Source: Pseudomonas sp. GM78
GTDB taxonomy: Bacteria > Pseudomonadota > Gammaproteobacteria > Pseudomonadales > Pseudomonadaceae
Assembly: GCF_000282475.1 (NCBI RefSeq)
Contig: NZ_AKJF01000097.1
Coordinates: 1-64,000 of the forward strand
Length of the DNA stretch: 64,000 nt
Reading direction: 5' to 3'
Shown here: positions 1 to 64,000 of the stretch, in pieces
Layout: each line of letters opens with the position of its first letter
How positions within the stretch are numbered: position 1 is the stretch's first letter
Translations under genes and position numbers: made by a program
The notes under the pieces: generated by a model
Told to the model about the DNA's origin: nothing
Databases searched by the model: none
What the model saw: only the letters and a program-made list of their open reading frames with translations

Positions 1-199
1 CTGCCAGTGGGTTGGCGGCTGCCGCCATGTGGCGTGAAGCGTGTCGGGTCTGCAGGTCGGTGCGGTAACCGGAGGCGCTTTCCGGTGCGGTGGGCAGCGT
101 CGGGGCTGACGCGTTGTGGCAGGCGCCAAGGGTCAGCGCGGTGATGATCAGCGCGAGGGCTGGCAGGCGCGCGCGGCGCGAATGGGAGGCTGAGAACAC
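1..199 (-). CDS. ggt: gamma-glutamyltransferase, N-terminal part (truncated by window start)
   Basis: Only the first 66 codons are in the window; the gene continues past base 1. It starts at a GTG (199) with a GGAG Shine-Dalgarno seven bases upstream. The N-terminus has basic residues, a hydrophobic segment and a lipobox (LTLGAC, Cys27), so an exported lipoprotein is expected. After it comes a stretch ending RHMAAAANPLA, which matches the start of the mature gamma-glutamyltranspeptidase fold, where the enzyme hydrolyses or transfers gamma-glutamyl groups from glutathione in the periplasm. The autoprocessing Thr lies outside the window, so the assignment rests on the N-terminus only. It is divergent from the DUF2817 gene at 365. 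Confidence 0.6.
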   Translation of the reverse strand, partial: MFSASHSRRARLPALALIITALTLGACHNASAPTLPTAPESASGYRTDLQTRHASRHMAAAANPLA

Positions 200-364
200 G
201 GGGGCACTCCGTCCGTTGGATAAAGGTACCGGGGACTGTATCGGCGACCTCGCAGTGACGCAAACCAGGTCCTGGGGTGAGGATGCGGTTGTGCTTCATC
301 AATGGGCGGATTTTCGGTAGGGTCATTGCCAGCGATCAGGCCAGAAGACCCACAAGAGGCACAC

Positions 365-1474
365 ATGCAAAGCGAGTTTCCAACCCAGCCGAGCTACCGT
401 TCCCAGCGCGAACAATTCCTGGCGGCGGCAACCGCGGCCGGTGCGACGCTGAGCGAGTATCTCCATCCACTCACAGGGCCGTCAGGCGAAGCCCTGGGCA
501 CCGATGTGGCGGTGCTCGGCGATCCTGGCGCCAAACGCCTGCTGATCGCGCTGAGCGGCACTCACGGGGTCGAGGGCTTCTATGGCTCGGGTTGCCAGAT
601 CAAGTGGCTGCAAGAGCTCGGCAAGCGCTCGTTGCCGGCGGATGTCGCCGTGGTGATGATTCATGCGATCAATCCCTGGGGCATGGCATGGCTGCGTCGG
701 GTCAACGAAGACAACATCGACCTGAACCGCAATCACCTGGACTTCAAGCGTGCGTTGCCGGACAACCGGGCATATGACGCACTGCACGACATTTATGCCT
801 GCACGCAATTGCGAGGGCCCGAGCGCGACCGGGCCGATGCCTTGCTCGACGAGCAGATCCGCCTGCAGGGATGGCCTGCGGTCATGTCGGTTGTCGAGGG
901 TGGCCAGCATGCGCATCCGGATGGGTTGTTCTACGGCGGTGTGGCCCCCAGCTGGTCGAACCGTACGTTGCAGCAGATCATGCAAAAGCACGTGGCCCAT
1001 GCTGACGTCGCCCTGTGTTTCGACTTGCACACCGGCGCTGGGGAGTACGGGCATCCGATGTTGTTGACGATCACCGAGGCGGCTTATCCGGCGCTGGCCG
1101 ATGCCCAGGGGATTTACGGCCCGTGGCTCTACACGTTGCACACCGGTGCCGACACGCTGAGCGAAACCGGTGTTGCAGCCACTGCGACCGGCTACACCTC
1201 GCAGGCGCTGCTCAATGCGCTGCCGCAGGTGCGGTTGATGCCATTCGTCATCGAGTGCGGGACGTATCCGGGGCCAGACGTTCATCGACATCTGCGCGAT
1301 GACCACTGGCTGCATCTGCATGGTGATGTCCACGATGCGGCGGGGCGAGAGATCAAATTGAACCTGCTTGAACAGTTCTATCCGGCGGATAGCGATTGGC
1401 AGGCCATGGTGTGGTTGCGCACGTGGCAGATCTGGGAGCGGGGATTATCGGCGCTACCGACGCTTCGTTGCTGA
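365..1474 (+). CDS. DUF2817 / M14-like metallopeptidase family protein
   Basis: 369 residues with no signal peptide, so probably cytoplasmic. The ATG at 365 is preferred over the upstream ATG at 302 because an AAGAGG ribosome site lies six bases before it and the homologous region starts there. The motif GTHGVEG (His67, Glu70), NRNH (121-124) and FDLHTG (His222) look like the HxxE...H zinc site of carboxypeptidase/succinylglutamate-desuccinylase folds, which is the basis of the DUF2817 family. The substrate is unknown; an amidase or peptidase activity is inferred. It stands alone between the divergent ggt and a REP/tRNA region. Confidence 0.8.
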   Translation: MQSEFPTQPSYRSQREQFLAAATAAGATLSEYLHPLTGPSGEALGTDVAVLGDPGAKRLLIALSGTHGVEGFYGSGCQIKWLQELGKRSLPADVAVVMIHAINPWGMAWLRRVNEDNIDLNRNHLDFKRALPDNRAYDALHDIYACTQLRGPERDRADALLDEQIRLQGWPAVMSVVEGGQHAHPDGLFYGGVAPSWSNRTLQQIMQKHVAHADVALCFDLHTGAGEYGHPMLLTITEAAYPALADAQGIYGPWLYTLHTGADTLSETGVAATATGYTSQALLNALPQVRLMPFVIECGTYPGPDVHRHLRDDHWLHLHGDVHDAAGREIKLNLLEQFYPADSDWQAMVWLRTWQIWERGLSALPTLRC

Positions 1475-1477
1475 TGT

Positions 1478-1590
1478 TGTAGGAGCGAGCATGCTCCGGG
1501 CGGCGTTCCGACGATGGTCGTGAACGATAACGAGGGAGTCTGGTTCCCCGCGGTGGCCTTGAGTCCATCGCGAGCAGGCTCGCTCCTACA
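1478..1590. repeat. REP inverted pair (BIME-like)
   Basis: Two arms face each other: 1478-1496 carries GTAGGAGCGAGC and 1572-1590 carries GCTCGCTCCTAC, with about 75 unrelated bases between. The same arm sequence recurs elsewhere in the window, which marks it as a dispersed repetitive extragenic palindrome rather than a gene-specific terminator. It directly follows the stop codon of the DUF2817 gene. Confidence 0.85.
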
Positions 1591-1622
1591 GGAGTGATGG
1601 AGTTGCACTTTTCGCGAGGCAT

Positions 1623-1657
1623 AAAAAAACGGCCTACCTTTCGGTAAGCCGTTTTTA
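1623..1657 (-). terminator. rho-independent terminator of the tRNA-Met gene
   Basis: A stem AACGGC-CTACC / GGTAA-GCCGTT with a TTTC loop is flanked by an A-run on the plus strand, so the minus-strand transcript ends in a T-run. It lies immediately downstream of tRNA-Met, which reads leftwards. Confidence 0.8.
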
Positions 1658-1662
1658 GCACT

Positions 1663-1739
1663 TGGTGGCTACACAGGGACTTGAACCCCGGACCCCAGCA
1701 TTATGAATGCTATGCTCTAACCAACTGAGCTATGTAGCC
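1663..1739 (-). tRNA. tRNA-Met (CAU), elongator type
   Basis: A 77-base cloverleaf: acceptor stem GGCTACA/TGTAGCC, D-arm with AGCTCAGTTGGTTAGAGC, anticodon loop containing CAT, T-arm with GGTTCAAGTCC, and an encoded CCA end. The first pair is a normal G-C and not the C-A mismatch of initiator tRNA, so this is the elongator methionine tRNA. It is a single-gene unit followed by its own terminator. Confidence 0.95.
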
Positions 1740-1740
1740 A

Positions 1741-1981
1741 AGATGGCGCGCATTATTCACCGGGAATGGAGATGCGTCAAGCATAAATCTAAAATATTTC
1801 TCTACACTTTCAACCGCTTATCCTCAGGAGCCGAAAAAACGGCGCGGGGGAGGGTATCAATCGGTCGGAAATTTGCCGAATGGCGAGGTCGTTAGCAGGC
1901 TAAGGGGATGGCGCTGGTGCAGCGAAAAATGGCACATTGACGCACCTGCCCGTGTGCACCCCTCTGTTTTTCGGAAATTTC
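1741..1981. other. gene-free leader region before the MFS gene
   Basis: About 240 bases between tRNA-Met and the transporter. The first 80 bases are AT-rich compared with the surroundings, which suits divergent promoters for the tRNA and the transporter. I see no open frame with coding character and no convincing -35/-10 pair. Confidence 0.4.
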
Positions 1982-3199
1982 ATGGCTATCAGCAACGTTC
2001 AGTCCGCCACTGCGGCAGCGCCCGCGACGTCACAAAGCAGTCCCCTGGTCATGCGCATCATCGGCGCGGTGGCGCTGGCGCACCTGATCAACGACCTGAT
2101 TCAATCGGTGCTGCCGTCGATCTACCCGATGCTCAAGGCCAACTATGGCCTGACGTTCACCCAGGTCGGCCTGATCACCCTGACTTTCCAGCTGACCGCT
2201 TCGCTGCTGCAACCCTGGGTCGGCTACCACACAGACCGCCACCCCAAGCCCTGGCTGTTGCCGGCTGGTACGGTCTGCACCTTGATCGGCATCGTGATGA
2301 TGTCGGTGGTCGGCAGCTTCCCGCTGATTCTGCTGGCGGCGGGCTTGATCGGCATTGGCTCCTCGACCTTTCACCCGGAAGCTTCCCGCGTGGCACGGCT
2401 GGCCTCGGGTGGGCGGTTTGGCCTGGCGCAATCGACCTTCCAGGTCGGCGGCAACGCGGGCTCGGCGTTCGGTCCGTTGCTGGCGGCCGCGATCATCATC
2501 CCTTACGGGCAAGGGCATGTGGCCTGGTTCGGCCTGTTCGCGGTGTTTGCCCTGTTCGTGCTCTACCGGATCAGTCGCTGGTACGCCAACCACTTGAACC
2601 TGTTCAAGCTCAAGCAGGGCCAGGCGGCGACCCACGGCCTGTCCAAGGGCCGGGTGACCAGCGCGCTGGTGGTGCTCGGGCTGCTGGTGTTCTCCAAGTA
2701 CTTCTACATGTCCAGCCTCACCAGTTACTTCACGTTCTACCTGATCGAGAAGTTCGACCTGTCGGTGGCCAGTTCGCAATTGCACCTGTTCCTGTTTCTT
2801 GGCGCGGTGGCCGCGGGGACATTCTTCGGCGGGCCCATCGGCGACAGGATCGGGCGCAAGGCCGTGATCTGGTTCTCGATCCTTGGGGTTGCACCGTTCA
2901 CGTTGCTACTGCCGCATGTGGACCTGTTCTGGACCACTGTCCTCAGTGTGGTCATCGGCTTCATCCTCGCCTCGGCCTTCTCGGCCATCGTGGTGTACGC
3001 CCAGGAGCTGGTGCCAGGCAATGTCGGGATGATTGCCGGGGTGTTCTTCGGCCTGATGTTCGGCTTTGGCGGGATTGGTGCGGCGCTGCTGGGTCACCTG
3101 GCGGACATCCACGGCATCGAATACGTGTACTTCCTGTGTTCGTTCCTGCCGTTGCTGGGCGTGTTGGCGATTTTCCTGCCGCGGACCAAAAAGGCCTGA
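1982..3199 (+). CDS. MFS transporter, fosmidomycin-resistance (Fsr) type
   Basis: 405 residues, rich in hydrophobic helices, with the usual twelve-helix major facilitator layout. The motif after helix 2 (GYHTDRHPKPW) and its echo in the second half (GPIGDRIGRK) are the conserved MFS loops. Features of the first helix (AHLINDLIQSVLPSIYP) are typical of the Fsr subfamily, which exports fosmidomycin and related compounds by proton antiport at the inner membrane; the true substrate here is unknown. The ATG at 1982 is preferred over 1937 because the extra 15 residues are not family-like, although the ribosome site is weak. It is monocistronic. Confidence 0.85.
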   Translation: MAISNVQSATAAAPATSQSSPLVMRIIGAVALAHLINDLIQSVLPSIYPMLKANYGLTFTQVGLITLTFQLTASLLQPWVGYHTDRHPKPWLLPAGTVCTLIGIVMMSVVGSFPLILLAAGLIGIGSSTFHPEASRVARLASGGRFGLAQSTFQVGGNAGSAFGPLLAAAIIIPYGQGHVAWFGLFAVFALFVLYRISRWYANHLNLFKLKQGQAATHGLSKGRVTSALVVLGLLVFSKYFYMSSLTSYFTFYLIEKFDLSVASSQLHLFLFLGAVAAGTFFGGPIGDRIGRKAVIWFSILGVAPFTLLLPHVDLFWTTVLSVVIGFILASAFSAIVVYAQELVPGNVGMIAGVFFGLMFGFGGIGAALLGHLADIHGIEYVYFLCSFLPLLGVLAIFLPRTKKA

Positions 3200-3299
3200 T
3201 TAACGCACCGCTGGCCGGACGCGCGAGCTTGAACAAGACTTCCGGCTGAAAAGCCGGATAATGGCGGCCATTCGTTTGCTCGTTATTCTGGTATCCCGC

Positions 3300-5501
3300 A
3301 TGGAAATCAAGGTCAATTTTCTCGACAACCTTCGACTTGAAGCCAAGTTCGATGACTTCACCGTGGTGGCCGATCAGCCTATCCGCTACAAGGGCGATGG
3401 TTCGGCACCGGGTCCGTTCGACTACTTCCTGGCTTCGTCGGCGTTGTGTGCGGCTTACTTTGTGAAGTTGTACTGCAGCACTCGCAATATCCCCACCGAA
3501 AACATCCGCCTGTCGCAGAACAACATTGTCGACCCGGAAAACCGCTACAACCAGATTTTCAAGATCCAGGTCGAGTTGCCGGCCGATATCTCCGACAAGG
3601 ACCGCCAGGGCATCTTGCGCTCCATCGACCGCTGCACCGTGAAAAAGGTGGTGCAGGCCGGGCCTGAGTTCGTGATTGAAGAGGTGGAGAACCTGGATGC
3701 CGACGCCCAGGCGCTGCTGATGCCGGCTGCCAATGCAGGTTCTGAGGCGGGCACCTACATCGTAGGCAAGGACCTGCCGCTGGAACAGACCATCGCCAAC
3801 ATGTCGGGCATCCTGGCCGGCCTGGGCATGAAGATCGAAATCGCTTCGTGGCGCAATATCGTGCCCAATGTGTGGTCGCTGCATATTCGCGATGCGCATT
3901 CGCCAATGTGTTTTACCAATGGCAAGGGCGCGACCAAGGAAGGCGCGCTGGCGTCGGCGTTGGGCGAGTTCATCGAGCGACTGAACTGCAACTTCTTCTA
4001 CAACGATCAGTTCTGGGGAGAAGACATCGCCAACGCGGCGTTCGTGCACTACCCGAACGAACGCTGGTTCCAGCCTGGCCCTAAAGATGAGCTGCCACCG
4101 GAGATTCTCGACGCGTACTGCCTGCGGGTTTACAACCGCGATGGCGAGTTGCGTGGCTCGCATCTGTTCGACACCAACTCGGGCAACGAAGAGCGCGGCA
4201 TCTGCTCGCTGCCGTATGTGCGCCAGTCAGACGGCGAGGTCGTGTATTTCCCGTCCAACCTGATCGAAAACCTGTACCTCAGCAATGGCATGAGTGCCGG
4301 TAATACCCTGGCCGAAGCGCAGGTGCAGTGCCTGTCGGAAATCTTCGAGCGCGCGGTTAAACGCGAAATCATCGAAGGTGAGTTTGCCCTGCCGGATGTG
4401 CCGGCCGAGGTGCTGGCGAAGTACCCAGGGATACTGGCCGGTATCCAGGCGCTGGAAGAGCAGGGGTTCCCGGTGTTGGTGAAGGACGCGTCCCTGGGGG
4501 GGGAATTCCCGGTGATGTGCGTCACCTTGATGAACCCGCGTACCGGTGGCGTGTTCGCCTCGTTCGGCGCGCACCCGAGCCTGGAAGTGGCGCTGGAACG
4601 CAGCCTGACGGAATTGTTGCAGGGCCGAAGCTTCGAAGGCCTCAATGACCTGCCCCTGCCAACCTTTGAAGGTCATGCGGTGACTGAGCCGAACAACTTC
4701 GTCGAGCACTTCATCGACTCCAGCGGCGTGGTGTCGTGGCGCTTCTTCAGTGCCCAGTCGGATTACGAATTCGTGGAGTGGGACTTCTCCGGCCAGGGCG
4801 AAGACTCCAACGCCGAGGAAGCCGCGACCTTGTTCGGCATTCTCGAAGGCATGGGCAAGGAAGTGTACATGGCGGTGTACGAGCACATTGGTGCCACGGC
4901 CTGTCGCATCCTGGTGCCGGACTACTCGGAAATCTATCTGGTGGACGACCTGATCTGGGATAACACCAACAAGGCGCTGTTTTTCCGCGAGGACATCCTG
5001 AATCTGCACAGCCTCGACAAGGCCGGCCTGAAGGCATTGGTCAAGCGTCTGGAAGACAGCGAGCTGGACGACTACACCGACATCACCACCTTGATCGGCA
5101 TCGAGTTCGACGACAACACCGCCTGGGGTCAGTTGACGATCCTGGAGTTGAAGCTGCTGATCTATCTGGTCTTGCAGAAGTTTGAAGAGGCCAAGGAACT
5201 GGTGGAAATGTTCCTCCAGTACAACGACAACACGGTCGAGCGCGGGTTGTTCTACCAGGCCGTGAACGTGGTGCTGGAAATGCAGCTGGACGAGGACCTG
5301 GAGTTGGCCGATTACGAGGCCAACTTCCGCCGGATGTTTGGCAACGAGCGCATGGACGCCGCGATCGGCTCCGTGGACGGCAGCGTACGCTTCTTCGGCT
5401 TGACGCCTACCAGCATGAAGCTGGAGGGCCTCGACAGGCACCTGCGCCTGATCGACAGCTACAAGAAGCTGCACGCGGCGCGCGCGAAGGTGACGGGTTG
5501 A
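3300..5501 (+). CDS. ycaO: OsmC domain - YcaO domain fusion (S12 methylthiolation accessory factor)
   Basis: 733 residues. Residues about 1-135 form an OsmC/Ohr-like domain (start MEIKVNFLDNLRLEAKF, with DYFLASSALCAAYFVKLYC resembling the redox helix). From about residue 160 the protein follows E. coli YcaO closely: CFTNGKGATKEGALASALGE, NEERGICSLP, NGMSAGNT and FASFGAHPSLEVALERSLTE, which form the ATP/Mg site of YcaO folds, followed by a TPR-like C-terminal region. E. coli YcaO helps RimO-dependent beta-methylthiolation of ribosomal protein S12; its exact chemistry is unclear. E. coli YcaO lacks the OsmC part. It is monocistronic, with a shared terminator after the stop. The start at 3300 gives the natural OsmC N-terminus. 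Confidence 0.9.
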   Translation: MEIKVNFLDNLRLEAKFDDFTVVADQPIRYKGDGSAPGPFDYFLASSALCAAYFVKLYCSTRNIPTENIRLSQNNIVDPENRYNQIFKIQVELPADISDKDRQGILRSIDRCTVKKVVQAGPEFVIEEVENLDADAQALLMPAANAGSEAGTYIVGKDLPLEQTIANMSGILAGLGMKIEIASWRNIVPNVWSLHIRDAHSPMCFTNGKGATKEGALASALGEFIERLNCNFFYNDQFWGEDIANAAFVHYPNERWFQPGPKDELPPEILDAYCLRVYNRDGELRGSHLFDTNSGNEERGICSLPYVRQSDGEVVYFPSNLIENLYLSNGMSAGNTLAEAQVQCLSEIFERAVKREIIEGEFALPDVPAEVLAKYPGILAGIQALEEQGFPVLVKDASLGGEFPVMCVTLMNPRTGGVFASFGAHPSLEVALERSLTELLQGRSFEGLNDLPLPTFEGHAVTEPNNFVEHFIDSSGVVSWRFFSAQSDYEFVEWDFSGQGEDSNAEEAATLFGILEGMGKEVYMAVYEHIGATACRILVPDYSEIYLVDDLIWDNTNKALFFREDILNLHSLDKAGLKALVKRLEDSELDDYTDITTLIGIEFDDNTAWGQLTILELKLLIYLVLQKFEEAKELVEMFLQYNDNTVERGLFYQAVNVVLEMQLDEDLELADYEANFRRMFGNERMDAAIGSVDGSVRFFGLTPTSMKLEGLDRHLRLIDSYKKLHAARAKVTG

Positions 5502-5516
5502 CCCGTTGATAGCGCT

Positions 5517-5550
5517 CACAAAAAAAGCACCCTCGGGTGCTTTTTTTGTT
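5517..5550. terminator. bidirectional terminator between ycaO and ychF
   Basis: Hairpin GCACCC-TC-GGGTGC flanked by seven A on the left and seven T on the right. It can serve both the plus-strand ycaO and the minus-strand ychF transcripts that converge here. Confidence 0.9.
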
Positions 5551-5564
5551 GATGGCTGCGAACG

Positions 5565-6665
5565 TCAGACGTTGAAGCGGAAGTGCATCACGTCGCCGTC
5601 TTTTACGATGTATTCCTTGCCTTCCAGGCGCCATTTACCGGCTTCCTTGGTACCGGCTTCGCCCTTGTACTGGATGAAGTCGTTGTAGGCGATCACTTCG
5701 GCGCGGATGAAGCCTTTTTCGAAGTCGGTGTGGATCACGCCAGCGGCTTGTGGTGCGGTGGCACCGACGCGCACGGTCCAGGCGCGGACTTCTTCGACAC
5801 CGGCGGTGAAGTAGGTCTGCAGGTGCAGCATTTCGTAGCCGGCGCGGATCACGCGGTTCAGGCCAGGCTCTTCGAGGCCCAGGGCTTCGAGGAACATGTC
5901 TTTCTCTTCGCCGTCATCGAGCTCGGCGATTTCCGCTTCGATCTTGTTGCACACCGGAACAACCATGGCGCCTTCTTCTTCGGCGATGGCCTTGACTACG
6001 TCCAGGTGCGGGTTGTTCTCGAAGCCGTCTTCAGCGACGTTGGCGATGTACATGACCGGCTTGGTGGTCAGCAGGTGGAAGCCCTTGATCACCGCTTTCT
6101 CGTCGGTGCCCATGTTCTTCATCAGGCTACGTGCTGGCTTACCTTCGCTGAAGTGAGCGATCAGTTGTTCCAGCAGGCCTTTCTGGACCACTGCGTCCTT
6201 GTCACCGCCTTTGGCGTTGCGCGCGACTTTCTGCAGTTGCTTCTCGCAGCTGTCGAGGTCGGCGAAGATCAGTTCCAGGTCGATGATCTCGATGTCGCGT
6301 TTCGGGTCGACGCTGTTGGAGACGTGAATCACGTTCTCGTCTTCGAAGCAGCGGACCACGTGGGCGATGGCATCGGTTTCACGGATGTTGGCCAGGAACT
6401 TGTTGCCCAGGCCTTCACCTTTCGACGCGCCGGCAACCAGGCCCGCGATGTCGACGAATTCCATGGTGGTCGGCAGGATGCGCTTTGGATTGACGATGGC
6501 CGCCAGGGCGTCCAGGCGTGGATCCGGCATCGGCACGATACCGCTGTTCGGTTCGATGGTGCAGAAGGGGAAGTTCTCGGCCGCGATCCCGGATTTGGTC
6601 AGGGCGTTGAACAGGGTGGACTTGCCGACGTTAGGCAGGCCGACGATGCCGCAATTGAATCCCAT
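5565..6665 (-). CDS. ychF: redox-regulated ATPase YchF (Obg family, OLA1)
   Basis: 366 residues, the standard family length. The P-loop is GLPNVGKST (8-16), followed by switch-region [17 protein letters not shown] and the N-K-I-E nucleotide-recognition element, which in YchF favours ATP over GTP. The C-terminal TGS domain is present (ending [13 protein letters not shown]). YchF binds ribosomes and affects leaderless translation and the oxidative response. It lies 22 bases downstream of pth on the same strand, so the two are probably cotranscribed. Confidence 0.97.
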
Positions 6666-6687
6666 GGTGTTTCCCCTCGGGTAAAAG

Positions 6688-7272
6688 TCAGGCCTTCTGG
6701 CTGTGCAGGTTTTTCATCGCGCGGTTCCATTCACCGGCGAGGATATCCGGCAGCACGCCGAGGGCAAAGTCGATGCTGGCATCGAGTTTTTCCTGTTCGG
6801 CGCGTGGCGCACGACCCAGGACGAAGTTTGAAACCATACTGGCAACGCCCGGGTGGCCAATGCCAAGCCGCAGGCGGTGAAAGGTATTCTGATTGCCCAG
6901 TTGCGCAATGATGTCGCGCAACCCGTTGTGACCGCCATGGCCACCGCCCACCTTGAGTTTGGCGACGCCCGGAGGCAGATCGAGTTCGTCGTGCGCCACG
7001 AGGATTTCTTCAGGCTTGATGCGGAAGAAACCGGCAAGGGCCGCTACGGCCTGGCCGCTGCGGTTCATGTACGTGGTGGGAATCAGCAGGCGAACATCCT
7101 GACCCTGATGCGAAAAGCGCCCGGTCAGGCCGAAATATTTGCGGTCCGCCACAAGGTTCACGCCTTGTGCGTTCGCGAGACGCTCAACAAAAAGGGCCCC
7201 TGCGTTATGCCGGGTCTGTTCGTATTCAGCGCCTGGATTTCCCAGGCCAACGATCAGTTTGATGGCAGTCAC
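6688..7272 (-). CDS. pth: peptidyl-tRNA hydrolase
   Basis: 194 residues. The signature [17 protein letters not shown] near the N-terminus contains the catalytic His22 and Asn12, and [10 protein letters not shown] plus [13 protein letters not shown] are the other conserved blocks. The enzyme frees tRNA from stalled peptidyl-tRNA in the cytoplasm and is essential. It lies between rplY upstream (about 170 bases) and ychF downstream, the common gammaproteobacterial order. Confidence 0.97.
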
Positions 7273-7441
7273 GATAGGGGCCCTTCATTGGAGTAGTGGA
7301 TAACATCGCCGCAATCAGGGAGTGCGGCGAAAGTGGACGAAAATTGCTCATTTACCATGATGTAAACTCCGCGTTCTCGCCCGCTTTCTCGCTACGCTCT
7401 AGTCCGCGATGTTTCCGGTCACTCCGGCAGCGCAGAGTAAA

Positions 7442-8041
7442 TTACTCTGCAGCGCCTTCTGCAGCTTCTGGAGCAACACGTGGAGCGTGGACGTTGGCAA
7501 CAGCCTTGTCATCGCCGTGTGCCAGAGCAACAAACTCAACGCCTTTAGGAGCTTTGAGGTCGGACAGGTGAATGATCGAACCGATTTCGGCGTCAGCCAG
7601 GTCGACTTCGATGAATTCAGGCAGGTCTTTCGGCAGGCAGGAAACTTCGATCTCGCCAACAACGTGGGAGATTTCGCCGCCTTTCTTGGTCGGTGCTTCT
7701 TCGTTGATGAAGTGCACTGGAACGATAGCGGTCAGTTTCTGGCCAGCTACAACGCGTACGAAGTCAGCGTGCATCACGTGGCCTTTGGCCGGGTGACGTT
7801 GCAGGGCTTTGATCACGACGTTTTGCTTGGTGCCACCAACGTTCAGCTCGATGATGTGGCTGTAAGCCGCTTCGTTTTCGAGCAGTTTGGCAACTTCTTT
7901 AGCCAGCATGCTGATGGATTCAGGGGCTTTGTCGCCACCGTAAACTACAGCTGGAACCAGGCTTGCGAGACGACGCAGGCGGCGGCTCGCACCTTTCCCC
8001 AGGTCGGAACGCACTTCAGCATTCAGAGTAAAATCGTTCAT
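7442..8041 (-). CDS. rplY: 50S ribosomal protein L25 / general stress protein Ctc
   Basis: 199 residues, the long Ctc form: an N-terminal L25 domain that binds 5S rRNA (residues 1-90; the motif [15 protein letters not shown]) and a C-terminal TL5/Ctc beta domain (from about 95), with an acidic alanine-rich tail. E. coli L25 has only the first domain. The ATG at 8041 is chosen because GGAG lies eight bases upstream; the longer reading to 8065 has no such site. It sits between prs and pth in the same direction, but a strong terminator after prs separates it from prs. Confidence 0.95.
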
Positions 8042-8106
8042 GTTGTATCTCCAAAATAACCACACTCGCCCCAGCGTTTGCGACCAGCGCTAAAGGCGAT
8101 ATGGGC

Positions 8107-8150
8107 AAAAAAGCCCCGCCCCGACAGGAATGCCGGGGCGGGGCGCTTTT
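8107..8150 (-). terminator. prs terminator
   Basis: An 11-bp perfect GC stem (8113-8123 with 8134-8144) with a ten-base loop is followed on the minus strand by TTTTTT. It closes the prs transcript and insulates rplY, which must have its own promoter in the remaining 60 bases. Confidence 0.9.
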
Positions 8151-8183
8151 CGTCAACGAGACATTTCGAGAAGGGCAGGGCCC

Positions 8184-9125
8184 TTAGCGGAACATCGCGC
8201 TGATCGATTCTTCATTGCTGATGCGGCGGACCGCCTCGGCAACTACCGGTGCGATATCCAGTTGACGGATACGCGCACAGGCTTGTGCTGCAGCGGACAG
8301 CGGGATGGTGTTAGTCACCACCAATTCGTCCAGCACGGAATTTTCAATGTTTTCGATCGCTCGACCGGACAGCACAGGGTGCGTGCAGTAGGCGAAAACC
8401 TTGGCAGCGCCATGCTCTTTCAAGGCCTTGGCCGCGTGGCACAGGGTGCCGGCGGTATCGACCATGTCATCGACCAGAATACAGGTACGCCCTTCGACAT
8501 CACCGATGATATGCATCACTTCAGAGTGATTGGCTTTCTCACGGCGTTTGTCGATGATCCCGAGATCCACGCCCAAGGATTTGGCAACGGCACGTGCACG
8601 CACGACGCCACCAATGTCCGGGGACACGATCATCAGGTTTTCGAAGCGCTGATCTTCAATGTCATCCACCAGAACCGGGGAGCCGTAGATGTTATCTACC
8701 GGAATATCGAAGAAACCCTGGATTTGGTCAGCATGCAGATCAACCGTGAGAACACGGTCGATGCCGACTACGGTAAGCATGTCAGCGACGACTTTCGCGC
8801 TGATAGCCACACGTGCGGAACGCGGACGGCGATCCTGACGGGCATAACCAAAGTAAGGAATAACAGCAGTGATACGAGTAGCCGAGGAGCGGCGGAAGGC
8901 ATCAGCCATCACTACCAGTTCCATCAGGTTATCGTTGGTCGGAGCGCAAGTCGGCTGAATAATGAAGACATCTTTACCGCGGACGTTTTCATTGATCTCG
9001 GCTGTAATTTCGCCGTCGGAAAACTTACCGACAGAGATGTCACCGAGAGGGATATGCAGCTGACGTACGACACGCCGAGCCAGATCGGGGTTAGCATTCC
9101 CCGTAAAGACCATCATCTTGGACAC
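8184..9125 (-). CDS. prs: ribose-phosphate pyrophosphokinase (PRPP synthetase)
   Basis: 313 residues, typical class I length. It makes PRPP from ribose 5-phosphate and ATP for nucleotide, His, Trp and NAD synthesis. Visible motifs are [10 protein letters not shown] near the N-terminus, the ATP loop around [10 protein letters not shown], the catalytic His region [12 protein letters not shown], and the PRPP-binding loop [10 protein letters not shown]. It lies downstream of ispE and a tRNA-Gln on the same strand, as is common in Pseudomonas. Confidence 0.98.
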
Positions 9126-9170
9126 GCGCAGTACCTAGAGGCTGAGGGTAACCTGGATGAGTATAGAAAA

Positions 9171-9245
9171 TGGCAGGGGCGGCTGGATTCGAACCAACGC
9201 ATGGCAGGATCAAAACCTGCTGCCTTACCGCTTGGCGACGCCCCT
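9171..9245 (-). tRNA. tRNA-Gln (UUG)
   Basis: A 75-base cloverleaf. The acceptor stem is AGGGGCG/CGCCCCT, the D-arm reads GCCAAGCGGTAAGGC, the anticodon loop contains TTG, the T-arm contains GGTTCGAATCC, and CCA is encoded. It lies between ispE and prs on the same strand, so it may be cut out of an ispE-tRNA-prs transcript. Confidence 0.95.
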
Positions 9246-9281
9246 GTATCTGTTGCAACGATTACCCAGTAATCGGTTCCT

Positions 9282-10133
9282 TTAGAGCAGACTTTGCAGC
9301 TTGCGGTGCAACATCGAAATGTTGCTTCCTTTTGCTACAAACCCTGTAAGGGTCTCTGTAAGAAGGGCCGAGACTTTATCAGCTTCAGCTTTGCTTGGGA
9401 AGCCCCCAAACACACAACTTCCAGTTCCGGTGAGTTTTGCTTCGGTAAAATTACCTAACAAATTCAATGCGTTACGTACCTCTGGATAACGCCTTGCTAC
9501 CACCGGCAAGCAGTCATTTCGACTGTTTCCCTTGGGAACGGGGCGCACTTTAATGGGCGGAGTGTTACGTGTCAACAACGGATCTGAAAAAATTTCTGCC
9601 GTACTTACAGAGACTTGCGGTACCAGCACGAGATACCAGGGTTCTTCCGGGTCGACAGGGGTCAGTTTCTCCCCCACGCCCTCGGCGAAAGCAGCATGGC
9701 CGCGCACGAAAACCGGGACATCGGCGCCCAGCGTCAGGCCCAGCGCGGCCAACCGATCCTCATCCCAACCCAGTTGCCAGAGGTGATTGAGGCCGAGCAG
9801 GGTGGTGGCGGCATTCGAACTGCCGCCGCCGATGCCGCCGCCCATGGGCAGGACTTTATCGATCCAGATATCAATGCCGAGCGGGCACCCGGATTGTTCC
9901 TGTAGTTTTTTCGCGGCCTTGACGATCAGGTTGCTGTCGTGGGGGACGCCTTCGAATTCGGTGTGCAGGCGAATGACACCGTCGTCGCGCACGGCAAAGG
10001 TGATTTCGTCGCCGTAGTCGAGAAATTGAAACAGCGTCTGCAGTTCGTGGTAGCCGTCTTCACGGCGACCCAGAATGTGCAGCATCAAATTGAGTTTGGC
10101 GGGAGAAGGCAGGGTCAGGCGATTGGCTGGCAT
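9282..10133 (-). CDS. ispE: 4-diphosphocytidyl-2-C-methyl-D-erythritol kinase
   Basis: 283 residues of the GHMP kinase fold. It phosphorylates CDP-methylerythritol in the MEP route to isoprenoids. The N-terminus [22 protein letters not shown] is the conserved substrate region and [14 protein letters not shown] is the ATP-binding glycine loop; TGTGSCVFG is the third GHMP motif. It begins one base after the lolB stop, so the pair is translationally coupled; ispE-lolB coupling is standard in gammaproteobacteria. Confidence 0.97.
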
Positions 10134-10134
10134 G

Positions 10135-10752
10135 TCATTGCCCCAATTTGCGCGGTTGCCAGGTCTTGATCACCAGCGTGACATCCAGGTCGGTGCCGTG
10201 CAGTTTGATCCGCTCGGGCAACCAGTAGCCGTTTTGCTCGGTATAGGCGGTGTACTCGACCTGCCAGCCGTCCTGTTCGAGGCTGGCCAGACGGCTGTCG
10301 CCATCGAGGGTCAAGCGGCTTTTGCTGTCCGGCGCCGGGAGTCCGCGGACCCACCAGGCCAGATTGGCAACCGGCAGCTTCCAGCCCAACTGCTCTTCGA
10401 GCAGGGCATCCGGGGACGGTGCTTCATAGCGCCCCTGGTTGGCGACTTCCAGGGAAACCTTGCCCGGATGCCCGGTCAGGCGCGCCGCACCGCGACCCAA
10501 TGGGCCCGAGAGGCGGATGTCGTAGTAATCCTGGCGTTGCAGCCAGAACAGCGTGCCGCTGCCGGAATCTTTTGGCGCACGGATGCCGATCTTGCCGTCG
10601 ATCTGCCAGCCATCAAGGCTTGCAAGCTGCAGTTTGTGCTCGCGCCATTGCGCGGGGTTGCCGTGGCCCACGACCGATTCGCGGGCAGTAAAACCCGCAC
10701 AGCCGGCGAGCAGGGCAATGAAGCTGAAAACGATGAGGTGGCGCAAAAACAT
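10135..10752 (-). CDS. lolB: outer-membrane lipoprotein receptor LolB
   Basis: 205 residues with a lipoprotein signal (FIALLAGC, Cys18). LolB accepts lipoproteins from LolA and inserts them in the outer membrane. Conserved pieces are the GKIGIR strand, the LSGPLG loop, and the W-W-V-R-G-L-P-A-P segment. It is placed between the TPR lipoprotein (4 bases upstream) and ispE, an operon arrangement seen across Pseudomonas. Confidence 0.95.
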
Positions 10753-10756
10753 AATC

Positions 10757-12481
10757 TTAAAGAGTCTCTGATCCGGTCAGGCGCTTGATGGTGCTGCGCA
10801 GGGTAGGGCTGTCGGGCTGTTCCTTGAGGAACTTGCCCCAGATTTGCCGTGCTTCGCGTTGCTTGCCGTTGGCCCACAGGACTTCACCCAGGTGGGCGGC
10901 GACTTCCTGGTCGGGGAAGCGTTCCAGGGCCTGGCGCAGCAGGCGCTCGGCTTCGTCGAGATTGCCCAGGCGGAAATTCACCCAGCCGAGGCTGTCGAGT
11001 ACCGCTGGATCCTCCGGTGTGATCTGGTGCGCTTGTTCGATCAGCGCCTTGGCTTCGGCGTATCGCGTCGTGCGGTCAGACAGGGTATAGCCGAGGGCGT
11101 TCAATGCCATGGCGTTGTCCGGATCGCGCTTGATGATCAGGCGCAGGTCTTTTTCCATTTGTGCCAGGTCATTGCGTTTTTCCGCCTGCATGGCGCGGGT
11201 ATAGAGCAGATTCAGGTCGTCCGGGTATTTTTGCAGGGCTTGTTCCAGGACTTTCCAGGCCTTGTCCCCCTGTTTGTTGGCGGACAGGGTTTCGGCTTCG
11301 ATCAGGTACAGCTGGATCGCGTAGTCCGGTTGTTCGTCGCGCTCTGCCGCCAGTTTGCGTTGGGCTTCGGCAGTCTTTCCGTTATTCATCAGGATGTCGG
11401 CCTGACGCAGTTGTGCAGGCAAATAGTCGTTACCCGGGCCGACCTGATCGTATTCGATCAGCGCACCTTGCGGATCGTTACGTTCTTCGGCGATGCGCCC
11501 CAGGTTCAGGTGCGCCGAGTCGACATGGCTGTCACGGGCGATCAAGTCTTCCAGGTAGCCCTTGGCCTCGTCCCAGGCTTTGGCCTCCAGGCAGACGAGC
11601 GCCAGCGAATACCGCAGGTCGTCGTCTTCCGGGTATTGCTGCACCAGGCTTGAGAACTCGGCCTTGGCGTCATCCATGCGGTCCTGTTCAACCAGCATGC
11701 GCGCGTAGGTCAGGCGCAGGCGCTTGTCGTCCGGATACTTCTTGATGCTTTTCTGCAGCAGCGGCAAGGCTTCGTCACCGCGATCAAGGGCTTGCAGCAG
11801 GCGCGCGCGCAGCAGGATCGGAGCAATTTCGCCGTCGTCCGGTGGATTGTCTTCCAGCAGGGTCAGCGCGCCTTTGGTGTCGCCGTCCTGTTGCAGCAGC
11901 AAGGCCTTGCCAAAAATCAGCTGGCCATTGTTCGGGTGGCGCTGCAATAAACGGTCGAAACTTTTCATCAGGCCATTGCGCGTGTCCTGGTCGGTATCGG
12001 CCGCGGACAGTGCGAGGAAGTCGAAATGGGTATCGCCCTTGCCTTGCAGCACTTTCTCCATGTAGACCATGGAATCGTCATAACGCCCGGCGCGCGCCAA
12101 TTGCACGGCGGCGGCCCGCTGGGCCTCGAGGTCGTCCGGCGCGTTTTTGGCCCAGATCAGTGCCGTGTCCAGGGCGGCCTGGTCGGCGCCCAGGTACTCG
12201 GCGATGCGGAATGCCCGCTCGGAGATGCCCGGATCCTGGGTGTTGATGGCCTGGGTCACGTAGTTGTCCAGGGCGATGTCGAAACGATTGCGCTGGCCAG
12301 CCAGTTCCGCACTCAGCAGGCTGAAGACAGTGTCTTCGCTGAATGAACTGTAGACCTTGGGCTTTTCGGGGGCCGGGGTGGTGTCTTCGACCGGCGACGG
12401 GTCATCCGTCGACACGGGAGCCAAGGCCTGGCAGCCGCTGAGTAAGACAAGGGCGAGGAGCAACGCGGAAGATCTATTCAT
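10757..12481 (-). CDS. tetratricopeptide-repeat lipoprotein
   Basis: 574 residues. A lipobox LLSGC (Cys17) follows a short hydrophobic signal, then a Pro/Asp-rich linker and many TPR helix pairs across about residues 60-560 (for instance the [21 protein letters not shown] unit and the [20 protein letters not shown] unit). It is the counterpart of P. aeruginosa PA4667. A scaffold role at the envelope is inferred; no enzyme motif is visible. It stands first in the minus-strand run with lolB and ispE and is divergent from hemA. Confidence 0.88.
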
Positions 12482-12716
12482 ATAGGAAAAGGACGACTAA
12501 CCTGCGGTCGGATCATCATGACACAAGCCTTCGGTCAAACATAACCGGCCCGGCAATTTACCCAATGCCCTTATACATACAGAGGTCGTGTCCGTGTAAA
12601 CGAGAACCGCTCTCACCCTCTGGCGCTTACTACCAGGGTGATAGATATCGAGTAGTTGTTCTGAATCTGACGAAGTAGGACAATTACCGGCTTCACGTCA
12701 CCACCAGCGACTTTGA
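12482..12716. promoter_or_regulatory. divergent intergenic region, TPR lipoprotein / hemA
   Basis: 235 bases between divergent genes and therefore holding promoters for both directions. I see a T/A-rich stretch around 12570-12580 but no -35/-10 pair I would defend. No open frame or palindrome stands out. Confidence 0.4.
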
Positions 12717-14006
12717 ATGGCCTTCCTTGCACTCGGTATTAACCACAAGACTGCTTCAGTAGACGTCCGCGAGCGCGTGGCCTTTACCCCTGAGCAGCTG
12801 GTCGAGGCCTTGCAGCAGCTCTGCCGACTCACCGACAGCCGCGAAGCTGCGATCCTCTCCACCTGCAATCGCAGTGAACTCTATATAGAACAGGATCACC
12901 TGTCGGCGGATACCGTGCTGCGCTGGCTGGCCGAATATCATCATTTGAGCCTCGACGAGCTGCGCGCGAGCGCTTATGTGCACGAAGACGATGCGGCAGT
13001 TCGTCACATGATGCGAGTCGCCTCCGGGCTCGATTCGCTGGTGCTGGGCGAACCGCAGATCCTCGGCCAGATGAAATCGGCCTACGCCGTGGCTCGGGAG
13101 GCCGGCACCGTCGGGCCGTTGCTCGGGCGTTTGTTCCAGGCGACGTTCAATGCCGCCAAGCAAGTGCGCACCGACACCGCCATCGGCGAGAACCCGGTGT
13201 CCGTGGCGTTTGCCGCGGTCAGCTTGGCCAAACAGATTTTCAGTGACCTGCAACGCAGCCAGGCCTTGCTGATCGGCGCCGGCGAGACCATCACCCTGGT
13301 CGCCCGCCATCTGCACGACCTGGGCGTGAAGCGTATCGTGGTCGCCAACCGTACACTGGAGCGCGCAAGCATACTGGCCGAGCAGTTCGGCGCCCATGCG
13401 GTGCTGCTGTCGGATATTCCGGCGGAGCTGGTGCGCAGTGACATCGTCATCAGCTCCACGGCGAGCCAGTTGCCGATCCTTGGCAAAGGGGCTGTTGAAA
13501 GCGCCTTGAAGCTGCGCAAGCACAAACCGATCTTCATGGTCGACATCGCCGTTCCGCGGGATATCGAGCCAGAAGTCGGCGAGTTGGACGACGTATACCT
13601 CTACAGCGTCGACGATCTCCACGAAGTGGTCGCCGAGAACCTCAAGAGTCGCCAGGGTGCAGCCCAGGCGGCGGAAGAGATGGTCTCGGTGGGCGCCGAA
13701 GATTTCATGGTGCGCTTGCGCGAACTGGCGGCGGTGGATGTGCTCAAGGCCTATCGTCAACAGAGCGAACGCTTGCGCGATGAAGAACTGCAAAAAGCCC
13801 AACGCCTGCTGGCCAACGGCAGCAGCGCCGAAGAGGTGCTGGTGCAACTGGCACGCGGCCTGACCAATAAACTCCTGCACGCACCGAGCGTGCAGTTGAA
13901 AAAGCTCTCTGCCGAAGGTCGCCTCGATGCGCTGGCGATGGCCCAGGAACTCTTTGCCCTCGGTGAGGGCTCATCGGATAGCTTTTCGGATAAGAAACCG
14001 CAATGA
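12717..14006 (+). CDS. hemA: glutamyl-tRNA reductase
   Basis: 429 residues. It reduces glutamyl-tRNA(Glu) to glutamate semialdehyde, the first step of the C5 route to haem. STCNRSELY contains the nucleophile Cys50; [13 protein letters not shown] and the NADPH loop [10 protein letters not shown] are present, as is the dimerisation tail. It heads a plus-strand operon and overlaps prfA by four bases (ATGA), the usual hemA-prfA-prmC coupling. Confidence 0.98.
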
Positions 14007-15085
14007 AAGCGTCACTGCTCAATAAGCTGGACATCCTCCAGGACCGTTTCGAGGAATTGACCGCCTTGCTTGGCGATGGCGAGGTCATTTCCGATCAGAA
14101 CAAGTTCCGTGCCTATTCCAAGGAATACGCGGAAGTCGAGCCGATCGTCGAAGCCTACAAACAGTTGCTCAAGGTGCAGGGCGACCTCGAAGGCGCCCAG
14201 GCCCTTCTCAAGGACAGCGACCCGGACATGCGCGAGATGGCCGTGGAAGAAGTCCGCGAAGCCAAGGAGCGCCTGGTCGAACTCGAAGCCAATCTGCAAC
14301 GCATGTTGCTGCCTAAGGACCCGAACGACGGGCGCAACGTGTTCCTCGAAATCCGCGCCGGCACCGGTGGTGACGAGGCGGCGATTTTCTCCGGCGACCT
14401 GTTCCGCATGTACTCGCGCTACGCCGAGCGTCGCGGCTGGCGGGTGGAGATCCTCTCGGAAAACGAGGGTGAACACGGTGGCTACAAGGAAGTCATCGCG
14501 CGGGTCGAGGGCGACAACGTCTATGGCAAGCTGAAGTTCGAGTCCGGCGCCCACCGCGTGCAACGGGTGCCGGCAACCGAGTCCCAGGGGCGCATCCACA
14601 CGTCGGCCTGCACCGTGGCGGTGTTGCCCGAGCCGGACGAACAGGAAGCGATCGAGATCAACCCGGCTGACCTGCGCATCGATACCTACCGATCCTCCGG
14701 TGCGGGCGGCCAGCACGTGAACAAGACCGATTCGGCGATCCGCATCACGCACTTGCCGTCGGGTATCGTCGTGGAATGCCAGGAAGAGCGTTCTCAGCAC
14801 AAGAACCGTGCGCGGGCGATGTCCTGGCTGTCGGCCAAGCTCAACGACCAGCAAACCAGTGCCGCCGCCAACGCCATCGCCAGTGAGCGTAAATTGCTGG
14901 TGGGCTCGGGGGATCGCTCCGAACGTATCCGCACCTACAACTACGCCCAGGGCCGGGTGACCGATCACCGGGTCAACCTGACCCTGTATTCGCTCGACGA
15001 AATCCTCGCCGGGGGCGTCGACGCCGTGATCGAGCCGTTGCTGGCCGAGTACCAGGCCGATCAACTGGCGGCGATAGGTGAATAA
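14003..15085 (+). CDS. prfA: peptide chain release factor 1
   Basis: 360 residues. The anticodon-like tripeptide PAT (190-192) recognises UAG and UAA, and GGQ (235-237) enters the peptidyl-transferase centre. No programmed frameshift is present, as expected for RF1. It is joined to hemA by ATGA overlap and its stop abuts the prmC start, so its own methyltransferase follows directly. Confidence 0.98.
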
Positions 15086-15916
15086 ATGACGATCATTGCC
15101 AGTTTGTTGCGTGCGGCGGATCTACCCGACTCGCCCACGGCGCGCCTGGATGCCGAATTGTTGCTGGCGGCCGCGCTGGGCAAGTCCCGCAGTTTCCTGC
15201 ACACCTGGCCGGAACGCATCGTGCCGAGCGAAGCGGCGTTGACCTTCGCCGAGTATTTGCAGCGCCGCCGCAGCGGTGAGCCGGTGGCGTACATTCTCGG
15301 CCAGCAAGGTTTCTGGAAGCTCGACCTGGAAGTCGCGCCGCACACGCTGATCCCGCGCCCGGACACCGAGTTGCTGGTGGAAGCCGCGTTGGAGCTGTTG
15401 CCGGCCACCCCCGCCAACGTACTTGACCTGGGCACTGGCAGTGGCGCGATTGCCCTGGCCCTGGCGAGTGAACGTCCGGCCTGGAACGTCACCGCCGTGG
15501 ATCGCGTGCTGGAAGCCGTGGCCCTGGCCGAACGCAATCGCCAGCGCCTGCACCTCAATAACGCCAAGGTACTGAGCAGCCATTGGTTCAGCGCCCTGCA
15601 AGGTCAGCGTTTTCAACTGATCATCAGCAACCCGCCGTATATCGCGTCCGCCGACCCGCACCTGGTGGAAGGCGACGTGCGCTTCGAGCCGGCCAGTGCC
15701 CTGGTGGCCGGTGTCGACGGGCTCGACGATTTGCGTCTGATCGTTGCCCAGGCACCGGACCATCTCGACGCTGGCGGCTGGTTGATGCTCGAGCATGGTT
15801 ACGATCAGGCCGAGGCGGTCCGCGATTTACTGCTGACCCGCGGTTTTGAGGACATTCACAGCCGCACCGATCTGGGCGGTCACCAACGCATCAGTCTGGG
15901 GCGCCTGCCGTGCTGA
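15086..15916 (+). CDS. prmC: release factor glutamine methyltransferase PrmC
   Basis: 276 residues. It methylates the Gln of the GGQ loop of RF1 and RF2. The SAM loop DLGTGSGAIALALA and the catalytic NPPY (in ISNPPYIA) are clear, and the N-terminal helical domain recognises the release factor. It starts at the base after the prfA stop and its end overlaps the moeB start (GTG at 15910). Confidence 0.97.
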   Translation: MTIIASLLRAADLPDSPTARLDAELLLAAALGKSRSFLHTWPERIVPSEAALTFAEYLQRRRSGEPVAYILGQQGFWKLDLEVAPHTLIPRPDTELLVEAALELLPATPANVLDLGTGSGAIALALASERPAWNVTAVDRVLEAVALAERNRQRLHLNNAKVLSSHWFSALQGQRFQLIISNPPYIASADPHLVEGDVRFEPASALVAGVDGLDDLRLIVAQAPDHLDAGGWLMLEHGYDQAEAVRDLLLTRGFEDIHSRTDLGGHQRISLGRLPC

Positions 15917-16665
15917 ATGATCAAGAGTTGCTGCGTTACAGCCGGCAGATTCTGCTGCAACACATCGATATCGACGGCCAGTTGCGGCTCAAGGATAGCC
16001 GCGTATTGATCATCGGCCTCGGTGGTCTCGGCGCGCCGGTGGCGCTGTATCTCGCCGCCGCAGGGGTTGGCGAATTGCATCTGGCGGACTTCGATACGGT
16101 CGACCTGACCAACCTGCAACGCCAGATCATTCACGACACCGACAGCATCGGCATGGGCAAGGTCGATTCGGCGATCAAGCGCCTGACGGCAATCAACCCG
16201 CAGATCGGGCTGGTCGCCCATCGCGCGGCGCTCGATGAAGACTCGCTGGCTGCTGTCGTGGCCGGCGTGGACCTGGTACTCGACTGCTCCGACAATTTCT
16301 CTACCCGCGAAGCGGTCAACGCGGCTTGCGTGAGCGCCAGCAAGCCGCTGGTCAGCGGTGCGGCGATTCGCCTTGAGGGGCAATTGTCGGTGTTCGACCC
16401 GCGTCGGGCAGAAAGTCCGTGCTACCACTGTTTATATGGGCACGGCAGCGAAGCCGAACTGACCTGCAGCGAAGCCGGGGTGGTCGGGCCGTTGGTAGGG
16501 CTGGTCGGCAGCTTGCAAGCGCTTGAAGCGCTGAAGTTGCTCGCGGGCTTTGGCGAGCCTTTGGTGGGACGCCTGTTGTTGATCGACGCCTTGGGTACGC
16601 GCTTCCGTGAGTTGCGGGTCAAGCGTGATCCGGGTTGCAGCGTCTGTGGGCCCAAGCATGCGTGA
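15910..16665 (+). CDS. moeB: ThiF/MoeB/HesA-family adenylyltransferase
   Basis: 251 residues, with a GTG start inside the end of prmC. The nucleotide loop [14 protein letters not shown], the arginine-rich NLQRQ element, and two CxxC zinc pairs (SPCYHC and GCSVCG) define the MoeB/ThiF E1-like fold that adenylates the C-terminus of MoaD or ThiS. The order prmC-moeB-murI matches P. aeruginosa PA4664-4662, where it is called MoeB. A choice between MoaD and ThiS as partner cannot be made from sequence alone. Confidence 0.9.
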
Positions 16666-17449
16666 AGCGCCGATTGGCGTGTTCGACTCCGGTGTCGGTG
16701 GGCTTTCGGTGCTGGCCGAGATCCAGCGTTTGTTGCCTGGCGAATCCCTGTTGTATGTCGCTGATTGCGGGAACATTCCCTACGGCGAGAAAACCCCGGA
16801 ATTTATCAAACAGCGTTGCAGCGTCATGGCCGAGTTTTTTCAAGGCCAGGGTGCCAAGGCCCTGGTCCTGGCCTGCAACACCGCCACGGTCGCCGGTGTT
16901 GCCGACTTGCGTCGCGATTACCCGCAGTGGCCCATCGTCGGTATGGAACCTGCCGTCAAGCCGGCCGCCGCCGCTACCCGCAGTGGCGTGGTCGGCGTGC
17001 TGGCCACGACGGGCACCCTGCAGAGCGCCAAGTTCGCCGCGTTGCTCGACCGTTTCGCCACCGACGTTCGGGTCATCACCCAGCCTTGCCCTGGGTTGGT
17101 TGAGTTGATCGAAAAAGGCGACCTGCACAGTCCCGCCCTGCGCCAGTTGCTGGAGGGTTATGTCCAGCCGCTGCTGGCCGAGGGCGCCGATACCATCATC
17201 CTGGGTTGCACCCATTACCCGTTCCTCAAACCGTTGCTGAAGCAGATGATCCCCGCCGAGATCAGCCTGATCGATACCGGTGCGGCGGTCGCGCGTCAGC
17301 TTCAGCGCTTGCTGGCAGAGCGCGAACTGCTCGCCGCCGGGCCTGCGCGATCTGCGCAATTCTGGACGAGCGCCGATCCTGTTCATTTCACAAATATATT
17401 GCCGATCTTGTGGAATAACGCTGGCGTTGTGCGAAGCTTTGAAGGGTAA
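16658..17449 (+). CDS. murI: glutamate racemase
   Basis: 263 residues. It supplies D-glutamate for peptidoglycan. The two catalytic cysteines lie in LACNTAT (Cys73) and GCTHYP (Cys184), and [12 protein letters not shown] is the N-terminal signature. The ATG at 16658 overlaps the end of moeB by eight bases; the longer ORF start at 16607 would run deep into moeB. It is the last gene of the hemA operon; pagL follows after 119 bases. Confidence 0.97.
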
Positions 17450-17568
17450 GCAAGTTTCGGGGCAGGGCAAGAATTTGGGCTGAACTTCTGAGTAACTGTC
17501 GACTTCTATAGCTGTGAACGTAGAGCAACAAAAAAACCAAACGTATTCGTTCGGAAAAGGATGTTTCT

Positions 17569-18087
17569 ATGAAGCGACTATTTTGCTTGGCCGCGATTGC
17601 GGCCGCACTGATGGGGCACAGTTTCACTGCACAGGCTGCGGGCGTGGAGTTTGGGGTCGGCCAGACCGGCGAATCGAGCATGACCTATCGCCTGGGCATG
17701 CAATTCGATTGGGACAAGAGTTGGTGGCAGAGCGACGTGGGTCGCTTGACCGGTTACTGGAGCGGTGCCTACACCTATTGGGATGGCGACGAGACCTCCA
17801 GTAACCACAGCCTTTCGTTCTCTCCAGTGTTTGTTTACGAGTTTGCCGGTCAGAGCGTCAAACCCTACGTTGAGCTCGGGTTCGGCGTGGCGGTGTTCGC
17901 CAGTACCGAAGTCGAAAACAACGACCTGGGCAGCGCGTTTCAATTCGAGGACCGCTTCGGTGTTGGCCTGCGCTTTGCCGGCGGGCATGAAGTCGGAATT
18001 CGCGCGACGCACTATTCCAATGCCGGGATCACCAGTCCGAACGATGGCGTGGAAAGTTACGCACTGCATTACACGATGCCGTTGTAA
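17569..18087 (+). CDS. pagL: lipid A 3-O-deacylase PagL
   Basis: 172 residues with a signal peptide (cleavage near residue 23, after AQA). The rest is an eight-strand outer-membrane barrel ending in an aromatic-rich strand. The catalytic triad of PagL is visible: His148 and Ser150 in THYSNAG and Glu162 in NDGVES. The enzyme removes the 3-position acyl chain of lipid A and alters recognition of LPS. It is preceded by an AAAAGGA ribosome site and an A-rich leader. The position after murI agrees with P. aeruginosa PA4661. Confidence 0.94.
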   Translation: MKRLFCLAAIAAALMGHSFTAQAAGVEFGVGQTGESSMTYRLGMQFDWDKSWWQSDVGRLTGYWSGAYTYWDGDETSSNHSLSFSPVFVYEFAGQSVKPYVELGFGVAVFASTEVENNDLGSAFQFEDRFGVGLRFAGGHEVGIRATHYSNAGITSPNDGVESYALHYTMPL

Positions 18088-18096
18088 GGCCCGGTC

Positions 18097-18120
18097 AATG
18101 TGGGGGCTTGCTCCCACATT
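18097..18120. terminator. hairpin after pagL
   Basis: Inverted repeat AATGTGGG/CCCACATT around GGCTTGCT. It resembles a short REP half as well as a terminator; the T-run is poor. It sits between the convergent pagL and YkgJ genes. Confidence 0.55.
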
Positions 18121-18135
18121 TGTATTGCGCTGGCT

Positions 18136-18441
18136 TCAACGATACGCCGTCGAAATCCCCTGGCGCTCCTCAATGCATTCTGGTGCCCCCATCTCGAATT
18201 CCCGGCAGATCAGCGGGCGTTTTTCGTAGATGGTGCACATCATCGTGTTGCGATCCAGCGCGGCGCACCAGCCGTCGTCCAAGCGCAGCATGACCTCTCC
18301 CCCCCAGTCATCGGTGTCGATGAATCGCTCGGGCACGCCGGTGTCGGTGATCAACATGACTTCGAGCTGGCAGCAGCAGGCTGCACAGGTCGAGCAGGTC
18401 ACGGCCGCTGTGGCGATTTGCGTGTGGGGGATGGTTTTCAT
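18136..18441 (-). CDS. YkgJ-family cysteine-cluster protein
   Basis: 101 residues containing nine cysteines, including CSTCAACCC (16-24), a WCAALD segment (Cys59), MCTIYEKRPLICREF (Cys69 and Cys79) and Cys88. This spacing is that of the YkgJ/UPF0153 family, thought to bind zinc or an iron-sulphur cluster; its function is unknown. It lies 85 bases downstream of the photolyase-operon SDR gene on the same strand and could be a read-through partner, but nothing proves that. Confidence 0.85.
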   Translation of the reverse strand: MKTIPHTQIATAAVTCSTCAACCCQLEVMLITDTGVPERFIDTDDWGGEVMLRLDDGWCAALDRNTMMCTIYEKRPLICREFEMGAPECIEERQGISTAYR

Positions 18442-18526
18442 GGCGCGCAGTGTAAGGCAGTCAGCCTGTGCCGTGTGAAAGCTCTGACGGACGCTCAGTC
18501 ACTGGTATTCGCTGCAAGTCTTTCGA

Positions 18527-19309
18527 TCACAACCGATCCATGATCGGCGGGCTGCTGCGAACCATGCGTTTGCCAATCGCCAACTTCGTCCGGTCGGGTA
18601 TTTTCGGCAGCGGCCACAGGGCGGACATGAACATCCCAGGCAACGCGATCTCAAGTGGTCGGTTCCTGATTTCGTGGAAGATGTGCTGCGCTGCTTTCCC
18701 CGCCGGCCAGATGAGTGGCATGGGTAAATCGTTTTTCGAGGTTCGTGGTGTCTCGACGGCCCCGGGATTAACTACTGTGACTTCGATCCCTTCCGGTGCC
18801 AAGTCAATGCGCAGGGATTCGAACAGGTAACGCATGCCGGCTTTCGAGCCGCCGTAGGCTTCGGCGCGGGGCAGTGGCAGGTAGGTCACCGAACTGGCCA
18901 GCCCCACCAGGTGCGGCGCTGTGCCGGAGCGCAGCAATGGCAGCGCCGCTTCGATGCAGTAGCTGCTGGCGAGCAGGTTGGTGCGCACCACATGCTCGAT
19001 GATAGAGGCGTCGAACTGCTTGGCATCCACGTATTCGCAGGTACCGGCGTTGAGGATCACGGTGTCCAGGGAGCCCCAGTCCCGAGCAATCTGTTCGCCG
19101 ATTTCACGGACCGTCTGGCTGTTGGTCAAGTCGCCAGCCACCACCAATACTTGCCCGGGATAGCGCAGCGACAAGACTTTCAGCGGGGCCAGCGAGCGGG
19201 CGCTAACGGCCAGATGGGCGCCGCTCTTGAGTATTTCTTCGGCCAGCGCGGCGCCAATACCGTTGCTTGCACCGGTCAACCAGTATCGTCGTGGAGGTGT
19301 CAGCCTCAT
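18527..19309 (-). CDS. short-chain dehydrogenase/reductase, last gene of the photolyase operon
   Basis: 260 residues. The Rossmann motif TGASNGIG (13-20), NAG at the fourth strand, and the catalytic Ser with the YGGSK motif (Tyr-x-x-x-Lys) mark a classical NAD(P)-dependent SDR. The substrate is not known. The start codon overlaps the stop of a 27-codon ORF (ATGA), and AAGGAG lies inside that ORF, so it is translated as part of the phrB transcript. The C-terminal basic tail is longer than the core fold needs. Confidence 0.88.
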   Translation of the reverse strand: MRLTPPRRYWLTGASNGIGAALAEEILKSGAHLAVSARSLAPLKVLSLRYPGQVLVVAGDLTNSQTVREIGEQIARDWGSLDTVILNAGTCEYVDAKQFDASIIEHVVRTNLLASSYCIEAALPLLRSGTAPHLVGLASSVTYLPLPRAEAYGGSKAGMRYLFESLRIDLAPEGIEVTVVNPGAVETPRTSKNDLPMPLIWPAGKAAQHIFHEIRNRPLEIALPGMFMSALWPLPKIPDRTKLAIGKRMVRSSPPIMDRL

Positions 19310-19389
19310 CCCGTTCTCCTTTGCAACCAGGCAGTCGCCCGGCCGAATACCATCAGATGTTTATAAAGACGCAGCAAAAAGTTATTCAT
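19306..19389 (-). CDS. 27-residue small ORF coupled to phrB and the SDR gene
   Basis: ATG at 19389 lies inside the last codons of phrB (eight-base overlap) with GGGAG five bases upstream, and its TGA overlaps the SDR start as ATGA. The peptide begins MNNFLLRLYKHLMVFGRAT and ends WLQRRTG. It is hydrophobic and basic, as expected for a short membrane-associated helix. I do not recognise a family. It may be a real microprotein or a coupling leader that carries ribosomes to the SDR Shine-Dalgarno site. Confidence 0.5.
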   Translation of the reverse strand: MNNFLLRLYKHLMVFGRATAWLQRRTG

Positions 19390-20827
19390 AAAGGCTCCCG
19401 GCAGCTTGCCGTGACGGCAGGTTCTTGAACGCGGCCAAGGCGCGGGCACGGGAGGTGCTCAGGTCGACGATCGGTGGCGGATAATCTGGCACACCGAACA
19501 AACCGCCAAGTTGCGCCGGGTTATGCACAGCTTTTTTATCGAGCCCCGACAGTTGCGGGAGCCAGTGCTTGATGAACAGGCCTTCGGCGTCGAATTTTTC
19601 CGACTGGCTCAGCGGGTTGAAAATCCGGAAGTAAGGCGCCGAGTCGGTGCCGGTAGACGAGCTCCACTGCCAGCCGCCGTTGTTCGCTGCCAGGTCGCCA
19701 TCGATCAGGTGGCGCATGAAGAAGCGTTCGCCCTCGCGCCAGTCGATCAACAGGTTCTTGGTCAGGAACATCGCCACCACCATGCGCAGGCGATTGTGCA
19801 TCCAGCCGGTTTCCAGCAGTTGGCGCATGGCCGCGTCGATGATCGGCAAGCCGGTACGGCCCTGCTGCCAGGCGGCAAGTTCTTCGGGGGCGTTGCGCCA
19901 CGCCAGGGCTTCGGTTTCCGGGCGAAAGGCGCGGTGACGGGAAACCCGCGGGTAGCCCACCAGAATGTGTTTGTAGAACTCGCGCCACAACAGTTCATTG
20001 ATCCAGGTGACGGCGCCGACCTTGCCACTTTCGATCTCGCCCTGATTGCTTTGCATCGCGGCGTGCAGGCACTGGCGGGGAGAGATCACCCCGGCTGCCA
20101 GATAGGCCGAGAGTTGGCTGGTGCCGGGTTTTGCCGGGAAGTCGCGCTCGCTCTGGTAGTAGTCGATTTGCATCTCGGTAAAGCTGTCGAGGCGGCGCCG
20201 GGCTTCGTCTTCACCGGCCGGCCATAGCTCACGCAGGCTGTCAGGGGGCGGGTCGAAACCTTCGACCCGCGTCGCGATGGCGTCGCTGGCAATGTTCAGC
20301 GCAGCTTGCGCCGCCGGGGTTCGTACCAGGCCGGGCAGCGAATGATGCAGCCGTTCATGACAGACTTTGCGGAACTGACTGAAGACCTGAAAGTAACTGC
20401 CGGTTTTAGTCAGCACACTGCCGGGTTTAAACAATAGTTGATCGAGGTAGCGGCGGACCTCGATGCCTTCGGCCTCCAGAGTCTGGGCTACCGCTGCATC
20501 GCGACGGGTTTCGTGGATGCCGTATTCCTCGTTGAAATGAACCGCGTCGATCTGCAATTGCCGGCATAGCTCGAGCAACACGTTGGGGGCGTCATCCCAA
20601 CGGGGGGCATTGCGGATTAGCAGGGGAATGTTCAATTGGCCCAACGCACCACTCAGTACCTGCAGGTTGCGCAGCCAGAAGTCCACTTTGCAGGGGGCGT
20701 CGTCATGTTCGCGCCATTGCTCCGGGCTCAGCAGATACACCGCCACCGTAGGGCCGCACGCCGCCGCGGCCGAAAGGGCGGTGTTGTCGTGCACGCGCAG
20801 GTCGCTGCGCAGCCAGATCAATTGCAT
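19382..20827 (-). CDS. phrB: deoxyribodipyrimidine photo-lyase (CPD photolyase)
   Basis: 481 residues from the ATG at 20827, which gives the normal photolyase N-terminus MQLIWLRSDLR; an in-frame ATG at 20848 would add seven residues and neither has a strong ribosome site. The N-terminal MTHF-antenna domain and C-terminal FAD domain are both present: TSQLSAYLAAGVISPRQC, WINELLWREFYKH, GRTGLPIIDAAMRQLLETGWMHNR and SSTGTDSAPYFRIFNP are class I photolyase signatures. It repairs cyclobutane dimers with blue/UVA light. It follows the merR gene closely and overlaps the small ORF. Confidence 0.96.
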   Translation of the reverse strand: MQLIWLRSDLRVHDNTALSAAAACGPTVAVYLLSPEQWREHDDAPCKVDFWLRNLQVLSGALGQLNIPLLIRNAPRWDDAPNVLLELCRQLQIDAVHFNEEYGIHETRRDAAVAQTLEAEGIEVRRYLDQLLFKPGSVLTKTGSYFQVFSQFRKVCHERLHHSLPGLVRTPAAQAALNIASDAIATRVEGFDPPPDSLRELWPAGEDEARRRLDSFTEMQIDYYQSERDFPAKPGTSQLSAYLAAGVISPRQCLHAAMQSNQGEIESGKVGAVTWINELLWREFYKHILVGYPRVSRHRAFRPETEALAWRNAPEELAAWQQGRTGLPIIDAAMRQLLETGWMHNRLRMVVAMFLTKNLLIDWREGERFFMRHLIDGDLAANNGGWQWSSSTGTDSAPYFRIFNPLSQSEKFDAEGLFIKHWLPQLSGLDKKAVHNPAQLGGLFGVPDYPPPIVDLSTSRARALAAFKNLPSRQAAGSLYE

Positions 20828-20861
20828 GTGGGTGTTCGCCCGATTCATTGCACAAGTGCCT

Positions 20862-21803
20862 TTAAATGAGTCCGCATTGAACGAGTGCCTGGTGCGCGGC
20901 CAAGGGGTTTTCAGCCAGGTACAGATCAGCGATCTCTGAAGTTATTGCGGACAATTCGGTGTTGTGAATGCACACCGTTGGGCCGGCGATCATTTTTGGG
21001 CAACTGGCGCCGTTTAAAAGTTTCACCAGTTGTGAAAGGTTTATCGCTTTGCTGGAATACAGCAGTACGCCGCGTGGTTGCAGCAGGTCGACAGCCAGTG
21101 CCAGTTCACTGGCTGGCAGCGGCCAGTCAAACACTTGCACCGGGCAATCGGCGCTGCTGATCAACCAGGCCGTGAGCCACACGTGGGGTTCAAGGGGCAG
21201 GTCCGAGTGGTTGATCAACAGCAGCGGTGCGCCGTGTAACTGGCGGTTGTTATGGTAGAGGCGCGCACCAAACTTGCTTCGCAGCCAGGAGTAGAAAAAT
21301 CCCCGTTCCATCTGCGTGCCGAACTGCCCTTGCCAGCGTTGTTCCAGCTCCGCCAGCAGGGGCATAAGTAACTGCTCGCACAGGGTGCGCGGCGGGTACA
21401 GCGCCATGGCCTGGTTGATGGTGTCGTCGAGGGTGCGTTCAGTCAGCTGCGTGACGGCGGTGAACAAGGTATGGCGCAACACTTGCCAATCGTTTTCAAC
21501 AAAACCGCTGAAGGCCTGCGGCGTGTCGAGCAATTGCTTGACCTGGCTGACGGCCACGCCGCGGTTGATCCAGGTGAGGATCGCCAGGATGCGTTGGACA
21601 TGCTCGGCCGAGAACAGCCGGTGTCCCTTGGGCGTGCGCTGCGGCACGATCAGGCCATAGCGACGTTCCCAGGCTCGCAGAGTCACCGCGTTCACCCCGG
21701 TCTGCCGGGCAACTTCGCGGATCGGCAGCCAGCCTTCATCCAGGGCTTTCTTGAAGTCGGCACCAAAGTCTTCGCTGGCGCTGCTGTCGAGTAGGGGTTT
21801 CAT
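20862..21803 (-). CDS. MerR-family regulator, LitR/CarH-like (class without evident B12 site)
   Basis: 313 residues. The N-terminal winged helix holds IREVARQTGVNAVTLRAWERRYGLI..RTPKGHRLF (about 27-65), identical in style to CarH/LitR DNA-binding domains. A helical bundle and a Rossmann-like C-terminal domain follow, as in the B12-dependent photoreceptors, but I do not see the cobalamin-binding DxHxxG signature. From memory, P. putida has such class II LitR proteins (PplR), which take the light signal from a separate LOV protein. It overlaps the RudS stop by one base and precedes phrB; TGTACA boxes flank the operon promoter, so autoregulation is likely. Confidence 0.88.
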   Translation of the reverse strand: MKPLLDSSASEDFGADFKKALDEGWLPIREVARQTGVNAVTLRAWERRYGLIVPQRTPKGHRLFSAEHVQRILAILTWINRGVAVSQVKQLLDTPQAFSGFVENDWQVLRHTLFTAVTQLTERTLDDTINQAMALYPPRTLCEQLLMPLLAELEQRWQGQFGTQMERGFFYSWLRSKFGARLYHNNRQLHGAPLLLINHSDLPLEPHVWLTAWLISSADCPVQVFDWPLPASELALAVDLLQPRGVLLYSSKAINLSQLVKLLNGASCPKMIAGPTVCIHNTELSAITSEIADLYLAENPLAAHQALVQCGLI

Positions 21804-22762
21804 CAGATGGCGTTTCGCAGGCTGAGATTTTCCGGATGGGGTTGCAGGTACGCCTGCTGATCGATGTACGGGTCCGGATGTTGACGAAAGTGATGCTTGA
21901 GCAAAGTCAACGGCACCACCAGCGGCACGATGCCCTGGCGGTATTGACCAATGAGGTGTTGCACTTCCTGCTTGTCCTCAGCGCTGATGGCCTTTTTCAG
22001 ATAGCCGCTCAGGTGCTGCAACACATTGGTGTGGGTGCGGCGGGTCGCGCATTGCTTCAGGGCTGCCATCAGCAGGCTGAAGTAGCGTGGCCCAAGTTCT
22101 TTCGGATCGGTCTGGCCCATGTTGCCCAGCAAGTTGCCGAGGATTTTGTATTGCACCGGGTTATGGGCCATCAGCAGGTATTTGTAGCGCGAGTGAAACG
22201 TTGTCAGGCCGCGGCGACTCAGGCCTTCGTGCAACAACTGTTGCCAGGCGCTGTAGGCGAATACGCGGGTGAGAAAGTTTTCGCGCAGCACCGGGTCGTT
22301 GAGCCGGCCGTCTTCTTCCACCGGCAGGTCCGTTTGCTGGGCACAAAACGCCTGGGCGTAGATGCCCCGGCCACCGCCCCTCACCGGTGCGCCATTGGCG
22401 TGATAGATCTTGACCCGCTCCAGGCCGCAGGAAGGGGATTGCTGCATGAAAATGTAACCGCAGATATCTTCAAGCTCCGCCGCCATCTGCCGACCATAGC
22501 TGGCCAGCGGCCGGGTGACATTGATGTCGCGGTCGACCGTGCCGACGGCCTCGGGTGCATCCGCATCCCCCACCAGCCGGATGGGCTGGCGCGGAATGCC
22601 CAGGCCAATGGCGACTTCGGGGCAGATCGGGACGAACTCGAAGTAGTCGCTGAGAACCTGACTGCACAGTCGCGATGCCTTGTGCCCGCCGTTGTAGCGC
22701 ACGTCAAAACCCATCAGGCAGGCGCTGATGGCGATTTTCGGCTTGGCGGGGGGCAGGGACAT
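21803..22762 (-). CDS. rudS: DUF523-DUF1722 protein, tRNA 4-thiouridine desulfidase (RudS-like)
   Basis: 319 residues. Residues 1-150 are DUF523, the thiouracil-desulfurase (TudS) domain, with the three iron-sulphur cysteines visible: SACLMG (Cys15), PICPEV (Cys47) and SPSCGLE (Cys112). Residues 160-319 are DUF1722 (YbgA-like; FHSRYKYLLMAHN). From memory, the P. putida fusion of these domains is RudS, which removes sulphur from 4-thiouridine in tRNA and is raised by UVA; 4-thiouridine is the near-UV chromophore of tRNA. It is the first gene of the photolyase operon, behind a TGTACA-box promoter. Confidence 0.88.
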   Translation of the reverse strand: MSLPPAKPKIAISACLMGFDVRYNGGHKASRLCSQVLSDYFEFVPICPEVAIGLGIPRQPIRLVGDADAPEAVGTVDRDINVTRPLASYGRQMAAELEDICGYIFMQQSPSCGLERVKIYHANGAPVRGGGRGIYAQAFCAQQTDLPVEEDGRLNDPVLRENFLTRVFAYSAWQQLLHEGLSRRGLTTFHSRYKYLLMAHNPVQYKILGNLLGNMGQTDPKELGPRYFSLLMAALKQCATRRTHTNVLQHLSGYLKKAISAEDKQEVQHLIGQYRQGIVPLVVPLTLLKHHFRQHPDPYIDQQAYLQPHPENLSLRNAI

Positions 22763-22860
22763 CGAGCACCTCGGAATCTATACCTGTACAGAGCTGAAAG
22801 TCTGTACAACATAGGCTCATCATAGATTCAAAGATGTACAAGTCAAATTAGTTGTATAAG
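22763..22860 (-). promoter_or_regulatory. rudS-merR-phrB promoter with four LitR-type TGTACA boxes
   Basis: On the minus strand a -35 TTGACT (22841-22846) and -10 TATGAT (22819-22824) are 16 bases apart. TGTACA occurs at 22785-22790, 22803-22808 and 22835-22840, and TGTATA at 22853-22858. The members of each pair start 18 bases apart. TGTACA is the known operator core of CarH/LitR regulators. One box lies between -35 and -10, so bound repressor would block polymerase. Confidence 0.75.
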
Positions 22861-22975
22861 TTTTTAGCAAAGAGGGTGACTGGCTTGAGCGATGTTGCCA
22901 GCGATCCAGGTGCAGCGGAGTTCAGCTGCACCGCATTTTTCGTTCATCGCTGGCAAGACGTGTCGGGTGTTGCAG

Positions 22976-24037
<1,062 letters not shown>

Positions 24038-24160
24038 TCAGCGTTCTCGTTCTGACAGCTTGGCCTATTGTTAATCACAGGGTCTGCCCGATACCAAAAG
24101 ATCCCTTGCTTATAAAAATAGACTAGTGATCAGGGTAAAACGCCACGCGAGGAAGTAGTC

Positions 24161-25063
24161 ATGCACATATTGCTGACCGGCGGTACTGGTTTGATAGGAC
24201 GTCAGCTCTGCCGGCACTGGTTGAGTCAAGGGCATCGCCTCACAGTCTGGAGCCGGACGCCTGCAAAAGTCACCAAAATCTGCGGTGCCCAGGTGCGTGG
24301 CATCGCCCGGCTTGAAGAGGTCGGGCAAGACCCGGTGGACGCCATCGTCAATCTGGCCGGTGCGCCGATTGCTGATCGCCCATGGACCCACAAGCGCAAA
24401 GCCCTGCTGTGGAGCAGCCGAATCACCCTGACGGAAACCCTGCTGGCCTGGCTCGAAAGCCGTGAACAGAAACCGCAGGTACTGATTTCAGGGTCCGCGG
24501 TCGGTTGGTACGGCGATGGTGGCGAGCGTGAACTGACCGAGGATTCGCCACCGGTCATCGATGATTTCGCCAGTCAGTTATGCATCGCCTGGGAGGAAAC
24601 TGCCCAGCGCGCCGAAGGGATGGGCATTCGCGTGATCTTCATCCGCACCGGGCTGGTGTTGTCGGCAGAGGGCGGCTTTTTGTCGCGCCTGTTGCTGCCA
24701 TTCAAACTGGGGCTGGGCGGGCCTATCGGCAGTGGCCGGCAGTGGATGTCGTGGATTCATATCAACGATCAAATCGCCCTGATTGATTTTCTTCTGCATC
24801 GGCAAAGCGCCACTGGTCCTTATAATGCCTGCGCGCCCAAACCGGTGCGCAACCGCGAGTTCGCCAAGACGTTGGGCAGCGTGCTGCACCGCCCGACGTT
24901 CATGCCCATGCCGGCCCTGGCGTTGAAGGTATGCCTGGGCGAGTTGTCATTGCTGTTGCTGGGTGGCCAGAAGGCCGTACCGGCTCGCTTGCTGGAAGCG
25001 GGTTTCACTTTCCAGTTCACTGATTTGCGCGCGGCCCTGGACGACCTTTCCAGCCGCCTTTGA
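24161..25063 (+). CDS. TIGR01777-family NAD-dependent epimerase/dehydratase-like protein
   Basis: 300 residues, homologous to E. coli YfcH. The N-terminal [10 protein letters not shown] is the extended-SDR nucleotide loop, VNLAGAPI and SGSAVGWYG are family markers, and the DUF1731 tail follows from about residue 245. The substrate is not established. It lies divergent from renalase and 13 bases before hemH, so it is probably cotranscribed with hemH. Confidence 0.9.
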
Positions 25064-25076
25064 AATAGGACGTTGC

Positions 25077-26099
25077 ATGACCGATCACGCGTTGCTTCTG
25101 GTCAACCTGGGCTCTCCGGCCTCCACCTCGGTGGCGGATGTGCGCAGTTACCTCAACCAGTTCCTGATGGACCCTTATGTGATCGACCTGCCATGGCCGC
25201 TGCGGCGCTTGCTGGTGTCGCTGATCCTGATCAAGCGCCCCGAGCAGTCGGCGCATGCCTACGCGTCGATCTGGTGGGACGAGGGATCGCCACTGGTGGT
25301 GCTCAGCCGTCGCCTGCAACAGGCCATGACTGCGCAGTGGCATCACGGCCCGGTGGAACTGGCGATGCGTTACGGTGAGCCGTCGATCGAATCGGCACTG
25401 GTGCGCCTGGTAGCCCAAGGGCACAAGCGGATCACCCTGGCACCGCTTTATCCACAGTTCGCCGACAGCACCACCACTACTGTGATCGAAGAAGCCAAGC
25501 GCGTACTGCGTGAGAAAAACCTCGACGTGCAACTGTCGGTGCTCCAGCCGTTCTACGATCAACCGGAATACCTCGATGCGCTGGTAGCCACGACCCGGCC
25601 TTACCTGGAGCAGGATTACGATCACCTGCTGTTGAGCTTCCACGGTTTGCCGGAGCGGCACCTGACGAAGCTCAACCCGGGGCACAGCTTCGAAGGCGGG
25701 GGCGATTGCTGCGCCGGTGCACCGCCGCAAGTGGTTGCGACCTGTTATCGCGGTCAATGCCTGCGCACCGCCGCAGCGTTCGCCAAGCGCATGGGATTGC
25801 CGGACGGCAAGTGGTCGGTGTCATTCCAGTCGCGCCTGGGGCGAGCCAAGTGGATCGAGCCCTACACCGAGGCCCGCCTGGATGAGCTCGGCAAAAGCGG
25901 CGTGAAGAAAGTGCTGGTGATGTGCCCGGCCTTTGTGGCCGATTGCATCGAGACGCTGGAAGAAATCGGCGATCGCGGGCTGGAGCAATTCCGCGAAGCG
26001 GGAGGGGAGGAGTTGGTGCTGGTGCCGTGCCTCAACGATGACCCGCAGTGGGCGAAGGCGTTGAGTGCGTTGTGCGAAAGGGCGCCGTTGGTGTTGTAA
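25077..26099 (+). CDS. hemH: ferrochelatase
   Basis: 340 residues. It inserts iron into protoporphyrin IX, the last step of haem synthesis. LLVNLGSP at the start, the catalytic His in [25 protein letters not shown] and the [15 protein letters not shown] block are typical. Start chosen at 25077 because the longer frame runs inside the upstream gene. Its position beside phrB and renalase is conserved in Pseudomonas; haem precursors are photosensitisers, which may explain the proximity to light-response genes (inference). Confidence 0.97.
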
Positions 26100-26120
26100 G
26101 CCAAAAAGCTTCGCGGGCAA

Positions 26121-26144
26121 GCCTCGCTCCTACAGGAGCGAGGC
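26121..26144. terminator. hairpin between hemH and uraA
   Basis: GCCTCGCTCC-TACA-GGAGCGAGGC, a ten-pair perfect stem in the 60-base gap between two converging genes. The arm is a truncated REP core; it may terminate both transcripts though it lacks a clear T-run. Confidence 0.6.
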
Positions 26145-26159
26145 GTCCTTGAGGCGGCC

Positions 26160-27434
26160 TTAGATCAACGGATCTTGCGCCTTCTTGTGCTTCCAGCTGT
26201 CATTGCCAGGCAGGATCAGGTTCAGCGCAATCGCCACCACCGCGCACAGCGCGATGCCTTTGAGGCCGAAGTCGTCCGGGCCGGTGCCAGTACCGACCAG
26301 CACGCCGCCAATACCGAACACCAGGGTCACCGAGACGATCACCAGGTTGCGCGCTTCGCCCAGGTCAATCTTGTGGCGAATCAGCGTGTTCATCCCCACG
26401 GCAGCAATCGAACCGAACAACAGGCAAAGAATCCCGCCCATCACCGGGACCGGAATACTTTGCAGCAACGCACCGAATTTGCCGATGAACGCCAGGCTGA
26501 TGGCGAAGATCGCCGCCCAGGTCATGATTTTCGGGTTGTAGTTCTTGGTCAGCATCACCGCACCAGTGACTTCTGCGTACGTGGTGTTCGGTGGACCGCC
26601 AAACAGGCCGGCGGCGGTGGTTGCGATGCCATCACCCAGCAGGGTGCGATGCAGGCCAGGCTTCTTCAGGTAATCGCGACCGGTCACGCTACCCACGGCG
26701 ATCACGCCGCCGATGTGCTCGATCGCTGGCGCCAAGGCCACCGGAACGATGAACAGGATCGCCTGCCAGTTGAATTCCGGCGCGGTGAAGTGGGGAATGG
26801 CGAACCAGGGCGCAGCGGCAATTTTCGCGGTATCGACCACGCCAAAGTAGAACGACATGGCAAACCCCACCAGCACGCCGGAAATGATCGGCACCAGGCG
26901 GAAAATACCTTTGCCGAACACTGCGACGATCAGGGTGGTCAGCAACGCCGGCATCGAGATCAGCATTGCCGTCTGGTAATGGATCAGCTCGCTACCGTCA
27001 CCGGCCTTGCCCATCGCCATGTTGGCGGCGATCGGGGCCATGGCCAGGCCGATGGAGATGATCACCGGGCCAATCACCACCGGTGGCAGCAGGCGGTCGA
27101 TGAAGCCGGTGCCTTTGATTTTCACTGCCAGGCCGAGGAACGTATAGACAAAACCGGCCGCCATCACGCCACCCATGGTCGCGGCGAGGCCGAACTGGCC
27201 CTTGGCGAGAATGATCGGGGTGATGAACGCGAAGCTCGACGCCAGGAACACCGGCACCTGGCGCCCGGTGACGACCTGGAACAGAATCGTCCCCAGGCCT
27301 GCGGTAAACAATGCCACGTTCGGGTCGAGACCCGTGATCAGCGGCATCAGCACCAGGGCGCCGAAGGCCACGAACAGCATCTGGGCGCCAGACAGCACCG
27401 TGCGCCAGAGCGGATCGTTGAACTCTTGCTGCAT
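26160..27434 (-). CDS. uraA: uracil permease (NCS2 / UraA)
   Basis: 424 residues with about fourteen hydrophobic helices. The NCS2 signature is seen in GLFGGPPNTTYAEVTGAV and APAIEHIGGVIAVG. It imports uracil with protons. It starts at the ATG at 27434, three bases downstream of the upp stop, so the pair salvage uracil together: UraA brings it in and Upp captures it as UMP. A much longer reading frame upstream is an artefact in the upp region. Confidence 0.95.
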   Translation of the reverse strand: MQQEFNDPLWRTVLSGAQMLFVAFGALVLMPLITGLDPNVALFTAGLGTILFQVVTGRQVPVFLASSFAFITPIILAKGQFGLAATMGGVMAAGFVYTFLGLAVKIKGTGFIDRLLPPVVIGPVIISIGLAMAPIAANMAMGKAGDGSELIHYQTAMLISMPALLTTLIVAVFGKGIFRLVPIISGVLVGFAMSFYFGVVDTAKIAAAPWFAIPHFTAPEFNWQAILFIVPVALAPAIEHIGGVIAVGSVTGRDYLKKPGLHRTLLGDGIATTAAGLFGGPPNTTYAEVTGAVMLTKNYNPKIMTWAAIFAISLAFIGKFGALLQSIPVPVMGGILCLLFGSIAAVGMNTLIRHKIDLGEARNLVIVSVTLVFGIGGVLVGTGTGPDDFGLKGIALCAVVAIALNLILPGNDSWKHKKAQDPLI

Positions 27435-27436
27435 GC

Positions 27437-28075
27437 TCACGCGTCCTTCTGCTTGGTGCCGAAGATCTTGTCGCCAGCATCGCCCAGGCCCGGGATGATG
27501 TAACCGTGTTCGTTGAGCTTCTGGTCGATGGAAGCGGTGTAGATGATCACGTCGGGGTGAGCTTTCTCGACCACGGCGATACCTTCTGGTGCAGCGACCA
27601 GCACCATGGCGCGGATGTCCTTGCAACCGGCTTTTTTCAGCAGGTCGATGGTGGCAACCATCGAGCCGCCGGTGGCGAGCATCGGGTCGATGATCATTGC
27701 CAGGCGTTCGTCGATTTCCGGCACCAGCTTCTCGAGGTAGGTGTGGGCTTCGAGGGTTTCCTCGTTGCGGGCCACGCCCACGGCGCTGACTTTGGCGCCC
27801 GGGATCAGGCTCAGCACGCCTTCGAGCATGCCGATACCGGCGCGCAGGATCGGCACCACGGTAATCTTCTTGCCGGCGATCTTCTCCACCGACACGGTGC
27901 CGCACCAACCTTCGATATCGTAGGTTTCCAGCGGCAGGTCTTTGGTGGCTTCGTAGGTCAGCAGGGCACCGACTTCCTGAGCGAGCTCACGGAAATTCTT
28001 CGTGCTGATGTCTGCGCGGCGCATTAGGCCAAGTTTGTGGCGGATCAGCGGGTGGCGGATCTCGAGGATGGGCAT
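27437..28075 (-). CDS. upp: uracil phosphoribosyltransferase
   Basis: 212 residues. It makes UMP from uracil and PRPP. The PRPP loop is [10 protein letters not shown] and the uracil site is [17 protein letters not shown] at the C-terminus, both complete. The ATG at 28075 begins [10 protein letters not shown], the family N-terminus; the longer start at 28099 adds eight unrelated residues. It is operonic with uraA. Confidence 0.97.
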
Positions 28076-28237
28076 GGGAAAGGCTCCGGCGGCGGGCAAA
28101 AAAACCGGCCTAGATTAATCTATCCGAGGTTGATGTCCTATAGACATAGAGTACGTTAGTCCACAATCGCTTGATCTGGCCTCGCCAGATGCGTACCTTT
28201 GCCGGCTTTTCCGAAACCGCCATCCCTGGAGAGCGCC

Positions 28238-28795
28238 ATGTCCGCTGATCTCGAGCATATCCGTCAAATCATGCGAGAGGCTGACTGCCTGTACACCGAA
28301 GCTGAAGTCGAGGCAGCCATTGCCCGCGTCGGTGCACACATCAACGATGAACTGGCGGACAGCAATCCGGTGGTGTTCTGTGTGATGAACGGCGGGCTGA
28401 TTTTCGCCGGCAAGCTGCTCACGCACCTGCAATTCCCGCTGGAAGCGTCCTACCTGCACGCCACCCGCTACCGCAACGAAACCAGCGGCGGCGAGCTGTT
28501 CTGGAAAGCCAAGCCGGAAGTGTCGTTCATCGATCGTGATGTACTGATCATCGACGACATCCTCGATGAAGGTCACACCCTGGGCGCGATCATCGACTTC
28601 TGCAAGCACGCCGGCGCGCGCAAAGTGCACACCGCCGTGCTGATCGACAAGGACCACGACCGCAAGGCTCGCCCGGACCTGAAGGCCGATTTCGTCGGTT
28701 TGCCGTGCATCGACCGATACATCTTCGGTTATGGCATGGACTACAAAGGCTACTGGCGCAACGCCAACGGGATTTTTGCCGTTAAAGGCATGTAA
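28238..28795 (+). CDS. hpt: hypoxanthine-guanine phosphoribosyltransferase
   Basis: 185 residues. VVFCVMNGGLIFAGKL and the PRPP loop VLIIDDILDEGHTLG are visible, as is the base-binding C-terminal part (DFVGLPCIDRYIFGYGMDY). It salvages purine bases to IMP/GMP. The start at 28238 is preceded by GGAGAG; the longer frame has no site. It is divergent from upp, so purine and pyrimidine salvage genes sit back to back. Confidence 0.93.
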   Translation: MSADLEHIRQIMREADCLYTEAEVEAAIARVGAHINDELADSNPVVFCVMNGGLIFAGKLLTHLQFPLEASYLHATRYRNETSGGELFWKAKPEVSFIDRDVLIIDDILDEGHTLGAIIDFCKHAGARKVHTAVLIDKDHDRKARPDLKADFVGLPCIDRYIFGYGMDYKGYWRNANGIFAVKGM

Positions 28796-28810
28796 TCCCG
28801 TAGCGCCCTC

Positions 28811-28912
28811 AAAAGATCGCAGCCTGCGGCAGCTCCTACAGGATTGAGTTCACCCGAAGATTATCGGGTGTATCCGGTTCTCTGTAGGAGCTGCCGAAGG
28901 CTGCGATCTTTT
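28811..28912. repeat. REP inverted pair after hpt
   Basis: Left arm 28811-28840 (AAAAGATCGCAGCCTGCGGC...) and right arm 28883-28912 are near-perfect inverted copies that share GTAGGAGCTGCC. A small hairpin CACCCGA/TCGGGTG lies between (28851-28870). The same arm occurs at 33143-33257. Confidence 0.85.
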
Positions 28913-28960
28913 GCTTTTAAACCCATGCTAGAGTGCACGGCCCCGATTCCGGAGCCTGTC

Positions 28961-29446
28961 ATGAGCCGTTCGATCCGCTGCTATGCCGCCCTGTTGCTGA
29001 CCCTCAGCTTGCCCCTGGCGGCCGCCCCGGCCCCCATGCACGGGCAGTTCCTGCCCCCGGATGACCTGAACCTGCGTGACGCAGAACCGGAGCAGCAACA
29101 ATTGCTGCAAGTCACTGAGTATTCGGTGGTGGTCGGCAGTCAGCGCCAGTCCAGCCAGCAGCCGATCCCCGTCACTTCGCCGCTGATGATTCGCCTCAAG
29201 GGAAAGTCCTTGAACAAGGGCGCGACCATCAGTCAGGTGCTGGTCAATTTCGATGGCGAAAGCAAAAGCCTGAAAAAGCCGCTCTACGACGACAAGAGCA
29301 AGACGTTGACGCTTTATTACCCGCTGGCTCAATACCGGGTAGTCATCGACTTGTTGCGTAACGATACGGTGTATTGCCAGTTTCTCAGCTACGCCAACGG
29401 CCACATCTGGGCCGATCTGCACACCGGGGCTGTTCGTCCGCGTTGA
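28961..29446 (+). CDS. exported protein of unknown function
   Basis: 161 residues beginning MSRSIRCYAALLLTLSLPLAAA, a clear Sec signal peptide, followed by a proline-rich junction and a small beta-rich domain. GGAG lies six bases before the ATG at 28961. I do not recognise a domain. It lies between hpt and the PA4642-like gene, a place also filled by a hypothetical in P. aeruginosa. A periplasmic role is inferred only from the signal. Confidence 0.75.
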   Translation: MSRSIRCYAALLLTLSLPLAAAPAPMHGQFLPPDDLNLRDAEPEQQQLLQVTEYSVVVGSQRQSSQQPIPVTSPLMIRLKGKSLNKGATISQVLVNFDGESKSLKKPLYDDKSKTLTLYYPLAQYRVVIDLLRNDTVYCQFLSYANGHIWADLHTGAVRPR

Positions 29447-29509
29447 GCCCGGCGCCCGCGCAGGGGTAAACTGCCCGCCCCGTGAAATGTCTGCGAGCTG
29501 GAGTCGGCA

Positions 29510-29797
29510 ATGCGTAAAGATAAGAAACAAGTGATTGGTGACGAGATCGGCGATGAGCAGATCAAGTTGTTCCTCGATTTCGAACCGGTCGACGCGACTT
29601 CCCCGTCCCTGCACAAGCTGATCAAGGCTTACCGTGGCCTGCGAATCGACGATTTCGAGCGTTTCCTGACGTTTTTCGTCGAGGCCGGTTATGACGTGAA
29701 TGGCAAGGACGAGCACGGCAATGACTTCGTTGCCCTGATCCAGGATCAACGCAACGCGCCGGAATACATCGAGCTGATCGAAAAGGCTCGCGGTTAA
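29510..29797 (+). CDS. PA4642-family conserved small protein
   Basis: 95 residues, highly charged, no signal or membrane segment. It starts MRKDKKQVIGDEIGDEQ and contains FERFLTFFVEAGYDVNGKDEHGND, reminiscent of an ankyrin-like helix-turn. It matches a family of conserved Pseudomonas hypotheticals located beside mqo. Function unknown. It is followed by a strong bidirectional terminator. Confidence 0.85.
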   Translation: MRKDKKQVIGDEIGDEQIKLFLDFEPVDATSPSLHKLIKAYRGLRIDDFERFLTFFVEAGYDVNGKDEHGNDFVALIQDQRNAPEYIELIEKARG

Positions 29798-29811
29798 GAT
29801 TTCAAAGGCAC

Positions 29812-29853
29812 AAAAAAAAACGCCCCGCCATCAATGATGGACGGGGCGTTTTT
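29812..29853. terminator. bidirectional terminator between PA4642-like gene and mqo
   Basis: Stem ACGCCCCG/CGGGGCGT with an inner CCATCA/TGATGG stem, nine A before and five T after. It serves both converging transcripts. Confidence 0.9.
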
Positions 29854-29865
29854 CATGGAGCCGGA

Positions 29866-31374
29866 TCAAGCGTAGCTTTCAGTCTCGCTGCTGGCTTCAA
29901 CCAGCTCCAGGGCGATGTTGTTCTGCGTATTGATCTTGCGATACAGCGCCGCGTCGGTTTCCAGGACCTTCTCCCGGGCCGGGAAGATCTCGGCCAGTTT
30001 GGCAGCCCACTCACCCTTGGCTTTGCCCGGGAAGCATTTTTCGATCAGTTCCAGCATGATCGAAACCGTCACCGAGGCACCTGGCGAGGCGCCGAGCAGG
30101 GCGGCGAGGGAACCGTCCTTGGCCGCGACCAGTTCGGTACCGAATTGCAGGACGCCGCCTTTTTTCGGGTCTTTCTTGATGATCTGCACCCGTTGGCCGG
30201 CCACTTCCAGGCGCCAGTCTTCGGCTTTCGCTTCAGGGTAGAAGCGACGCAGGGACTCCAGGCGCTGCTCCATCGACTGCATCACTTCGCTGACCAGGTA
30301 CTTGGTCAGGTCCATGTTGTTTTTCGCCACCGCCAGCATCGGGCCGATGTTGCCGGCGCGAACCGACATCGGCAGGTCCATGAAGGAACCGTGCTTGAGG
30401 AACTTGGTGGTGAAACCGGCGTAAGGTCCGAACAGCAGGGATTTCTTGCCGTCGACGACACGGGTATCCAGGTGTGGCACGGACATCGGTGGCGAACCCA
30501 CGGCGGCCTGGCTGTAGACCTTGGCCTGGTGGTGCTTGACCACTTCCGGGTTGTCGCAACGCAGCCATTGGCCACTGATCGGGAAACCGCCGAAGCCTTT
30601 ACTTTCTTCGATACCCGAGGCTTGCAGCAGCGGCAGTGCCGCACCGCCAGCGCCGAGGAAGACGAATTTGGCGTCGACTTCACGGGTATTACCGCTGTTG
30701 ACGTCCTTGATGCTGACAGTCCAGCCGCCGTTGCTGCGCTTGAGGCCGGTCACGCGCTTGCAGTACTTGACCTGGGCATCAGGTGCGCTGGTCAGGTGCT
30801 TGAGCAACTGGTTGGTCAGGGCGCCGAAGTTGACGTCGGTACCGTTGATCACGCGAGTGGCCGCGAGGGTTTCACCAGGATCGCGTCCCGGCATCATCAG
30901 CGGCATCCACTCGGCCATCTTGGCCTTGTCTTCGGTGTATTCCATGTCGGCGAAGGCGTGGTGCTTATGCAGCACGTTGAAGCGTTCCTTGAGGAAGGAC
31001 ACGCCGCTGTCGCCCTGCACGAAACTCAGGTGTGGCACCGGGCTGATAAACGATTTGCACGAACCGAACGTGCCTTTCTTGGTCAGGTACGACCAGAACT
31101 GCTTCGACACCTCGAACTGGGTGTTGATGTGCACGGCTTTCTTGATGTCGACGGTGCCATTGGCAGCCTGCGGCGTGTAGTTCAGCTCGCACAGGCCGGC
31201 GTGACCGGTACCGGCGTTGTTCCACGGGTTGGAACTCTCCGCGGCACCGGAATCCATCAGCTCGACGACTTCCAGCTTGATCGCGGGGTCGAGCTCTTTG
31301 AGCAGTACCGCGAGGGTGGCACTCATGATGCCGGCCCCAACCAGTACTACGTCGACTGCTTCGTTATGCGCCAT
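29866..31374 (-). CDS. mqo: malate:quinone oxidoreductase
   Basis: 502 residues. The FAD loop [16 protein letters not shown] begins the protein; [15 protein letters not shown] and [16 protein letters not shown] are family blocks. It is a peripheral inner-membrane flavoenzyme passing electrons from malate to the quinone pool, and in Pseudomonas it is the main malate oxidiser of the TCA cycle. GGAG lies ten bases before the ATG. A plausible promoter is at 31528-31556. Confidence 0.97.
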
Positions 31375-31527
31375 TTAACGCGTCTCCAAAATCTGCAGCA
31401 CCAAATTGTCGGCATGGCTGCCAGGCGTTCCGGGGCGAGTCAGTGATGCCCCTCGAACTCATGGCAGTATCGCCATGTCCGAATCTTCGCAATTTTTCGC
31501 AACTTCGACGGACGCTACCTGCCGGGT

Positions 31528-31556
31528 CTAATAAGAGTCATATGAACTCATTTCAA
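31528..31556 (-). promoter_or_regulatory. candidate mqo promoter
   Basis: On the minus strand TTGAAA (31551-31556) and TATTAG (31528-31533) are 17 bases apart, about 155 bases upstream of the mqo start, which would give a long untranslated leader. Seen by eye only. Confidence 0.4.
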
Positions 31557-32114
31557 CGTGCGACTGGCAATTCGACTTATGGTCGATACATCCGCTTGTG
31601 CAACCAAATCCGTAGCGGACAGGCTTCAGGCTCCGGTATTCGAGGTGTACTCGGTCCTGTGTCGTTGGGCTGTACTGGACGCTAATGGTGCATATTCAGA
31701 CGCAAAACTATTCATTTGCTCGCCACACTCTTGTGAAGTTGTGAAAACCCGTTTTTTTCACGCTCTTTTGAAGACGTGAACCTCAAAAAAGGGCTGTCCC
31801 AGCCTGGCACCGTGCCCGGATGGTTTGCCGCCAGGGAAAACCGGGCAGGCAATACGGGCAAACAGCTCAGTGACCGAGCGTAATGACAGCTCTGCAGATT
31901 CGCGAAAAGTGGAGGTTGTGCTTGAGGAACAGCAAGCGCGCCAGCTTCACTCGATCTGTGTGGGCGGCTCTCTGTGGGCGGTGCGGGGTGCCAAAACCGA
32001 AGCATTGACGATGCTGCGAGGCCCGATCAGGAGACGTCCTTATAATCGGGGGGAGATTGTAGCGAAGAAACGCAGGGAATTGGTCGTGTTTAATGACTTT
32101 TATTAGGCGTCTGG
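31557..32114. other. gene-free stretch upstream of mqo
   Basis: About 560 bases with several short open frames in both directions, none with Pseudomonas codon character, signal peptide, family motif or good ribosome site. A T-rich, hairpin-like segment with TTCACG/CGTGAA arms lies around 31757-31780, and GC-rich short repeats occur near 31800-31860. It could hold a non-coding RNA, but I recognise none. Confidence 0.4.
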
Positions 32115-32348
32115 TCAGGTCGCCATCAGGTGTTGTGCCCGTGAGCGTGCTGGAGGCTGGCTGACGCGGGCGCTGGCGGGCAGGGGTTGCTGCAGCCAGT
32201 TGAGGCGAATTTCCTCGATTTCGACCCAGCCATCGCCCATGGGTTGGAGGCTGCACTGCTTGAAAGCCTGGCAATGGCCGTTGCTGTCGAGCAGGGCAAA
32301 GCTGCGGTGCCGTGGGCGTGGGGCGAACAGCGAAACGAGAAAGCGCAT
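32115..32348 (-). CDS. small conserved hypothetical protein (77 residues)
   Basis: Starts MRFLVSLFAPRPRHRSFALLD and is rich in Arg, Gln and Trp; an AAAAGG element lies about seven bases upstream. It has the look of a real Pseudomonas gene of the PA4639 neighbourhood: third-position GC is high and the N-terminus is regular. No domain is recognised; the C-terminus (RSRAQHLMAT) is probably disordered. Divergent from the YajG-like lipoprotein gene. Confidence 0.6.
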   Translation of the reverse strand: MRFLVSLFAPRPRHRSFALLDSNGHCQAFKQCSLQPMGDGWVEIEEIRLNWLQQPLPASARVSQPPARSRAQHLMAT

Positions 32349-32547
32349 GGCGAAGTACCTTTTGGGTGACTGCGCTGAAGAATGGCAGCGAGCCGTTACG
32401 TGCAAGTGTATGGGGGGTGACAGATGTGTGACAGGAAGGGGTTTCTGAAACTTTTGTCAGAATTTTCTGCAATTGTTGCGCTGGTTCGCTGCAGTGGCGC
32501 ACCGCTATACTGCGGGCCTGTTAGTGCCTGATTCTGGAGAGAAGAGT

Positions 32548-33132
32548 ATGTTGCAACGCCTGTTGTTCGGTTTGATCACTGTGACCAGCTTGACGTTGGT
32601 CGGCTGCGCCCACAGCCCGCAACAACTGAACCCGGAACCCAAGCTGACGGCTCAACTGGCGCCGGTCGGCCACGGCCAGCCGGTGGTGGTGCGCGTGGTC
32701 GACGGGCGTCCGTCGCCAACCCTGGGCACCCGTGGCGGCCTGTACCCGGAAACCAGCGCGATTACCGTGCAGGGCGCGCAGATCCTGCCGAAACTGCAGG
32801 CGCAGGCCGAAGCGGCCGTGCGGTTGCTGGGCTTCACCCCGACGGCGAATGCGCTGAACGCGCCACAGATCACCGTGACCTTGGCCGAGTTGAAGTACCA
32901 GTCGCCCAAAGAAGGCATGTACGTGACCGAGGCCACCATTGGCGCGACGTTCCGTTCCGATGTGCAAAATGCCAATCGTCGTTACAGCGGCCGTTATGGC
33001 GCGTCCCTGGACCAGCGTTTCGGCATGGCGCCGAATCAGGAAACCAACACCAAGCTGGTCAGCGACGTGTTGAGCGATGCGTTGACCCGCTTGTTCAAGG
33101 ACCCAACCGTGGGTCAGGTTCTCGGCGAGTAA
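32548..33132 (+). CDS. YajG-family lipoprotein
   Basis: 194 residues. Lipobox LTLVGC (Cys20) follows a 19-residue signal. The mature part holds VVVRVVDGRPSPTLGTRGG and LLGFTPTANALNAPQITVTLAELKYQ, the pattern of the YajG/DUF lipoprotein family, small outer-membrane lipoproteins of unknown role. A GGAGAGAAG ribosome site lies just before the ATG at 32548. A REP pair follows the gene. Confidence 0.88.
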   Translation: MLQRLLFGLITVTSLTLVGCAHSPQQLNPEPKLTAQLAPVGHGQPVVVRVVDGRPSPTLGTRGGLYPETSAITVQGAQILPKLQAQAEAAVRLLGFTPTANALNAPQITVTLAELKYQSPKEGMYVTEATIGATFRSDVQNANRRYSGRYGASLDQRFGMAPNQETNTKLVSDVLSDALTRLFKDPTVGQVLGE

Positions 33133-33142
33133 TGCGAGCCCC

Positions 33143-33257
33143 GTAGGAGCTGCCGAAGGTTCGGGCCGCGTTCGGACGATCTTTTGATCTTGATCTTCGG
33201 CAGTTCCAAATCCCCCAAAAGCAAAGTCAAAAGATCGCAGCCTGCGGCAGCTCCTAC
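33143..33257. repeat. REP cluster after the YajG-like gene
   Basis: The outer arms, GTAGGAGCTGCC at 33143 and GGCAGCTCCTAC ending at 33257, are inverted copies, with a partial third copy (GATCTTCGGCAGTTCC) inside. The family is the one at 28811-28912. Confidence 0.8.
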
Positions 33258-33392
33258 TGTAGGATCGCAGGCGGTCTTGAGCAAAACGGCGTTAATTGTC
33301 GGAAAGACAGGGCAGGGTGCAAGGCATTCGGTAGAATCCCAGCCGCGGTCGTCGGTCGGCGTCTGCCCTACCTGTTTTGTTTGAGGCTTGTG

Positions 33393-33671
33393 ATGTCGCT
33401 GCATTTGATGACGCTGTTTACCGCCCATCCCGCCAAATTGATCAATCTGCTGGCCTTGCTGCTGGCCTTCCCGGGCAGCTGGCTGCTGCACGCCACGCGT
33501 CGCCGCGAACAGCGCGCGATGGCCAGTCTCCAGGCGCAACGCCAGAGCCGTCCAAGCCAGGAACCGACGCTGGATTGGGCAACCCTGCGCATGAACCGGT
33601 TTTTCTATCGCTTCGGTTTTGCCTGCATGGGGCTGGCGTTGCTGGTGTCGTGGATCAGCACCCAGGTCTAA
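33393..33671 (+). CDS. small membrane protein, conserved hypothetical
   Basis: 92 residues with two hydrophobic helices: about 12-32 (KLINLLALLLAFPGSWLL) and 72-90 (FACMGLALLVSWIS), separated by a basic, glutamine-rich loop. A GAGG element lies six bases before the ATG. A conserved inner-membrane protein of unknown function; nothing nearby indicates its job. Confidence 0.7.
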   Translation: MSLHLMTLFTAHPAKLINLLALLLAFPGSWLLHATRRREQRAMASLQAQRQSRPSQEPTLDWATLRMNRFFYRFGFACMGLALLVSWISTQV

Positions 33672-33685
33672 ACCATTTTAATGCT

Positions 33686-33714
33686 TAAAAAAAACGGCGC
33701 CCGAAGGCGCCGTT
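33686..33714 (-). terminator. terminator of the acyltransferase gene
   Basis: CGGCGCC-TTCG-GGCGCCG followed on the minus strand by eight T. It lies just after the stop of the minus-strand acyltransferase. Confidence 0.88.
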
Positions 33715-33727
33715 GTCGTATCCGCGG

Positions 33728-34894
33728 TTAGAGCGGCAATCCAGCCTTCACCCGATACTGGTTGCGTACCGGGGTCGCATACTGCAGCACCAGGAACGGG
33801 CGATGCTCCTCGGGGCAGGCATCCAGGCGTAGCTGCCATTGTTCCTGAGCCTTGGCCAGTTCGTCGGCCGGGAACAACTTGCTGGCGCTTGGCACCTGCA
33901 GTTGCGGGTCGGCATCCTGCCATTGGGCGTAGGCCAGGTAGTGCACCGGGAACAAGCGGTAACCGCCGAGGATCTGCTTGTCCATCTCGATCGCCAATTG
34001 CTTGGTGTCTTCGAACAGGTCGGTGATGGGCGCCGCAAAATTCACGTGCACCCGACCCTTGTAGCCGGTGATGCCCTTGGCGATGCTCACGTCATCTTCG
34101 CCCGGCGCCTTGGTGTAGCTGCCGGTGGTGGCGCGGATGTAGAGTTCGCGGGCCTTGGCCTGGTCGCACGGATCGTACTCGTAGCTGATCGACACGGGGG
34201 TCAGGTTCAGCGAGCGGATGACTTCACCGAACGGTTCGTCCTTGCGGCTCATGTGGAACATCTTGAGGATCGCCGACTCGGTACGGTCGTCGCCGTCCTT
34301 GGCCCGGCCTTCGGCCTGGGCGATCCAGATCGAGGCGCAATCGTTGCGGATCGAATGGTTGATGTACGCCGACAGCAATTGGTACGCCGCCATTTTCTCG
34401 CGACGTCCGGTGATCGAGCGGTGCACGATGAAGCTCTTGTTCAGGCGCATCAGGTCGCTGACAAAGGGCTTTTGCAGCAGATTGTCACCGATGGCGATGC
34501 GCGGGGTCGGCAGGCCGGCGTGGTACACGGCGTAATTGACGAAGGCCGGATCCATCACGATGTCACGATGGTTGGCGATGAACAGATAGGCGCTGCCGGA
34601 CTTGAACTGCTCCACGCCGGTGTACGTCACACCGTCCGTGGCGCGCTCGATGGTGTGGTCGACGTAGTACTCGACTTTGTCCTGCAAGGTGGCCACCGAC
34701 GTGATGCCGGCGAACTCACGGCGCAGCCGATGAGCTATAAGGGGTTTGAGCGCCCAGCCCAAGGCGCCGGCAAAACGCGGAAAGCGGAAGTGGGTGAGGA
34801 TATCTAGAAACGCCTTGTCGCCGAGCAGTCGTGCCAGCACCGCTGGGACTTCGCTATCGTCGTAAGGTCGGATGGCATCGAATTCGCCCATCAT
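33728..34894 (-). CDS. 1-acyl-glycerol-3-phosphate-type acyltransferase (PlsC family)
   Basis: 388 residues. The acyltransferase motif I appears as NHRDIVMD (H-x4-D), motif II region is near RLNKSFIVHRS, and a segment WIAQAEGRAKDG supplies the E-G-x-R-like motif III. These place it among PlsC-like enzymes, though it is much longer than PlsC and may act on another acceptor. It has no obvious membrane helix. A second in-frame ATG three bases on may be the real start. Monocistronic. Confidence 0.82.
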   Translation of the reverse strand: MMGEFDAIRPYDDSEVPAVLARLLGDKAFLDILTHFRFPRFAGALGWALKPLIAHRLRREFAGITSVATLQDKVEYYVDHTIERATDGVTYTGVEQFKSGSAYLFIANHRDIVMDPAFVNYAVYHAGLPTPRIAIGDNLLQKPFVSDLMRLNKSFIVHRSITGRREKMAAYQLLSAYINHSIRNDCASIWIAQAEGRAKDGDDRTESAILKMFHMSRKDEPFGEVIRSLNLTPVSISYEYDPCDQAKARELYIRATTGSYTKAPGEDDVSIAKGITGYKGRVHVNFAAPITDLFEDTKQLAIEMDKQILGGYRLFPVHYLAYAQWQDADPQLQVPSASKLFPADELAKAQEQWQLRLDACPEEHRPFLVLQYATPVRNQYRVKAGLPL

Positions 34895-35033
34895 GCTCTC
34901 TTGTTAGAAACGGCTAGGGTAAGTAAAGGTTCTGATCGAAAACCAGCGGGGCACGGTCTGAAAAAGTAGTCAGACAAAAATAGCCCTGCAAATAGACCGG
35001 CGATTATACGCACAAGTCACCTGGGAGACCGCG

Positions 35034-35216
35034 ATGCTGGAAAGCGCAGTTTATGAATGTCCGTATTGTGGTGAGGAAGTCGAGACGACCCTGGATTTAT
35101 CCGGCGGCGATCAGACCTATATCGAGGACTGTCAGGTGTGTTGCCGGCCGATAACATTTGTATTGCAAGTTCACGAAGACGAATGGCACCTCGAAGTATT
35201 CAGTGAAAACGAGTGA
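35034..35216 (+). CDS. CPXCG-motif cysteine-rich protein
   Basis: 60 residues. Two cysteine pairs, CPYCG near the N-terminus and CQVCC in the middle, form a probable zinc ribbon; the rest is acidic. Family members are widespread small proteins of unknown function. It is preceded by GGGAG and followed nine bases later by the DUF2007 gene, and the pairing of these two genes is conserved in Pseudomonas. Confidence 0.85.
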   Translation: MLESAVYECPYCGEEVETTLDLSGGDQTYIEDCQVCCRPITFVLQVHEDEWHLEVFSENE

Positions 35217-35224
35217 GGGCGCAT

Positions 35225-35485
35225 ATGCAGCGCATCTACGAACCGGAAAACCTGATGGAAGGCGAGTTGCTGCAAGGCATGCTGGCCAGCGAGGGCGTCG
35301 AGGCGCATCTGGTGGGGCGCGATCTGGTGGGCGCCACGGGTGAATTGCCGATCTTCGGCCTGCTGGGCCTGGCGGTGGATAATGACCAGGCGCAATACGC
35401 CCGCGAGCTGATCACGGCGTACAATGCTGCGCTGCCGCTGTCCTGTGATGAACCGGACAGCTTTCCCGGCACGCTGGTCTGTTAG
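35225..35485 (+). CDS. DUF2007-domain protein
   Basis: 86 residues starting MQRIYEPENLMEGELLQGML, the DUF2007 (putative signal-transducing, PII-like fold) pattern, with LGLAVDNDQAQYARELI at the end. GAGGG lies just upstream of the ATG at 35225. Probably cotranscribed with the CPXCG gene. Function unknown. Confidence 0.85.
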   Translation: MQRIYEPENLMEGELLQGMLASEGVEAHLVGRDLVGATGELPIFGLLGLAVDNDQAQYARELITAYNAALPLSCDEPDSFPGTLVC

Positions 35486-35520
35486 GCTGGCGTTCGTTTG
35501 ATCTAGAGTCGTGCTGCCCC

Positions 35521-36144
35521 ATGTGTGGACGTTATGCCCTGTTTCGCTGGAATCGCGATTTTGCGAGCCTGCCAGGTTTTCCAGCCGATCAGCAGGCCCA
35601 GTGGAACATTTCCCCCAATGATTCGGTGCTGATGCTGCGCGCAGGCCAGGACGGCCAGCGTGAACTGGCCCGTGCCCGCTGGGGCCTGACACCGCCGTGG
35701 CTGACCGACTTGTCCCGCACCCCGGCCCATGCCCGGGCCGAAACCGTGGCCGAACAGCCGATGTTCCGCCAGGCCCTGCGCGAGCGTCGTTGCCTGCTGC
35801 CGGCCAACGGTTTCTACGAATGGCGCGGTACCACTCGCAAGCGGCCGTACTGGCTGACGCCGGGTGAAGGCTCGTCGCTGTTTTTCGCTGCCATCTGGGA
35901 GGCTTACCCGGTACAGGAGCAGGTGTGGCTGAGCACGGCGGTGATCACGCAACCCGCGGCGAGCCAGCGTCGACCGTTGATTCTGGATGAGGTGGGGCAG
36001 CAAATCTGGCTTGATCCCGAGACGCCACTGCATGCTCTGCAAGCCTTGCTCGCCAGCGAACCCGCTGCGTTGCGTGAGCGGGTGCTGGCCAACATGGTCA
36101 ATGATCCGAAGCTCAATGGGCCGGAGTGTCTTACGCCGGGTTGA
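35521..36144 (+). CDS. HMCES/YedK-family (SOS response-associated peptidase fold) protein with altered active site
   Basis: 207 residues. The initiator Met is followed by Cys2 (MCGRYALF), which in this family bonds covalently to abasic sites in single-stranded DNA. The catalytic Glu is kept in NGFYEWRG. Two usually invariant residues are changed: the Asn of NARxE is His (AHARAE), and the His of HDRRP is Ser (SQRRP). DNA-protein crosslink formation may therefore remain, while its reversal or geometry may differ. The C-terminal end is also short. The gene is single, 35 bases after the DUF2007 gene. Confidence 0.85.
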   Translation: MCGRYALFRWNRDFASLPGFPADQQAQWNISPNDSVLMLRAGQDGQRELARARWGLTPPWLTDLSRTPAHARAETVAEQPMFRQALRERRCLLPANGFYEWRGTTRKRPYWLTPGEGSSLFFAAIWEAYPVQEQVWLSTAVITQPAASQRRPLILDEVGQQIWLDPETPLHALQALLASEPAALRERVLANMVNDPKLNGPECLTPG

Positions 36145-36293
36145 AAAGATCGCTGCTGAGCGTTCAGTTGGTGTCGTGAATTTTTCCTGCATCGATGAGA
36201 GCTTTGCTTGAAAAAAGCGTCTTATCTTCTGTGTATCTGGCGTCGATACATTCCCACGCCTAGGATAGGCGGCAGTTTTCATGGAGTCTTTCG

Positions 36294-37112
36294 ATGAACA
36301 AGATTTTGGTTGTAGGTGCACTCGGCGCAGCGCTGCTGCTCGCCGGCTGCCAGTCGGTCAACACTACCAGCGGTGGCGCCGTAGGTGTTGAGCGCAAGCA
36401 ATACATGTTCAGCATGCTGTCCACTGATGAGGTCAATCAGATGTACGCCCAGTCTTACCAGAATACGGTGGGAGAGGCGAACAGCAAGGGTGTGCTGGAC
36501 AAGACCAGCAACGATGCCAAGCGCATCCAGCTGATTTCCGATCGGCTGATTGCCCAGGCTCCGGTTTTCCGTCCGGATTCGGCCCAGTGGAAGTGGGAAG
36601 TCAACCTGATCAAGAGCGATGAGCTCAATGCCAACTGCGGGCCCGGTGGCAAGATCATTTTCTATACCGGCCTGATGGACAAGCTGCAGCTGACCGATGA
36701 CGAAATCGCCGCCATCCTTGGCCACGAAATCGCCCACGCCCTGCGCGAGCACGGTCGTGAGGCAATGTCCAAGGCCTATGGCATCGAAATGGCCAAGCAG
36801 GGTGCGGGTGCCTTGTTCGGCCTGGGCCAGGGCAGCCTGGCGCTGGCGGATGCCGTGGCCAACTACGGCATGACCTTGCCCAACAGTCGGTCCAATGAAA
36901 ACGAAGCGGACCTGATCGGCCTCGAGCTGGCCGCCCGTGCCGGCTACGACCCGAACGCCGCGATCACCTTGTGGAACAAGATGGCCAAGGCCTCGGAAGG
37001 TTCGCCGCCGGAGTTCATGAGTACCCACCCGGCTTCGTCGAGCCGTATTGCTTCGTTGCAGGCGGCGATTCCGAAGGTCATGCCGCTTTACGAGCAGTCC
37101 AGGAATCACTGA
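36294..37112 (+). CDS. M48-family metalloprotease lipoprotein
   Basis: 272 residues. Signal with lipobox LLLAGC (Cys19), then a zinc protease domain with HEIAHALREH (HExxH, about 145-150) and the third ligand in NENEADLIG. It resembles LoiP/YcaL outer-membrane proteases of the quality-control type. A typical family feature is the later STHPASSSRIA motif. It is flanked by its own leader upstream and a REP element downstream. Confidence 0.93.
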   Translation: MNKILVVGALGAALLLAGCQSVNTTSGGAVGVERKQYMFSMLSTDEVNQMYAQSYQNTVGEANSKGVLDKTSNDAKRIQLISDRLIAQAPVFRPDSAQWKWEVNLIKSDELNANCGPGGKIIFYTGLMDKLQLTDDEIAAILGHEIAHALREHGREAMSKAYGIEMAKQGAGALFGLGQGSLALADAVANYGMTLPNSRSNENEADLIGLELAARAGYDPNAAITLWNKMAKASEGSPPEFMSTHPASSSRIASLQAAIPKVMPLYEQSRNH

Positions 37113-37118
37113 TAGAAG

Positions 37119-37166
37119 CTTTCGCGAGCCAGCCCGCTCTTGTAGGAGCGAGGCTTGCCCGCGAAG
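37119..37166. repeat. single REP palindrome after the M48 gene
   Basis: CTTCGCG...CGCGAAG outer arms enclose GTAGGAGCGAGGCTTGCC. It is the single-copy form of the palindrome family, lying between converging genes. Confidence 0.75.
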
Positions 37167-37196
37167 AACGCTGACGCGGTCTACCGACCTACACCG

Positions 37197-37781
37197 TCAA
37201 ACCCACCCACTGCTCTGCATCGCCTTGTACACCGCGACAATCGCCAGGATGAAGAACGCCGACGCCGCCAGTCGACGGATCAACGTCAATGGCAGTTTGT
37301 CCGCCGCAAAGTTGCCCGCCAGGACCACCGGTACGTTGGCAATCAACATGCCCAGGGTGGTGCCGATGATCACCAGCCACAGTTCAGGATATTGCGCGGC
37401 GAGCATCACCGTCGCGATCTGGGTCTTGTCGCCGATTTCCGCGAGGAAAAACGCAATCAGCGTGGTCAGGAACGGTCCGAACTTGCGGGCGGTACTGGCT
37501 TCGTCATCGTCCATTTTGTCCGGCACCAGGGTCCACAGCGCCGTCGCGGCAAAGCTGGCGGCAAGAATCCAGTGCAGCAGCGTATCCGAGAAGAAGCTGC
37601 CAACCCAGGCGCCTACCGCACCGGCTGCCGCATGGTTGGCCAGGGTCGCGGCGATGATGCCGGCGATGATCGGCCAGGGCTTGCGAAAACGGGCGGCGAG
37701 AATGAGCGCGAGCAATTGCGTCTTGTCGCCGATTTCGGCCAAGGCAACGATTGCGGTGGGTACCAGTAGTGAATCCAGCAT
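37197..37781 (-). CDS. UPF0016/TMEM165-family transporter (probable Mn2+ exporter)
   Basis: 194 residues from the ATG at 37781. Six hydrophobic helices include two copies of the family signature, AEIGDKTQL and AEIGDKTQI, which form the cation site. The family (GDT1/TMEM165, bacterial MneA/MntX types) moves Mn2+ or Ca2+. A yybP-ykoY Mn2+ riboswitch lies directly upstream, so Mn2+ export is strongly indicated. The ribosome site AGGAAAA precedes the start, next to a switch-arm sequence. Confidence 0.93.
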   Translation of the reverse strand: MLDSLLVPTAIVALAEIGDKTQLLALILAARFRKPWPIIAGIIAATLANHAAAGAVGAWVGSFFSDTLLHWILAASFAATALWTLVPDKMDDDEASTARKFGPFLTTLIAFFLAEIGDKTQIATVMLAAQYPELWLVIIGTTLGMLIANVPVVLAGNFAADKLPLTLIRRLAASAFFILAIVAVYKAMQSSGWV

Positions 37782-37796
37782 CAGGGGTTTTCCTAA

Positions 37797-37862
37797 GGGG
37801 CGGGTCGACACGGCTATGACACGTACAGCCTTCCCGCCCCGGGTAAGGTGTTCGTGTCATAG
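37797..37862 (-). promoter_or_regulatory. expression platform of the Mn riboswitch
   Basis: Two pairings exclude each other: a ten-pair perfect inverted repeat (37814-37823 with 37853-37862, CTATGACACG) and an eight-pair GC helix (37797-37804 with 37833-37840, GGGGCGGG). The second ends four bases before the AGGA ribosome site of the transporter gene. Confidence 0.6.
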
Positions 37863-37904
37863 GTCTTGTCAAACCCTGCGATCCGTCTGATGCGGACGCT
37901 TGGG

Positions 37905-38010
37905 TCGCATGCGCCATGGCCTGTTGACCAAGTATGTTGACGCATGCCGGACGAGCATGGCGCTCGTGGGAGACTACTCCCCTAGGACGGAGCGGATTCT
38001 GCCTAGGCAA
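37905..38010 (-). ncRNA. yybP-ykoY manganese riboswitch aptamer
   Basis: On the minus strand the conserved L1 element GGGGAGTAG (37974-37982) and the L3 element CAACATACTT (near 37930) are present with stems between them, the arrangement of the yybP-ykoY class, which binds Mn2+ in the loop junction. It lies about 120 bases before the UPF0016 transporter start and directly after the stop of rsmC. Ends of the element are approximate. Confidence 0.85.
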
Positions 38011-38034
38011 AATCCATTGCGCAAGTACAAAGTT

Positions 38035-39033
38035 TTATCCGCGTTTGGCACGGTAGATGCGGAAACCCTGTCCTTCGGCCTTGATTGCACAGGCCCCCAG
38101 GTGCTCTTCGATCAGTGGTTGATACTTCAGGAAGCTATTGGCGACAAGCCGAAGTTCGCCGCCATTTTTCAGATGTTTGGCCGCTTTTCGCAGCAGGTTC
38201 TCTGTCGCGTAGTAATCGGTGTGCACGCCGACATGGAAGGGCGGGTTGCTCAGGATGGCGCTCAATCCCATCGGTGCCGCATCGATGCCGTCGCCGGTGA
38301 TCACATCGGCTTCCAGACCATTGGCCGCCAGGGTCAGGCGACTGCTGGCAGCGGCAAAGGCATCGACATCCAGCAATGTGACCTGATTGTGCGGGTAACG
38401 ACGTTTCACTGCTGCGCCCAACACCCCCGCGCCGCAGCCGAAGTCCAGCAAGTGGCCGCTTGGCAGTTTATCCAGGTGTTCCAGCAACAGCGCACTGCCG
38501 CGATCCAGTCGACCGTGGCTGAACACGCCTGGCAGGCTGATGACTTTCAACGGGCCTTCGGCCAGCGGCAATTCATAGGTCTGGGCCAGGCTTTCCAGCG
38601 GTTTGGCGTCGGGTGCATTGGCCACGGTGACCAGCCACAGCTGGCAATGCCGCGCACTGTCGAGCTTGCGGGGTTTGCCAAACGGGTTCAGCTGTTTGGC
38701 TGCGCCTTCGATGCCGCTTTTTTTCTCACCGACCAGGTACAGCTCGCGGCCGGCCAGCCGGGAGGCGAGTGCGTTGAGGATGTAGTCGGTCAGGTCCTTG
38801 GACTTGGGCAGAAACACCACGGCGCTATCGAATGCGCGCTCAGGCGCGTTGACACCAAAATGGCTGCGTTCGGCAAAGCGCGCATCCAGCGCGGCTTGAT
38901 CGCCGGCGTGCCAGCTCCAGCCATGGGCGTCGGGCAGGCGGCCCAGCAAGTCGTCGGCGGGCAGGCCGGCCAACAGCACTGGGCCCTGGAATAATTCAGC
39001 CTGACGAAGCAGTACTTCACTGCGCGGATCCAT
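38035..39033 (-). CDS. rsmC: 16S rRNA guanine-N2 methyltransferase RsmC-like
   Basis: 332 residues with two tandem methyltransferase-like domains. The C-terminal one has the SAM loop [14 protein letters not shown] and the catalytic NPPFH motif; the N-terminal one is degenerate ([10 protein letters not shown] region), as in RsmC. RsmC methylates G1207 of 16S rRNA; the paralogue RlmG acts on 23S G1835 and has a similar plan, so the target is not certain. Comparison to E. coli RsmC (start [14 protein letters not shown] here) supports RsmC. Confidence 0.85.
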
Positions 39034-39066
39034 AACTGCTCCTGTGAAAAAAAGTGCCGCAGTTTA

Positions 39067-40032
39067 TCAACTGACGACCCGCAGCGCCTTAGCGCTGAAG
39101 TATCCCCTGGCGTTTTCGGTCAATTGACCGACGATTCGTTGCCGCGCTTCGCGACTTCCCCAGGCGTTGTGCGGGGTGACGATCAGGCGTGGAATGTCCT
39201 GGGCCAGCAGTGGATTGCCGTTGACCGGCGGCTCCACGCTCAGCACGTCGGTGGCGGCACCGCCCAAGTGACCGTTGCGCAAGGCATCGGCCAGCGCCTG
39301 CTCGTCGATCAGGCCGCCACGGGCGGTGTTGACCACGAACGCGCCGGGCTTCATCGCCGCCAGTTCACGGGCGCCGATGAAGTGACGGGTGTGTTCGTTG
39401 AGCGGACAGTGCAGGGTCAGCGCATCGATTTGCGGCAACAACTGGTCCAGCGGCAAGCGGTCTGGCCGGGCAGGGCGCCCGGGAATCTGCCCCAGCAGTA
39501 CGCGCATGCCGAACGCTTCGGCCAGGCGCGCGACCGCGCCGCCCAGTTCGCCGTGACCGAGCAGGCCGAGGGTTTTGCCTTGCAGCTCGACGATCGGGTA
39601 ATCCAGCAGGCAGAACTGCTTGGCCTGTTGCCAGCGCCCTTCACCGACGGCTTTCTGGTAGTCGGCCAGGCGCGTGGCCAGGTTGAGCAGCAGCATGATC
39701 GTATGTTGGGCCACGGATGGCGTGCCGTAACCCTGGCAGTTGCACACGGTTATGCCGTGGGCACGGGCGGCCTCGAGGTCGACGTTGTTGGTGCCGGTGG
39801 CGCTGATCAGGATCAGTTTCAGTTCGGGACTGGCCGCGATGGCGGCCGCGTCGATCCGGATCTTGTTGGTGATGGCGACGGTGGCGCCCTTGAGGTGTTC
39901 GATCACCTGATCGGGCAGGGTCTGGGCGAACAGCTGCAGTTCGCTAAAGCATTCGCGCAGGGGGCTGAGGTCGAGATCGCCCAGGTCCAGGGACGGGTGG
40001 TCGAGGAAAACTGCGCGGTGAATGTTCGTCAT
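39067..40032 (-). CDS. D-2-hydroxyacid dehydrogenase (glycerate/hydroxypyruvate type)
   Basis: 321 residues. The NAD loop is GLLGHGELGGAV, and the catalytic Arg, Glu and His appear in NTARGGLID, DVLSVEPP and TPHNAWGS. Overall shape is that of HprA/GyaR-like enzymes that reduce hydroxypyruvate or glyoxylate with NAD(P)H. The ATG at 40032 (AAAGG upstream) is preferred to a TTG at 40035. It sits 33 bases after rsmC's start, in the same direction. Substrate choice is an inference. Confidence 0.85.
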   Translation of the reverse strand: MTNIHRAVFLDHPSLDLGDLDLSPLRECFSELQLFAQTLPDQVIEHLKGATVAITNKIRIDAAAIAASPELKLILISATGTNNVDLEAARAHGITVCNCQGYGTPSVAQHTIMLLLNLATRLADYQKAVGEGRWQQAKQFCLLDYPIVELQGKTLGLLGHGELGGAVARLAEAFGMRVLLGQIPGRPARPDRLPLDQLLPQIDALTLHCPLNEHTRHFIGARELAAMKPGAFVVNTARGGLIDEQALADALRNGHLGGAATDVLSVEPPVNGNPLLAQDIPRLIVTPHNAWGSREARQRIVGQLTENARGYFSAKALRVVS

Positions 40033-40123
40033 CAACTGTACCTTTTGTGCAATGAACTGAAGGCGTAATCTGCCGAGCCTACCAGATGAAATAAATAGTT
40101 ACGCTTGGCCTGAAGGAGCCCTC

Positions 40124-40753
40124 ATGTACTGGACCGAGTTCTTGACCGTTGCACTGATCCACCTGTTGGCCGTCGCCAGCCCCGGCCCGGACTTTGCCGT
40201 GGTGGTACGGGAAAGCGTGACCCATGGTCGTCGCGCCGGCACCTGGACGGCGCTTGGGGTCGGTACGGCGATTTTCCTCCACGTTGGCTACTCGCTGCTG
40301 GGCATCGGCCTGATCGTGTCCCAGTCGATCGTCCTGTTCAACGCCTTGAAATGGGCCGCCGCGGCTTATCTGCTGTACATCGGCTTCAAGGCGCTGCGGG
40401 CGCAACCGGCCAAGGCCGTGACCGATGATCTGCACAAGGAAGCCGGTGAGCGCACCGCGCGGGGCGCCTTTACGTCGGGGTTCGTGACCAACGGCCTGAA
40501 CCCGAAGGCCACGCTGTTTTTCCTGTCGCTGTTCACCGTGGTGATCAATCCGCATACACCGCTGGCCGTGCAGGCCGGTTACGGGGTTTACCTGGCCGTG
40601 GCGACAGCGATCTGGTTTTGCCTGGTGGCCATGCTGTTCAGCCAGCAGCGCGTGCGGGCCGGTTTCGCCCGCATGGGGCATTGGTTCGACCGGACCATGG
40701 GCGCGGTGTTGATCGCCATTGGCGTGAAACTCGCGTTTACCGAGATGCACTGA
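40124..40753 (+). CDS. LysE/RhtB-family amino-acid exporter
   Basis: 209 residues with about six hydrophobic helices. SPGPDFAVVVRESVTHGRRAG is the LysE-family first-loop signature (the SPGPD motif) and GFVTNGLNPKATLFFLSLF the second conserved block. It exports amino acids such as Thr or homoserine lactone; the substrate is unknown. GAAGGAG precedes the ATG. Divergent from the hydroxyacid dehydrogenase. Confidence 0.92.
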   Translation: MYWTEFLTVALIHLLAVASPGPDFAVVVRESVTHGRRAGTWTALGVGTAIFLHVGYSLLGIGLIVSQSIVLFNALKWAAAAYLLYIGFKALRAQPAKAVTDDLHKEAGERTARGAFTSGFVTNGLNPKATLFFLSLFTVVINPHTPLAVQAGYGVYLAVATAIWFCLVAMLFSQQRVRAGFARMGHWFDRTMGAVLIAIGVKLAFTEMH

Positions 40754-40769
40754 TCCAACATCTGCAAGG

Positions 40770-40796
40770 CGAATGCTGGCGCAACGCTAGCATTCG
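40770..40796 (+). terminator. hairpin after the LysE gene
   Basis: CGAATGCT/AGCATTCG arms with an 11-base loop between the exporter and the acyl-CoA ligase. It has no T-run and is only a weak terminator candidate. Confidence 0.4.
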
Positions 40797-40898
40797 TGCG
40801 GTTCTGCAAATCATTCCTTTGGCTGATTTGGTTGGCGATCAGGGGTACTACAGTGCTCACTCTACAGCCACGACCGAGTAGTCAGAAAAGGGATTCTT

Positions 40899-42581
40899 AT
40901 GTTGCAGACTCGCGTTATCCCCCCAGCCGAAGGCGCTTACCAGTATCCGCTGCTGATCAAACGGCTGCTGATGTCCGGCGCGCGTTATGAGAAAACCCGC
41001 GAGATCGTCTACCGCGACCAATTGCGCTACAGCTATCCGACCCTGATCGAACGGGTCGCACGCCTGGCCAATGTGCTGACGGCTGCCGGGGTCAAGCCCG
41101 GGGATACCGTGGCGGTGATGGATTGGGACAGCCACCGCTACCTGGAGTGCATGTTTGCCATTCCGATGATCGGCGCGGTGATCCACACCATCAACGTGCG
41201 CCTGTCGCCGGAACAGATCCTCTACACCATGAATCACGCCGTGGACCGCTTTGTCCTGGTCAACAGTGAATTCGTCGGACTGTACAACGCGATCGCCGGG
41301 CAACTGACCACGGTCGAGAAAACCCTGCTCCTGACCGACCTGCCGGAAAAGACCGCCGACTTGCCAAACCTCGTCGGTGAGTACGAGCAATTGCTGGCAG
41401 CGGCAAGCCCGCAGTACGACTTCCAGGACTTCGACGAAAACTCGGTGGCGACCACGTTCTACACCACCGGCACCACCGGCAACCCCAAGGGCGTGTACTT
41501 CACCCATCGGCAGCTGGTGCTGCACACCATGGGGGTGTCGACGATCATGGGGGCGATCGACAGCGTGCGCCTGCTGGGCACCAACGACGTGTACATGCCC
41601 ATCACGCCGATGTTCCACGTGCATGCCTGGGGCCTGCCCTATGTGGCGACCATGCTCGGGCTCAAGCAGGTGTATCCGGGACGCTACGATCCGGAGTACC
41701 TGGTGGAGTTGTGGCGCAAGGAAAAAGTCTCCTTCTCGCACTGCGTGCCGACCATCCTGCAAATGGTCCTCAATGCCAAGGCTGCCCAAGACACCGACTT
41801 CGGTGGCTGGAAAATCGTCATCGGTGGCAGTGCGCTCAATCATGCGTTGTACGACGCGGCCAAGGCCAAGGGCATTCAATTGACCGCTGCCTACGGCATG
41901 TCGGAAACCGGGCCGCTGGTATCGTGCGCGCACCTCAATGATGAGCTGATGGCCGGCACGGAAGACGAACGCACCACCTACCGGATCAAGGCCGGCGTGC
42001 CAGGGCCGTTGGTGGAGGCGGCGATCGTCGACACCGAAGGCAACTTCCTGCCCGCCGATGGCGAAACCCAGGGCGAACTGGTGTTGCGCGCGCCGTGGCT
42101 CACCGAGGGCTATTTCAACGAACCGCAGAAGGGCGCCGAGCTCTGGGCTGGCGGCTGGCTGCACACCGGGGATGTGGCGACTCTGGACAGCATGGGCGTG
42201 ATCGACATTCGCGACCGGATCAAGGACGTGATCAAGACCGGGGGCGAGTGGATCTCCTCCCTGGACCTCGAGGACCTGATCAGTCGCCACGCGGCGGTAC
42301 GCGAAGTAGCAGTGGTGGGGATTGCCGATCCGCAGTGGGGCGAGCGGCCGTTTGCCTTGCTGGTGCTGCGCGAGGGCCATGCCATCGGCGCCCGGGAACT
42401 CAAGGAACATCTCAAGCCGTTCGTGGAACTGGGGCACCTGAGCAAGTGGGCCATCCCGAGTCAGATCGCCATTGTTACTGAAATTCCCAAGACCAGTGTC
42501 GGTAAGCTCGACAAGAAGCGCATTCGCGTTGACATCACCGAATGGCAGGCCAACAACAGCACCTTCCTCTCGACGCTTTAA
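40899..42581 (+). CDS. fatty acyl-CoA synthetase (AlkK/medium- to long-chain type)
   Basis: 560 residues. AMP-binding motifs TFYTTGTTGNPKGV, AYGMSETGPLVS, GWLHTGDVA and the C-terminal GKLDKKRIR (catalytic Lys) are all in place, so the enzyme can activate fatty acids with ATP and CoA. From memory, its homologue (PA3924) lies with DUF1302, DUF1329 and LuxR genes. AGAAAAGGG lies just before the ATG. The group suggests uptake and activation of a hydrophobic acid or ester. Confidence 0.92.
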   Translation: MLQTRVIPPAEGAYQYPLLIKRLLMSGARYEKTREIVYRDQLRYSYPTLIERVARLANVLTAAGVKPGDTVAVMDWDSHRYLECMFAIPMIGAVIHTINVRLSPEQILYTMNHAVDRFVLVNSEFVGLYNAIAGQLTTVEKTLLLTDLPEKTADLPNLVGEYEQLLAAASPQYDFQDFDENSVATTFYTTGTTGNPKGVYFTHRQLVLHTMGVSTIMGAIDSVRLLGTNDVYMPITPMFHVHAWGLPYVATMLGLKQVYPGRYDPEYLVELWRKEKVSFSHCVPTILQMVLNAKAAQDTDFGGWKIVIGGSALNHALYDAAKAKGIQLTAAYGMSETGPLVSCAHLNDELMAGTEDERTTYRIKAGVPGPLVEAAIVDTEGNFLPADGETQGELVLRAPWLTEGYFNEPQKGAELWAGGWLHTGDVATLDSMGVIDIRDRIKDVIKTGGEWISSLDLEDLISRHAAVREVAVVGIADPQWGERPFALLVLREGHAIGARELKEHLKPFVELGHLSKWAIPSQIAIVTEIPKTSVGKLDKKRIRVDITEWQANNSTFLSTL

Positions 42582-42918
42582 GCGTCCCTTGGCGTGCCCA
42601 AAAGGGCACGCCAGCCCCACCAAGCAAGCGCTTGGCTTGTCAAATCCGTATTTTCAGCCATTCTTGCCGGGCCGACGGGTGTCGGCATGGCAAAGGACTG
42701 TTCCAGAGTGGCTGGCAGGCGCAAATCACACTTTAGAGGGATCAAGCACTACTACCTGCTGGCTATAGTCCGCTCAAGGATTTTTAAGAACGGAGCAAAC
42801 GCACAAACCGGGGCGATGCAACTTTGGAATGACTTTGGGAAGCCATGGCTCCCTGTTATCCAAGCGTTTTTAGAAGTGCTATTTGCCATAACAATAAAAT
42901 GCACATGGAGTAGCGTCG
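42582..42918. promoter_or_regulatory. regulatory region before the DUF1302 gene
   Basis: 337 bases without a gene. It begins with a GGCGTGCCC/GGGCACGCC hairpin (42591-42612). Further on are two direct ACTTTGG repeats (42821-42827 and 42832-42838), eleven bases apart. An AACAATAA element (42890-42897) lies 13 bases before the TGGAG ribosome site and fits the Hfq/Crc motif AANAANAA. Confidence 0.5.
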
Positions 42919-44838
42919 ATGACATCAGTAAACCAGTTCTGGCGCCGGGCTAAACTGCCTCTGGCCGTCAGCCTTGCCTCTACGCTCGCCGGGCCTGCAT
43001 TCGGCGTCAGTTTCAACATCGGTGAAATCGAAGGTCAATTCGACTCTTCCCTGTCGATCGGTGCGAGTTGGTCTACTGAAAGCGCCAACAAAAACCTCAT
43101 CGGCGTCAACAACGGCGGTCGCGGCCTGTCCCAGACTTCCGATGACGGTCACTTGAACTTCAAAAGCGGTGAAACCTTCTCGAAAATCTTCAAGGGCATC
43201 CATGACCTTGAGTTGAAGTATGGCGACACCGGCATTTTCGTCCGTGGCAAATACTGGTACGACTTTGAACTCAAGGACGAAAGCCGTCCGTTCAAGGACA
43301 TCAGCGACGACAATCGCAAGGAAGGCGCCAAGTCTGCTGGCGGCCAAATCCTCGACGCCTTCGTCTATCACAACTACGCCATTGCTGATCAGCCGGGTTC
43401 CGTACGCTTGGGCAAGCAAGTGGTGAGCTGGGGTGAAAGTACCTTCATCGGCGGCGGTATCAACTCGATCAACCCGATCGACGTGTCCGCATTCCGTCGT
43501 CCCGGTGCCGAGATCAAGGAAGGCCTGATCCCGGTCAACATGTTCTATGTGTCCCAGAGCCTCACCGAGAATCTCTCGACCGAAGCGTTCTACCAGATCG
43601 AATGGGACCAGACGGTTGCCGACAACTGCGGCACCTTCTTCTCGCAACCGGACGTGATCGCCGATGGTTGCGACAACAACCTGGCTGTACTGCGTACCCA
43701 ACAAGGCCTTCGCAGCGCATTGGGTCCCCTGGCGACGCCAGCCCTCAATGTCCTGTCTGCCCGGGGCGTGACCTGGGGCAATCCGGACGAAGGCGTGATC
43801 GTTCGTCGCGGCCCGGATCGTGACGCTCGAGACAGTGGTCAGTTCGGTGTTTCCTTCAAGTACATGTTCGATCCGCTGGATACCGAATTCGGTGCCTATT
43901 TCATGAACTACCACAGCCGTGCACCGATCTTCAGCGGCCATGGTGCGCCAGCGAGCGCCTATAACCCGCAGGCCCTGGGTGGCGCACTGGTTGGCGCCGG
44001 TATTCCACCCCGGCTCGTGCCCAGCTTGACTGCACAGTTGCTGCCTTTGGTAGTGGCAGGTAACTCCAGCTACTACGTCGAATACCCTGAAGACATCCGC
44101 CTGTACGGCTTGAGCTTCTCGACCACCTTGCCGACAGGCACCGCGTGGAGTGGCGAAGTCAGCTACCGGCCGAATGCGCCAGTCCAGCTCAACACCACCG
44201 ACATCCTGTTCTCCGGCCTGACGCCGCTGAACCCTAACGTTTCCGTGCTCCAGGGCACGCCAGGGCAGGATCAGCAAGGTTATCGCCGCAAGGAAGTGAC
44301 CCAGCTGCAAACGACCTTGACCCACTTCTTCGACCAGGTGATGGGCGCCGAGCGTCTGACCCTGGTGGGTGAGGTTGGCTGGACCCACGTTGGCGGCCTG
44401 GAAAGCAACTCCAAGGCACGTTACGGCCGTGACCCGAGCTACGGCCCTGGCCCATTGCCGAACAACCAATGCGTGGCGTTGAACACCGGAACGCTGGCAG
44501 GCGGCCCACAAAACAACGTCAGTCGCTACTGCGAAAACGACGGCTTCACCACGGCCAACTCCTGGGGTTATCGCGGTCGTGCCATCTGGGAATACAACGA
44601 CGTGTTCGCCGGTGTGAACCTCAAGCCGAACGTTGCATGGTCCCACGACGTGGAAGGTTACTCCCCTGGTCCTGGCGGCAACTTCGAGGAAGGTCGCAAA
44701 GCGGTCAGCCTGGGTGTCGATGCCGAGTACCAGAACACCTACACCGCAAGCCTGGCGTACACCAACTTCTTCGACGGCAAGTACACCACCGTGGATGACC
44801 GCGACTTCGTTGCGCTCAGCTTCGGCGTGAACTTCTAA
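42919..44838 (+). CDS. DUF1302 outer-membrane beta-barrel protein
   Basis: 639 residues. A signal peptide (hydrophobic to about AGPAFG) is followed by GVSFNIGEIEGQFDSSLSIG, the DUF1302 start, and many short amphipathic strands ending YTTVDDRDFVALSFGVNF, with a terminal Phe as in outer-membrane proteins. The family occurs beside DUF1329 proteins and is thought to form an outer-membrane channel for hydrophobic substrates or polyesters. It shares a likely operon with DUF1329 (26-base gap). Confidence 0.9.
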   Translation: MTSVNQFWRRAKLPLAVSLASTLAGPAFGVSFNIGEIEGQFDSSLSIGASWSTESANKNLIGVNNGGRGLSQTSDDGHLNFKSGETFSKIFKGIHDLELKYGDTGIFVRGKYWYDFELKDESRPFKDISDDNRKEGAKSAGGQILDAFVYHNYAIADQPGSVRLGKQVVSWGESTFIGGGINSINPIDVSAFRRPGAEIKEGLIPVNMFYVSQSLTENLSTEAFYQIEWDQTVADNCGTFFSQPDVIADGCDNNLAVLRTQQGLRSALGPLATPALNVLSARGVTWGNPDEGVIVRRGPDRDARDSGQFGVSFKYMFDPLDTEFGAYFMNYHSRAPIFSGHGAPASAYNPQALGGALVGAGIPPRLVPSLTAQLLPLVVAGNSSYYVEYPEDIRLYGLSFSTTLPTGTAWSGEVSYRPNAPVQLNTTDILFSGLTPLNPNVSVLQGTPGQDQQGYRRKEVTQLQTTLTHFFDQVMGAERLTLVGEVGWTHVGGLESNSKARYGRDPSYGPGPLPNNQCVALNTGTLAGGPQNNVSRYCENDGFTTANSWGYRGRAIWEYNDVFAGVNLKPNVAWSHDVEGYSPGPGGNFEEGRKAVSLGVDAEYQNTYTASLAYTNFFDGKYTTVDDRDFVALSFGVNF

Positions 44839-44864
44839 GCACTATTTTCAGGACGAGTACACAC

Positions 44865-46229
44865 ATGAAAATAACCAAGAGTCTGTTTCACGCTGGTGTC
44901 CTGGGACTTTCGCTGCTGGCGACCGGCGTAATGGCAGCGGTCCCGGCGGCAGAAGCGGACAAGCTGGGCAAGAGCCTGACGCCGATGGGCGCCGAAATGG
45001 CAGGCAATGCCGACGGTTCGATTCCGGCCTGGAAACCGATGCCGAAAAATGCCGGCACCGTCGACAGCAAAGGTTTCCTGTCCGATCCGTATGCCAGCGA
45101 AAAACCGCTGTTTACCATCACCGCGCAGAACGTCGACCAGTACAAGGCAAAGCTCGCTCCGGGGCAGTACGCGATGTTCAAACGCTACCCGGAAACCTAC
45201 AAGATGCCGGTTTACCCGTCCCATCGCGGTGCCACCGTACCGGATAACGTGTTCGCCTCCATCAAGAAGAACGCCACCACCACCGAGCTGGTATCCGGCG
45301 GTAACGGGCTGAAAAACTTTGAAACCGCGGTACCGTTCCCGATTCCAAAAAGCGGCGTGGAAGTCATCTGGAACCACATCACCCGTTATCGCGGCGGCAG
45401 CGTAACCCGACTGGTCACCCAAGCCACGCCACAGCCGAACGGTTCGTTCAGCCTGGTGTACTTCCAGGACCAGTTCGTGTTCCGCGACAAGATGAAGGAC
45501 TACGATCCGGCGAACCCGGGCAACATCCTGTTCTACTTCAAGCAGAAAGTGACGGCGCCGGCACGTCTGGCCGGTGGTGTGCTGTTGGTGCACGAAACCC
45601 TCGACCAAGTGGCGGAACCGCGTTCGGCGTGGGTCTACAACGCCGGTCAACGTCGAGTGCGTCGTGCGCCACAAGTGTCCTATGACGGCCCGGGTACCGC
45701 GGCAGACGGCCTGCGTACTTCCGACAACCTGGACATGTACAACGGTGCGCCGGATCGTTACGACTGGAAGCTCGAAGGCAAGAAAGAGATGTACATCGCC
45801 TCCGACGCCTACAAACTCGATGATCCGAAGCTCAAGTACGGCGACATCATCAAGGCTGGCCACATCAACCAGGACCTGGCTCGCTACGAGCTGCGCCGGG
45901 TCTGGCATGTGGTGGCAACCTTGAAGGAAGGCCAGCGCCACATCTACGCCAAGCGTGACTTCTACATCGATGAAGACACCTGGCAGGCGGCGGTGATCGA
46001 CCACTACGACGGTCGTAATCAACTCTGGCGTGTTGCGGAAGCGCATGCCCAGAACTATTACAACGTCCAGGTTCCGTGGTACACCCTGGAAGCGCTGTAC
46101 GACCTGCAATCGGGTCGTTACCTGGCACTGGGCATGAAGAACGAAGAGAAGTCGGCATATGACTTCGGCTTCACCGCCACCACCAGCGACTTCACCCCGG
46201 CGGCACTGCGCCAGGATGGTGTTCGCTAA
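44865..46229 (+). CDS. DUF1329 exported protein
   Basis: 454 residues with a signal peptide ending near VMAA. The mature part carries KLGKSLTPMGAEMAGNADGSIPAW and HVVATLKEGQRHIYAKRDFYIDEDTWQ, the DUF1329 features with a LolB-like fold. DUF1329 proteins are periplasmic or outer-membrane proteins paired with DUF1302 partners; both are often induced with aromatic or fatty substrate routes. A good terminator follows. Confidence 0.9.
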   Translation: MKITKSLFHAGVLGLSLLATGVMAAVPAAEADKLGKSLTPMGAEMAGNADGSIPAWKPMPKNAGTVDSKGFLSDPYASEKPLFTITAQNVDQYKAKLAPGQYAMFKRYPETYKMPVYPSHRGATVPDNVFASIKKNATTTELVSGGNGLKNFETAVPFPIPKSGVEVIWNHITRYRGGSVTRLVTQATPQPNGSFSLVYFQDQFVFRDKMKDYDPANPGNILFYFKQKVTAPARLAGGVLLVHETLDQVAEPRSAWVYNAGQRRVRRAPQVSYDGPGTAADGLRTSDNLDMYNGAPDRYDWKLEGKKEMYIASDAYKLDDPKLKYGDIIKAGHINQDLARYELRRVWHVVATLKEGQRHIYAKRDFYIDEDTWQAAVIDHYDGRNQLWRVAEAHAQNYYNVQVPWYTLEALYDLQSGRYLALGMKNEEKSAYDFGFTATTSDFTPAALRQDGVR

Positions 46230-46260
46230 CTGGCACGCCATAGAGGCCGCATCCTCTGCA

Positions 46261-46288
46261 AACGCCCCGACTGGTTCGGGGCGTTTTT
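46261..46288 (+). terminator. terminator after DUF1302-DUF1329
   Basis: AACGCCCCGA/TCGGGGCGTT with a CTGGT loop region, then TTTTT. It closes the plus-strand operon before the LuxR gene. Confidence 0.88.
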
Positions 46289-46302
46289 GTGTGTGTAGAC
46301 TT

Positions 46303-46320
46303 TTTGTAGCCATTTGTAGC
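46303..46320 (+). promoter_or_regulatory. tandem TTTGTAGC repeat before the LuxR gene
   Basis: TTTGTAGC at 46303-46310 and 46313-46320, ten bases apart, on the same helix face. It is a possible operator for the LuxR gene, about 85 bases before its start. Confidence 0.35.
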
Positions 46321-46403
46321 AATAACCTTCATTCCCTCCTCGTTTACCGCTAGTCTGCGGACATCTGCAACGCCGCCACCCGCAACACAAACAAGAGCCG
46401 GCC

Positions 46404-49142
46404 ATGACTGATCTGTCCCCACCACCAGGTCCTGCAAGCGTCGCTGTCGCCGCGCTGGACGGGCGTTTTTTCCGGCCGCCATTGCCCGACGGCCATGTGC
46501 TGCGCCCACGCCTGTGCGAGCGCTTGAGCGCCGGTCTGGGTGGCAGGTTGCTGCTGGTCAGCGCACCGGCCGGGTTCGGCAAGAGTTCGTTGGCGGTGGA
46601 GTTTTGTCAGGCGCTGCCCGCGCACTGGCAAAGTCTCTGGCTGGGGTTGAGCCCGCGCGACAGCGACCCGGGCCGATTCCTCGAGCGATTGCTCGAAGGC
46701 CTGCAGGATTTTTTTCCGCAACTGGGCAGGCAGTCCCTGGGATTGTTGAAGATGCGCCAGCGGCATCAGCCGTTCGCCTTCGAAGAATGGCTGGACGGGC
46801 TGCTCGACGAGCTGGCCGTGCACCTGTCGACCGCGACCCCCCTGTTGCTGGTGCTCGATGACTATCACCTGGCACAGGGGCCGGTGCTCGATCGCTGCCT
46901 GCAGTTTTTCCTCAATCACCTTCCCGATGGCTTGCTGGTGATGGTCACCAGTCGACAGCGTCCAGACTGGCACCTGGCGCGGTTGCGCCTGTCGCGCCAG
47001 CTGCTGGAGCTGCATGAGCAGGATCTGCGCCTGACCCACGATGAAGCCTTGAGCCTGCTCGATCGGCACAGCAGTTCCTTGCGTGGCGAGGCGCTGGAAA
47101 ACCTGATCCAGCGCAGCGAAGGCTGGGTTGCCGGGTTGCGCTTCTGGTTGCTGGCCGCGTCCGAGGCAGGCACCCAGGGAGCATTGCCCCAGGCGCTGCA
47201 CGGCGGGGAAGGGCTGATCCGCGATTACCTGCTCGAGGAGGTGATCGATTGCCTGCCCGCCGAGGTGCAAGCCTTTCTCTACGACACCGCCCACCAGGAA
47301 CGTTTTTGCAGCGAACTGTGCGACGCCATTCGCGACGCCCATGACAGCGCCGAAATCCTGCGCTTCCTGGCTGCCCACCAGGTGTTCCTGGTGCCGCTGG
47401 ACGAGCACGGCCACTGGTATCGCTATCACCACCTGTTTTCCGATCTGCTGCGCACGCGGCCTGGCGCGCAATCGATGGTGCCGGCCGCCAGCCTGCACCT
47501 GCGCGCCTGTCGCTGGTTCAATGCCCAAGGCCTGCTCGATGAGGCGGTCGAGCAGGCGTTGCGGGCCGGGCACCTGGACGTTGCGGCAAACCTGGTGCAA
47601 AACCTTTCCGAAGAACAACTGCTGGCCGAACAGAACGTCGGCATGTTGCTGCGCTGGAAAATGGACTTGCCCGATAGCCTGCTGATCAGCACGCCTCGCC
47701 TGATCGTGCTCTATAGCTGGGCGTTGGGGCTGGCCTGCCAACTGGACGCCGCCGAGGAACTGGCCAGCCACCTGAGCCGCTTCCTGCCGGCGCCGTCGGC
47801 CACCGCGCAAAAGTCGATGCTGGCGCAATGGCTGGCCCTGAGCGGGATCATCGCGCGCGGGCGCGGTAACCGCGAACTGACGATACGTTATTGCACCGAA
47901 GCGCTGGAGAGCCTTCCGTGCAAGCGCTATGGCCAGCGATTGATGTGTCTCTCGACCCTGTCCAACCTGGCGATTGCCGATGGCGATATGTGGCGTGCCA
48001 GGAAGTTGAACCGTGACTCCCTGGAACTGGCGCAACGGGTGGGCAACCCGTTGTTCGAGGCGTTGGCCCATTACGACCGCGCTCGCGTATTGCAGGCGCG
48101 GGGCGAAATACTGCGTTCGCTGGATGAAGTCCGGCAAGGGCTGCAACGCTTGCAGGGGCTGCCGGCGCAGCGGCTTTTTGCAGTACGTGCCCGACTGACG
48201 TTGTACGAGGGCTTCCTGTTGGCCTTGCACCTGCAACCCCAAGCAGCGCGGCTGCGCTTGCAGGCCGGCTTGGGTGAAGCCCGCGCCTGTCGCGACATCA
48301 GCGTCCTGATCGGTCATTGCGTGATCGCCCGACTGGAAGGCAGCAGCGGGGAGTTCGCCAAGGCCTTTGCCGAGCTCGCCGAAGCCGAACGGCTTATGCA
48401 CATCTGGGACGTGCCGCCGATCTACTACCTGGCAATGATCACCCTGGTCAAATGCGAACTCTGGCTGGCCCAGGGGCGTACCGATCTGGCGCAAGCCTGG
48501 CTGGCGCGATTGGGGCAGACCTATAACGGCGAACAGCCGGCCGCACCGCCGGAATTCCATCCGCAACTGCCGCTGCACATCGAGCTGCAGCAGGCGTTGC
48601 TGGAGGTCATCCAGAACCAGCCGATGCTGGCCGAAGGGCGTTTGAATGCGCTGCTCGAACATGGCCAGCAAACCGGTCGGCAGATGCTCAGTGCAATGGC
48701 GCTGACGCAAAAAGTTTCACTGTTGCTGGGCAGCGGACGCGAACCCGAGGCCCGCAAGGCGCTGGTCCAGGCATTGGACGCCGCAGCCGGCGGCGTGCTG
48801 CAACCCTTTGAAGGACTGTTGGCCGAGCACCCGGATTGGCTGCGTGGACAGCTTCAACTCTGTACACCGACCACGGTTTCCCAAGACCTCGCAGAAAAAC
48901 TTCCAGCCATGGTCTCTCGCCCGGCGCTTGAGCCCATTCCCCCGTCGGAACAACTCAGTACCCGGGAAATGGCGGTCCTGCGCCTGATTGCCCAAGGCTG
49001 CTCGAATCAGGAAATCAGCGACCAGCTGTTTATTTCGCTGCATACGGTGAAAACCCATGCCAGCCATATCAACAGCAAGCTGGGGGTCGAGCGGCGCACG
49101 CAGGCGGTGGCGCGGGCGAAGGAGTTGGGGGTGTTGGTGTAG
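46404..49142 (+). CDS. MalT/AlkS-like LuxR-family ATP-binding regulator
   Basis: 912 residues. N-terminal AAA/STAND ATPase with P-loop APAGFGKSS (about 54-62) and Walker B LLLVLDDYH (about 150), a middle helical and TPR-like region (about 350-800) that normally senses the inducer, and a C-terminal LuxR helix-turn-helix (LSTREMAVLRLIAQGCSNQEISDQLF, about 850-905). This is the plan of MalT and AlkS, large regulators bound by a ligand or alkane. Its place beside DUF1302/DUF1329 and acyl-CoA ligase makes it the likely local activator. Confidence 0.92.
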   Translation: MTDLSPPPGPASVAVAALDGRFFRPPLPDGHVLRPRLCERLSAGLGGRLLLVSAPAGFGKSSLAVEFCQALPAHWQSLWLGLSPRDSDPGRFLERLLEGLQDFFPQLGRQSLGLLKMRQRHQPFAFEEWLDGLLDELAVHLSTATPLLLVLDDYHLAQGPVLDRCLQFFLNHLPDGLLVMVTSRQRPDWHLARLRLSRQLLELHEQDLRLTHDEALSLLDRHSSSLRGEALENLIQRSEGWVAGLRFWLLAASEAGTQGALPQALHGGEGLIRDYLLEEVIDCLPAEVQAFLYDTAHQERFCSELCDAIRDAHDSAEILRFLAAHQVFLVPLDEHGHWYRYHHLFSDLLRTRPGAQSMVPAASLHLRACRWFNAQGLLDEAVEQALRAGHLDVAANLVQNLSEEQLLAEQNVGMLLRWKMDLPDSLLISTPRLIVLYSWALGLACQLDAAEELASHLSRFLPAPSATAQKSMLAQWLALSGIIARGRGNRELTIRYCTEALESLPCKRYGQRLMCLSTLSNLAIADGDMWRARKLNRDSLELAQRVGNPLFEALAHYDRARVLQARGEILRSLDEVRQGLQRLQGLPAQRLFAVRARLTLYEGFLLALHLQPQAARLRLQAGLGEARACRDISVLIGHCVIARLEGSSGEFAKAFAELAEAERLMHIWDVPPIYYLAMITLVKCELWLAQGRTDLAQAWLARLGQTYNGEQPAAPPEFHPQLPLHIELQQALLEVIQNQPMLAEGRLNALLEHGQQTGRQMLSAMALTQKVSLLLGSGREPEARKALVQALDAAAGGVLQPFEGLLAEHPDWLRGQLQLCTPTTVSQDLAEKLPAMVSRPALEPIPPSEQLSTREMAVLRLIAQGCSNQEISDQLFISLHTVKTHASHINSKLGVERRTQAVARAKELGVLV

Positions 49143-49217
49143 CGTTGGGCGGCCCCCACGTCCCGCAATCGGGCATGCCTGTGCCAGAATAGGCCATCCA
49201 TTTTTCCAGGAACATCC

Positions 49218-49862
49218 ATGGACGCTGCCAAACCTGCGCTGATCCGCGAAACCTTCCCCGTCGGCCCCTTGCAGTGCAACTGCACGATCATCGGCGATCC
49301 GATCACGAAAAAAGCCATCGTGGTCGACCCGGGCGGCAATCATGAACTGATCCTCGCGCGGCTCGATGCCCTGGGCCTGAAGGTGGTCAGCATCATTCAC
49401 ACCCATGCGCACCTCGATCACTTCCTGGCCTCCGGCCAGTTGAAGGAAAAAACCGGCGCCACCCTGCATTTGCACAAGGAAGATCAGTTCCTGTGGGACA
49501 ACCTGGAGATGCAATGCCAGATGTTTGGCGTGCCCTACACGCCGGTACCGTCGCCGGACCGCTGGCTGGCCGACGATGAAGAGCTGGCGTGTGGTTGTGG
49601 CGTGGCATTGCACACACCGGGTCACACACCAGGCTCCATGAGCTTCTGGTTTTCCGAGGCCAAGCTGTTGATTGCCGGAGATACCTTGTTTCGGCGCGGG
49701 GTAGGGCGCACGGATCTGTGGGGCGGCGACCAGGCGACCATCGTGCGTTCGATCAAGCAGCGTCTGTATACCCTCGACGAAGAGGCGACGGTCGTGGCCG
49801 GACATGGGCCGGATACCCGCTTGGGTGATGAAATGCGCGAAAACCCCTTTGTTCGCGCCTGA
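49218..49862 (+). CDS. metallo-beta-lactamase-fold hydrolase (YcbL-like, glyoxalase II type)
   Basis: 214 residues. The metal ligands HTHAHLDH (60-67 region), the GHTPGSM His, GDTLF Asp and the GHGPDT His are present. The length and ending follow YcbL-like glyoxalase II homologues, which hydrolyse S-lactoylglutathione or similar thioesters; the true substrate is unknown. GGA precedes the ATG. Stands alone after the LuxR gene. Confidence 0.9.
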   Translation: MDAAKPALIRETFPVGPLQCNCTIIGDPITKKAIVVDPGGNHELILARLDALGLKVVSIIHTHAHLDHFLASGQLKEKTGATLHLHKEDQFLWDNLEMQCQMFGVPYTPVPSPDRWLADDEELACGCGVALHTPGHTPGSMSFWFSEAKLLIAGDTLFRRGVGRTDLWGGDQATIVRSIKQRLYTLDEEATVVAGHGPDTRLGDEMRENPFVRA

Positions 49863-49966
49863 TTTGTAACAAGTGGAATTTTCACCTGTCGAAATGATCC
49901 AACGCCCGCAAAGGTTCGATGCTTAAGTCCGTTGCACCACAGAATGCAAAAAAGTAGGAGCACTAC

Positions 49967-50695
49967 ATGTTCACCACGCCTCGTTTGATTATTGTCGCTA
50001 CTGCCGTGGCACTGTTGGCCGGTTGCGCGTCGCCCAACCCTTACGACAACCAGGGCCAGGCCGAAAGCGGCTCCACGGGCATGAGCAAAACCGCCAAATA
50101 CGGTGGTCTCGGGGCTCTGGCCGGTGCACTGGCCGGTGCTGCCATCAACCACGACAACCGTGGCAAGGGCGCGCTGATCGGTGCGGCCGTAGTGGGTGCT
50201 TCCGCTGCCGGTTACGGCTACTACGCCGACCAGCAGGAGAAAAAGCTGCGTGCCAGCATGGCCAACACCGGTGTCGAAGTGCAGCGTGAAGGTGACCAGA
50301 TCAAGCTGATCATGCCGGGCAACATCACGTTCGCCACCGATTCGGCGAACATCGCTTCGAGCTTCTACCAGCCTTTGAACAACCTGGCCGGCTCGCTGAA
50401 AGAGTTCAACCAGAACCAGATCGAAATCGTCGGCTACACCGACAGCACCGGCAGCCGCCAGCACAACATGGACCTGTCCCAGCGTCGCGCCCAGAGCGTG
50501 GCGACTTACCTGACCTCGCAAGGCGTGAGCGGTACCAACCTGAGCGCCCGTGGTGCCGGCCCGGATAGCCCGGTCGCCAGCAATGCCGACGCCAATGGGC
50601 GGGCGCAGAACCGTCGGGTAGAGGTGAACCTGAAGGCGATTCCAGGCCAGCAGTACGGTGGCCAGCAACAAGGTAACGTTGAGCAGTTCCCTTGA
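49967..50695 (+). CDS. OmpA-family lipoprotein
   Basis: 242 residues. Lipobox LLAGC (Cys20), then a glycine-zipper stretch (GGLGALAGALAGAAINHD...), then an OmpA/MotB peptidoglycan-binding domain with NITFATDSANI and TDSTGSRQHNMDLSQRRAQSVATYL and the NRRVEV end. It resembles YiaD. It likely links the outer membrane to peptidoglycan. Preceded by GTAGGAG; followed by a strong terminator. Confidence 0.93.
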   Translation: MFTTPRLIIVATAVALLAGCASPNPYDNQGQAESGSTGMSKTAKYGGLGALAGALAGAAINHDNRGKGALIGAAVVGASAAGYGYYADQQEKKLRASMANTGVEVQREGDQIKLIMPGNITFATDSANIASSFYQPLNNLAGSLKEFNQNQIEIVGYTDSTGSRQHNMDLSQRRAQSVATYLTSQGVSGTNLSARGAGPDSPVASNADANGRAQNRRVEVNLKAIPGQQYGGQQQGNVEQFP

Positions 50696-50717
50696 TCGCC
50701 TGACTGAACCCCAGGCA

Positions 50718-50759
50718 TAAAAAAACCGCCCGATCCTCAACAGATCGGGCGGTTTTTTT
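50718..50759 (+). terminator. terminator after the OmpA-family gene
   Basis: AAACCGCCCGATC/GATCGGGCGGTTT with a CTCAACA loop and seven T. The left A-run makes it nearly symmetric. Confidence 0.9.
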
Positions 50760-50771
50760 GTGTTGCCACAA

Positions 50772-50852
50772 CCGGCCCCTTCGCGAGCAGGCTCGCTCCC
50801 ACATTCGAAGCGCATTCCCCTGTGGGAGCGAGCCTGCTCGCGAAGGGGCCGG
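50772..50852. repeat. REP pair with 32-base perfect inverted arms
   Basis: Arms 50772-50803 and 50821-50852 are exact reverse complements over 32 bases and carry GCGAGCAGGCTCGCTCCCACA. The two convergent terminators lie on each side. It is the most exact copy of the palindrome family in the window. Confidence 0.92.
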
Positions 50853-50877
50853 CACAGGCAAAGAGGCATTCAGAAAC

Positions 50878-50916
50878 AAAAAAGCCCTCGAACATTCACA
50901 TGTCCGAGGGCTTTTT
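50878..50916 (-). terminator. terminator of the YhcB gene
   Basis: AAAGCCCTCG/CGAGGGCTTT hairpin; on the minus strand it is followed by six T. Confidence 0.85.
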
Positions 50917-50932
50917 CACACCTGAAACCTGA

Positions 50933-51367
50933 TTACTTCTTCAGGCCATAATGCTCATCGAGCATGCCCGGCGCGTTCGGGGCTTTCGGTGCGTAGTCGC
51001 GCGGCGGTTCCTGATTGCGCGGTGGCGTCAGGCGTTCCCGTGGAGCCTGCGTCGCATCGGCGTGCAGGGAGGCCAGCAGGCGTTGGCGGGTCTGCTCGTC
51101 CAGGGCCAGGCGGTTGGCACCCTCGGCGAGATGATCCTGCACTTCCTGGTAGCTCGCAGTCAGTTTCTTGACCAGTGTCGCGGTGCTGTTGAAGTGGGTC
51201 ACCACTTCGTTCTGATAACTGTCGAAACGTTCCTGAATGTCGTCCAGCTGACGTTGCGTGCTGCTAGGCGCGGCATTCGGCGCAAGGCGAGCGATCAGAA
51301 ACCCAATGGCGACACCCACAACCAGGGCAAGAGTCGGTAACAACCAAACTAAGAGCGAGTGTTCCAC
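50933..51367 (-). CDS. YhcB/ZapG-family cell-envelope protein (DUF1043)
   Basis: 144 residues. One N-terminal membrane helix (SLLVWLLPTLALVVGVAIGFLIA) is followed by a coiled coil with RQLDDIQERFDSYQNEVVTHF and a proline-rich tail. This matches YhcB/ZapG, an inner-membrane partner of division and peptidoglycan synthesis. Divergent from the alpha/beta hydrolase, as in other Pseudomonas near trpS. Confidence 0.9.
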   Translation of the reverse strand: MEHSLLVWLLPTLALVVGVAIGFLIARLAPNAAPSSTQRQLDDIQERFDSYQNEVVTHFNSTATLVKKLTASYQEVQDHLAEGANRLALDEQTRQRLLASLHADATQAPRERLTPPRNQEPPRDYAPKAPNAPGMLDEHYGLKK

Positions 51368-51511
51368 GAGTCCTTCCTCTATAAACGGCTTTGCTTTACG
51401 TTAACGGCTCGAACCTGCGCTGTATACCGCGATTCACTCGCAATGGACAGCCGCAGACAATTTGCTAGACGAGTCGACCCGATTCGAGGTCACGGAGTTC
51501 CTTCCTTGCTT

Positions 51512-52141
51512 ATGCGTGAAACCCCTGTAGTGATTGATGGCCCGGTCGGCCAGCTGGAAGCACTGTACCTGGACAATGAGCAGCCGCGCGGCCTCGCGCT
51601 CATCTGCCATCCAAACCCGGTGCAGGGCGGCACCATGCTCAACAAAGTGGTCTCGACCCTGCAGCGCACGGCGCGCGATGCCGGTTTGATCACCTTGCGT
51701 TTCAACTACCGTGGCGTCGGTGCCAGCGAAGGCACCCACGACATGGGGACCGGTGAAGTCGATGATGCTCAAGCTGTCGCCGAATGGTTCCGGGCCAAAC
51801 ACCCGCAATTGCCGCTGACCCTGTTCGGTTTTTCCTTCGGCGGTTTTGTTGCAGCAAGTCTCGGCGGGCGCCTGGAAGCGCAGGGTGAACAGATCAAGCA
51901 CCTGTTCATGGTTGCACCGGCGGTTATGCGCCTGGGCGCTCAGGATAAATTGCCGCAACACGGTGAGCTGACCTTGATCCAGCCCGAAACCGACGAAGTG
52001 ATCGATCCACAAGTCGTTTACGAATGGTCGGACAAGCTCGAACGTCCCCATGAGCTGCTGAAAGTGGCAGAATGCGGACACTTTTTTCATGGCAAGCTGA
52101 CCGATCTCAAGGATCTGATCCTGCCGCGTCTCTCGAATTGA
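51512..52141 (+). CDS. alpha/beta hydrolase
   Basis: 209 residues from the ATG at 51512. The nucleophile elbow GFSFGG (Ser), the oxyanion region CHPNPVQGGTM, an Asp in PETDEVIDP and the terminal His in CGHFFHG form a full catalytic set. It belongs to a small family found next to trpS and zapE; the substrate is unknown. An upstream frame start at 51359 is inside the divergent promoter region and rejected. Confidence 0.85.
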   Translation: MRETPVVIDGPVGQLEALYLDNEQPRGLALICHPNPVQGGTMLNKVVSTLQRTARDAGLITLRFNYRGVGASEGTHDMGTGEVDDAQAVAEWFRAKHPQLPLTLFGFSFGGFVAASLGGRLEAQGEQIKHLFMVAPAVMRLGAQDKLPQHGELTLIQPETDEVIDPQVVYEWSDKLERPHELLKVAECGHFFHGKLTDLKDLILPRLSN

Positions 52142-52165
52142 TTGCAGTCTGACAAGCGATTACCC

Positions 52166-53521
52166 ATGACGACTCGTACCCGTATCCTCACCGGCATCAC
52201 CACCACCGGCACGCCGCACCTGGGCAATTACGCAGGCGCTATCCGCCCGGCGATCCTTGCCAGCCGTGACAGCAATGCCGATTCGTTCTATTTCCTGGCC
52301 GACTACCACGCCCTGATCAAGTGCGATGACCCGCTGCGCATCCAGCGCTCACGCCTGGAAATCGCCGCGACCTGGCTCGCCGGTGGCCTGGATGTGGATC
52401 GCGTGACCTTCTACCGCCAGTCCGACATCCCGGAAATCCCCGAACTGACCTGGCTGCTGACCTGCGTTGCCGCCAAGGGCCTGCTCAACCGCGCCCACGC
52501 CTACAAGGCCTCGGTGGACAAGAACGTCGAGACCGGTGAAGACCCGGACGCCGGTATCACCATGGGCCTGTACAGCTACCCGGTGCTGATGGCCGCGGAC
52601 ATCCTGATGTTCAACGCGCACAAGGTGCCGGTCGGTCGCGACCAGATCCAGCACGTGGAAATGGCCCGGGACATCGGCCAGCGCTTCAACCACCTGTTCG
52701 GCCAGGGCAAGGAGTTCTTCACCATGCCCGAGGCGTTGATCGAGGAAAGCGTGGCCACGTTGCCGGGCCTGGACGGTCGCAAGATGTCCAAGAGCTACGA
52801 CAACACCATTCCGTTGTTCAGCAGCGCCAAAGAAATGAAAGATGCGATTTCCCGTATCGTCACCGACTCCCGTGCACCGGGTGAGGCAAAGGATCCGGAC
52901 AATTCGCACCTGTTCACCCTGTTCCAGGCGTTCGCCACCCCGGCGCAAGCTGACGAGTTCCGCAGCGATCTGCTGCAGGGCCTGGGTTGGGGCGAGGCGA
53001 AGAACCGCCTGTTCCAGCTGCTGGACAGCGAACTGGGCGAGTCCCGCGAGCGTTACAACCAATTGATCGAGCGCCCGGCAGATCTTGAAGACATCCTGCA
53101 GCACGGGGCGAAAAAGGCGCGTGCAGTCGCGACCCCGTTCCTCAACGAGCTGCGCGAAGCGGTAGGTCTGCGTTCGTTCGTTGCCCAGGCGCAAGTGGCA
53201 GCGACCACCAAGAAGAAAGCCGTTAAGGCTGCGCGTTTTGTCAGCTTCCGTGAAGACGACGGCAGTTTCCGCTTCCGTCTGCTGGCGGCCGATGGCGAGC
53301 AACTGCTGCTGTCGCGCAACTTCGCCGACGGTAAAACCGCAGGCCAGGTGACCAAGCAACTGCAATCGAGCCAGCCATTGGACGTGCGCAGCGAAGACCT
53401 GAGCTTCAGCGTCTGGCTGGAAGGCGAGTGCGTGGGTGACAGCCCGGCTTTCGCTGACAGCGCCGCGCGCGATGTTGCGATCGAGGCCTTGCGAATCGCC
53501 CTGACGCCAGTCCAGGACTAA
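52166..53521 (+). CDS. trpS: tryptophanyl-tRNA synthetase with C-terminal extension
   Basis: 451 residues. Class I motifs are PHLGNY (HIGH-like) and [10 protein letters not shown] (KMSKS). The catalytic part ends near residue 345; about 100 extra residues follow, including [23 protein letters not shown], which look like a YegP/DUF1508-type beta fold. Typical enzymes have about 330-350 residues. The ATG at 52166 begins [11 protein letters not shown], 25 bases after the hydrolase stop. From memory, P. aeruginosa TrpS has the same extra length. Confidence 0.95.
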
Positions 53522-53611
53522 TCAACGGCTCGGCCCGACCAAGGGCTGATTGCCATTCCCACGGGCCATCGCTACAGTGACGGCCCGTTTTTGTTGCCTT
53601 GCTAACGAATT

Positions 53612-54706
53612 ATGACGCCCCTAGAACGATATCAAGCTGATCTGAAACGCCCGGAATTCTTCCATGATGCCGCGCAGGAAACTGCCGTGCGTCATCTGCA
53701 GCGCCTGTACGACGATCTGGTCGCGGCCGAGCAGAACAAGCCGGGCCTGCTGGGCAAACTGTTTGGCAAGAAGGATCAGGCACCGGTAAAGGGCCTGTAC
53801 TTCTGGGGCGGCGTGGGTCGCGGCAAGACTTACCTGGTCGACACCTTCTTCGAAGCGCTGCCGTTCAAGGAAAAGTCCCGTACGCACTTCCACCGCTTCA
53901 TGAAGCGCGTGCACGAGGAGATGAAGACCCTGGGCGGCGAGAAGAACCCGCTGACCATCATCGCCAAGCGCTTCTCCACCGAAGCCCGGGTGATCTGCTT
54001 CGATGAATTCTTCGTCTCCGACATCACCGATGCCATGATCCTCGGCACCTTGATGGAAGAGCTGTTCAAGAACGGTGTGACCCTGGTTGCGACGTCGAAC
54101 ATCGTGCCGGACGGCCTGTACAAGGACGGCCTGCAACGCGCGCGCTTCCTGCCGGCCATTGCGCTGATCAAGCAGAACACCGAGATCGTCAACGTCGACA
54201 GCGGCGTCGACTATCGTCTGCGCCACCTCGAGCAAGCCGAGCTGTTCCACTATCCACTCGACGAAGCCGCCAACGAAAGCCTGCGCAAAAGCTTCCGTGC
54301 GCTGACACCGGAATGCACGGCAGCGGTCGAAAATGACGTGCTGATGATCGAGAACCGTGAAATTCGTGCCCTGCGCACCTGCGATGACGTGGCCTGGTTC
54401 AACTTCCGTGAACTGTGCGACGGTCCGCGCAGCCAGAACGACTACATCGAGCTGGGCAAGATCTTCCACGCCGTATTGCTCAGCGATGTCGAGCAGATGA
54501 GCGTCACCACCGACGACATCGCCCGACGCTTCATCAACATGGTCGACGAGTTCTACGATCGCAACGTCAAGCTGATCATTTCTGCCGAAGTCGAACTCAA
54601 GGACCTCTACACCGGCGGTCGCCTGAATTTCGAATTCCAGCGAACCCTGAGTCGTCTGCTGGAAATGCAGTCCCACGAATTCCTGTCCCGGGCGCATAAG
54701 CCATAG
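53612..54706 (+). CDS. zapE: cell-division protein ZapE (AFG1-like ATPase)
   Basis: 364 residues. P-loop WGGVGRGKTYL, Walker B CFDEFFVSDITDAM and later FRELCDGPRSQNDYIEL match ZapE. It is a peripheral ATPase acting on the Z ring under stress. It follows trpS by 90 bases, and a terminator comes after it. Confidence 0.95.
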   Translation: MTPLERYQADLKRPEFFHDAAQETAVRHLQRLYDDLVAAEQNKPGLLGKLFGKKDQAPVKGLYFWGGVGRGKTYLVDTFFEALPFKEKSRTHFHRFMKRVHEEMKTLGGEKNPLTIIAKRFSTEARVICFDEFFVSDITDAMILGTLMEELFKNGVTLVATSNIVPDGLYKDGLQRARFLPAIALIKQNTEIVNVDSGVDYRLRHLEQAELFHYPLDEAANESLRKSFRALTPECTAAVENDVLMIENREIRALRTCDDVAWFNFRELCDGPRSQNDYIELGKIFHAVLLSDVEQMSVTTDDIARRFINMVDEFYDRNVKLIISAEVELKDLYTGGRLNFEFQRTLSRLLEMQSHEFLSRAHKP

Positions 54707-54721
54707 GACGATTCGGAAAAT

Positions 54722-54754
54722 AAAAAGGGCCTGCATTTGCAGGCCCTTTTTTAT
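54722..54754 (+). terminator. terminator after zapE
   Basis: AAAGGGCCTGCA/TGCAGGCCCTTT hairpin with T-run after. Confidence 0.9.
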
Positions 54755-54788
54755 GCGCAGAAGATCCCTCAAATTCACCGCAATCCCC

Positions 54789-54877
54789 TGTGGGAGCGAG
54801 CCTGCTCGCGATAGCGGTATGTCAGTCACATCATTGCTGAGTTTGCCGACGCCATCGCGAGCAGGCTCGCTCCCACA
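54789..54877. repeat. REP inverted pair after zapE
   Basis: 24-base arms 54789-54812 (TGTGGGAGCGAGCCTGCTCG...) and 54854-54877, exact inverted copies, 41 bases apart, between converging genes. Confidence 0.9.
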
Positions 54878-54900
54878 TTGAAAAGAGTGGGCTTCAGGGT

Positions 54901-55896
54901 TTAGGCAGCCTGCTGAAACTGCTGCCGATACTGGTTCGGAGACAGTTCAGTATGTTGGCGGAATAACCGGGCAAAGAAGCTCGCATCGTCATAGCCAACT
55001 TCGTAACTGATGGTCTTGATGCTCTTGCGGCTACCGGACAGCAGTCCTTTGGCGGTTTCGATGCGCAGGCGCTGCAGGTAGTGCAGTGGCTTGTCACCGG
55101 TGGCGGTCTGGAAGCGGCGCATGAAGTTGCGGATGCTCATGCCGTGTTCGCGGGCAACGTCTTCGAAGCGGAATTTGTCGGCGAAGTGTTCTTCGAGCCA
55201 GTGCTGGATCTGCAGGATGATCACGTCCTGGTGCAGCTTTTGCCCGCCGAAGCCGATTCTTCCCGGCGAGTAGCTGCGTTGCACTTCATAGAGGATGTCC
55301 CGCGCCACGGCCTGGGAGACGTTGGCGCCGCAGAAGCGCTCGATCAGGTAGACATACAGGTCGCATGCCGAGGTGGTGCCGCCCGCGCAATACAGGTTGT
55401 CGGCGTCGGTCAGGTGCTTGTCCTGATTGAGTTGGACCTTCGGGAAGCGTTCTGCAAAGGCATTGAAGAAGCGCCAGTAGGTGGTCGCCTCCTTGCCATC
55501 GAGCAGGCCGGCTTCGGCGAGCCAGAACACCCCGGTGGCCTCGCCGCAGAGTACAGCGCCGCGGGCATGTTGCTGGCGCAACCAGGACAGGACCTGTGGA
55601 TGACGTTTGCTCAGGGTCTCGAAATCGTCCCAAAACGCGGGAATGACGATGATGTCGGCATTTTCCAGGCCGCCGTCCACCGGGATCACTACGTCGCTGA
55701 AGGTGTTGACCGGTTTGCCGTCGGGGCTGACCAGTCGGGTTTCGAACGCTGGAGTCAGGCCGTGGCCCAGTTGTTTACCGTAGCGCAGGCTGGCGAGGTG
55801 GAAGAAATCCTTGGCCTGCATGAGGGTGGAAGCGAAAACCCGGTCAATGGCCAGGATGCTGACGCGCCGCAAGGGCGTGGAGGCTTGGTTAGACAT
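54901..55896 (-). CDS. GlxA-family AraC-type transcriptional regulator
   Basis: 331 residues. The N-terminal half is a DJ-1/PfpI-like domain (LCGEATGVFWLAEAGLLDG with a Cys at the nucleophile-elbow place), and the C-terminal half an AraC double helix-turn-helix (FRFEDVAREHGMSIRNFMRRF and ISYEVGYDDASFFARLFRQHTELSPNQYR). This is the GlxA/ArgR plan, often for quaternary amines or amino acids. It is divergent from the acyl-CoA dehydrogenase and may control it. Confidence 0.9.
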   Translation of the reverse strand: MSNQASTPLRRVSILAIDRVFASTLMQAKDFFHLASLRYGKQLGHGLTPAFETRLVSPDGKPVNTFSDVVIPVDGGLENADIIVIPAFWDDFETLSKRHPQVLSWLRQQHARGAVLCGEATGVFWLAEAGLLDGKEATTYWRFFNAFAERFPKVQLNQDKHLTDADNLYCAGGTTSACDLYVYLIERFCGANVSQAVARDILYEVQRSYSPGRIGFGGQKLHQDVIILQIQHWLEEHFADKFRFEDVAREHGMSIRNFMRRFQTATGDKPLHYLQRLRIETAKGLLSGSRKSIKTISYEVGYDDASFFARLFRQHTELSPNQYRQQFQQAA

Positions 55897-56043
55897 AATT
55901 CAACTTTATTCTTATAGGGGAAAGTGGTCACCAGACGGCTGGATCGTCTTATTTTTTGTCGGATGTGTCCAGTGTCCTGTATCGGACACCAGGCATAGTC
56001 TCTGAAGGTCCATTCCTTTAAAAAACAAAGATAAGGGTGCCGC

Positions 56044-57180
56044 ATGATTCCGAGAACCTTGTTCAGTTCCGAGCACGAACTCTTTCGCGACAGCGTGCGA
56101 ACGTTCCTCGAGAAAGAAGCGGTGCCGTTCCATGGGCAATGGGAAAAACAGGGCTATATCGACCGTCAACTCTGGAACAAGGCAGGGGAGGCGGGGATGT
56201 TGTGCTCGCATTTGCCGGAACAGTACGGAGGGTTGGGGGCGGACTTTCTGTACAGTGCGGTGGTCATCGAAGAGATAGGACGCTTGGGGTTGACCGGTAT
56301 CGGTTTTTCCCTGCATTCGGACATCGTTGCACCCTACATCCTGCATTACGGCAGTGAAACGCTGAAACACAAATACCTGCCCAAACTGGTATCTGGCGAG
56401 ATGGTCAGTGCCATTGCCATGACCGAGCCCGGTGCCGGTTCCGACCTGCAAGGGGTAAAGACCACCGCAGTACTCGATGGTGACGAATATGTGATCAACG
56501 GCTCGAAGACGTTCATCACCAACGGCTTCCTCGCAGACCTGGTGATCGTCGTCGCCAAGACCGATCCGAAGGCAGGCGCGAAGGGCACCAGCCTGTTCCT
56601 CGTGGAGGCCGATACGCCGGGCTTCGACAAGGGCAAGCGCCTGGAAAAGGTCGGCATGAAGGCCCAGGACACCTCGGAGCTGTTCTTCCAGGATGTCCGG
56701 GTACCCAAGGAAAACCTGCTGGGCCAGGCAGGGATGGGGTTCGCGTATTTGATGCAGGAGTTGCCGCAGGAGCGTCTCACCGTGGCCATCGGCGGCCTGG
56801 CTTCAGCTGAAGCGGCGTTGCAATGGACCCTGGACTACACCCGCGAGCGCAAGGCCTTCGGCAAGGCGGTTGCCGACTTCCAGAACACCCGTTTCAAGCT
56901 CGCCGAAATGGCGACCGAGATCCAGATCGGCCGGGTCTTTGTCGACCGCTGCCTGGAATTGCACCTGCAAGGCAAGCTCGACGTGCCGACGGCGGCGATG
57001 GCGAAGTATTGGGGCACGGACCTGCAGTGCAAGGTGCTCGACGAGTGCGTGCAGTTGCATGGCGGTTACGGGTTCATGTGGGAATACCCGATTGCCCGGG
57101 CGTGGGCGGATGCGCGGGTGCAGCGGATCTATGCCGGGACCAATGAAATCATGAAGGAGATTATTGCGCGGTCGCTTTGA
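56044..57180 (+). CDS. acyl-CoA dehydrogenase
   Basis: 378 residues. The FAD-linked family marks are AIAMTEPGAGSDLQG and SKTFITNGFLADL, and the C-terminal base motif IYAGTNEIMKEII holds the catalytic Glu region. It oxidises acyl-CoA to enoyl-CoA, with electrons to ETF; chain length cannot be read. It has an AAGGGTG region upstream and is divergent from the GlxA-type regulator. Confidence 0.93.
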   Translation: MIPRTLFSSEHELFRDSVRTFLEKEAVPFHGQWEKQGYIDRQLWNKAGEAGMLCSHLPEQYGGLGADFLYSAVVIEEIGRLGLTGIGFSLHSDIVAPYILHYGSETLKHKYLPKLVSGEMVSAIAMTEPGAGSDLQGVKTTAVLDGDEYVINGSKTFITNGFLADLVIVVAKTDPKAGAKGTSLFLVEADTPGFDKGKRLEKVGMKAQDTSELFFQDVRVPKENLLGQAGMGFAYLMQELPQERLTVAIGGLASAEAALQWTLDYTRERKAFGKAVADFQNTRFKLAEMATEIQIGRVFVDRCLELHLQGKLDVPTAAMAKYWGTDLQCKVLDECVQLHGGYGFMWEYPIARAWADARVQRIYAGTNEIMKEIIARSL

Positions 57181-57200
57181 TCGTGTGGTGACTGCGCGGG

Positions 57201-57297
57201 CGCCATCGCGGGCAAGCCCGCTCCCACAGATATTGAGGTGTACACAGCATTTGTGATCACCCATCTCACTGTGGGAGCGGGCTTGCCCGCGATGGCG
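57201..57297. repeat. REP inverted pair with 28-base perfect arms
   Basis: 57201-57228 and 57270-57297 are exact reverse complements carrying GGGCAAGCCCGCTCCCACA, between converging genes. The centre is unrelated. Confidence 0.9.
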
Positions 57298-57310
57298 ATT
57301 TACAAATCAA

Positions 57311-58351
57311 TCAAGGCGCCGGATTCGGATGATCCCTGTGGATCGCCTCGATCCCTTCCAGCACTTCCTCCGACAGCTTCAAGTCAAAACTGGCGATGTT
57401 GCTCTCCAGTTGCTCCATCGTCGTCGCGCCAATGATGTTGCTGGTCACGAACGGCTGTTGCGTGACGAATGCCAGGGCCATTTGCGCCGGGTCCAGGGCA
57501 TGCTCGCGGGCCAGGGCGACGTAGCGGCTGCAGGCCGCTTCCGACTGCGGGTTGAAATAGCGGCTGAAGCGGCTGTAGAGGCTCAGGCGGCCTTTTGGCG
57601 GGCGGGCCCCACCTTCGTACTTGCCTGACAGAAAACCGAACGCCAGCGGCGAGTAGGCGAGCAGGCCGCACTGTTCGCGAATGGCGATTTCCGCCAGGCC
57701 GACCTCGAAGCTGCGGTTGAGCAGGTTGTACGGGTTCTGGATCGACACCGCCCGCGGCCAGCCGCGTTGCTCGGCCAGGGCCAGGAAACGCATGGTGCCC
57801 CACGGCGTTTCGTTGGACAGACCGATGTGGCGGATCTTGCCGGCCCTGACCTGTTCATCCAGCGCTTCGAGGGTGTCTTCCAGGGGCGTCAGGTTGGCTT
57901 CTGTCTGGTGCTTGTAGCCCAGTTGCCCGAAGAAATTGGTGCTGCGCTCCGGCCAGTGCAGCTGGTACAGGTCGATGTAGTCGGTCTGGAGGCGCTGGAG
58001 GCTGGCATCCACGGCTTCGGTGATGTGTTGGCGATTGTGCCGCAGGTTCTTGTCGCGGATGTGTTCGATGGTGTTGCCGGGGCCGGCGATCTTGCTGGCG
58101 AGGATCCAGTCGCTGCGATCGCCACGGCTCTTGAAGTAATTGCCGATGTAGCGTTCGGTGGTGGCGTAGGTTTCGGCCTTGGGCGGTACCGGGTACATTT
58201 CAGCGGTATCGATGAAGTTGATCCCGGCGGCCTTGGCGCGCTCGATCTGGGCGAAGGCGTCTGCCTCGCTGTTTTGCTCGCCCCAGGTCATGGTGCCGAG
58301 GCAGATTGCACTCACGTTCAGATTGGTTCGGCCTAGCTGGCGATAGTCCAT
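57311..58351 (-). CDS. tas: aldo/keto reductase of the Tas type
   Basis: 346 residues, the same length as E. coli Tas. DTAEMYPVP (Asp and Tyr), the SKIAGPG region (Lys) and QLHWPERS (His) supply the catalytic tetrad of aldo/keto reductases. The ATG at 58351 begins MDYRQLGRTNLNVSAICLGTM. The natural substrate is unknown. Divergent from rplM. Confidence 0.92.
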   Translation of the reverse strand: MDYRQLGRTNLNVSAICLGTMTWGEQNSEADAFAQIERAKAAGINFIDTAEMYPVPPKAETYATTERYIGNYFKSRGDRSDWILASKIAGPGNTIEHIRDKNLRHNRQHITEAVDASLQRLQTDYIDLYQLHWPERSTNFFGQLGYKHQTEANLTPLEDTLEALDEQVRAGKIRHIGLSNETPWGTMRFLALAEQRGWPRAVSIQNPYNLLNRSFEVGLAEIAIREQCGLLAYSPLAFGFLSGKYEGGARPPKGRLSLYSRFSRYFNPQSEAACSRYVALAREHALDPAQMALAFVTQQPFVTSNIIGATTMEQLESNIASFDLKLSEEVLEGIEAIHRDHPNPAP

Positions 58352-58597
58352 CGGGTACTCCCCTGGGCAAAACAATCATAAAAGCAGGTTGAATTATTTT
58401 TCGCAATCTGCATAATTGCGCACCTCTTTCTGCAGTGGAAGTGATGCGCCGCCGCCGAAGAATCTTGCCGTTGAACGGACGCGCCGACCCGAGCCCCCGA
58501 AAGCGTCTGTATCCGGCTGCCTTTGACTTGTCAAAGTACGCACTATTCAGTAAGATCCGCCGTCTAATTTACAGGGCGGCCCCTGAGGCTATAAAGA
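58352..58597 (+). promoter_or_regulatory. rplM-rpsI promoter and leader
   Basis: TTGTCA (58528-58533) and TAAGAT (58551-58556), 17 bases apart, form a good sigma-70 promoter. The transcript would have a short leader of about 35 bases that includes a small CAGGG-CGG-CCCTG palindrome (58572-58586), a place where L13 control could act. The region upstream of 58528 shows nothing I recognise. Confidence 0.6.
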
Positions 58598-59026
58598 ATG
58601 AAAACTTTTACTGCTAAACCGGAAACAGTAAAGCGCGACTGGTTTGTCGTCGACGCTGCTGGTCAGACCCTGGGTCGTCTGGCCACCGAAATCGCGAGCC
58701 GTCTGCGTGGCAAGCACAAGCCTGAGTACACTCCTCACGTTGACACCGGCGACTACATCGTCGTAATCAACGCCGAGCAGATCCGTGTTACCGGCGCTAA
58801 AACCACTGACAAAATGTACTACTCCCACTCCGGTTTCCCGGGCGGCATCAAGTCGATCAACTTTGAAAAGCTGATCGCCAAGGCCCCTGAGCGCGTGATC
58901 GAGACCGCGGTCAAAGGCATGCTGCCTAAGAACCCGCTGGGTCGCGACATGTACCGTAAGCTGAAAGTCTATGCGGGCGCTGCACACCCTCATACTGCTC
59001 AGCAGCCCCAAGAACTGAAGATTTAA
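58598..59026 (+). CDS. rplM: 50S ribosomal protein L13
   Basis: 142 residues, the usual length. [19 protein letters not shown] and [10 protein letters not shown]-like [12 protein letters not shown] are family marks. An early assembly protein of the large subunit. Followed by rpsI after 14 bases, as in nearly all bacteria. Confidence 0.98.
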
Positions 59027-59040
59027 CGGAATAGTTCATT

Positions 59041-59433
59041 ATGTCGGCGACTCAAAATTACGGCACTGGCCGTCGCAAGACCGCAACCGCACGCGTTTTC
59101 CTGCGTCCGGGTACTGGTAACATCTCCATCAACAACCGTTCGCTGGATAATTTCTTCGGCCGCGAAACTGCCCGCATGGTAGTTCGTCAGCCGCTGGAAT
59201 TGACTGAGACTGTCGAGAAGTTCGACATCTACGTCACCGTGATCGGCGGTGGTGTGAGTGGTCAAGCTGGCGCAATCCGCCACGGCATCACCCGCGCTCT
59301 GATGGACTACGACGAAACTCTGCGCAGCGCTCTGCGTAAAGCCGGCTTCGTAACCCGCGATGCACGTGAAGTTGAACGTAAGAAAGTTGGTCTGCGTAAA
59401 GCGCGTAAGCGTCCGCAGTACTCGAAGCGTTAA
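59041..59433 (+). CDS. rpsI: 30S ribosomal protein S9
   Basis: 130 residues. [17 protein letters not shown] and the basic C-terminus ending RKRPQYSKR (whose tail touches P-site tRNA) are conserved. Cotranscribed with rplM; a terminator follows. Confidence 0.98.
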
Positions 59434-59454
59434 TTCGCTTCCACGTTCAAAAAG

Positions 59455-59490
59455 AACGCCCAGTCTCCTCGCGGAGCTGGGCGTTTTTTT
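59455..59490 (+). terminator. terminator after rpsI
   Basis: AACGCCCAG/CTGGGCGTT with a TCTCCTCGCGGAG inner stem, then seven T. Confidence 0.92.
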
Positions 59491-59549
59491 GTGGGTGTTA
59501 TTTTCTCAAAGAATTGCGCTGTGACAACTTGCCACATCGGCAGAGGCCC

Positions 59550-59610
59550 TATACTACAAGGCTTGGCAGTGGTGCCCCAGGGTAATTACCTTGTCAGAAT
59601 TGGGGCTTTT
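59550..59610 (+). promoter_or_regulatory. petABC promoter -10 candidate and leader hairpin
   Basis: TATACT (59550-59555) is a good -10 with TTGCCA 15 bases upstream. Right after it a GCCCCA (59574-59579) and TGGGGC (59601-59606) stem, with GGTAATTACC inside, is followed by TTTT, giving a terminator-like structure about 90 bases before petA. Confidence 0.5.
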
Positions 59611-59701
59611 CATTACCATTCGGCAAAATTTTTATAAGTACAGCGTTTTACTTAGTAGATGCCTGATTTAACAGGCCACAAAGCTGATGGGAGAGGACTG
59701 A

Positions 59702-60295
59702 ATGAGCAATGACGGCGTGAATGCAGGCCGGCGTCGCTTCTTGGTAGCAGCCACATCCGTGGTGGGTGCTGCAGGAGCGGTGGGGGCTGCGGTCCCGTTC
59801 GTGGGGTCATGGTTTCCCAGTGCCAAGGCGAAAGCCGCAGGTGCACCGGTGAAAGTGAATGTCAGCAAGATCGAGCCAGGCCAGCAGATGATTGCTGAAT
59901 GGCGCGGCCAGCCGGTATTCATCGTCCGCCGTACCGAGGAAATCCTGGGGAATCTGAAAAAGATCGAGGGCCAGCTCTCTGACCCGACCTCCAAGAACTC
60001 GACACAACCGACCTATGTCGACCCCGAAACGCGGTCGATCAAGCCTGAAGTTTTGCTGTTGATCGGCATCTGCACGCACCTGGGTTGCTCGCCGACCTTC
60101 CGTCCCGAAGTCGCGCCCGCCGACTTGGGCAAGGACTGGGTAGGTGGTTATTTCTGCCCTTGCCACGGCTCCCACTACGACCTGGCTGGCCGCGTCTACA
60201 AGTCGCAACCTGCGCCTTTGAACCTGCCAGTTCCCCCGCATTCCTATGAGACCGATGACATCATCGTCGTTGGCGTCGATACGGAGAAAGCGTGA
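59702..60295 (+). CDS. petA: ubiquinol-cytochrome c reductase, Rieske iron-sulphur subunit
   Basis: 197 residues. The N-terminus has a Tat signal (RRRFLVAAT) and a membrane helix, and the [2Fe-2S] ligands are in CTHLGC and CPCHGSHYD. It passes electrons from ubiquinol to cytochrome c1 at the inner membrane. It overlaps the petB start; GGAGAGGA lies just before the ATG. First gene of petABC. Confidence 0.97.
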   Translation: MSNDGVNAGRRRFLVAATSVVGAAGAVGAAVPFVGSWFPSAKAKAAGAPVKVNVSKIEPGQQMIAEWRGQPVFIVRRTEEILGNLKKIEGQLSDPTSKNSTQPTYVDPETRSIKPEVLLLIGICTHLGCSPTFRPEVAPADLGKDWVGGYFCPCHGSHYDLAGRVYKSQPAPLNLPVPPHSYETDDIIVVGVDTEKA

Positions 60296-61506
60296 TGAGC
60301 AAGTTCATGGATTGGGTTGATGCGCGCTTTCCCGCGACCAAAATGTGGGAAGACCATCTCAGCAAGTACTACGCCCCGAAGAACTTCAACTTCTTCTATT
60401 TCTTTGGCTCCCTGGCGCTGCTCGTTCTGGTCAACCAGATCGTCACCGGTGTCTGGCTGACCATGAGCTACACCCCGTCGGCGGAAGAGGCCTTCGCTTC
60501 CGTCGAGTACATCATGCGCGACGTCGAGTACGGCTCGATCCTGCGCCTGCTGCACTCCACCGGCGCCTCGGCATTCTTCATCGTGGTCTATCTGCACATG
60601 TTCCGTGGTCTGCTCTACGGTTCGTATCAGAAGCCTCGTGAGCTGGTGTGGGTCTTCGGCATGCTGATCTACCTGGCGCTGATGGCCGAAGCCTTCATGG
60701 GTTACCTGCTGCCGTGGGGCCAGATGTCCTACTGGGGCGCCCAGGTGATCATCTCGCTGTTCGGTGCGATCCCGGTCATCGGCAACGACCTGACCCAGTG
60801 GATTCGTGGTGACTACCTGATTTCCGGCATCACCCTGAACCGCTTCTTCGCCTTGCATGTGGTCGCGCTGCCGATTGTGATTCTCGGCCTGGTGGTGCTG
60901 CACGTCCTGGCGCTGCACGAAGTCGGTTCGAACAACCCGGATGGTGTGGACATCAAGAAATACAAGGACGAAAACGGCGTACCACTGGACGGCATTGCCT
61001 TCCACCCGTACTACACCGTGAAAGATATCGTCGGCGTGGTGGTGTTCCTGTTCATCTTCTGCTCGATCGTGTTCTTCTTCCCGGAAATGGGTGGCTACTT
61101 CCTCGAGAAGCCGAACTTTGAAGTGGCGAACGCCTTCAAGACCCCAGAGCACATCGCTCCGGTCTGGTACTTCACGCCTTTCTACGCGATCTTGCGTGCG
61201 GTTCCGGACAAGCTCCTGGGTGTGATTGCCATGGGTGCGGCCATTGCCGTGCTGTTCGTCCTGCCGTGGCTGGACCGTAGCCCGGTCAAGTCGATGCGCT
61301 ATAAGGGCTGGATGAGCAAGATCTGGCTCTGGGTGTTCTGCATTTCGTTCGTGATCCTGGGCGTGTTGGGTGTTCTGGCTCCGACGCCAGGCCGTACATT
61401 GCTGTCGCAGGTATGCACCTTCCTGTACTTCGCCTACTTCATTCTGATGCCGTTCTACACCAGGCTCGAGAAGACCAAACCGGTTCCGGAAAGGGTGACT
61501 GGCTGA
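60295..61506 (+). CDS. petB: ubiquinol-cytochrome c reductase, cytochrome b subunit
   Basis: 403 residues with about eight membrane helices. It carries the two haem b groups: His pairs in SFFIVVYLHMFRGLLYG-like AFFIVVYLHMFRG and in FFALHVVALPIVILGLVVLHVLALH. PEWY-equivalent is seen as APVWYFTPFY (PVWY). The ATG at 60295 shares one base with the petA stop; a GTG three bases earlier is also possible. Confidence 0.97.
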   Translation: MSKFMDWVDARFPATKMWEDHLSKYYAPKNFNFFYFFGSLALLVLVNQIVTGVWLTMSYTPSAEEAFASVEYIMRDVEYGSILRLLHSTGASAFFIVVYLHMFRGLLYGSYQKPRELVWVFGMLIYLALMAEAFMGYLLPWGQMSYWGAQVIISLFGAIPVIGNDLTQWIRGDYLISGITLNRFFALHVVALPIVILGLVVLHVLALHEVGSNNPDGVDIKKYKDENGVPLDGIAFHPYYTVKDIVGVVVFLFIFCSIVFFFPEMGGYFLEKPNFEVANAFKTPEHIAPVWYFTPFYAILRAVPDKLLGVIAMGAAIAVLFVLPWLDRSPVKSMRYKGWMSKIWLWVFCISFVILGVLGVLAPTPGRTLLSQVCTFLYFAYFILMPFYTRLEKTKPVPERVTG

Positions 61507-62288
61507 TGAAAAAACTATTTGCTGTACTGATTCTTGCTGCCCTGCCGGTGTTGTCCTTTGCGGCTGAACACGGTGGTCCCGAGCTGGAAAAAGTCGACAT
61601 CGACGTTTCCGACAAGGCTGCGATGCAGGATGGCGCGCGCACGTTCGCCAACTATTGCATGGGCTGCCACAGCGCCAAGTTCCAGCGTTACGAGCGTGTT
61701 GCCGATGACCTCGGCATTCCGCACGAGCTGATGCTCGAGAAGCTGGTGTTCACTGGTGCCAAGATCGGCGATCACATGAACATCGGCATGCAGCCGGCTG
61801 ACGCCAAGGCCTGGTTCGGCGCGGCGCCGCCCGACCTGACCCTGGTCGCTCGTGTACGTGGCACCGATTGGCTCTACGGTTACCTCAAGTCGTTCTATGA
61901 AGATCCGTCGCGCCCATGGGGTGTGAACAACAAGGTCTTCCCGAACGTGGGCATGCCTAACGTTCTGGTCGGCCTGCAGGGTCGTCAGGTCGTCGGTTGC
62001 AAACAGGTTCAGATCGTCGAAGATGGCAAGAAGCAATATGATCCGCTGACCGGTACGGCGCTGACTCATGAAGCGTGCGATCAGCTGACCATCGTGCCGA
62101 AGAGTGGTGCCCTGACCGAAGAGCAGTTCGATGAGAAGGTCAAGAATCTGGTAACCTTCCTGGCTTACTCGGCTAACCCGGTTAAGCTGCAACATCAGCG
62201 CATCGGTACGTACGTATTGCTGTACCTGGCGTTCTTCTTCGTATTCGCTTACTTGCTCAAGCGCGAATACTGGAAAGATGTGCACTGA
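61506..62288 (+). CDS. petC: ubiquinol-cytochrome c reductase, cytochrome c1 subunit
   Basis: 260 residues. A signal peptide, the haem c motif CMGCH (CxxCH), and a C-terminal membrane helix (YVLLYLAFFFVFAYLLKREYW) are visible. It takes electrons from the Rieske centre and gives them to cytochrome c. Starts inside the petB stop (one-base overlap). Confidence 0.97.
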   Translation: MKKLFAVLILAALPVLSFAAEHGGPELEKVDIDVSDKAAMQDGARTFANYCMGCHSAKFQRYERVADDLGIPHELMLEKLVFTGAKIGDHMNIGMQPADAKAWFGAAPPDLTLVARVRGTDWLYGYLKSFYEDPSRPWGVNNKVFPNVGMPNVLVGLQGRQVVGCKQVQIVEDGKKQYDPLTGTALTHEACDQLTIVPKSGALTEEQFDEKVKNLVTFLAYSANPVKLQHQRIGTYVLLYLAFFFVFAYLLKREYWKDVH

Positions 62289-62317
62289 TAAAGCTTCAAG
62301 CAATTGCTGTTAATCGC

Positions 62318-62401
62318 GCGCGCCCAAGGGCGCCTCTGAAAGGGTAACGAGCCTGGTGAGCCAGGCGTTACGGGAGGCGCCCTCTGGGCGCGCTCGTTTT
62401 T
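62318..62401 (+). terminator. large multi-stem terminator after petC
   Basis: Nested stems GCGCGCCCA/TGGGCGCGC, GGGCGCCTC/GAGGCGCCC, GTAACG/CGTTAC and GCCTGG/CCAGGC form one long arm with a TGAG tip, then CGTTTTT. It ends the petABC transcript. Confidence 0.8.
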
Positions 62402-62438
62402 CCGCTTCCGATCATTTCAACAAGCGAGGAGGATCGCC

Positions 62439-63056
62439 ATGGGCGTGACCAATCGGTTGGCCTGTTACTCCGACCCCGCCGACCACTATTCCCACCGAGT
62501 GCGAATCGTACTGGCAGAGAAGGGTGTCAGCGCCGAGATCATTTACGTGGAGGCTGGTCGCCAGCCGCCTAAACTGATCGAAGTGAACCCTTACGGCAGC
62601 CTGCCGACGCTGGTCGATCGTGACCTGGCGTTGTGGGAGTCTACGGTGGTGATGGAATATCTGGATGAGCGTTACCCGCACCCGCCGCTGCTGCCGGTCT
62701 ATCCGGTGGCACGTGCCAACAGTCGTTTGCTGATTCATCGTATTCAGCGTGACTGGTGTGGCCTGGTGGATCTGATCCTGGATTCACGGACCAAGGAAGC
62801 CGCGCGTGCCGTGGCGCGCAAAGAGCTGCGCGAGAGCCTGACGGGTGTGTCGCCGCTGTTTGCCGACAAGCCATTTTTCCTCAGTGAGGAACAAAGCCTG
62901 GTGGATTGCTGCCTATTGCCAATACTCTGGCGATTGCCGATTCTGGGTATAGAACTGCCGCGGCCAGCCAAGCCGCTGCTTGATTACATGGAGCGCCAGT
63001 TTGCGCGTGAGGCTTTCCAGGCGAGTCTGTCTGGTGTCGAACGCGACATGCGCTAA
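62439..63056 (+). CDS. sspA: stringent starvation protein A
   Basis: 205 residues of glutathione-transferase fold: [23 protein letters not shown] is the thioredoxin-like part and a helical C-terminus follows. SspA binds RNA polymerase under starvation and acid stress. GAGGAGG lies before the ATG. It pairs with sspB in the usual order. Confidence 0.95.
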
Positions 63057-63072
63057 GGCTTAAGGAGCCGAT

Positions 63073-63486
63073 ATGAACTCCAGTCGACCTTATCTGGTCC
63101 GCGCGCTCTACGAGTGGATTGTTGATAACGATTGCACCCCGCACATGCTGGTCAATTCCGAGTATCCCTCGGTGCAGGTGCCGCAAGGTTTTGCCAGTGA
63201 TGGCCAGATCGTCCTGAACGTATCGCCACAGGCTGTGCGTCATTTGCACATGGACAACGAGGCGGTGAGCTTCGAAGGCCGCTTTGGTGGGGTGCCGCAT
63301 ACCCTGTACGTGCCTATCGCCTCGATCCTGGGTATCTACGCCCGGGAGAATGGCCAGGGCATGGTGTTCGATCTGGAGTCGCCCATGGAGGACGAGGAAG
63401 AGATCGAGCCGGATGACGATATTCCGCCTCCGGACAGCGAGCCGCCGCGGCCAAGTGGTCGGCCGAGCTTGAAGGTGGTGAAATAA
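63073..63486 (+). CDS. sspB: ClpXP adaptor SspB
   Basis: 137 residues. The N-terminal substrate-binding domain (PYLVRALYEWIVDNDCTPHMLV) recognises ssrA-tagged peptides, a long acidic linker follows, and the tail GRPSLKVVK binds ClpX. It brings tagged proteins to ClpXP. Cotranscribed with sspA (16-base gap). Confidence 0.95.
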   Translation: MNSSRPYLVRALYEWIVDNDCTPHMLVNSEYPSVQVPQGFASDGQIVLNVSPQAVRHLHMDNEAVSFEGRFGGVPHTLYVPIASILGIYARENGQGMVFDLESPMEDEEEIEPDDDIPPPDSEPPRPSGRPSLKVVK

Positions 63487-63522
63487 AAAAGGGCGATCCG
63501 AATGGATCGCCCTTTTTTATTT
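63483..63522. terminator. terminator after sspB
   Basis: AAAAAGGGCGATCC/GGATCGCCCTTTTT with GAAT loop, then TATTT; both sides can terminate. Confidence 0.9.
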
Positions 63523-63528
63523 CTGTTG

Positions 63529-63602
63529 AGCCCGGCTTGCCGGCGAAGGCGGTCAAAAGACTGGCGCAATGTTCAATGACGCCTTCGCCGGCAAGCCGGG
63601 CT
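63529..63602. repeat. REP inverted pair after sspB
   Basis: 23-base arms 63529-63551 and 63580-63602 (AGCCCGGCTTGCCGGCGAAGG...) are exact inverted copies, between sspB and the converging BON gene. This variant differs from the GTGGGAGC type. Confidence 0.85.
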
Positions 63603-63647
63603 CCTACAGGGCGATGGCGATTTCAGAATCGCGATCGCCGAGGAGGG

Positions 63648-64000
63648 TCAGTCGATGTACTCAAACAGCTTCACAATCTTCTGCACCCCGGAAACCCCTT
63701 GCACCAGGCTCGTCGCCTGGGCGGCTTCCTGCTTGGTCAGCAAGCCCAGCAGGTAAACGATGCCGTTCTCAGTGACCACCTTGATGCGCGAGCCGGGGAT
63801 GTTCGGGTCGGTGAGCATCTGGGTCTTGATCTTGGAGGTCAGCCAGGTGTCGTTCTGGCGGGCAAGGAAGCCGGAGGGTGGCAGGACCTGAATTTCGTTG
63901 TGCACCGTCTTCACCCGCTGCACCGCAGCAGCGGCTTGCTCGGCCTTGGCCTTGAGGTCGGCACGCGGGGTTTGCCCGGCGAGCAGTACGACGCCGTTGA
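63648..64000 (-). CDS. BON-domain protein (DolP/YraP-like), cut by window end
   Basis: The last about 116 codons are present; the 5' end lies beyond 64000. The frame before the nominal start codon at 63923 stays open and continues with NGVVLLAGQTPRADLKAKAEQAAAAV, so the gene is truncated and not short. TDPNIPGSRIKVVTENGIVYLLGLLTKQEA is a BON domain and a second lies before it. Two-BON lipoproteins such as DolP act at the outer membrane near the division site. Convergent with sspB. Confidence 0.85.
   Translation of the reverse strand, partial: NGVVLLAGQTPRADLKAKAEQAAAAVQRVKTVHNEIQVLPPSGFLARQNDTWLTSKIKTQMLTDPNIPGSRIKVVTENGIVYLLGLLTKQEAAQATSLVQGVSGVQKIVKLFEYID

Follow-up and report, generated by a model that had tools for sequence, protein, structure and literature searches.

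CarH and the class I LitR proteins, which use vitamin B12, share a MerR-type DNA-binding domain, an operator with a TGTACA-like core and repression in the dark, and the motifs DxHxxG and W-x9-EH are those of the B12-binding proteins of the CarH type. The closest described system is promoter P6650 of Pseudomonas mendocina, for which light induction, binding of the LitR-type protein PmlR2 to both of its sites and relief by the illuminated protein PmSB-LOV are reported (PMC9758184). In that account the footprint of PmlR2 forms one continuous stretch from -45 to +32 on the sense strand and from -54 to +37 on the antisense strand; gel shifts gave a stable PmlR2/LOV/DNA complex in the light, contrary to the BIAcore measurements, and the authors favour the latter (PMC9758184). 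The operator consensus T(G/A)TACA-N12-TGTA(C/T)A was set with PplR1 of P. putida (cited in PMC9758184), and Maruyama et al. point out a TGTACA-N12-GGTATA sequence at folM of P. mendocina (PMC9758184). In P. putida the genes rudS (PP_0741), pplR1 (PP_0740) and a photolyase (PP_0739) adjoin (PMC11417400, PMC11014904), RudS removes s4U from tRNA (PMC11417400) and PP_0738-PP_0742 are described as rising together in co-culture (PMC11014904). The class of regulators to which LitR1 of the present study belongs is described as B12-dependent in the RudS paper (PMC11417400); for P. putida it is stated that B12 is not required (PMC9758184).

The stretch of DNA analysed here (the window) comprises 64,000 nucleotides of Pseudomonas sp. 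GM78 (contig NZ_AKJF01000097.1) and contains a further instance of this published promoter type. Its TGTACA-type boxes are very probably two operators of class II LitR repressors at a light-switched rudS-litR1-phrB promoter, from which LitR would be released by a short LOV protein. The boxes, the promoter, their conservation, the MerR class of the regulator and the genes for LitR2 and the short LOV protein can be read from the sequence of this strain. The feature is real but largely explained, and the additions beyond the published work are modest: the symmetry of the downstream site, boxes in one genome with no detectable LitR1 and five genomes with neither a recognisable short LOV protein nor LitR2.

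Promoter and operators

TGTACA boxes were identified at 22785-22790, 22803-22808 and 22835-22840 and a TGTATA box at 22853-22858, with starts 18 apart within each pair. The promoter is on the minus strand, with a -35 hexamer TTGACT (22846-22841) and a -10 hexamer TATGAT (22824-22819) separated by a spacer of 16. The original prediction had all of these elements correct: the box coordinates, the 18-base spacing and the TTGACT-N16-TATGAT promoter. In the orientation of the genes the order is TATACA, an N12 containing TTGACT, TGTACA, TATGAT, TGTACA-N12-TGTACA and the ATG of rudS. Operator site 1 (TATACA-N12-TGTACA in this orientation, 22835-22858, minus strand) straddles the -35 hexamer, its box columns are conserved and its position is that of Site 1 of P6650. 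Operator site 2 (TGTACA-N12-TGTACA, 22785-22808, minus strand) is located downstream of the predicted start site and upstream of the rudS ATG, as is Site 2 of P6650. Both 24-bp operators match the published consensus. Assuming the spacing of P6650, with the start site 48 nt upstream of the ATG (22762), transcription is predicted to start at 22810; site 1 would then extend from about -48 to -25 and site 2 from about +2 to +25, so that the operators would cover the -35 and the stretch from start site to ATG of a sigma70-type promoter. The two pairs had been described as lying on both sides of the promoter. Two pairs there are, but they do not simply flank it, since the -35 is within the N12 of 22835-22858 and 22785-22808 lies past the -10. 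In a classical MerR activator promoter the operator is found within a long spacer of 19-20 bp; this arrangement was rejected here, since the spacer is 16 bp and the sites cover the -35 and a stretch beyond the -10.

The pattern TGTAYA-N12-TGTAYA was matched three times in the window, with one of the two places concerned matching on either strand; 100 shuffles gave a mean of 0.00. In the genome (7.29 Mb) TRTACA-N12-TGTAYA is limited to four places, of which two belong to the present promoter. A third (C17:122175) precedes by 61 bp the SnoaL-like ORF at the head of a ufaM-type operon, and the consensus match at C200:23632, which falls within the ORF of an OprD-type porin, was put down to chance. 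Looser patterns were less informative: the lone hexamer TGTACA was found 19 times in the whole window with 5.4 expected from shuffles, and TGTACA-N12-TGTACA with two mismatches showed little excess (228 places vs 182 in the control). The window-wide excess of TGTACA lies mostly outside the promoters of rudS and of the FAD-dependent gene described below.

The operon and other candidate targets

The first gene of the operon, rudS (21803-22762, minus strand), encodes a 2-thiouracil desulfurase (TudS) domain fused to DUF1722. It is followed on the same strand by litR1 (20862-21803), encoding a class II LitR-type MerR regulator with MerR and B12-binding_2 domains and corresponding by gene order to PplR1 (PP_0740) of P. 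putida (PMC11014904), and by phrB (19382-20848), a DNA photolyase gene. A short-chain dehydrogenase gene (18527-19309, minus strand) is a probable further member, judging from order and strand. Downstream of the latter, a small cysteine-rich ORF (18136-18441), presumably similar to YkgJ-type proteins, is possibly the last gene of the operon.

The next gene upstream of the promoter, FAD-dependent and amine-oxidase-like (22976-23962, minus strand), is a probable second target and is taken here to correspond to PP_0742 of P. putida. The original prediction did not list two TGTACA boxes upstream of this gene, at 23983 and at 24010, the second with a GGTATA partner at N12. On the minus strand, 24010-24033 reads TATACC-N12-TGTACA, a form that 55 of the 56 loci compared below have and whose reverse complement is that proposed for folM in PMC9758184. 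It is graded only as a probable further LitR-type site because its conservation (0.99) is hardly above that of its flanks (0.94). The extra box (23983-23988, minus strand) is between this site and the FAD gene, and two TGTACA were identified upstream of the FAD gene in 53/56 loci. The ufaM-type operon at C17, named by resemblance, is separate from the present one; it comprises SnoaL-like, SDR, amine oxidase, DUF1365 and CMAS-type genes and carries a single exact site. The TATACC-N12-TGTACA variant was also seen beside it, at C17:128397-128420 (L158:1898-1921), just upstream of a minus-strand ORF (L158 1310-1882).

Regulators and light sensor of the strain

LitR1 matched MerR_1, MerR and B12-binding_2, with no match to PF02310 at E 0.001; at the same threshold LitR2 matched MerR only and likewise lacked PF02310. 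Neither DxHxxG nor W-x9-EH was identified in LitR1 or LitR2. By its domain matches LitR1 is of the class II kind, having MerR and B12-binding_2 and no PF02310 domain. A CarH or class I photoreceptor sensing B12, implied when the boxes were originally compared with CarH operators, was rejected because the B12-binding domain is lacking.

The gene for LitR2 is found at C5:56699-57655, beside folM- and folE-like genes, and that for a short LOV protein of 154 aa, with a PAS_9 domain and a DCRFLQ motif, at C5:58345-58806. The best matches of the latter protein are solved short PAS/LOV-type chains, the first being 7yx0 (E 7.6e-74). A single ORF separates the two genes (C5:56699-58806, L039), which are beside the folM-/folE-like genes as in P. 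mendocina. By eye, no TGTACA or folM-type site was seen between LitR2 and the fol genes. The first LOV pattern used, GxNCRFLQ, misses the DCRFLQ form and gave 0 matches in this genome and 61/298 in the genus. A wider pattern identified the short LOV gene at C5 and one other place, at C74; that match, in a ParA-like ORF but not in its reading frame, was attributed to chance.

Conservation and co-occurrence in Pseudomonas

The exact four-box arrangement was identified in 178 of 298 Pseudomonas genomes and its reversed control in none (0/298). Only the exact form was scored, and LitR1 is present in 111 of the 120 genomes without it. In an alignment of the window's promoter with 55 others the mean column identity was 0.976 for the 24 box columns and 0.967 for the 12 columns of the -35 and -10, compared with 0.706 for the other 82 columns. 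Conservation of the boxes in related Pseudomonas, which the original prediction had proposed to examine by alignment, is thus borne out. These 56 loci were found with peptide patterns taken from the window's own LitR1 and therefore comprise close relatives only. Four degenerate boxes are kept in 48 of the 55 scorable loci (L121, incomplete, was left out) and the remaining seven retain one pair. The -35 is TTGACT in 54/56 promoters, identical to that of P6650, while the -10 is TATGCT in 38, TATGAT (also that of P6650) in 17 and TAAGAT in one. Thirty four-box loci, a non-random draw from the 178 genomes, were fetched: 25 precede rudS-litR1, four a snoaL/ufaM-type operon and one phrB. A distance of 49-52 bp separates the starts of the two sites in 89 distinct promoters. 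These were obtained from 116 stretches once duplicates had been removed; each was required to have all four boxes in degenerate form, 22-32 bases between the sites and a TTGA within the N12 of site 1.

LitR1 was identified in 288/298 genomes (E 1e-60), LitR2 in 262 (E 1e-60) and the short LOV protein in 262 (E 1e-35). The last two occur together in 259 genomes and are both absent in 33, with only one or the other in three genomes each. Absences were read as gaps among the genomes with matches, and the list sizes agree with the tallies of 36, 36, 10, 120 and 61. The association between four boxes and presence of the short LOV is moderate (p = 0.028, a value made generous by relatedness). The canonical motif GxNCRFLQ is commoner in genomes without the short LOV (19/36) than in those with it (42/262), which may represent replacement.

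At E 1e-35 a short LOV match is lacking from 15 of the 178 genomes with the four boxes; nine of these 15 carry the canonical LOV motif somewhere. In the other six a laxer LOV search gave only PAS-like matches of 28-33 % identity, and the wider motif pattern had no match in G127, G189, G190 and G235 and single matches in G259 (DCSFLQ) and G223 (DCRFFQ) which are not the LOV motif. G223 is 73 % complete and has LitR2. The remaining five (G127, G189, G190, G235 and G259, the last one included because its match reads DCSFLQ) are near-complete genomes in which four boxes and LitR1 are found but neither LitR2 nor a short LOV could be recognised; they may still encode a LOV protein whose motif is atypical. 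The fetched four-box locus is that of the snoaL-type operon in G127, G190 and G259 and that of rudS-litR1 in G189. A different case is G079 (L017), where the four boxes are directly before phrB, and rudS and litR1 are missing from the operon. This genome gave no LitR1 match at E 1e-60 and contains LitR2 and the short LOV. Since the boxes are kept there, the operator does not seem to depend on the operon's own regulator, as observed in this one genome.

Symmetry of the downstream site

In 75 distinct site 2 sequences the positions of the N12 are complementary to each other beyond shuffles: N1-N12 in 61 (52.4 in shuffles), N2-N11 in 59 (45.1), N3-N10 in 42 (20.0) and N5-N8 in 32 (21.3). Exceptions are N4-N9, at chance level (22 vs 20.4), and N6-N7, below it (8 vs 19.9). 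Among axes 9 to 17 the symmetric one was the best, with a mean z of 2.73 and the next at 1.15; the shuffles ignore relatedness, for which the off-axis pairings serve as a control. Because of this complementarity and of the axis standing out, site 2 is best seen, at the level of sequence, as an inverted repeat with compensatory changes and with arms longer than the hexamer. No comparable signal was identified in 28 sequences of site 1, where the -35 fixes part of the middle. In the main text of the paper on P. mendocina (PMC9758184) the words palindrome, inverted repeat and dyad are absent.

Discussion

By analogy with the published systems, the same light switch probably operates in this strain, with one or both of its LitR proteins as the presumable binder. 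In the dark, LitR1, LitR2 or both would occupy the two operators, the first covering the -35 and the second lying immediately downstream of the start site, and would shut RNA polymerase out of the rudS-litR1-phrB promoter. Under blue light the short LOV protein of this genome would bind LitR and take it off the DNA, and upon this release RudS (removing s4U from tRNA), LitR1 and the photolyase would be made. The original prediction of a LitR-type operator with two sites agrees with the consensus match found here and with LitR binding at the homologous P. mendocina promoter, and release by light fits the relief of repression there by a blue-light-activated LOV protein (PMC9758184). Its proposal of looping was not sustained: direct occlusion of RNA polymerase is enough, because the published footprint on P6650 is continuous and the site starts are only 49-52 bp apart in the 89 promoters; cooperative binding may or may not be involved. 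For this strain the likely promoter, repressors and light sensor can now be named, and photolyase and tRNA s4U removal would be tied to one blue-light switch.

Autoregulation by the MerR protein of the operon had also been proposed, but this protein need not be the only binder; that LitR1 acts alone is not supported, in view of the footprinting of PmlR2 and of G079. The strict form of this proposal, in which LitR1 alone binds, the two sites are joined by a loop or cooperative contacts and LitR1 itself senses light, is quite improbable. The position of litR1 inside its operon would suit it, as would the five four-box genomes with LitR1 and no recognisable short LOV or LitR2, and PplR1, the counterpart of LitR1 by gene order, is the protein with which the published consensus was set (PMC9758184, PMC11014904). 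Against it, LitR1 has no B12-binding domain or motif, PmlR2 and not PmlR1 was the protein footprinted on P6650, in one continuous stretch (PMC9758184), G079 retains the boxes before phrB with no LitR1 match, and LitR2 and the short LOV are both present in the genome of the window. That the boxes are chance TGTACA words, or the sites of another regulator, has almost no probability left, even with the excess of the hexamer across the window (19 vs 5.4), mostly away from the rudS promoter: the shuffle mean of the spaced pair is 0.00, the boxes are conserved across the genus with an empty reversed control, and binding was mapped at the homologous P. mendocina promoter (PMC9758184).

The symmetry of site 2 could also have been kept for a role in RNA, as a leader hairpin controlling rudS translation or mRNA stability. 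The site belongs to the predicted leader, where it folds into a hairpin (-13.0 kcal/mol for the window leader, mean -9.6 over 75 sites), and its arms covary. This reading is nevertheless very improbable, given no clear excess of wobble pairs (among non-Watson-Crick pairs at N1-N3, 20 of G-U type and 14 of A-C type; at N1-N4, 27 and 31), no Rfam match, the same hexamers in site 1, which is outside the transcript, and the report that PmlR2 does not bind DNA with a mutated Site 2 (PMC9758184). With two LitR operators retained as the preferred reading, a broader proposal can be made tentatively, being possible but on balance unlikely: that different light sensors control the two-operator LitR promoter within Pseudomonas, and that the unit of the operator extends beyond two hexamers at N12 to an inverted repeat whose arms measure about 8-9 bp. 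A minority of species has LitR1 and neither LitR2 nor a recognisable short LOV, and on this reading another sensor, or LitR1 itself, must therefore release the promoter. This half of the proposal concerns the relatives, as the known pair of LitR2 and short LOV is present in the genome of the window. The conserved two-site promoter thereby leads to a short list of genomes seemingly without a short LOV partner, useful for the identity of the light sensor.

In comparison with the known systems, CarH and the class I LitR proteins have in common with the present case the MerR-type DNA-binding domain and the TGTACA-like operator core; LitR1 and LitR2 differ in having no B12-binding domain or motif, and the box spacing here is 18 bp. 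Closer is P. mendocina, as described in PMC9758184. Shared with its P6650 are TTGACT-N16-TATGAT and two sites, one over the -35 and the other between start site and ATG; also shared are an operon with a LitR paralogue and phrB, and LitR2 and a short LOV elsewhere beside fol genes. One box here is TGTATA, whereas the P6650 sites are TGTACA-N12-TGTACA. Nine genes, ufaM among them, are regarded as one operon in P. mendocina, whereas here the ufaM-type genes stand apart as an operon that has a single exact site to itself. No counterpart of the folM site of P. mendocina was visible by eye in the interval from LitR2 to the fol genes here. P. putida is reported to have three PplR and two short LOV proteins (PMC9758184, PMC11417400, PMC11014904), compared with the two LitR and one short LOV found in this strain; the PplR1 operon of P. 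putida KT2440 shares with the present one the operator consensus and the succession of rudS, the LitR-type gene (pplR1) and the photolyase gene in a row.
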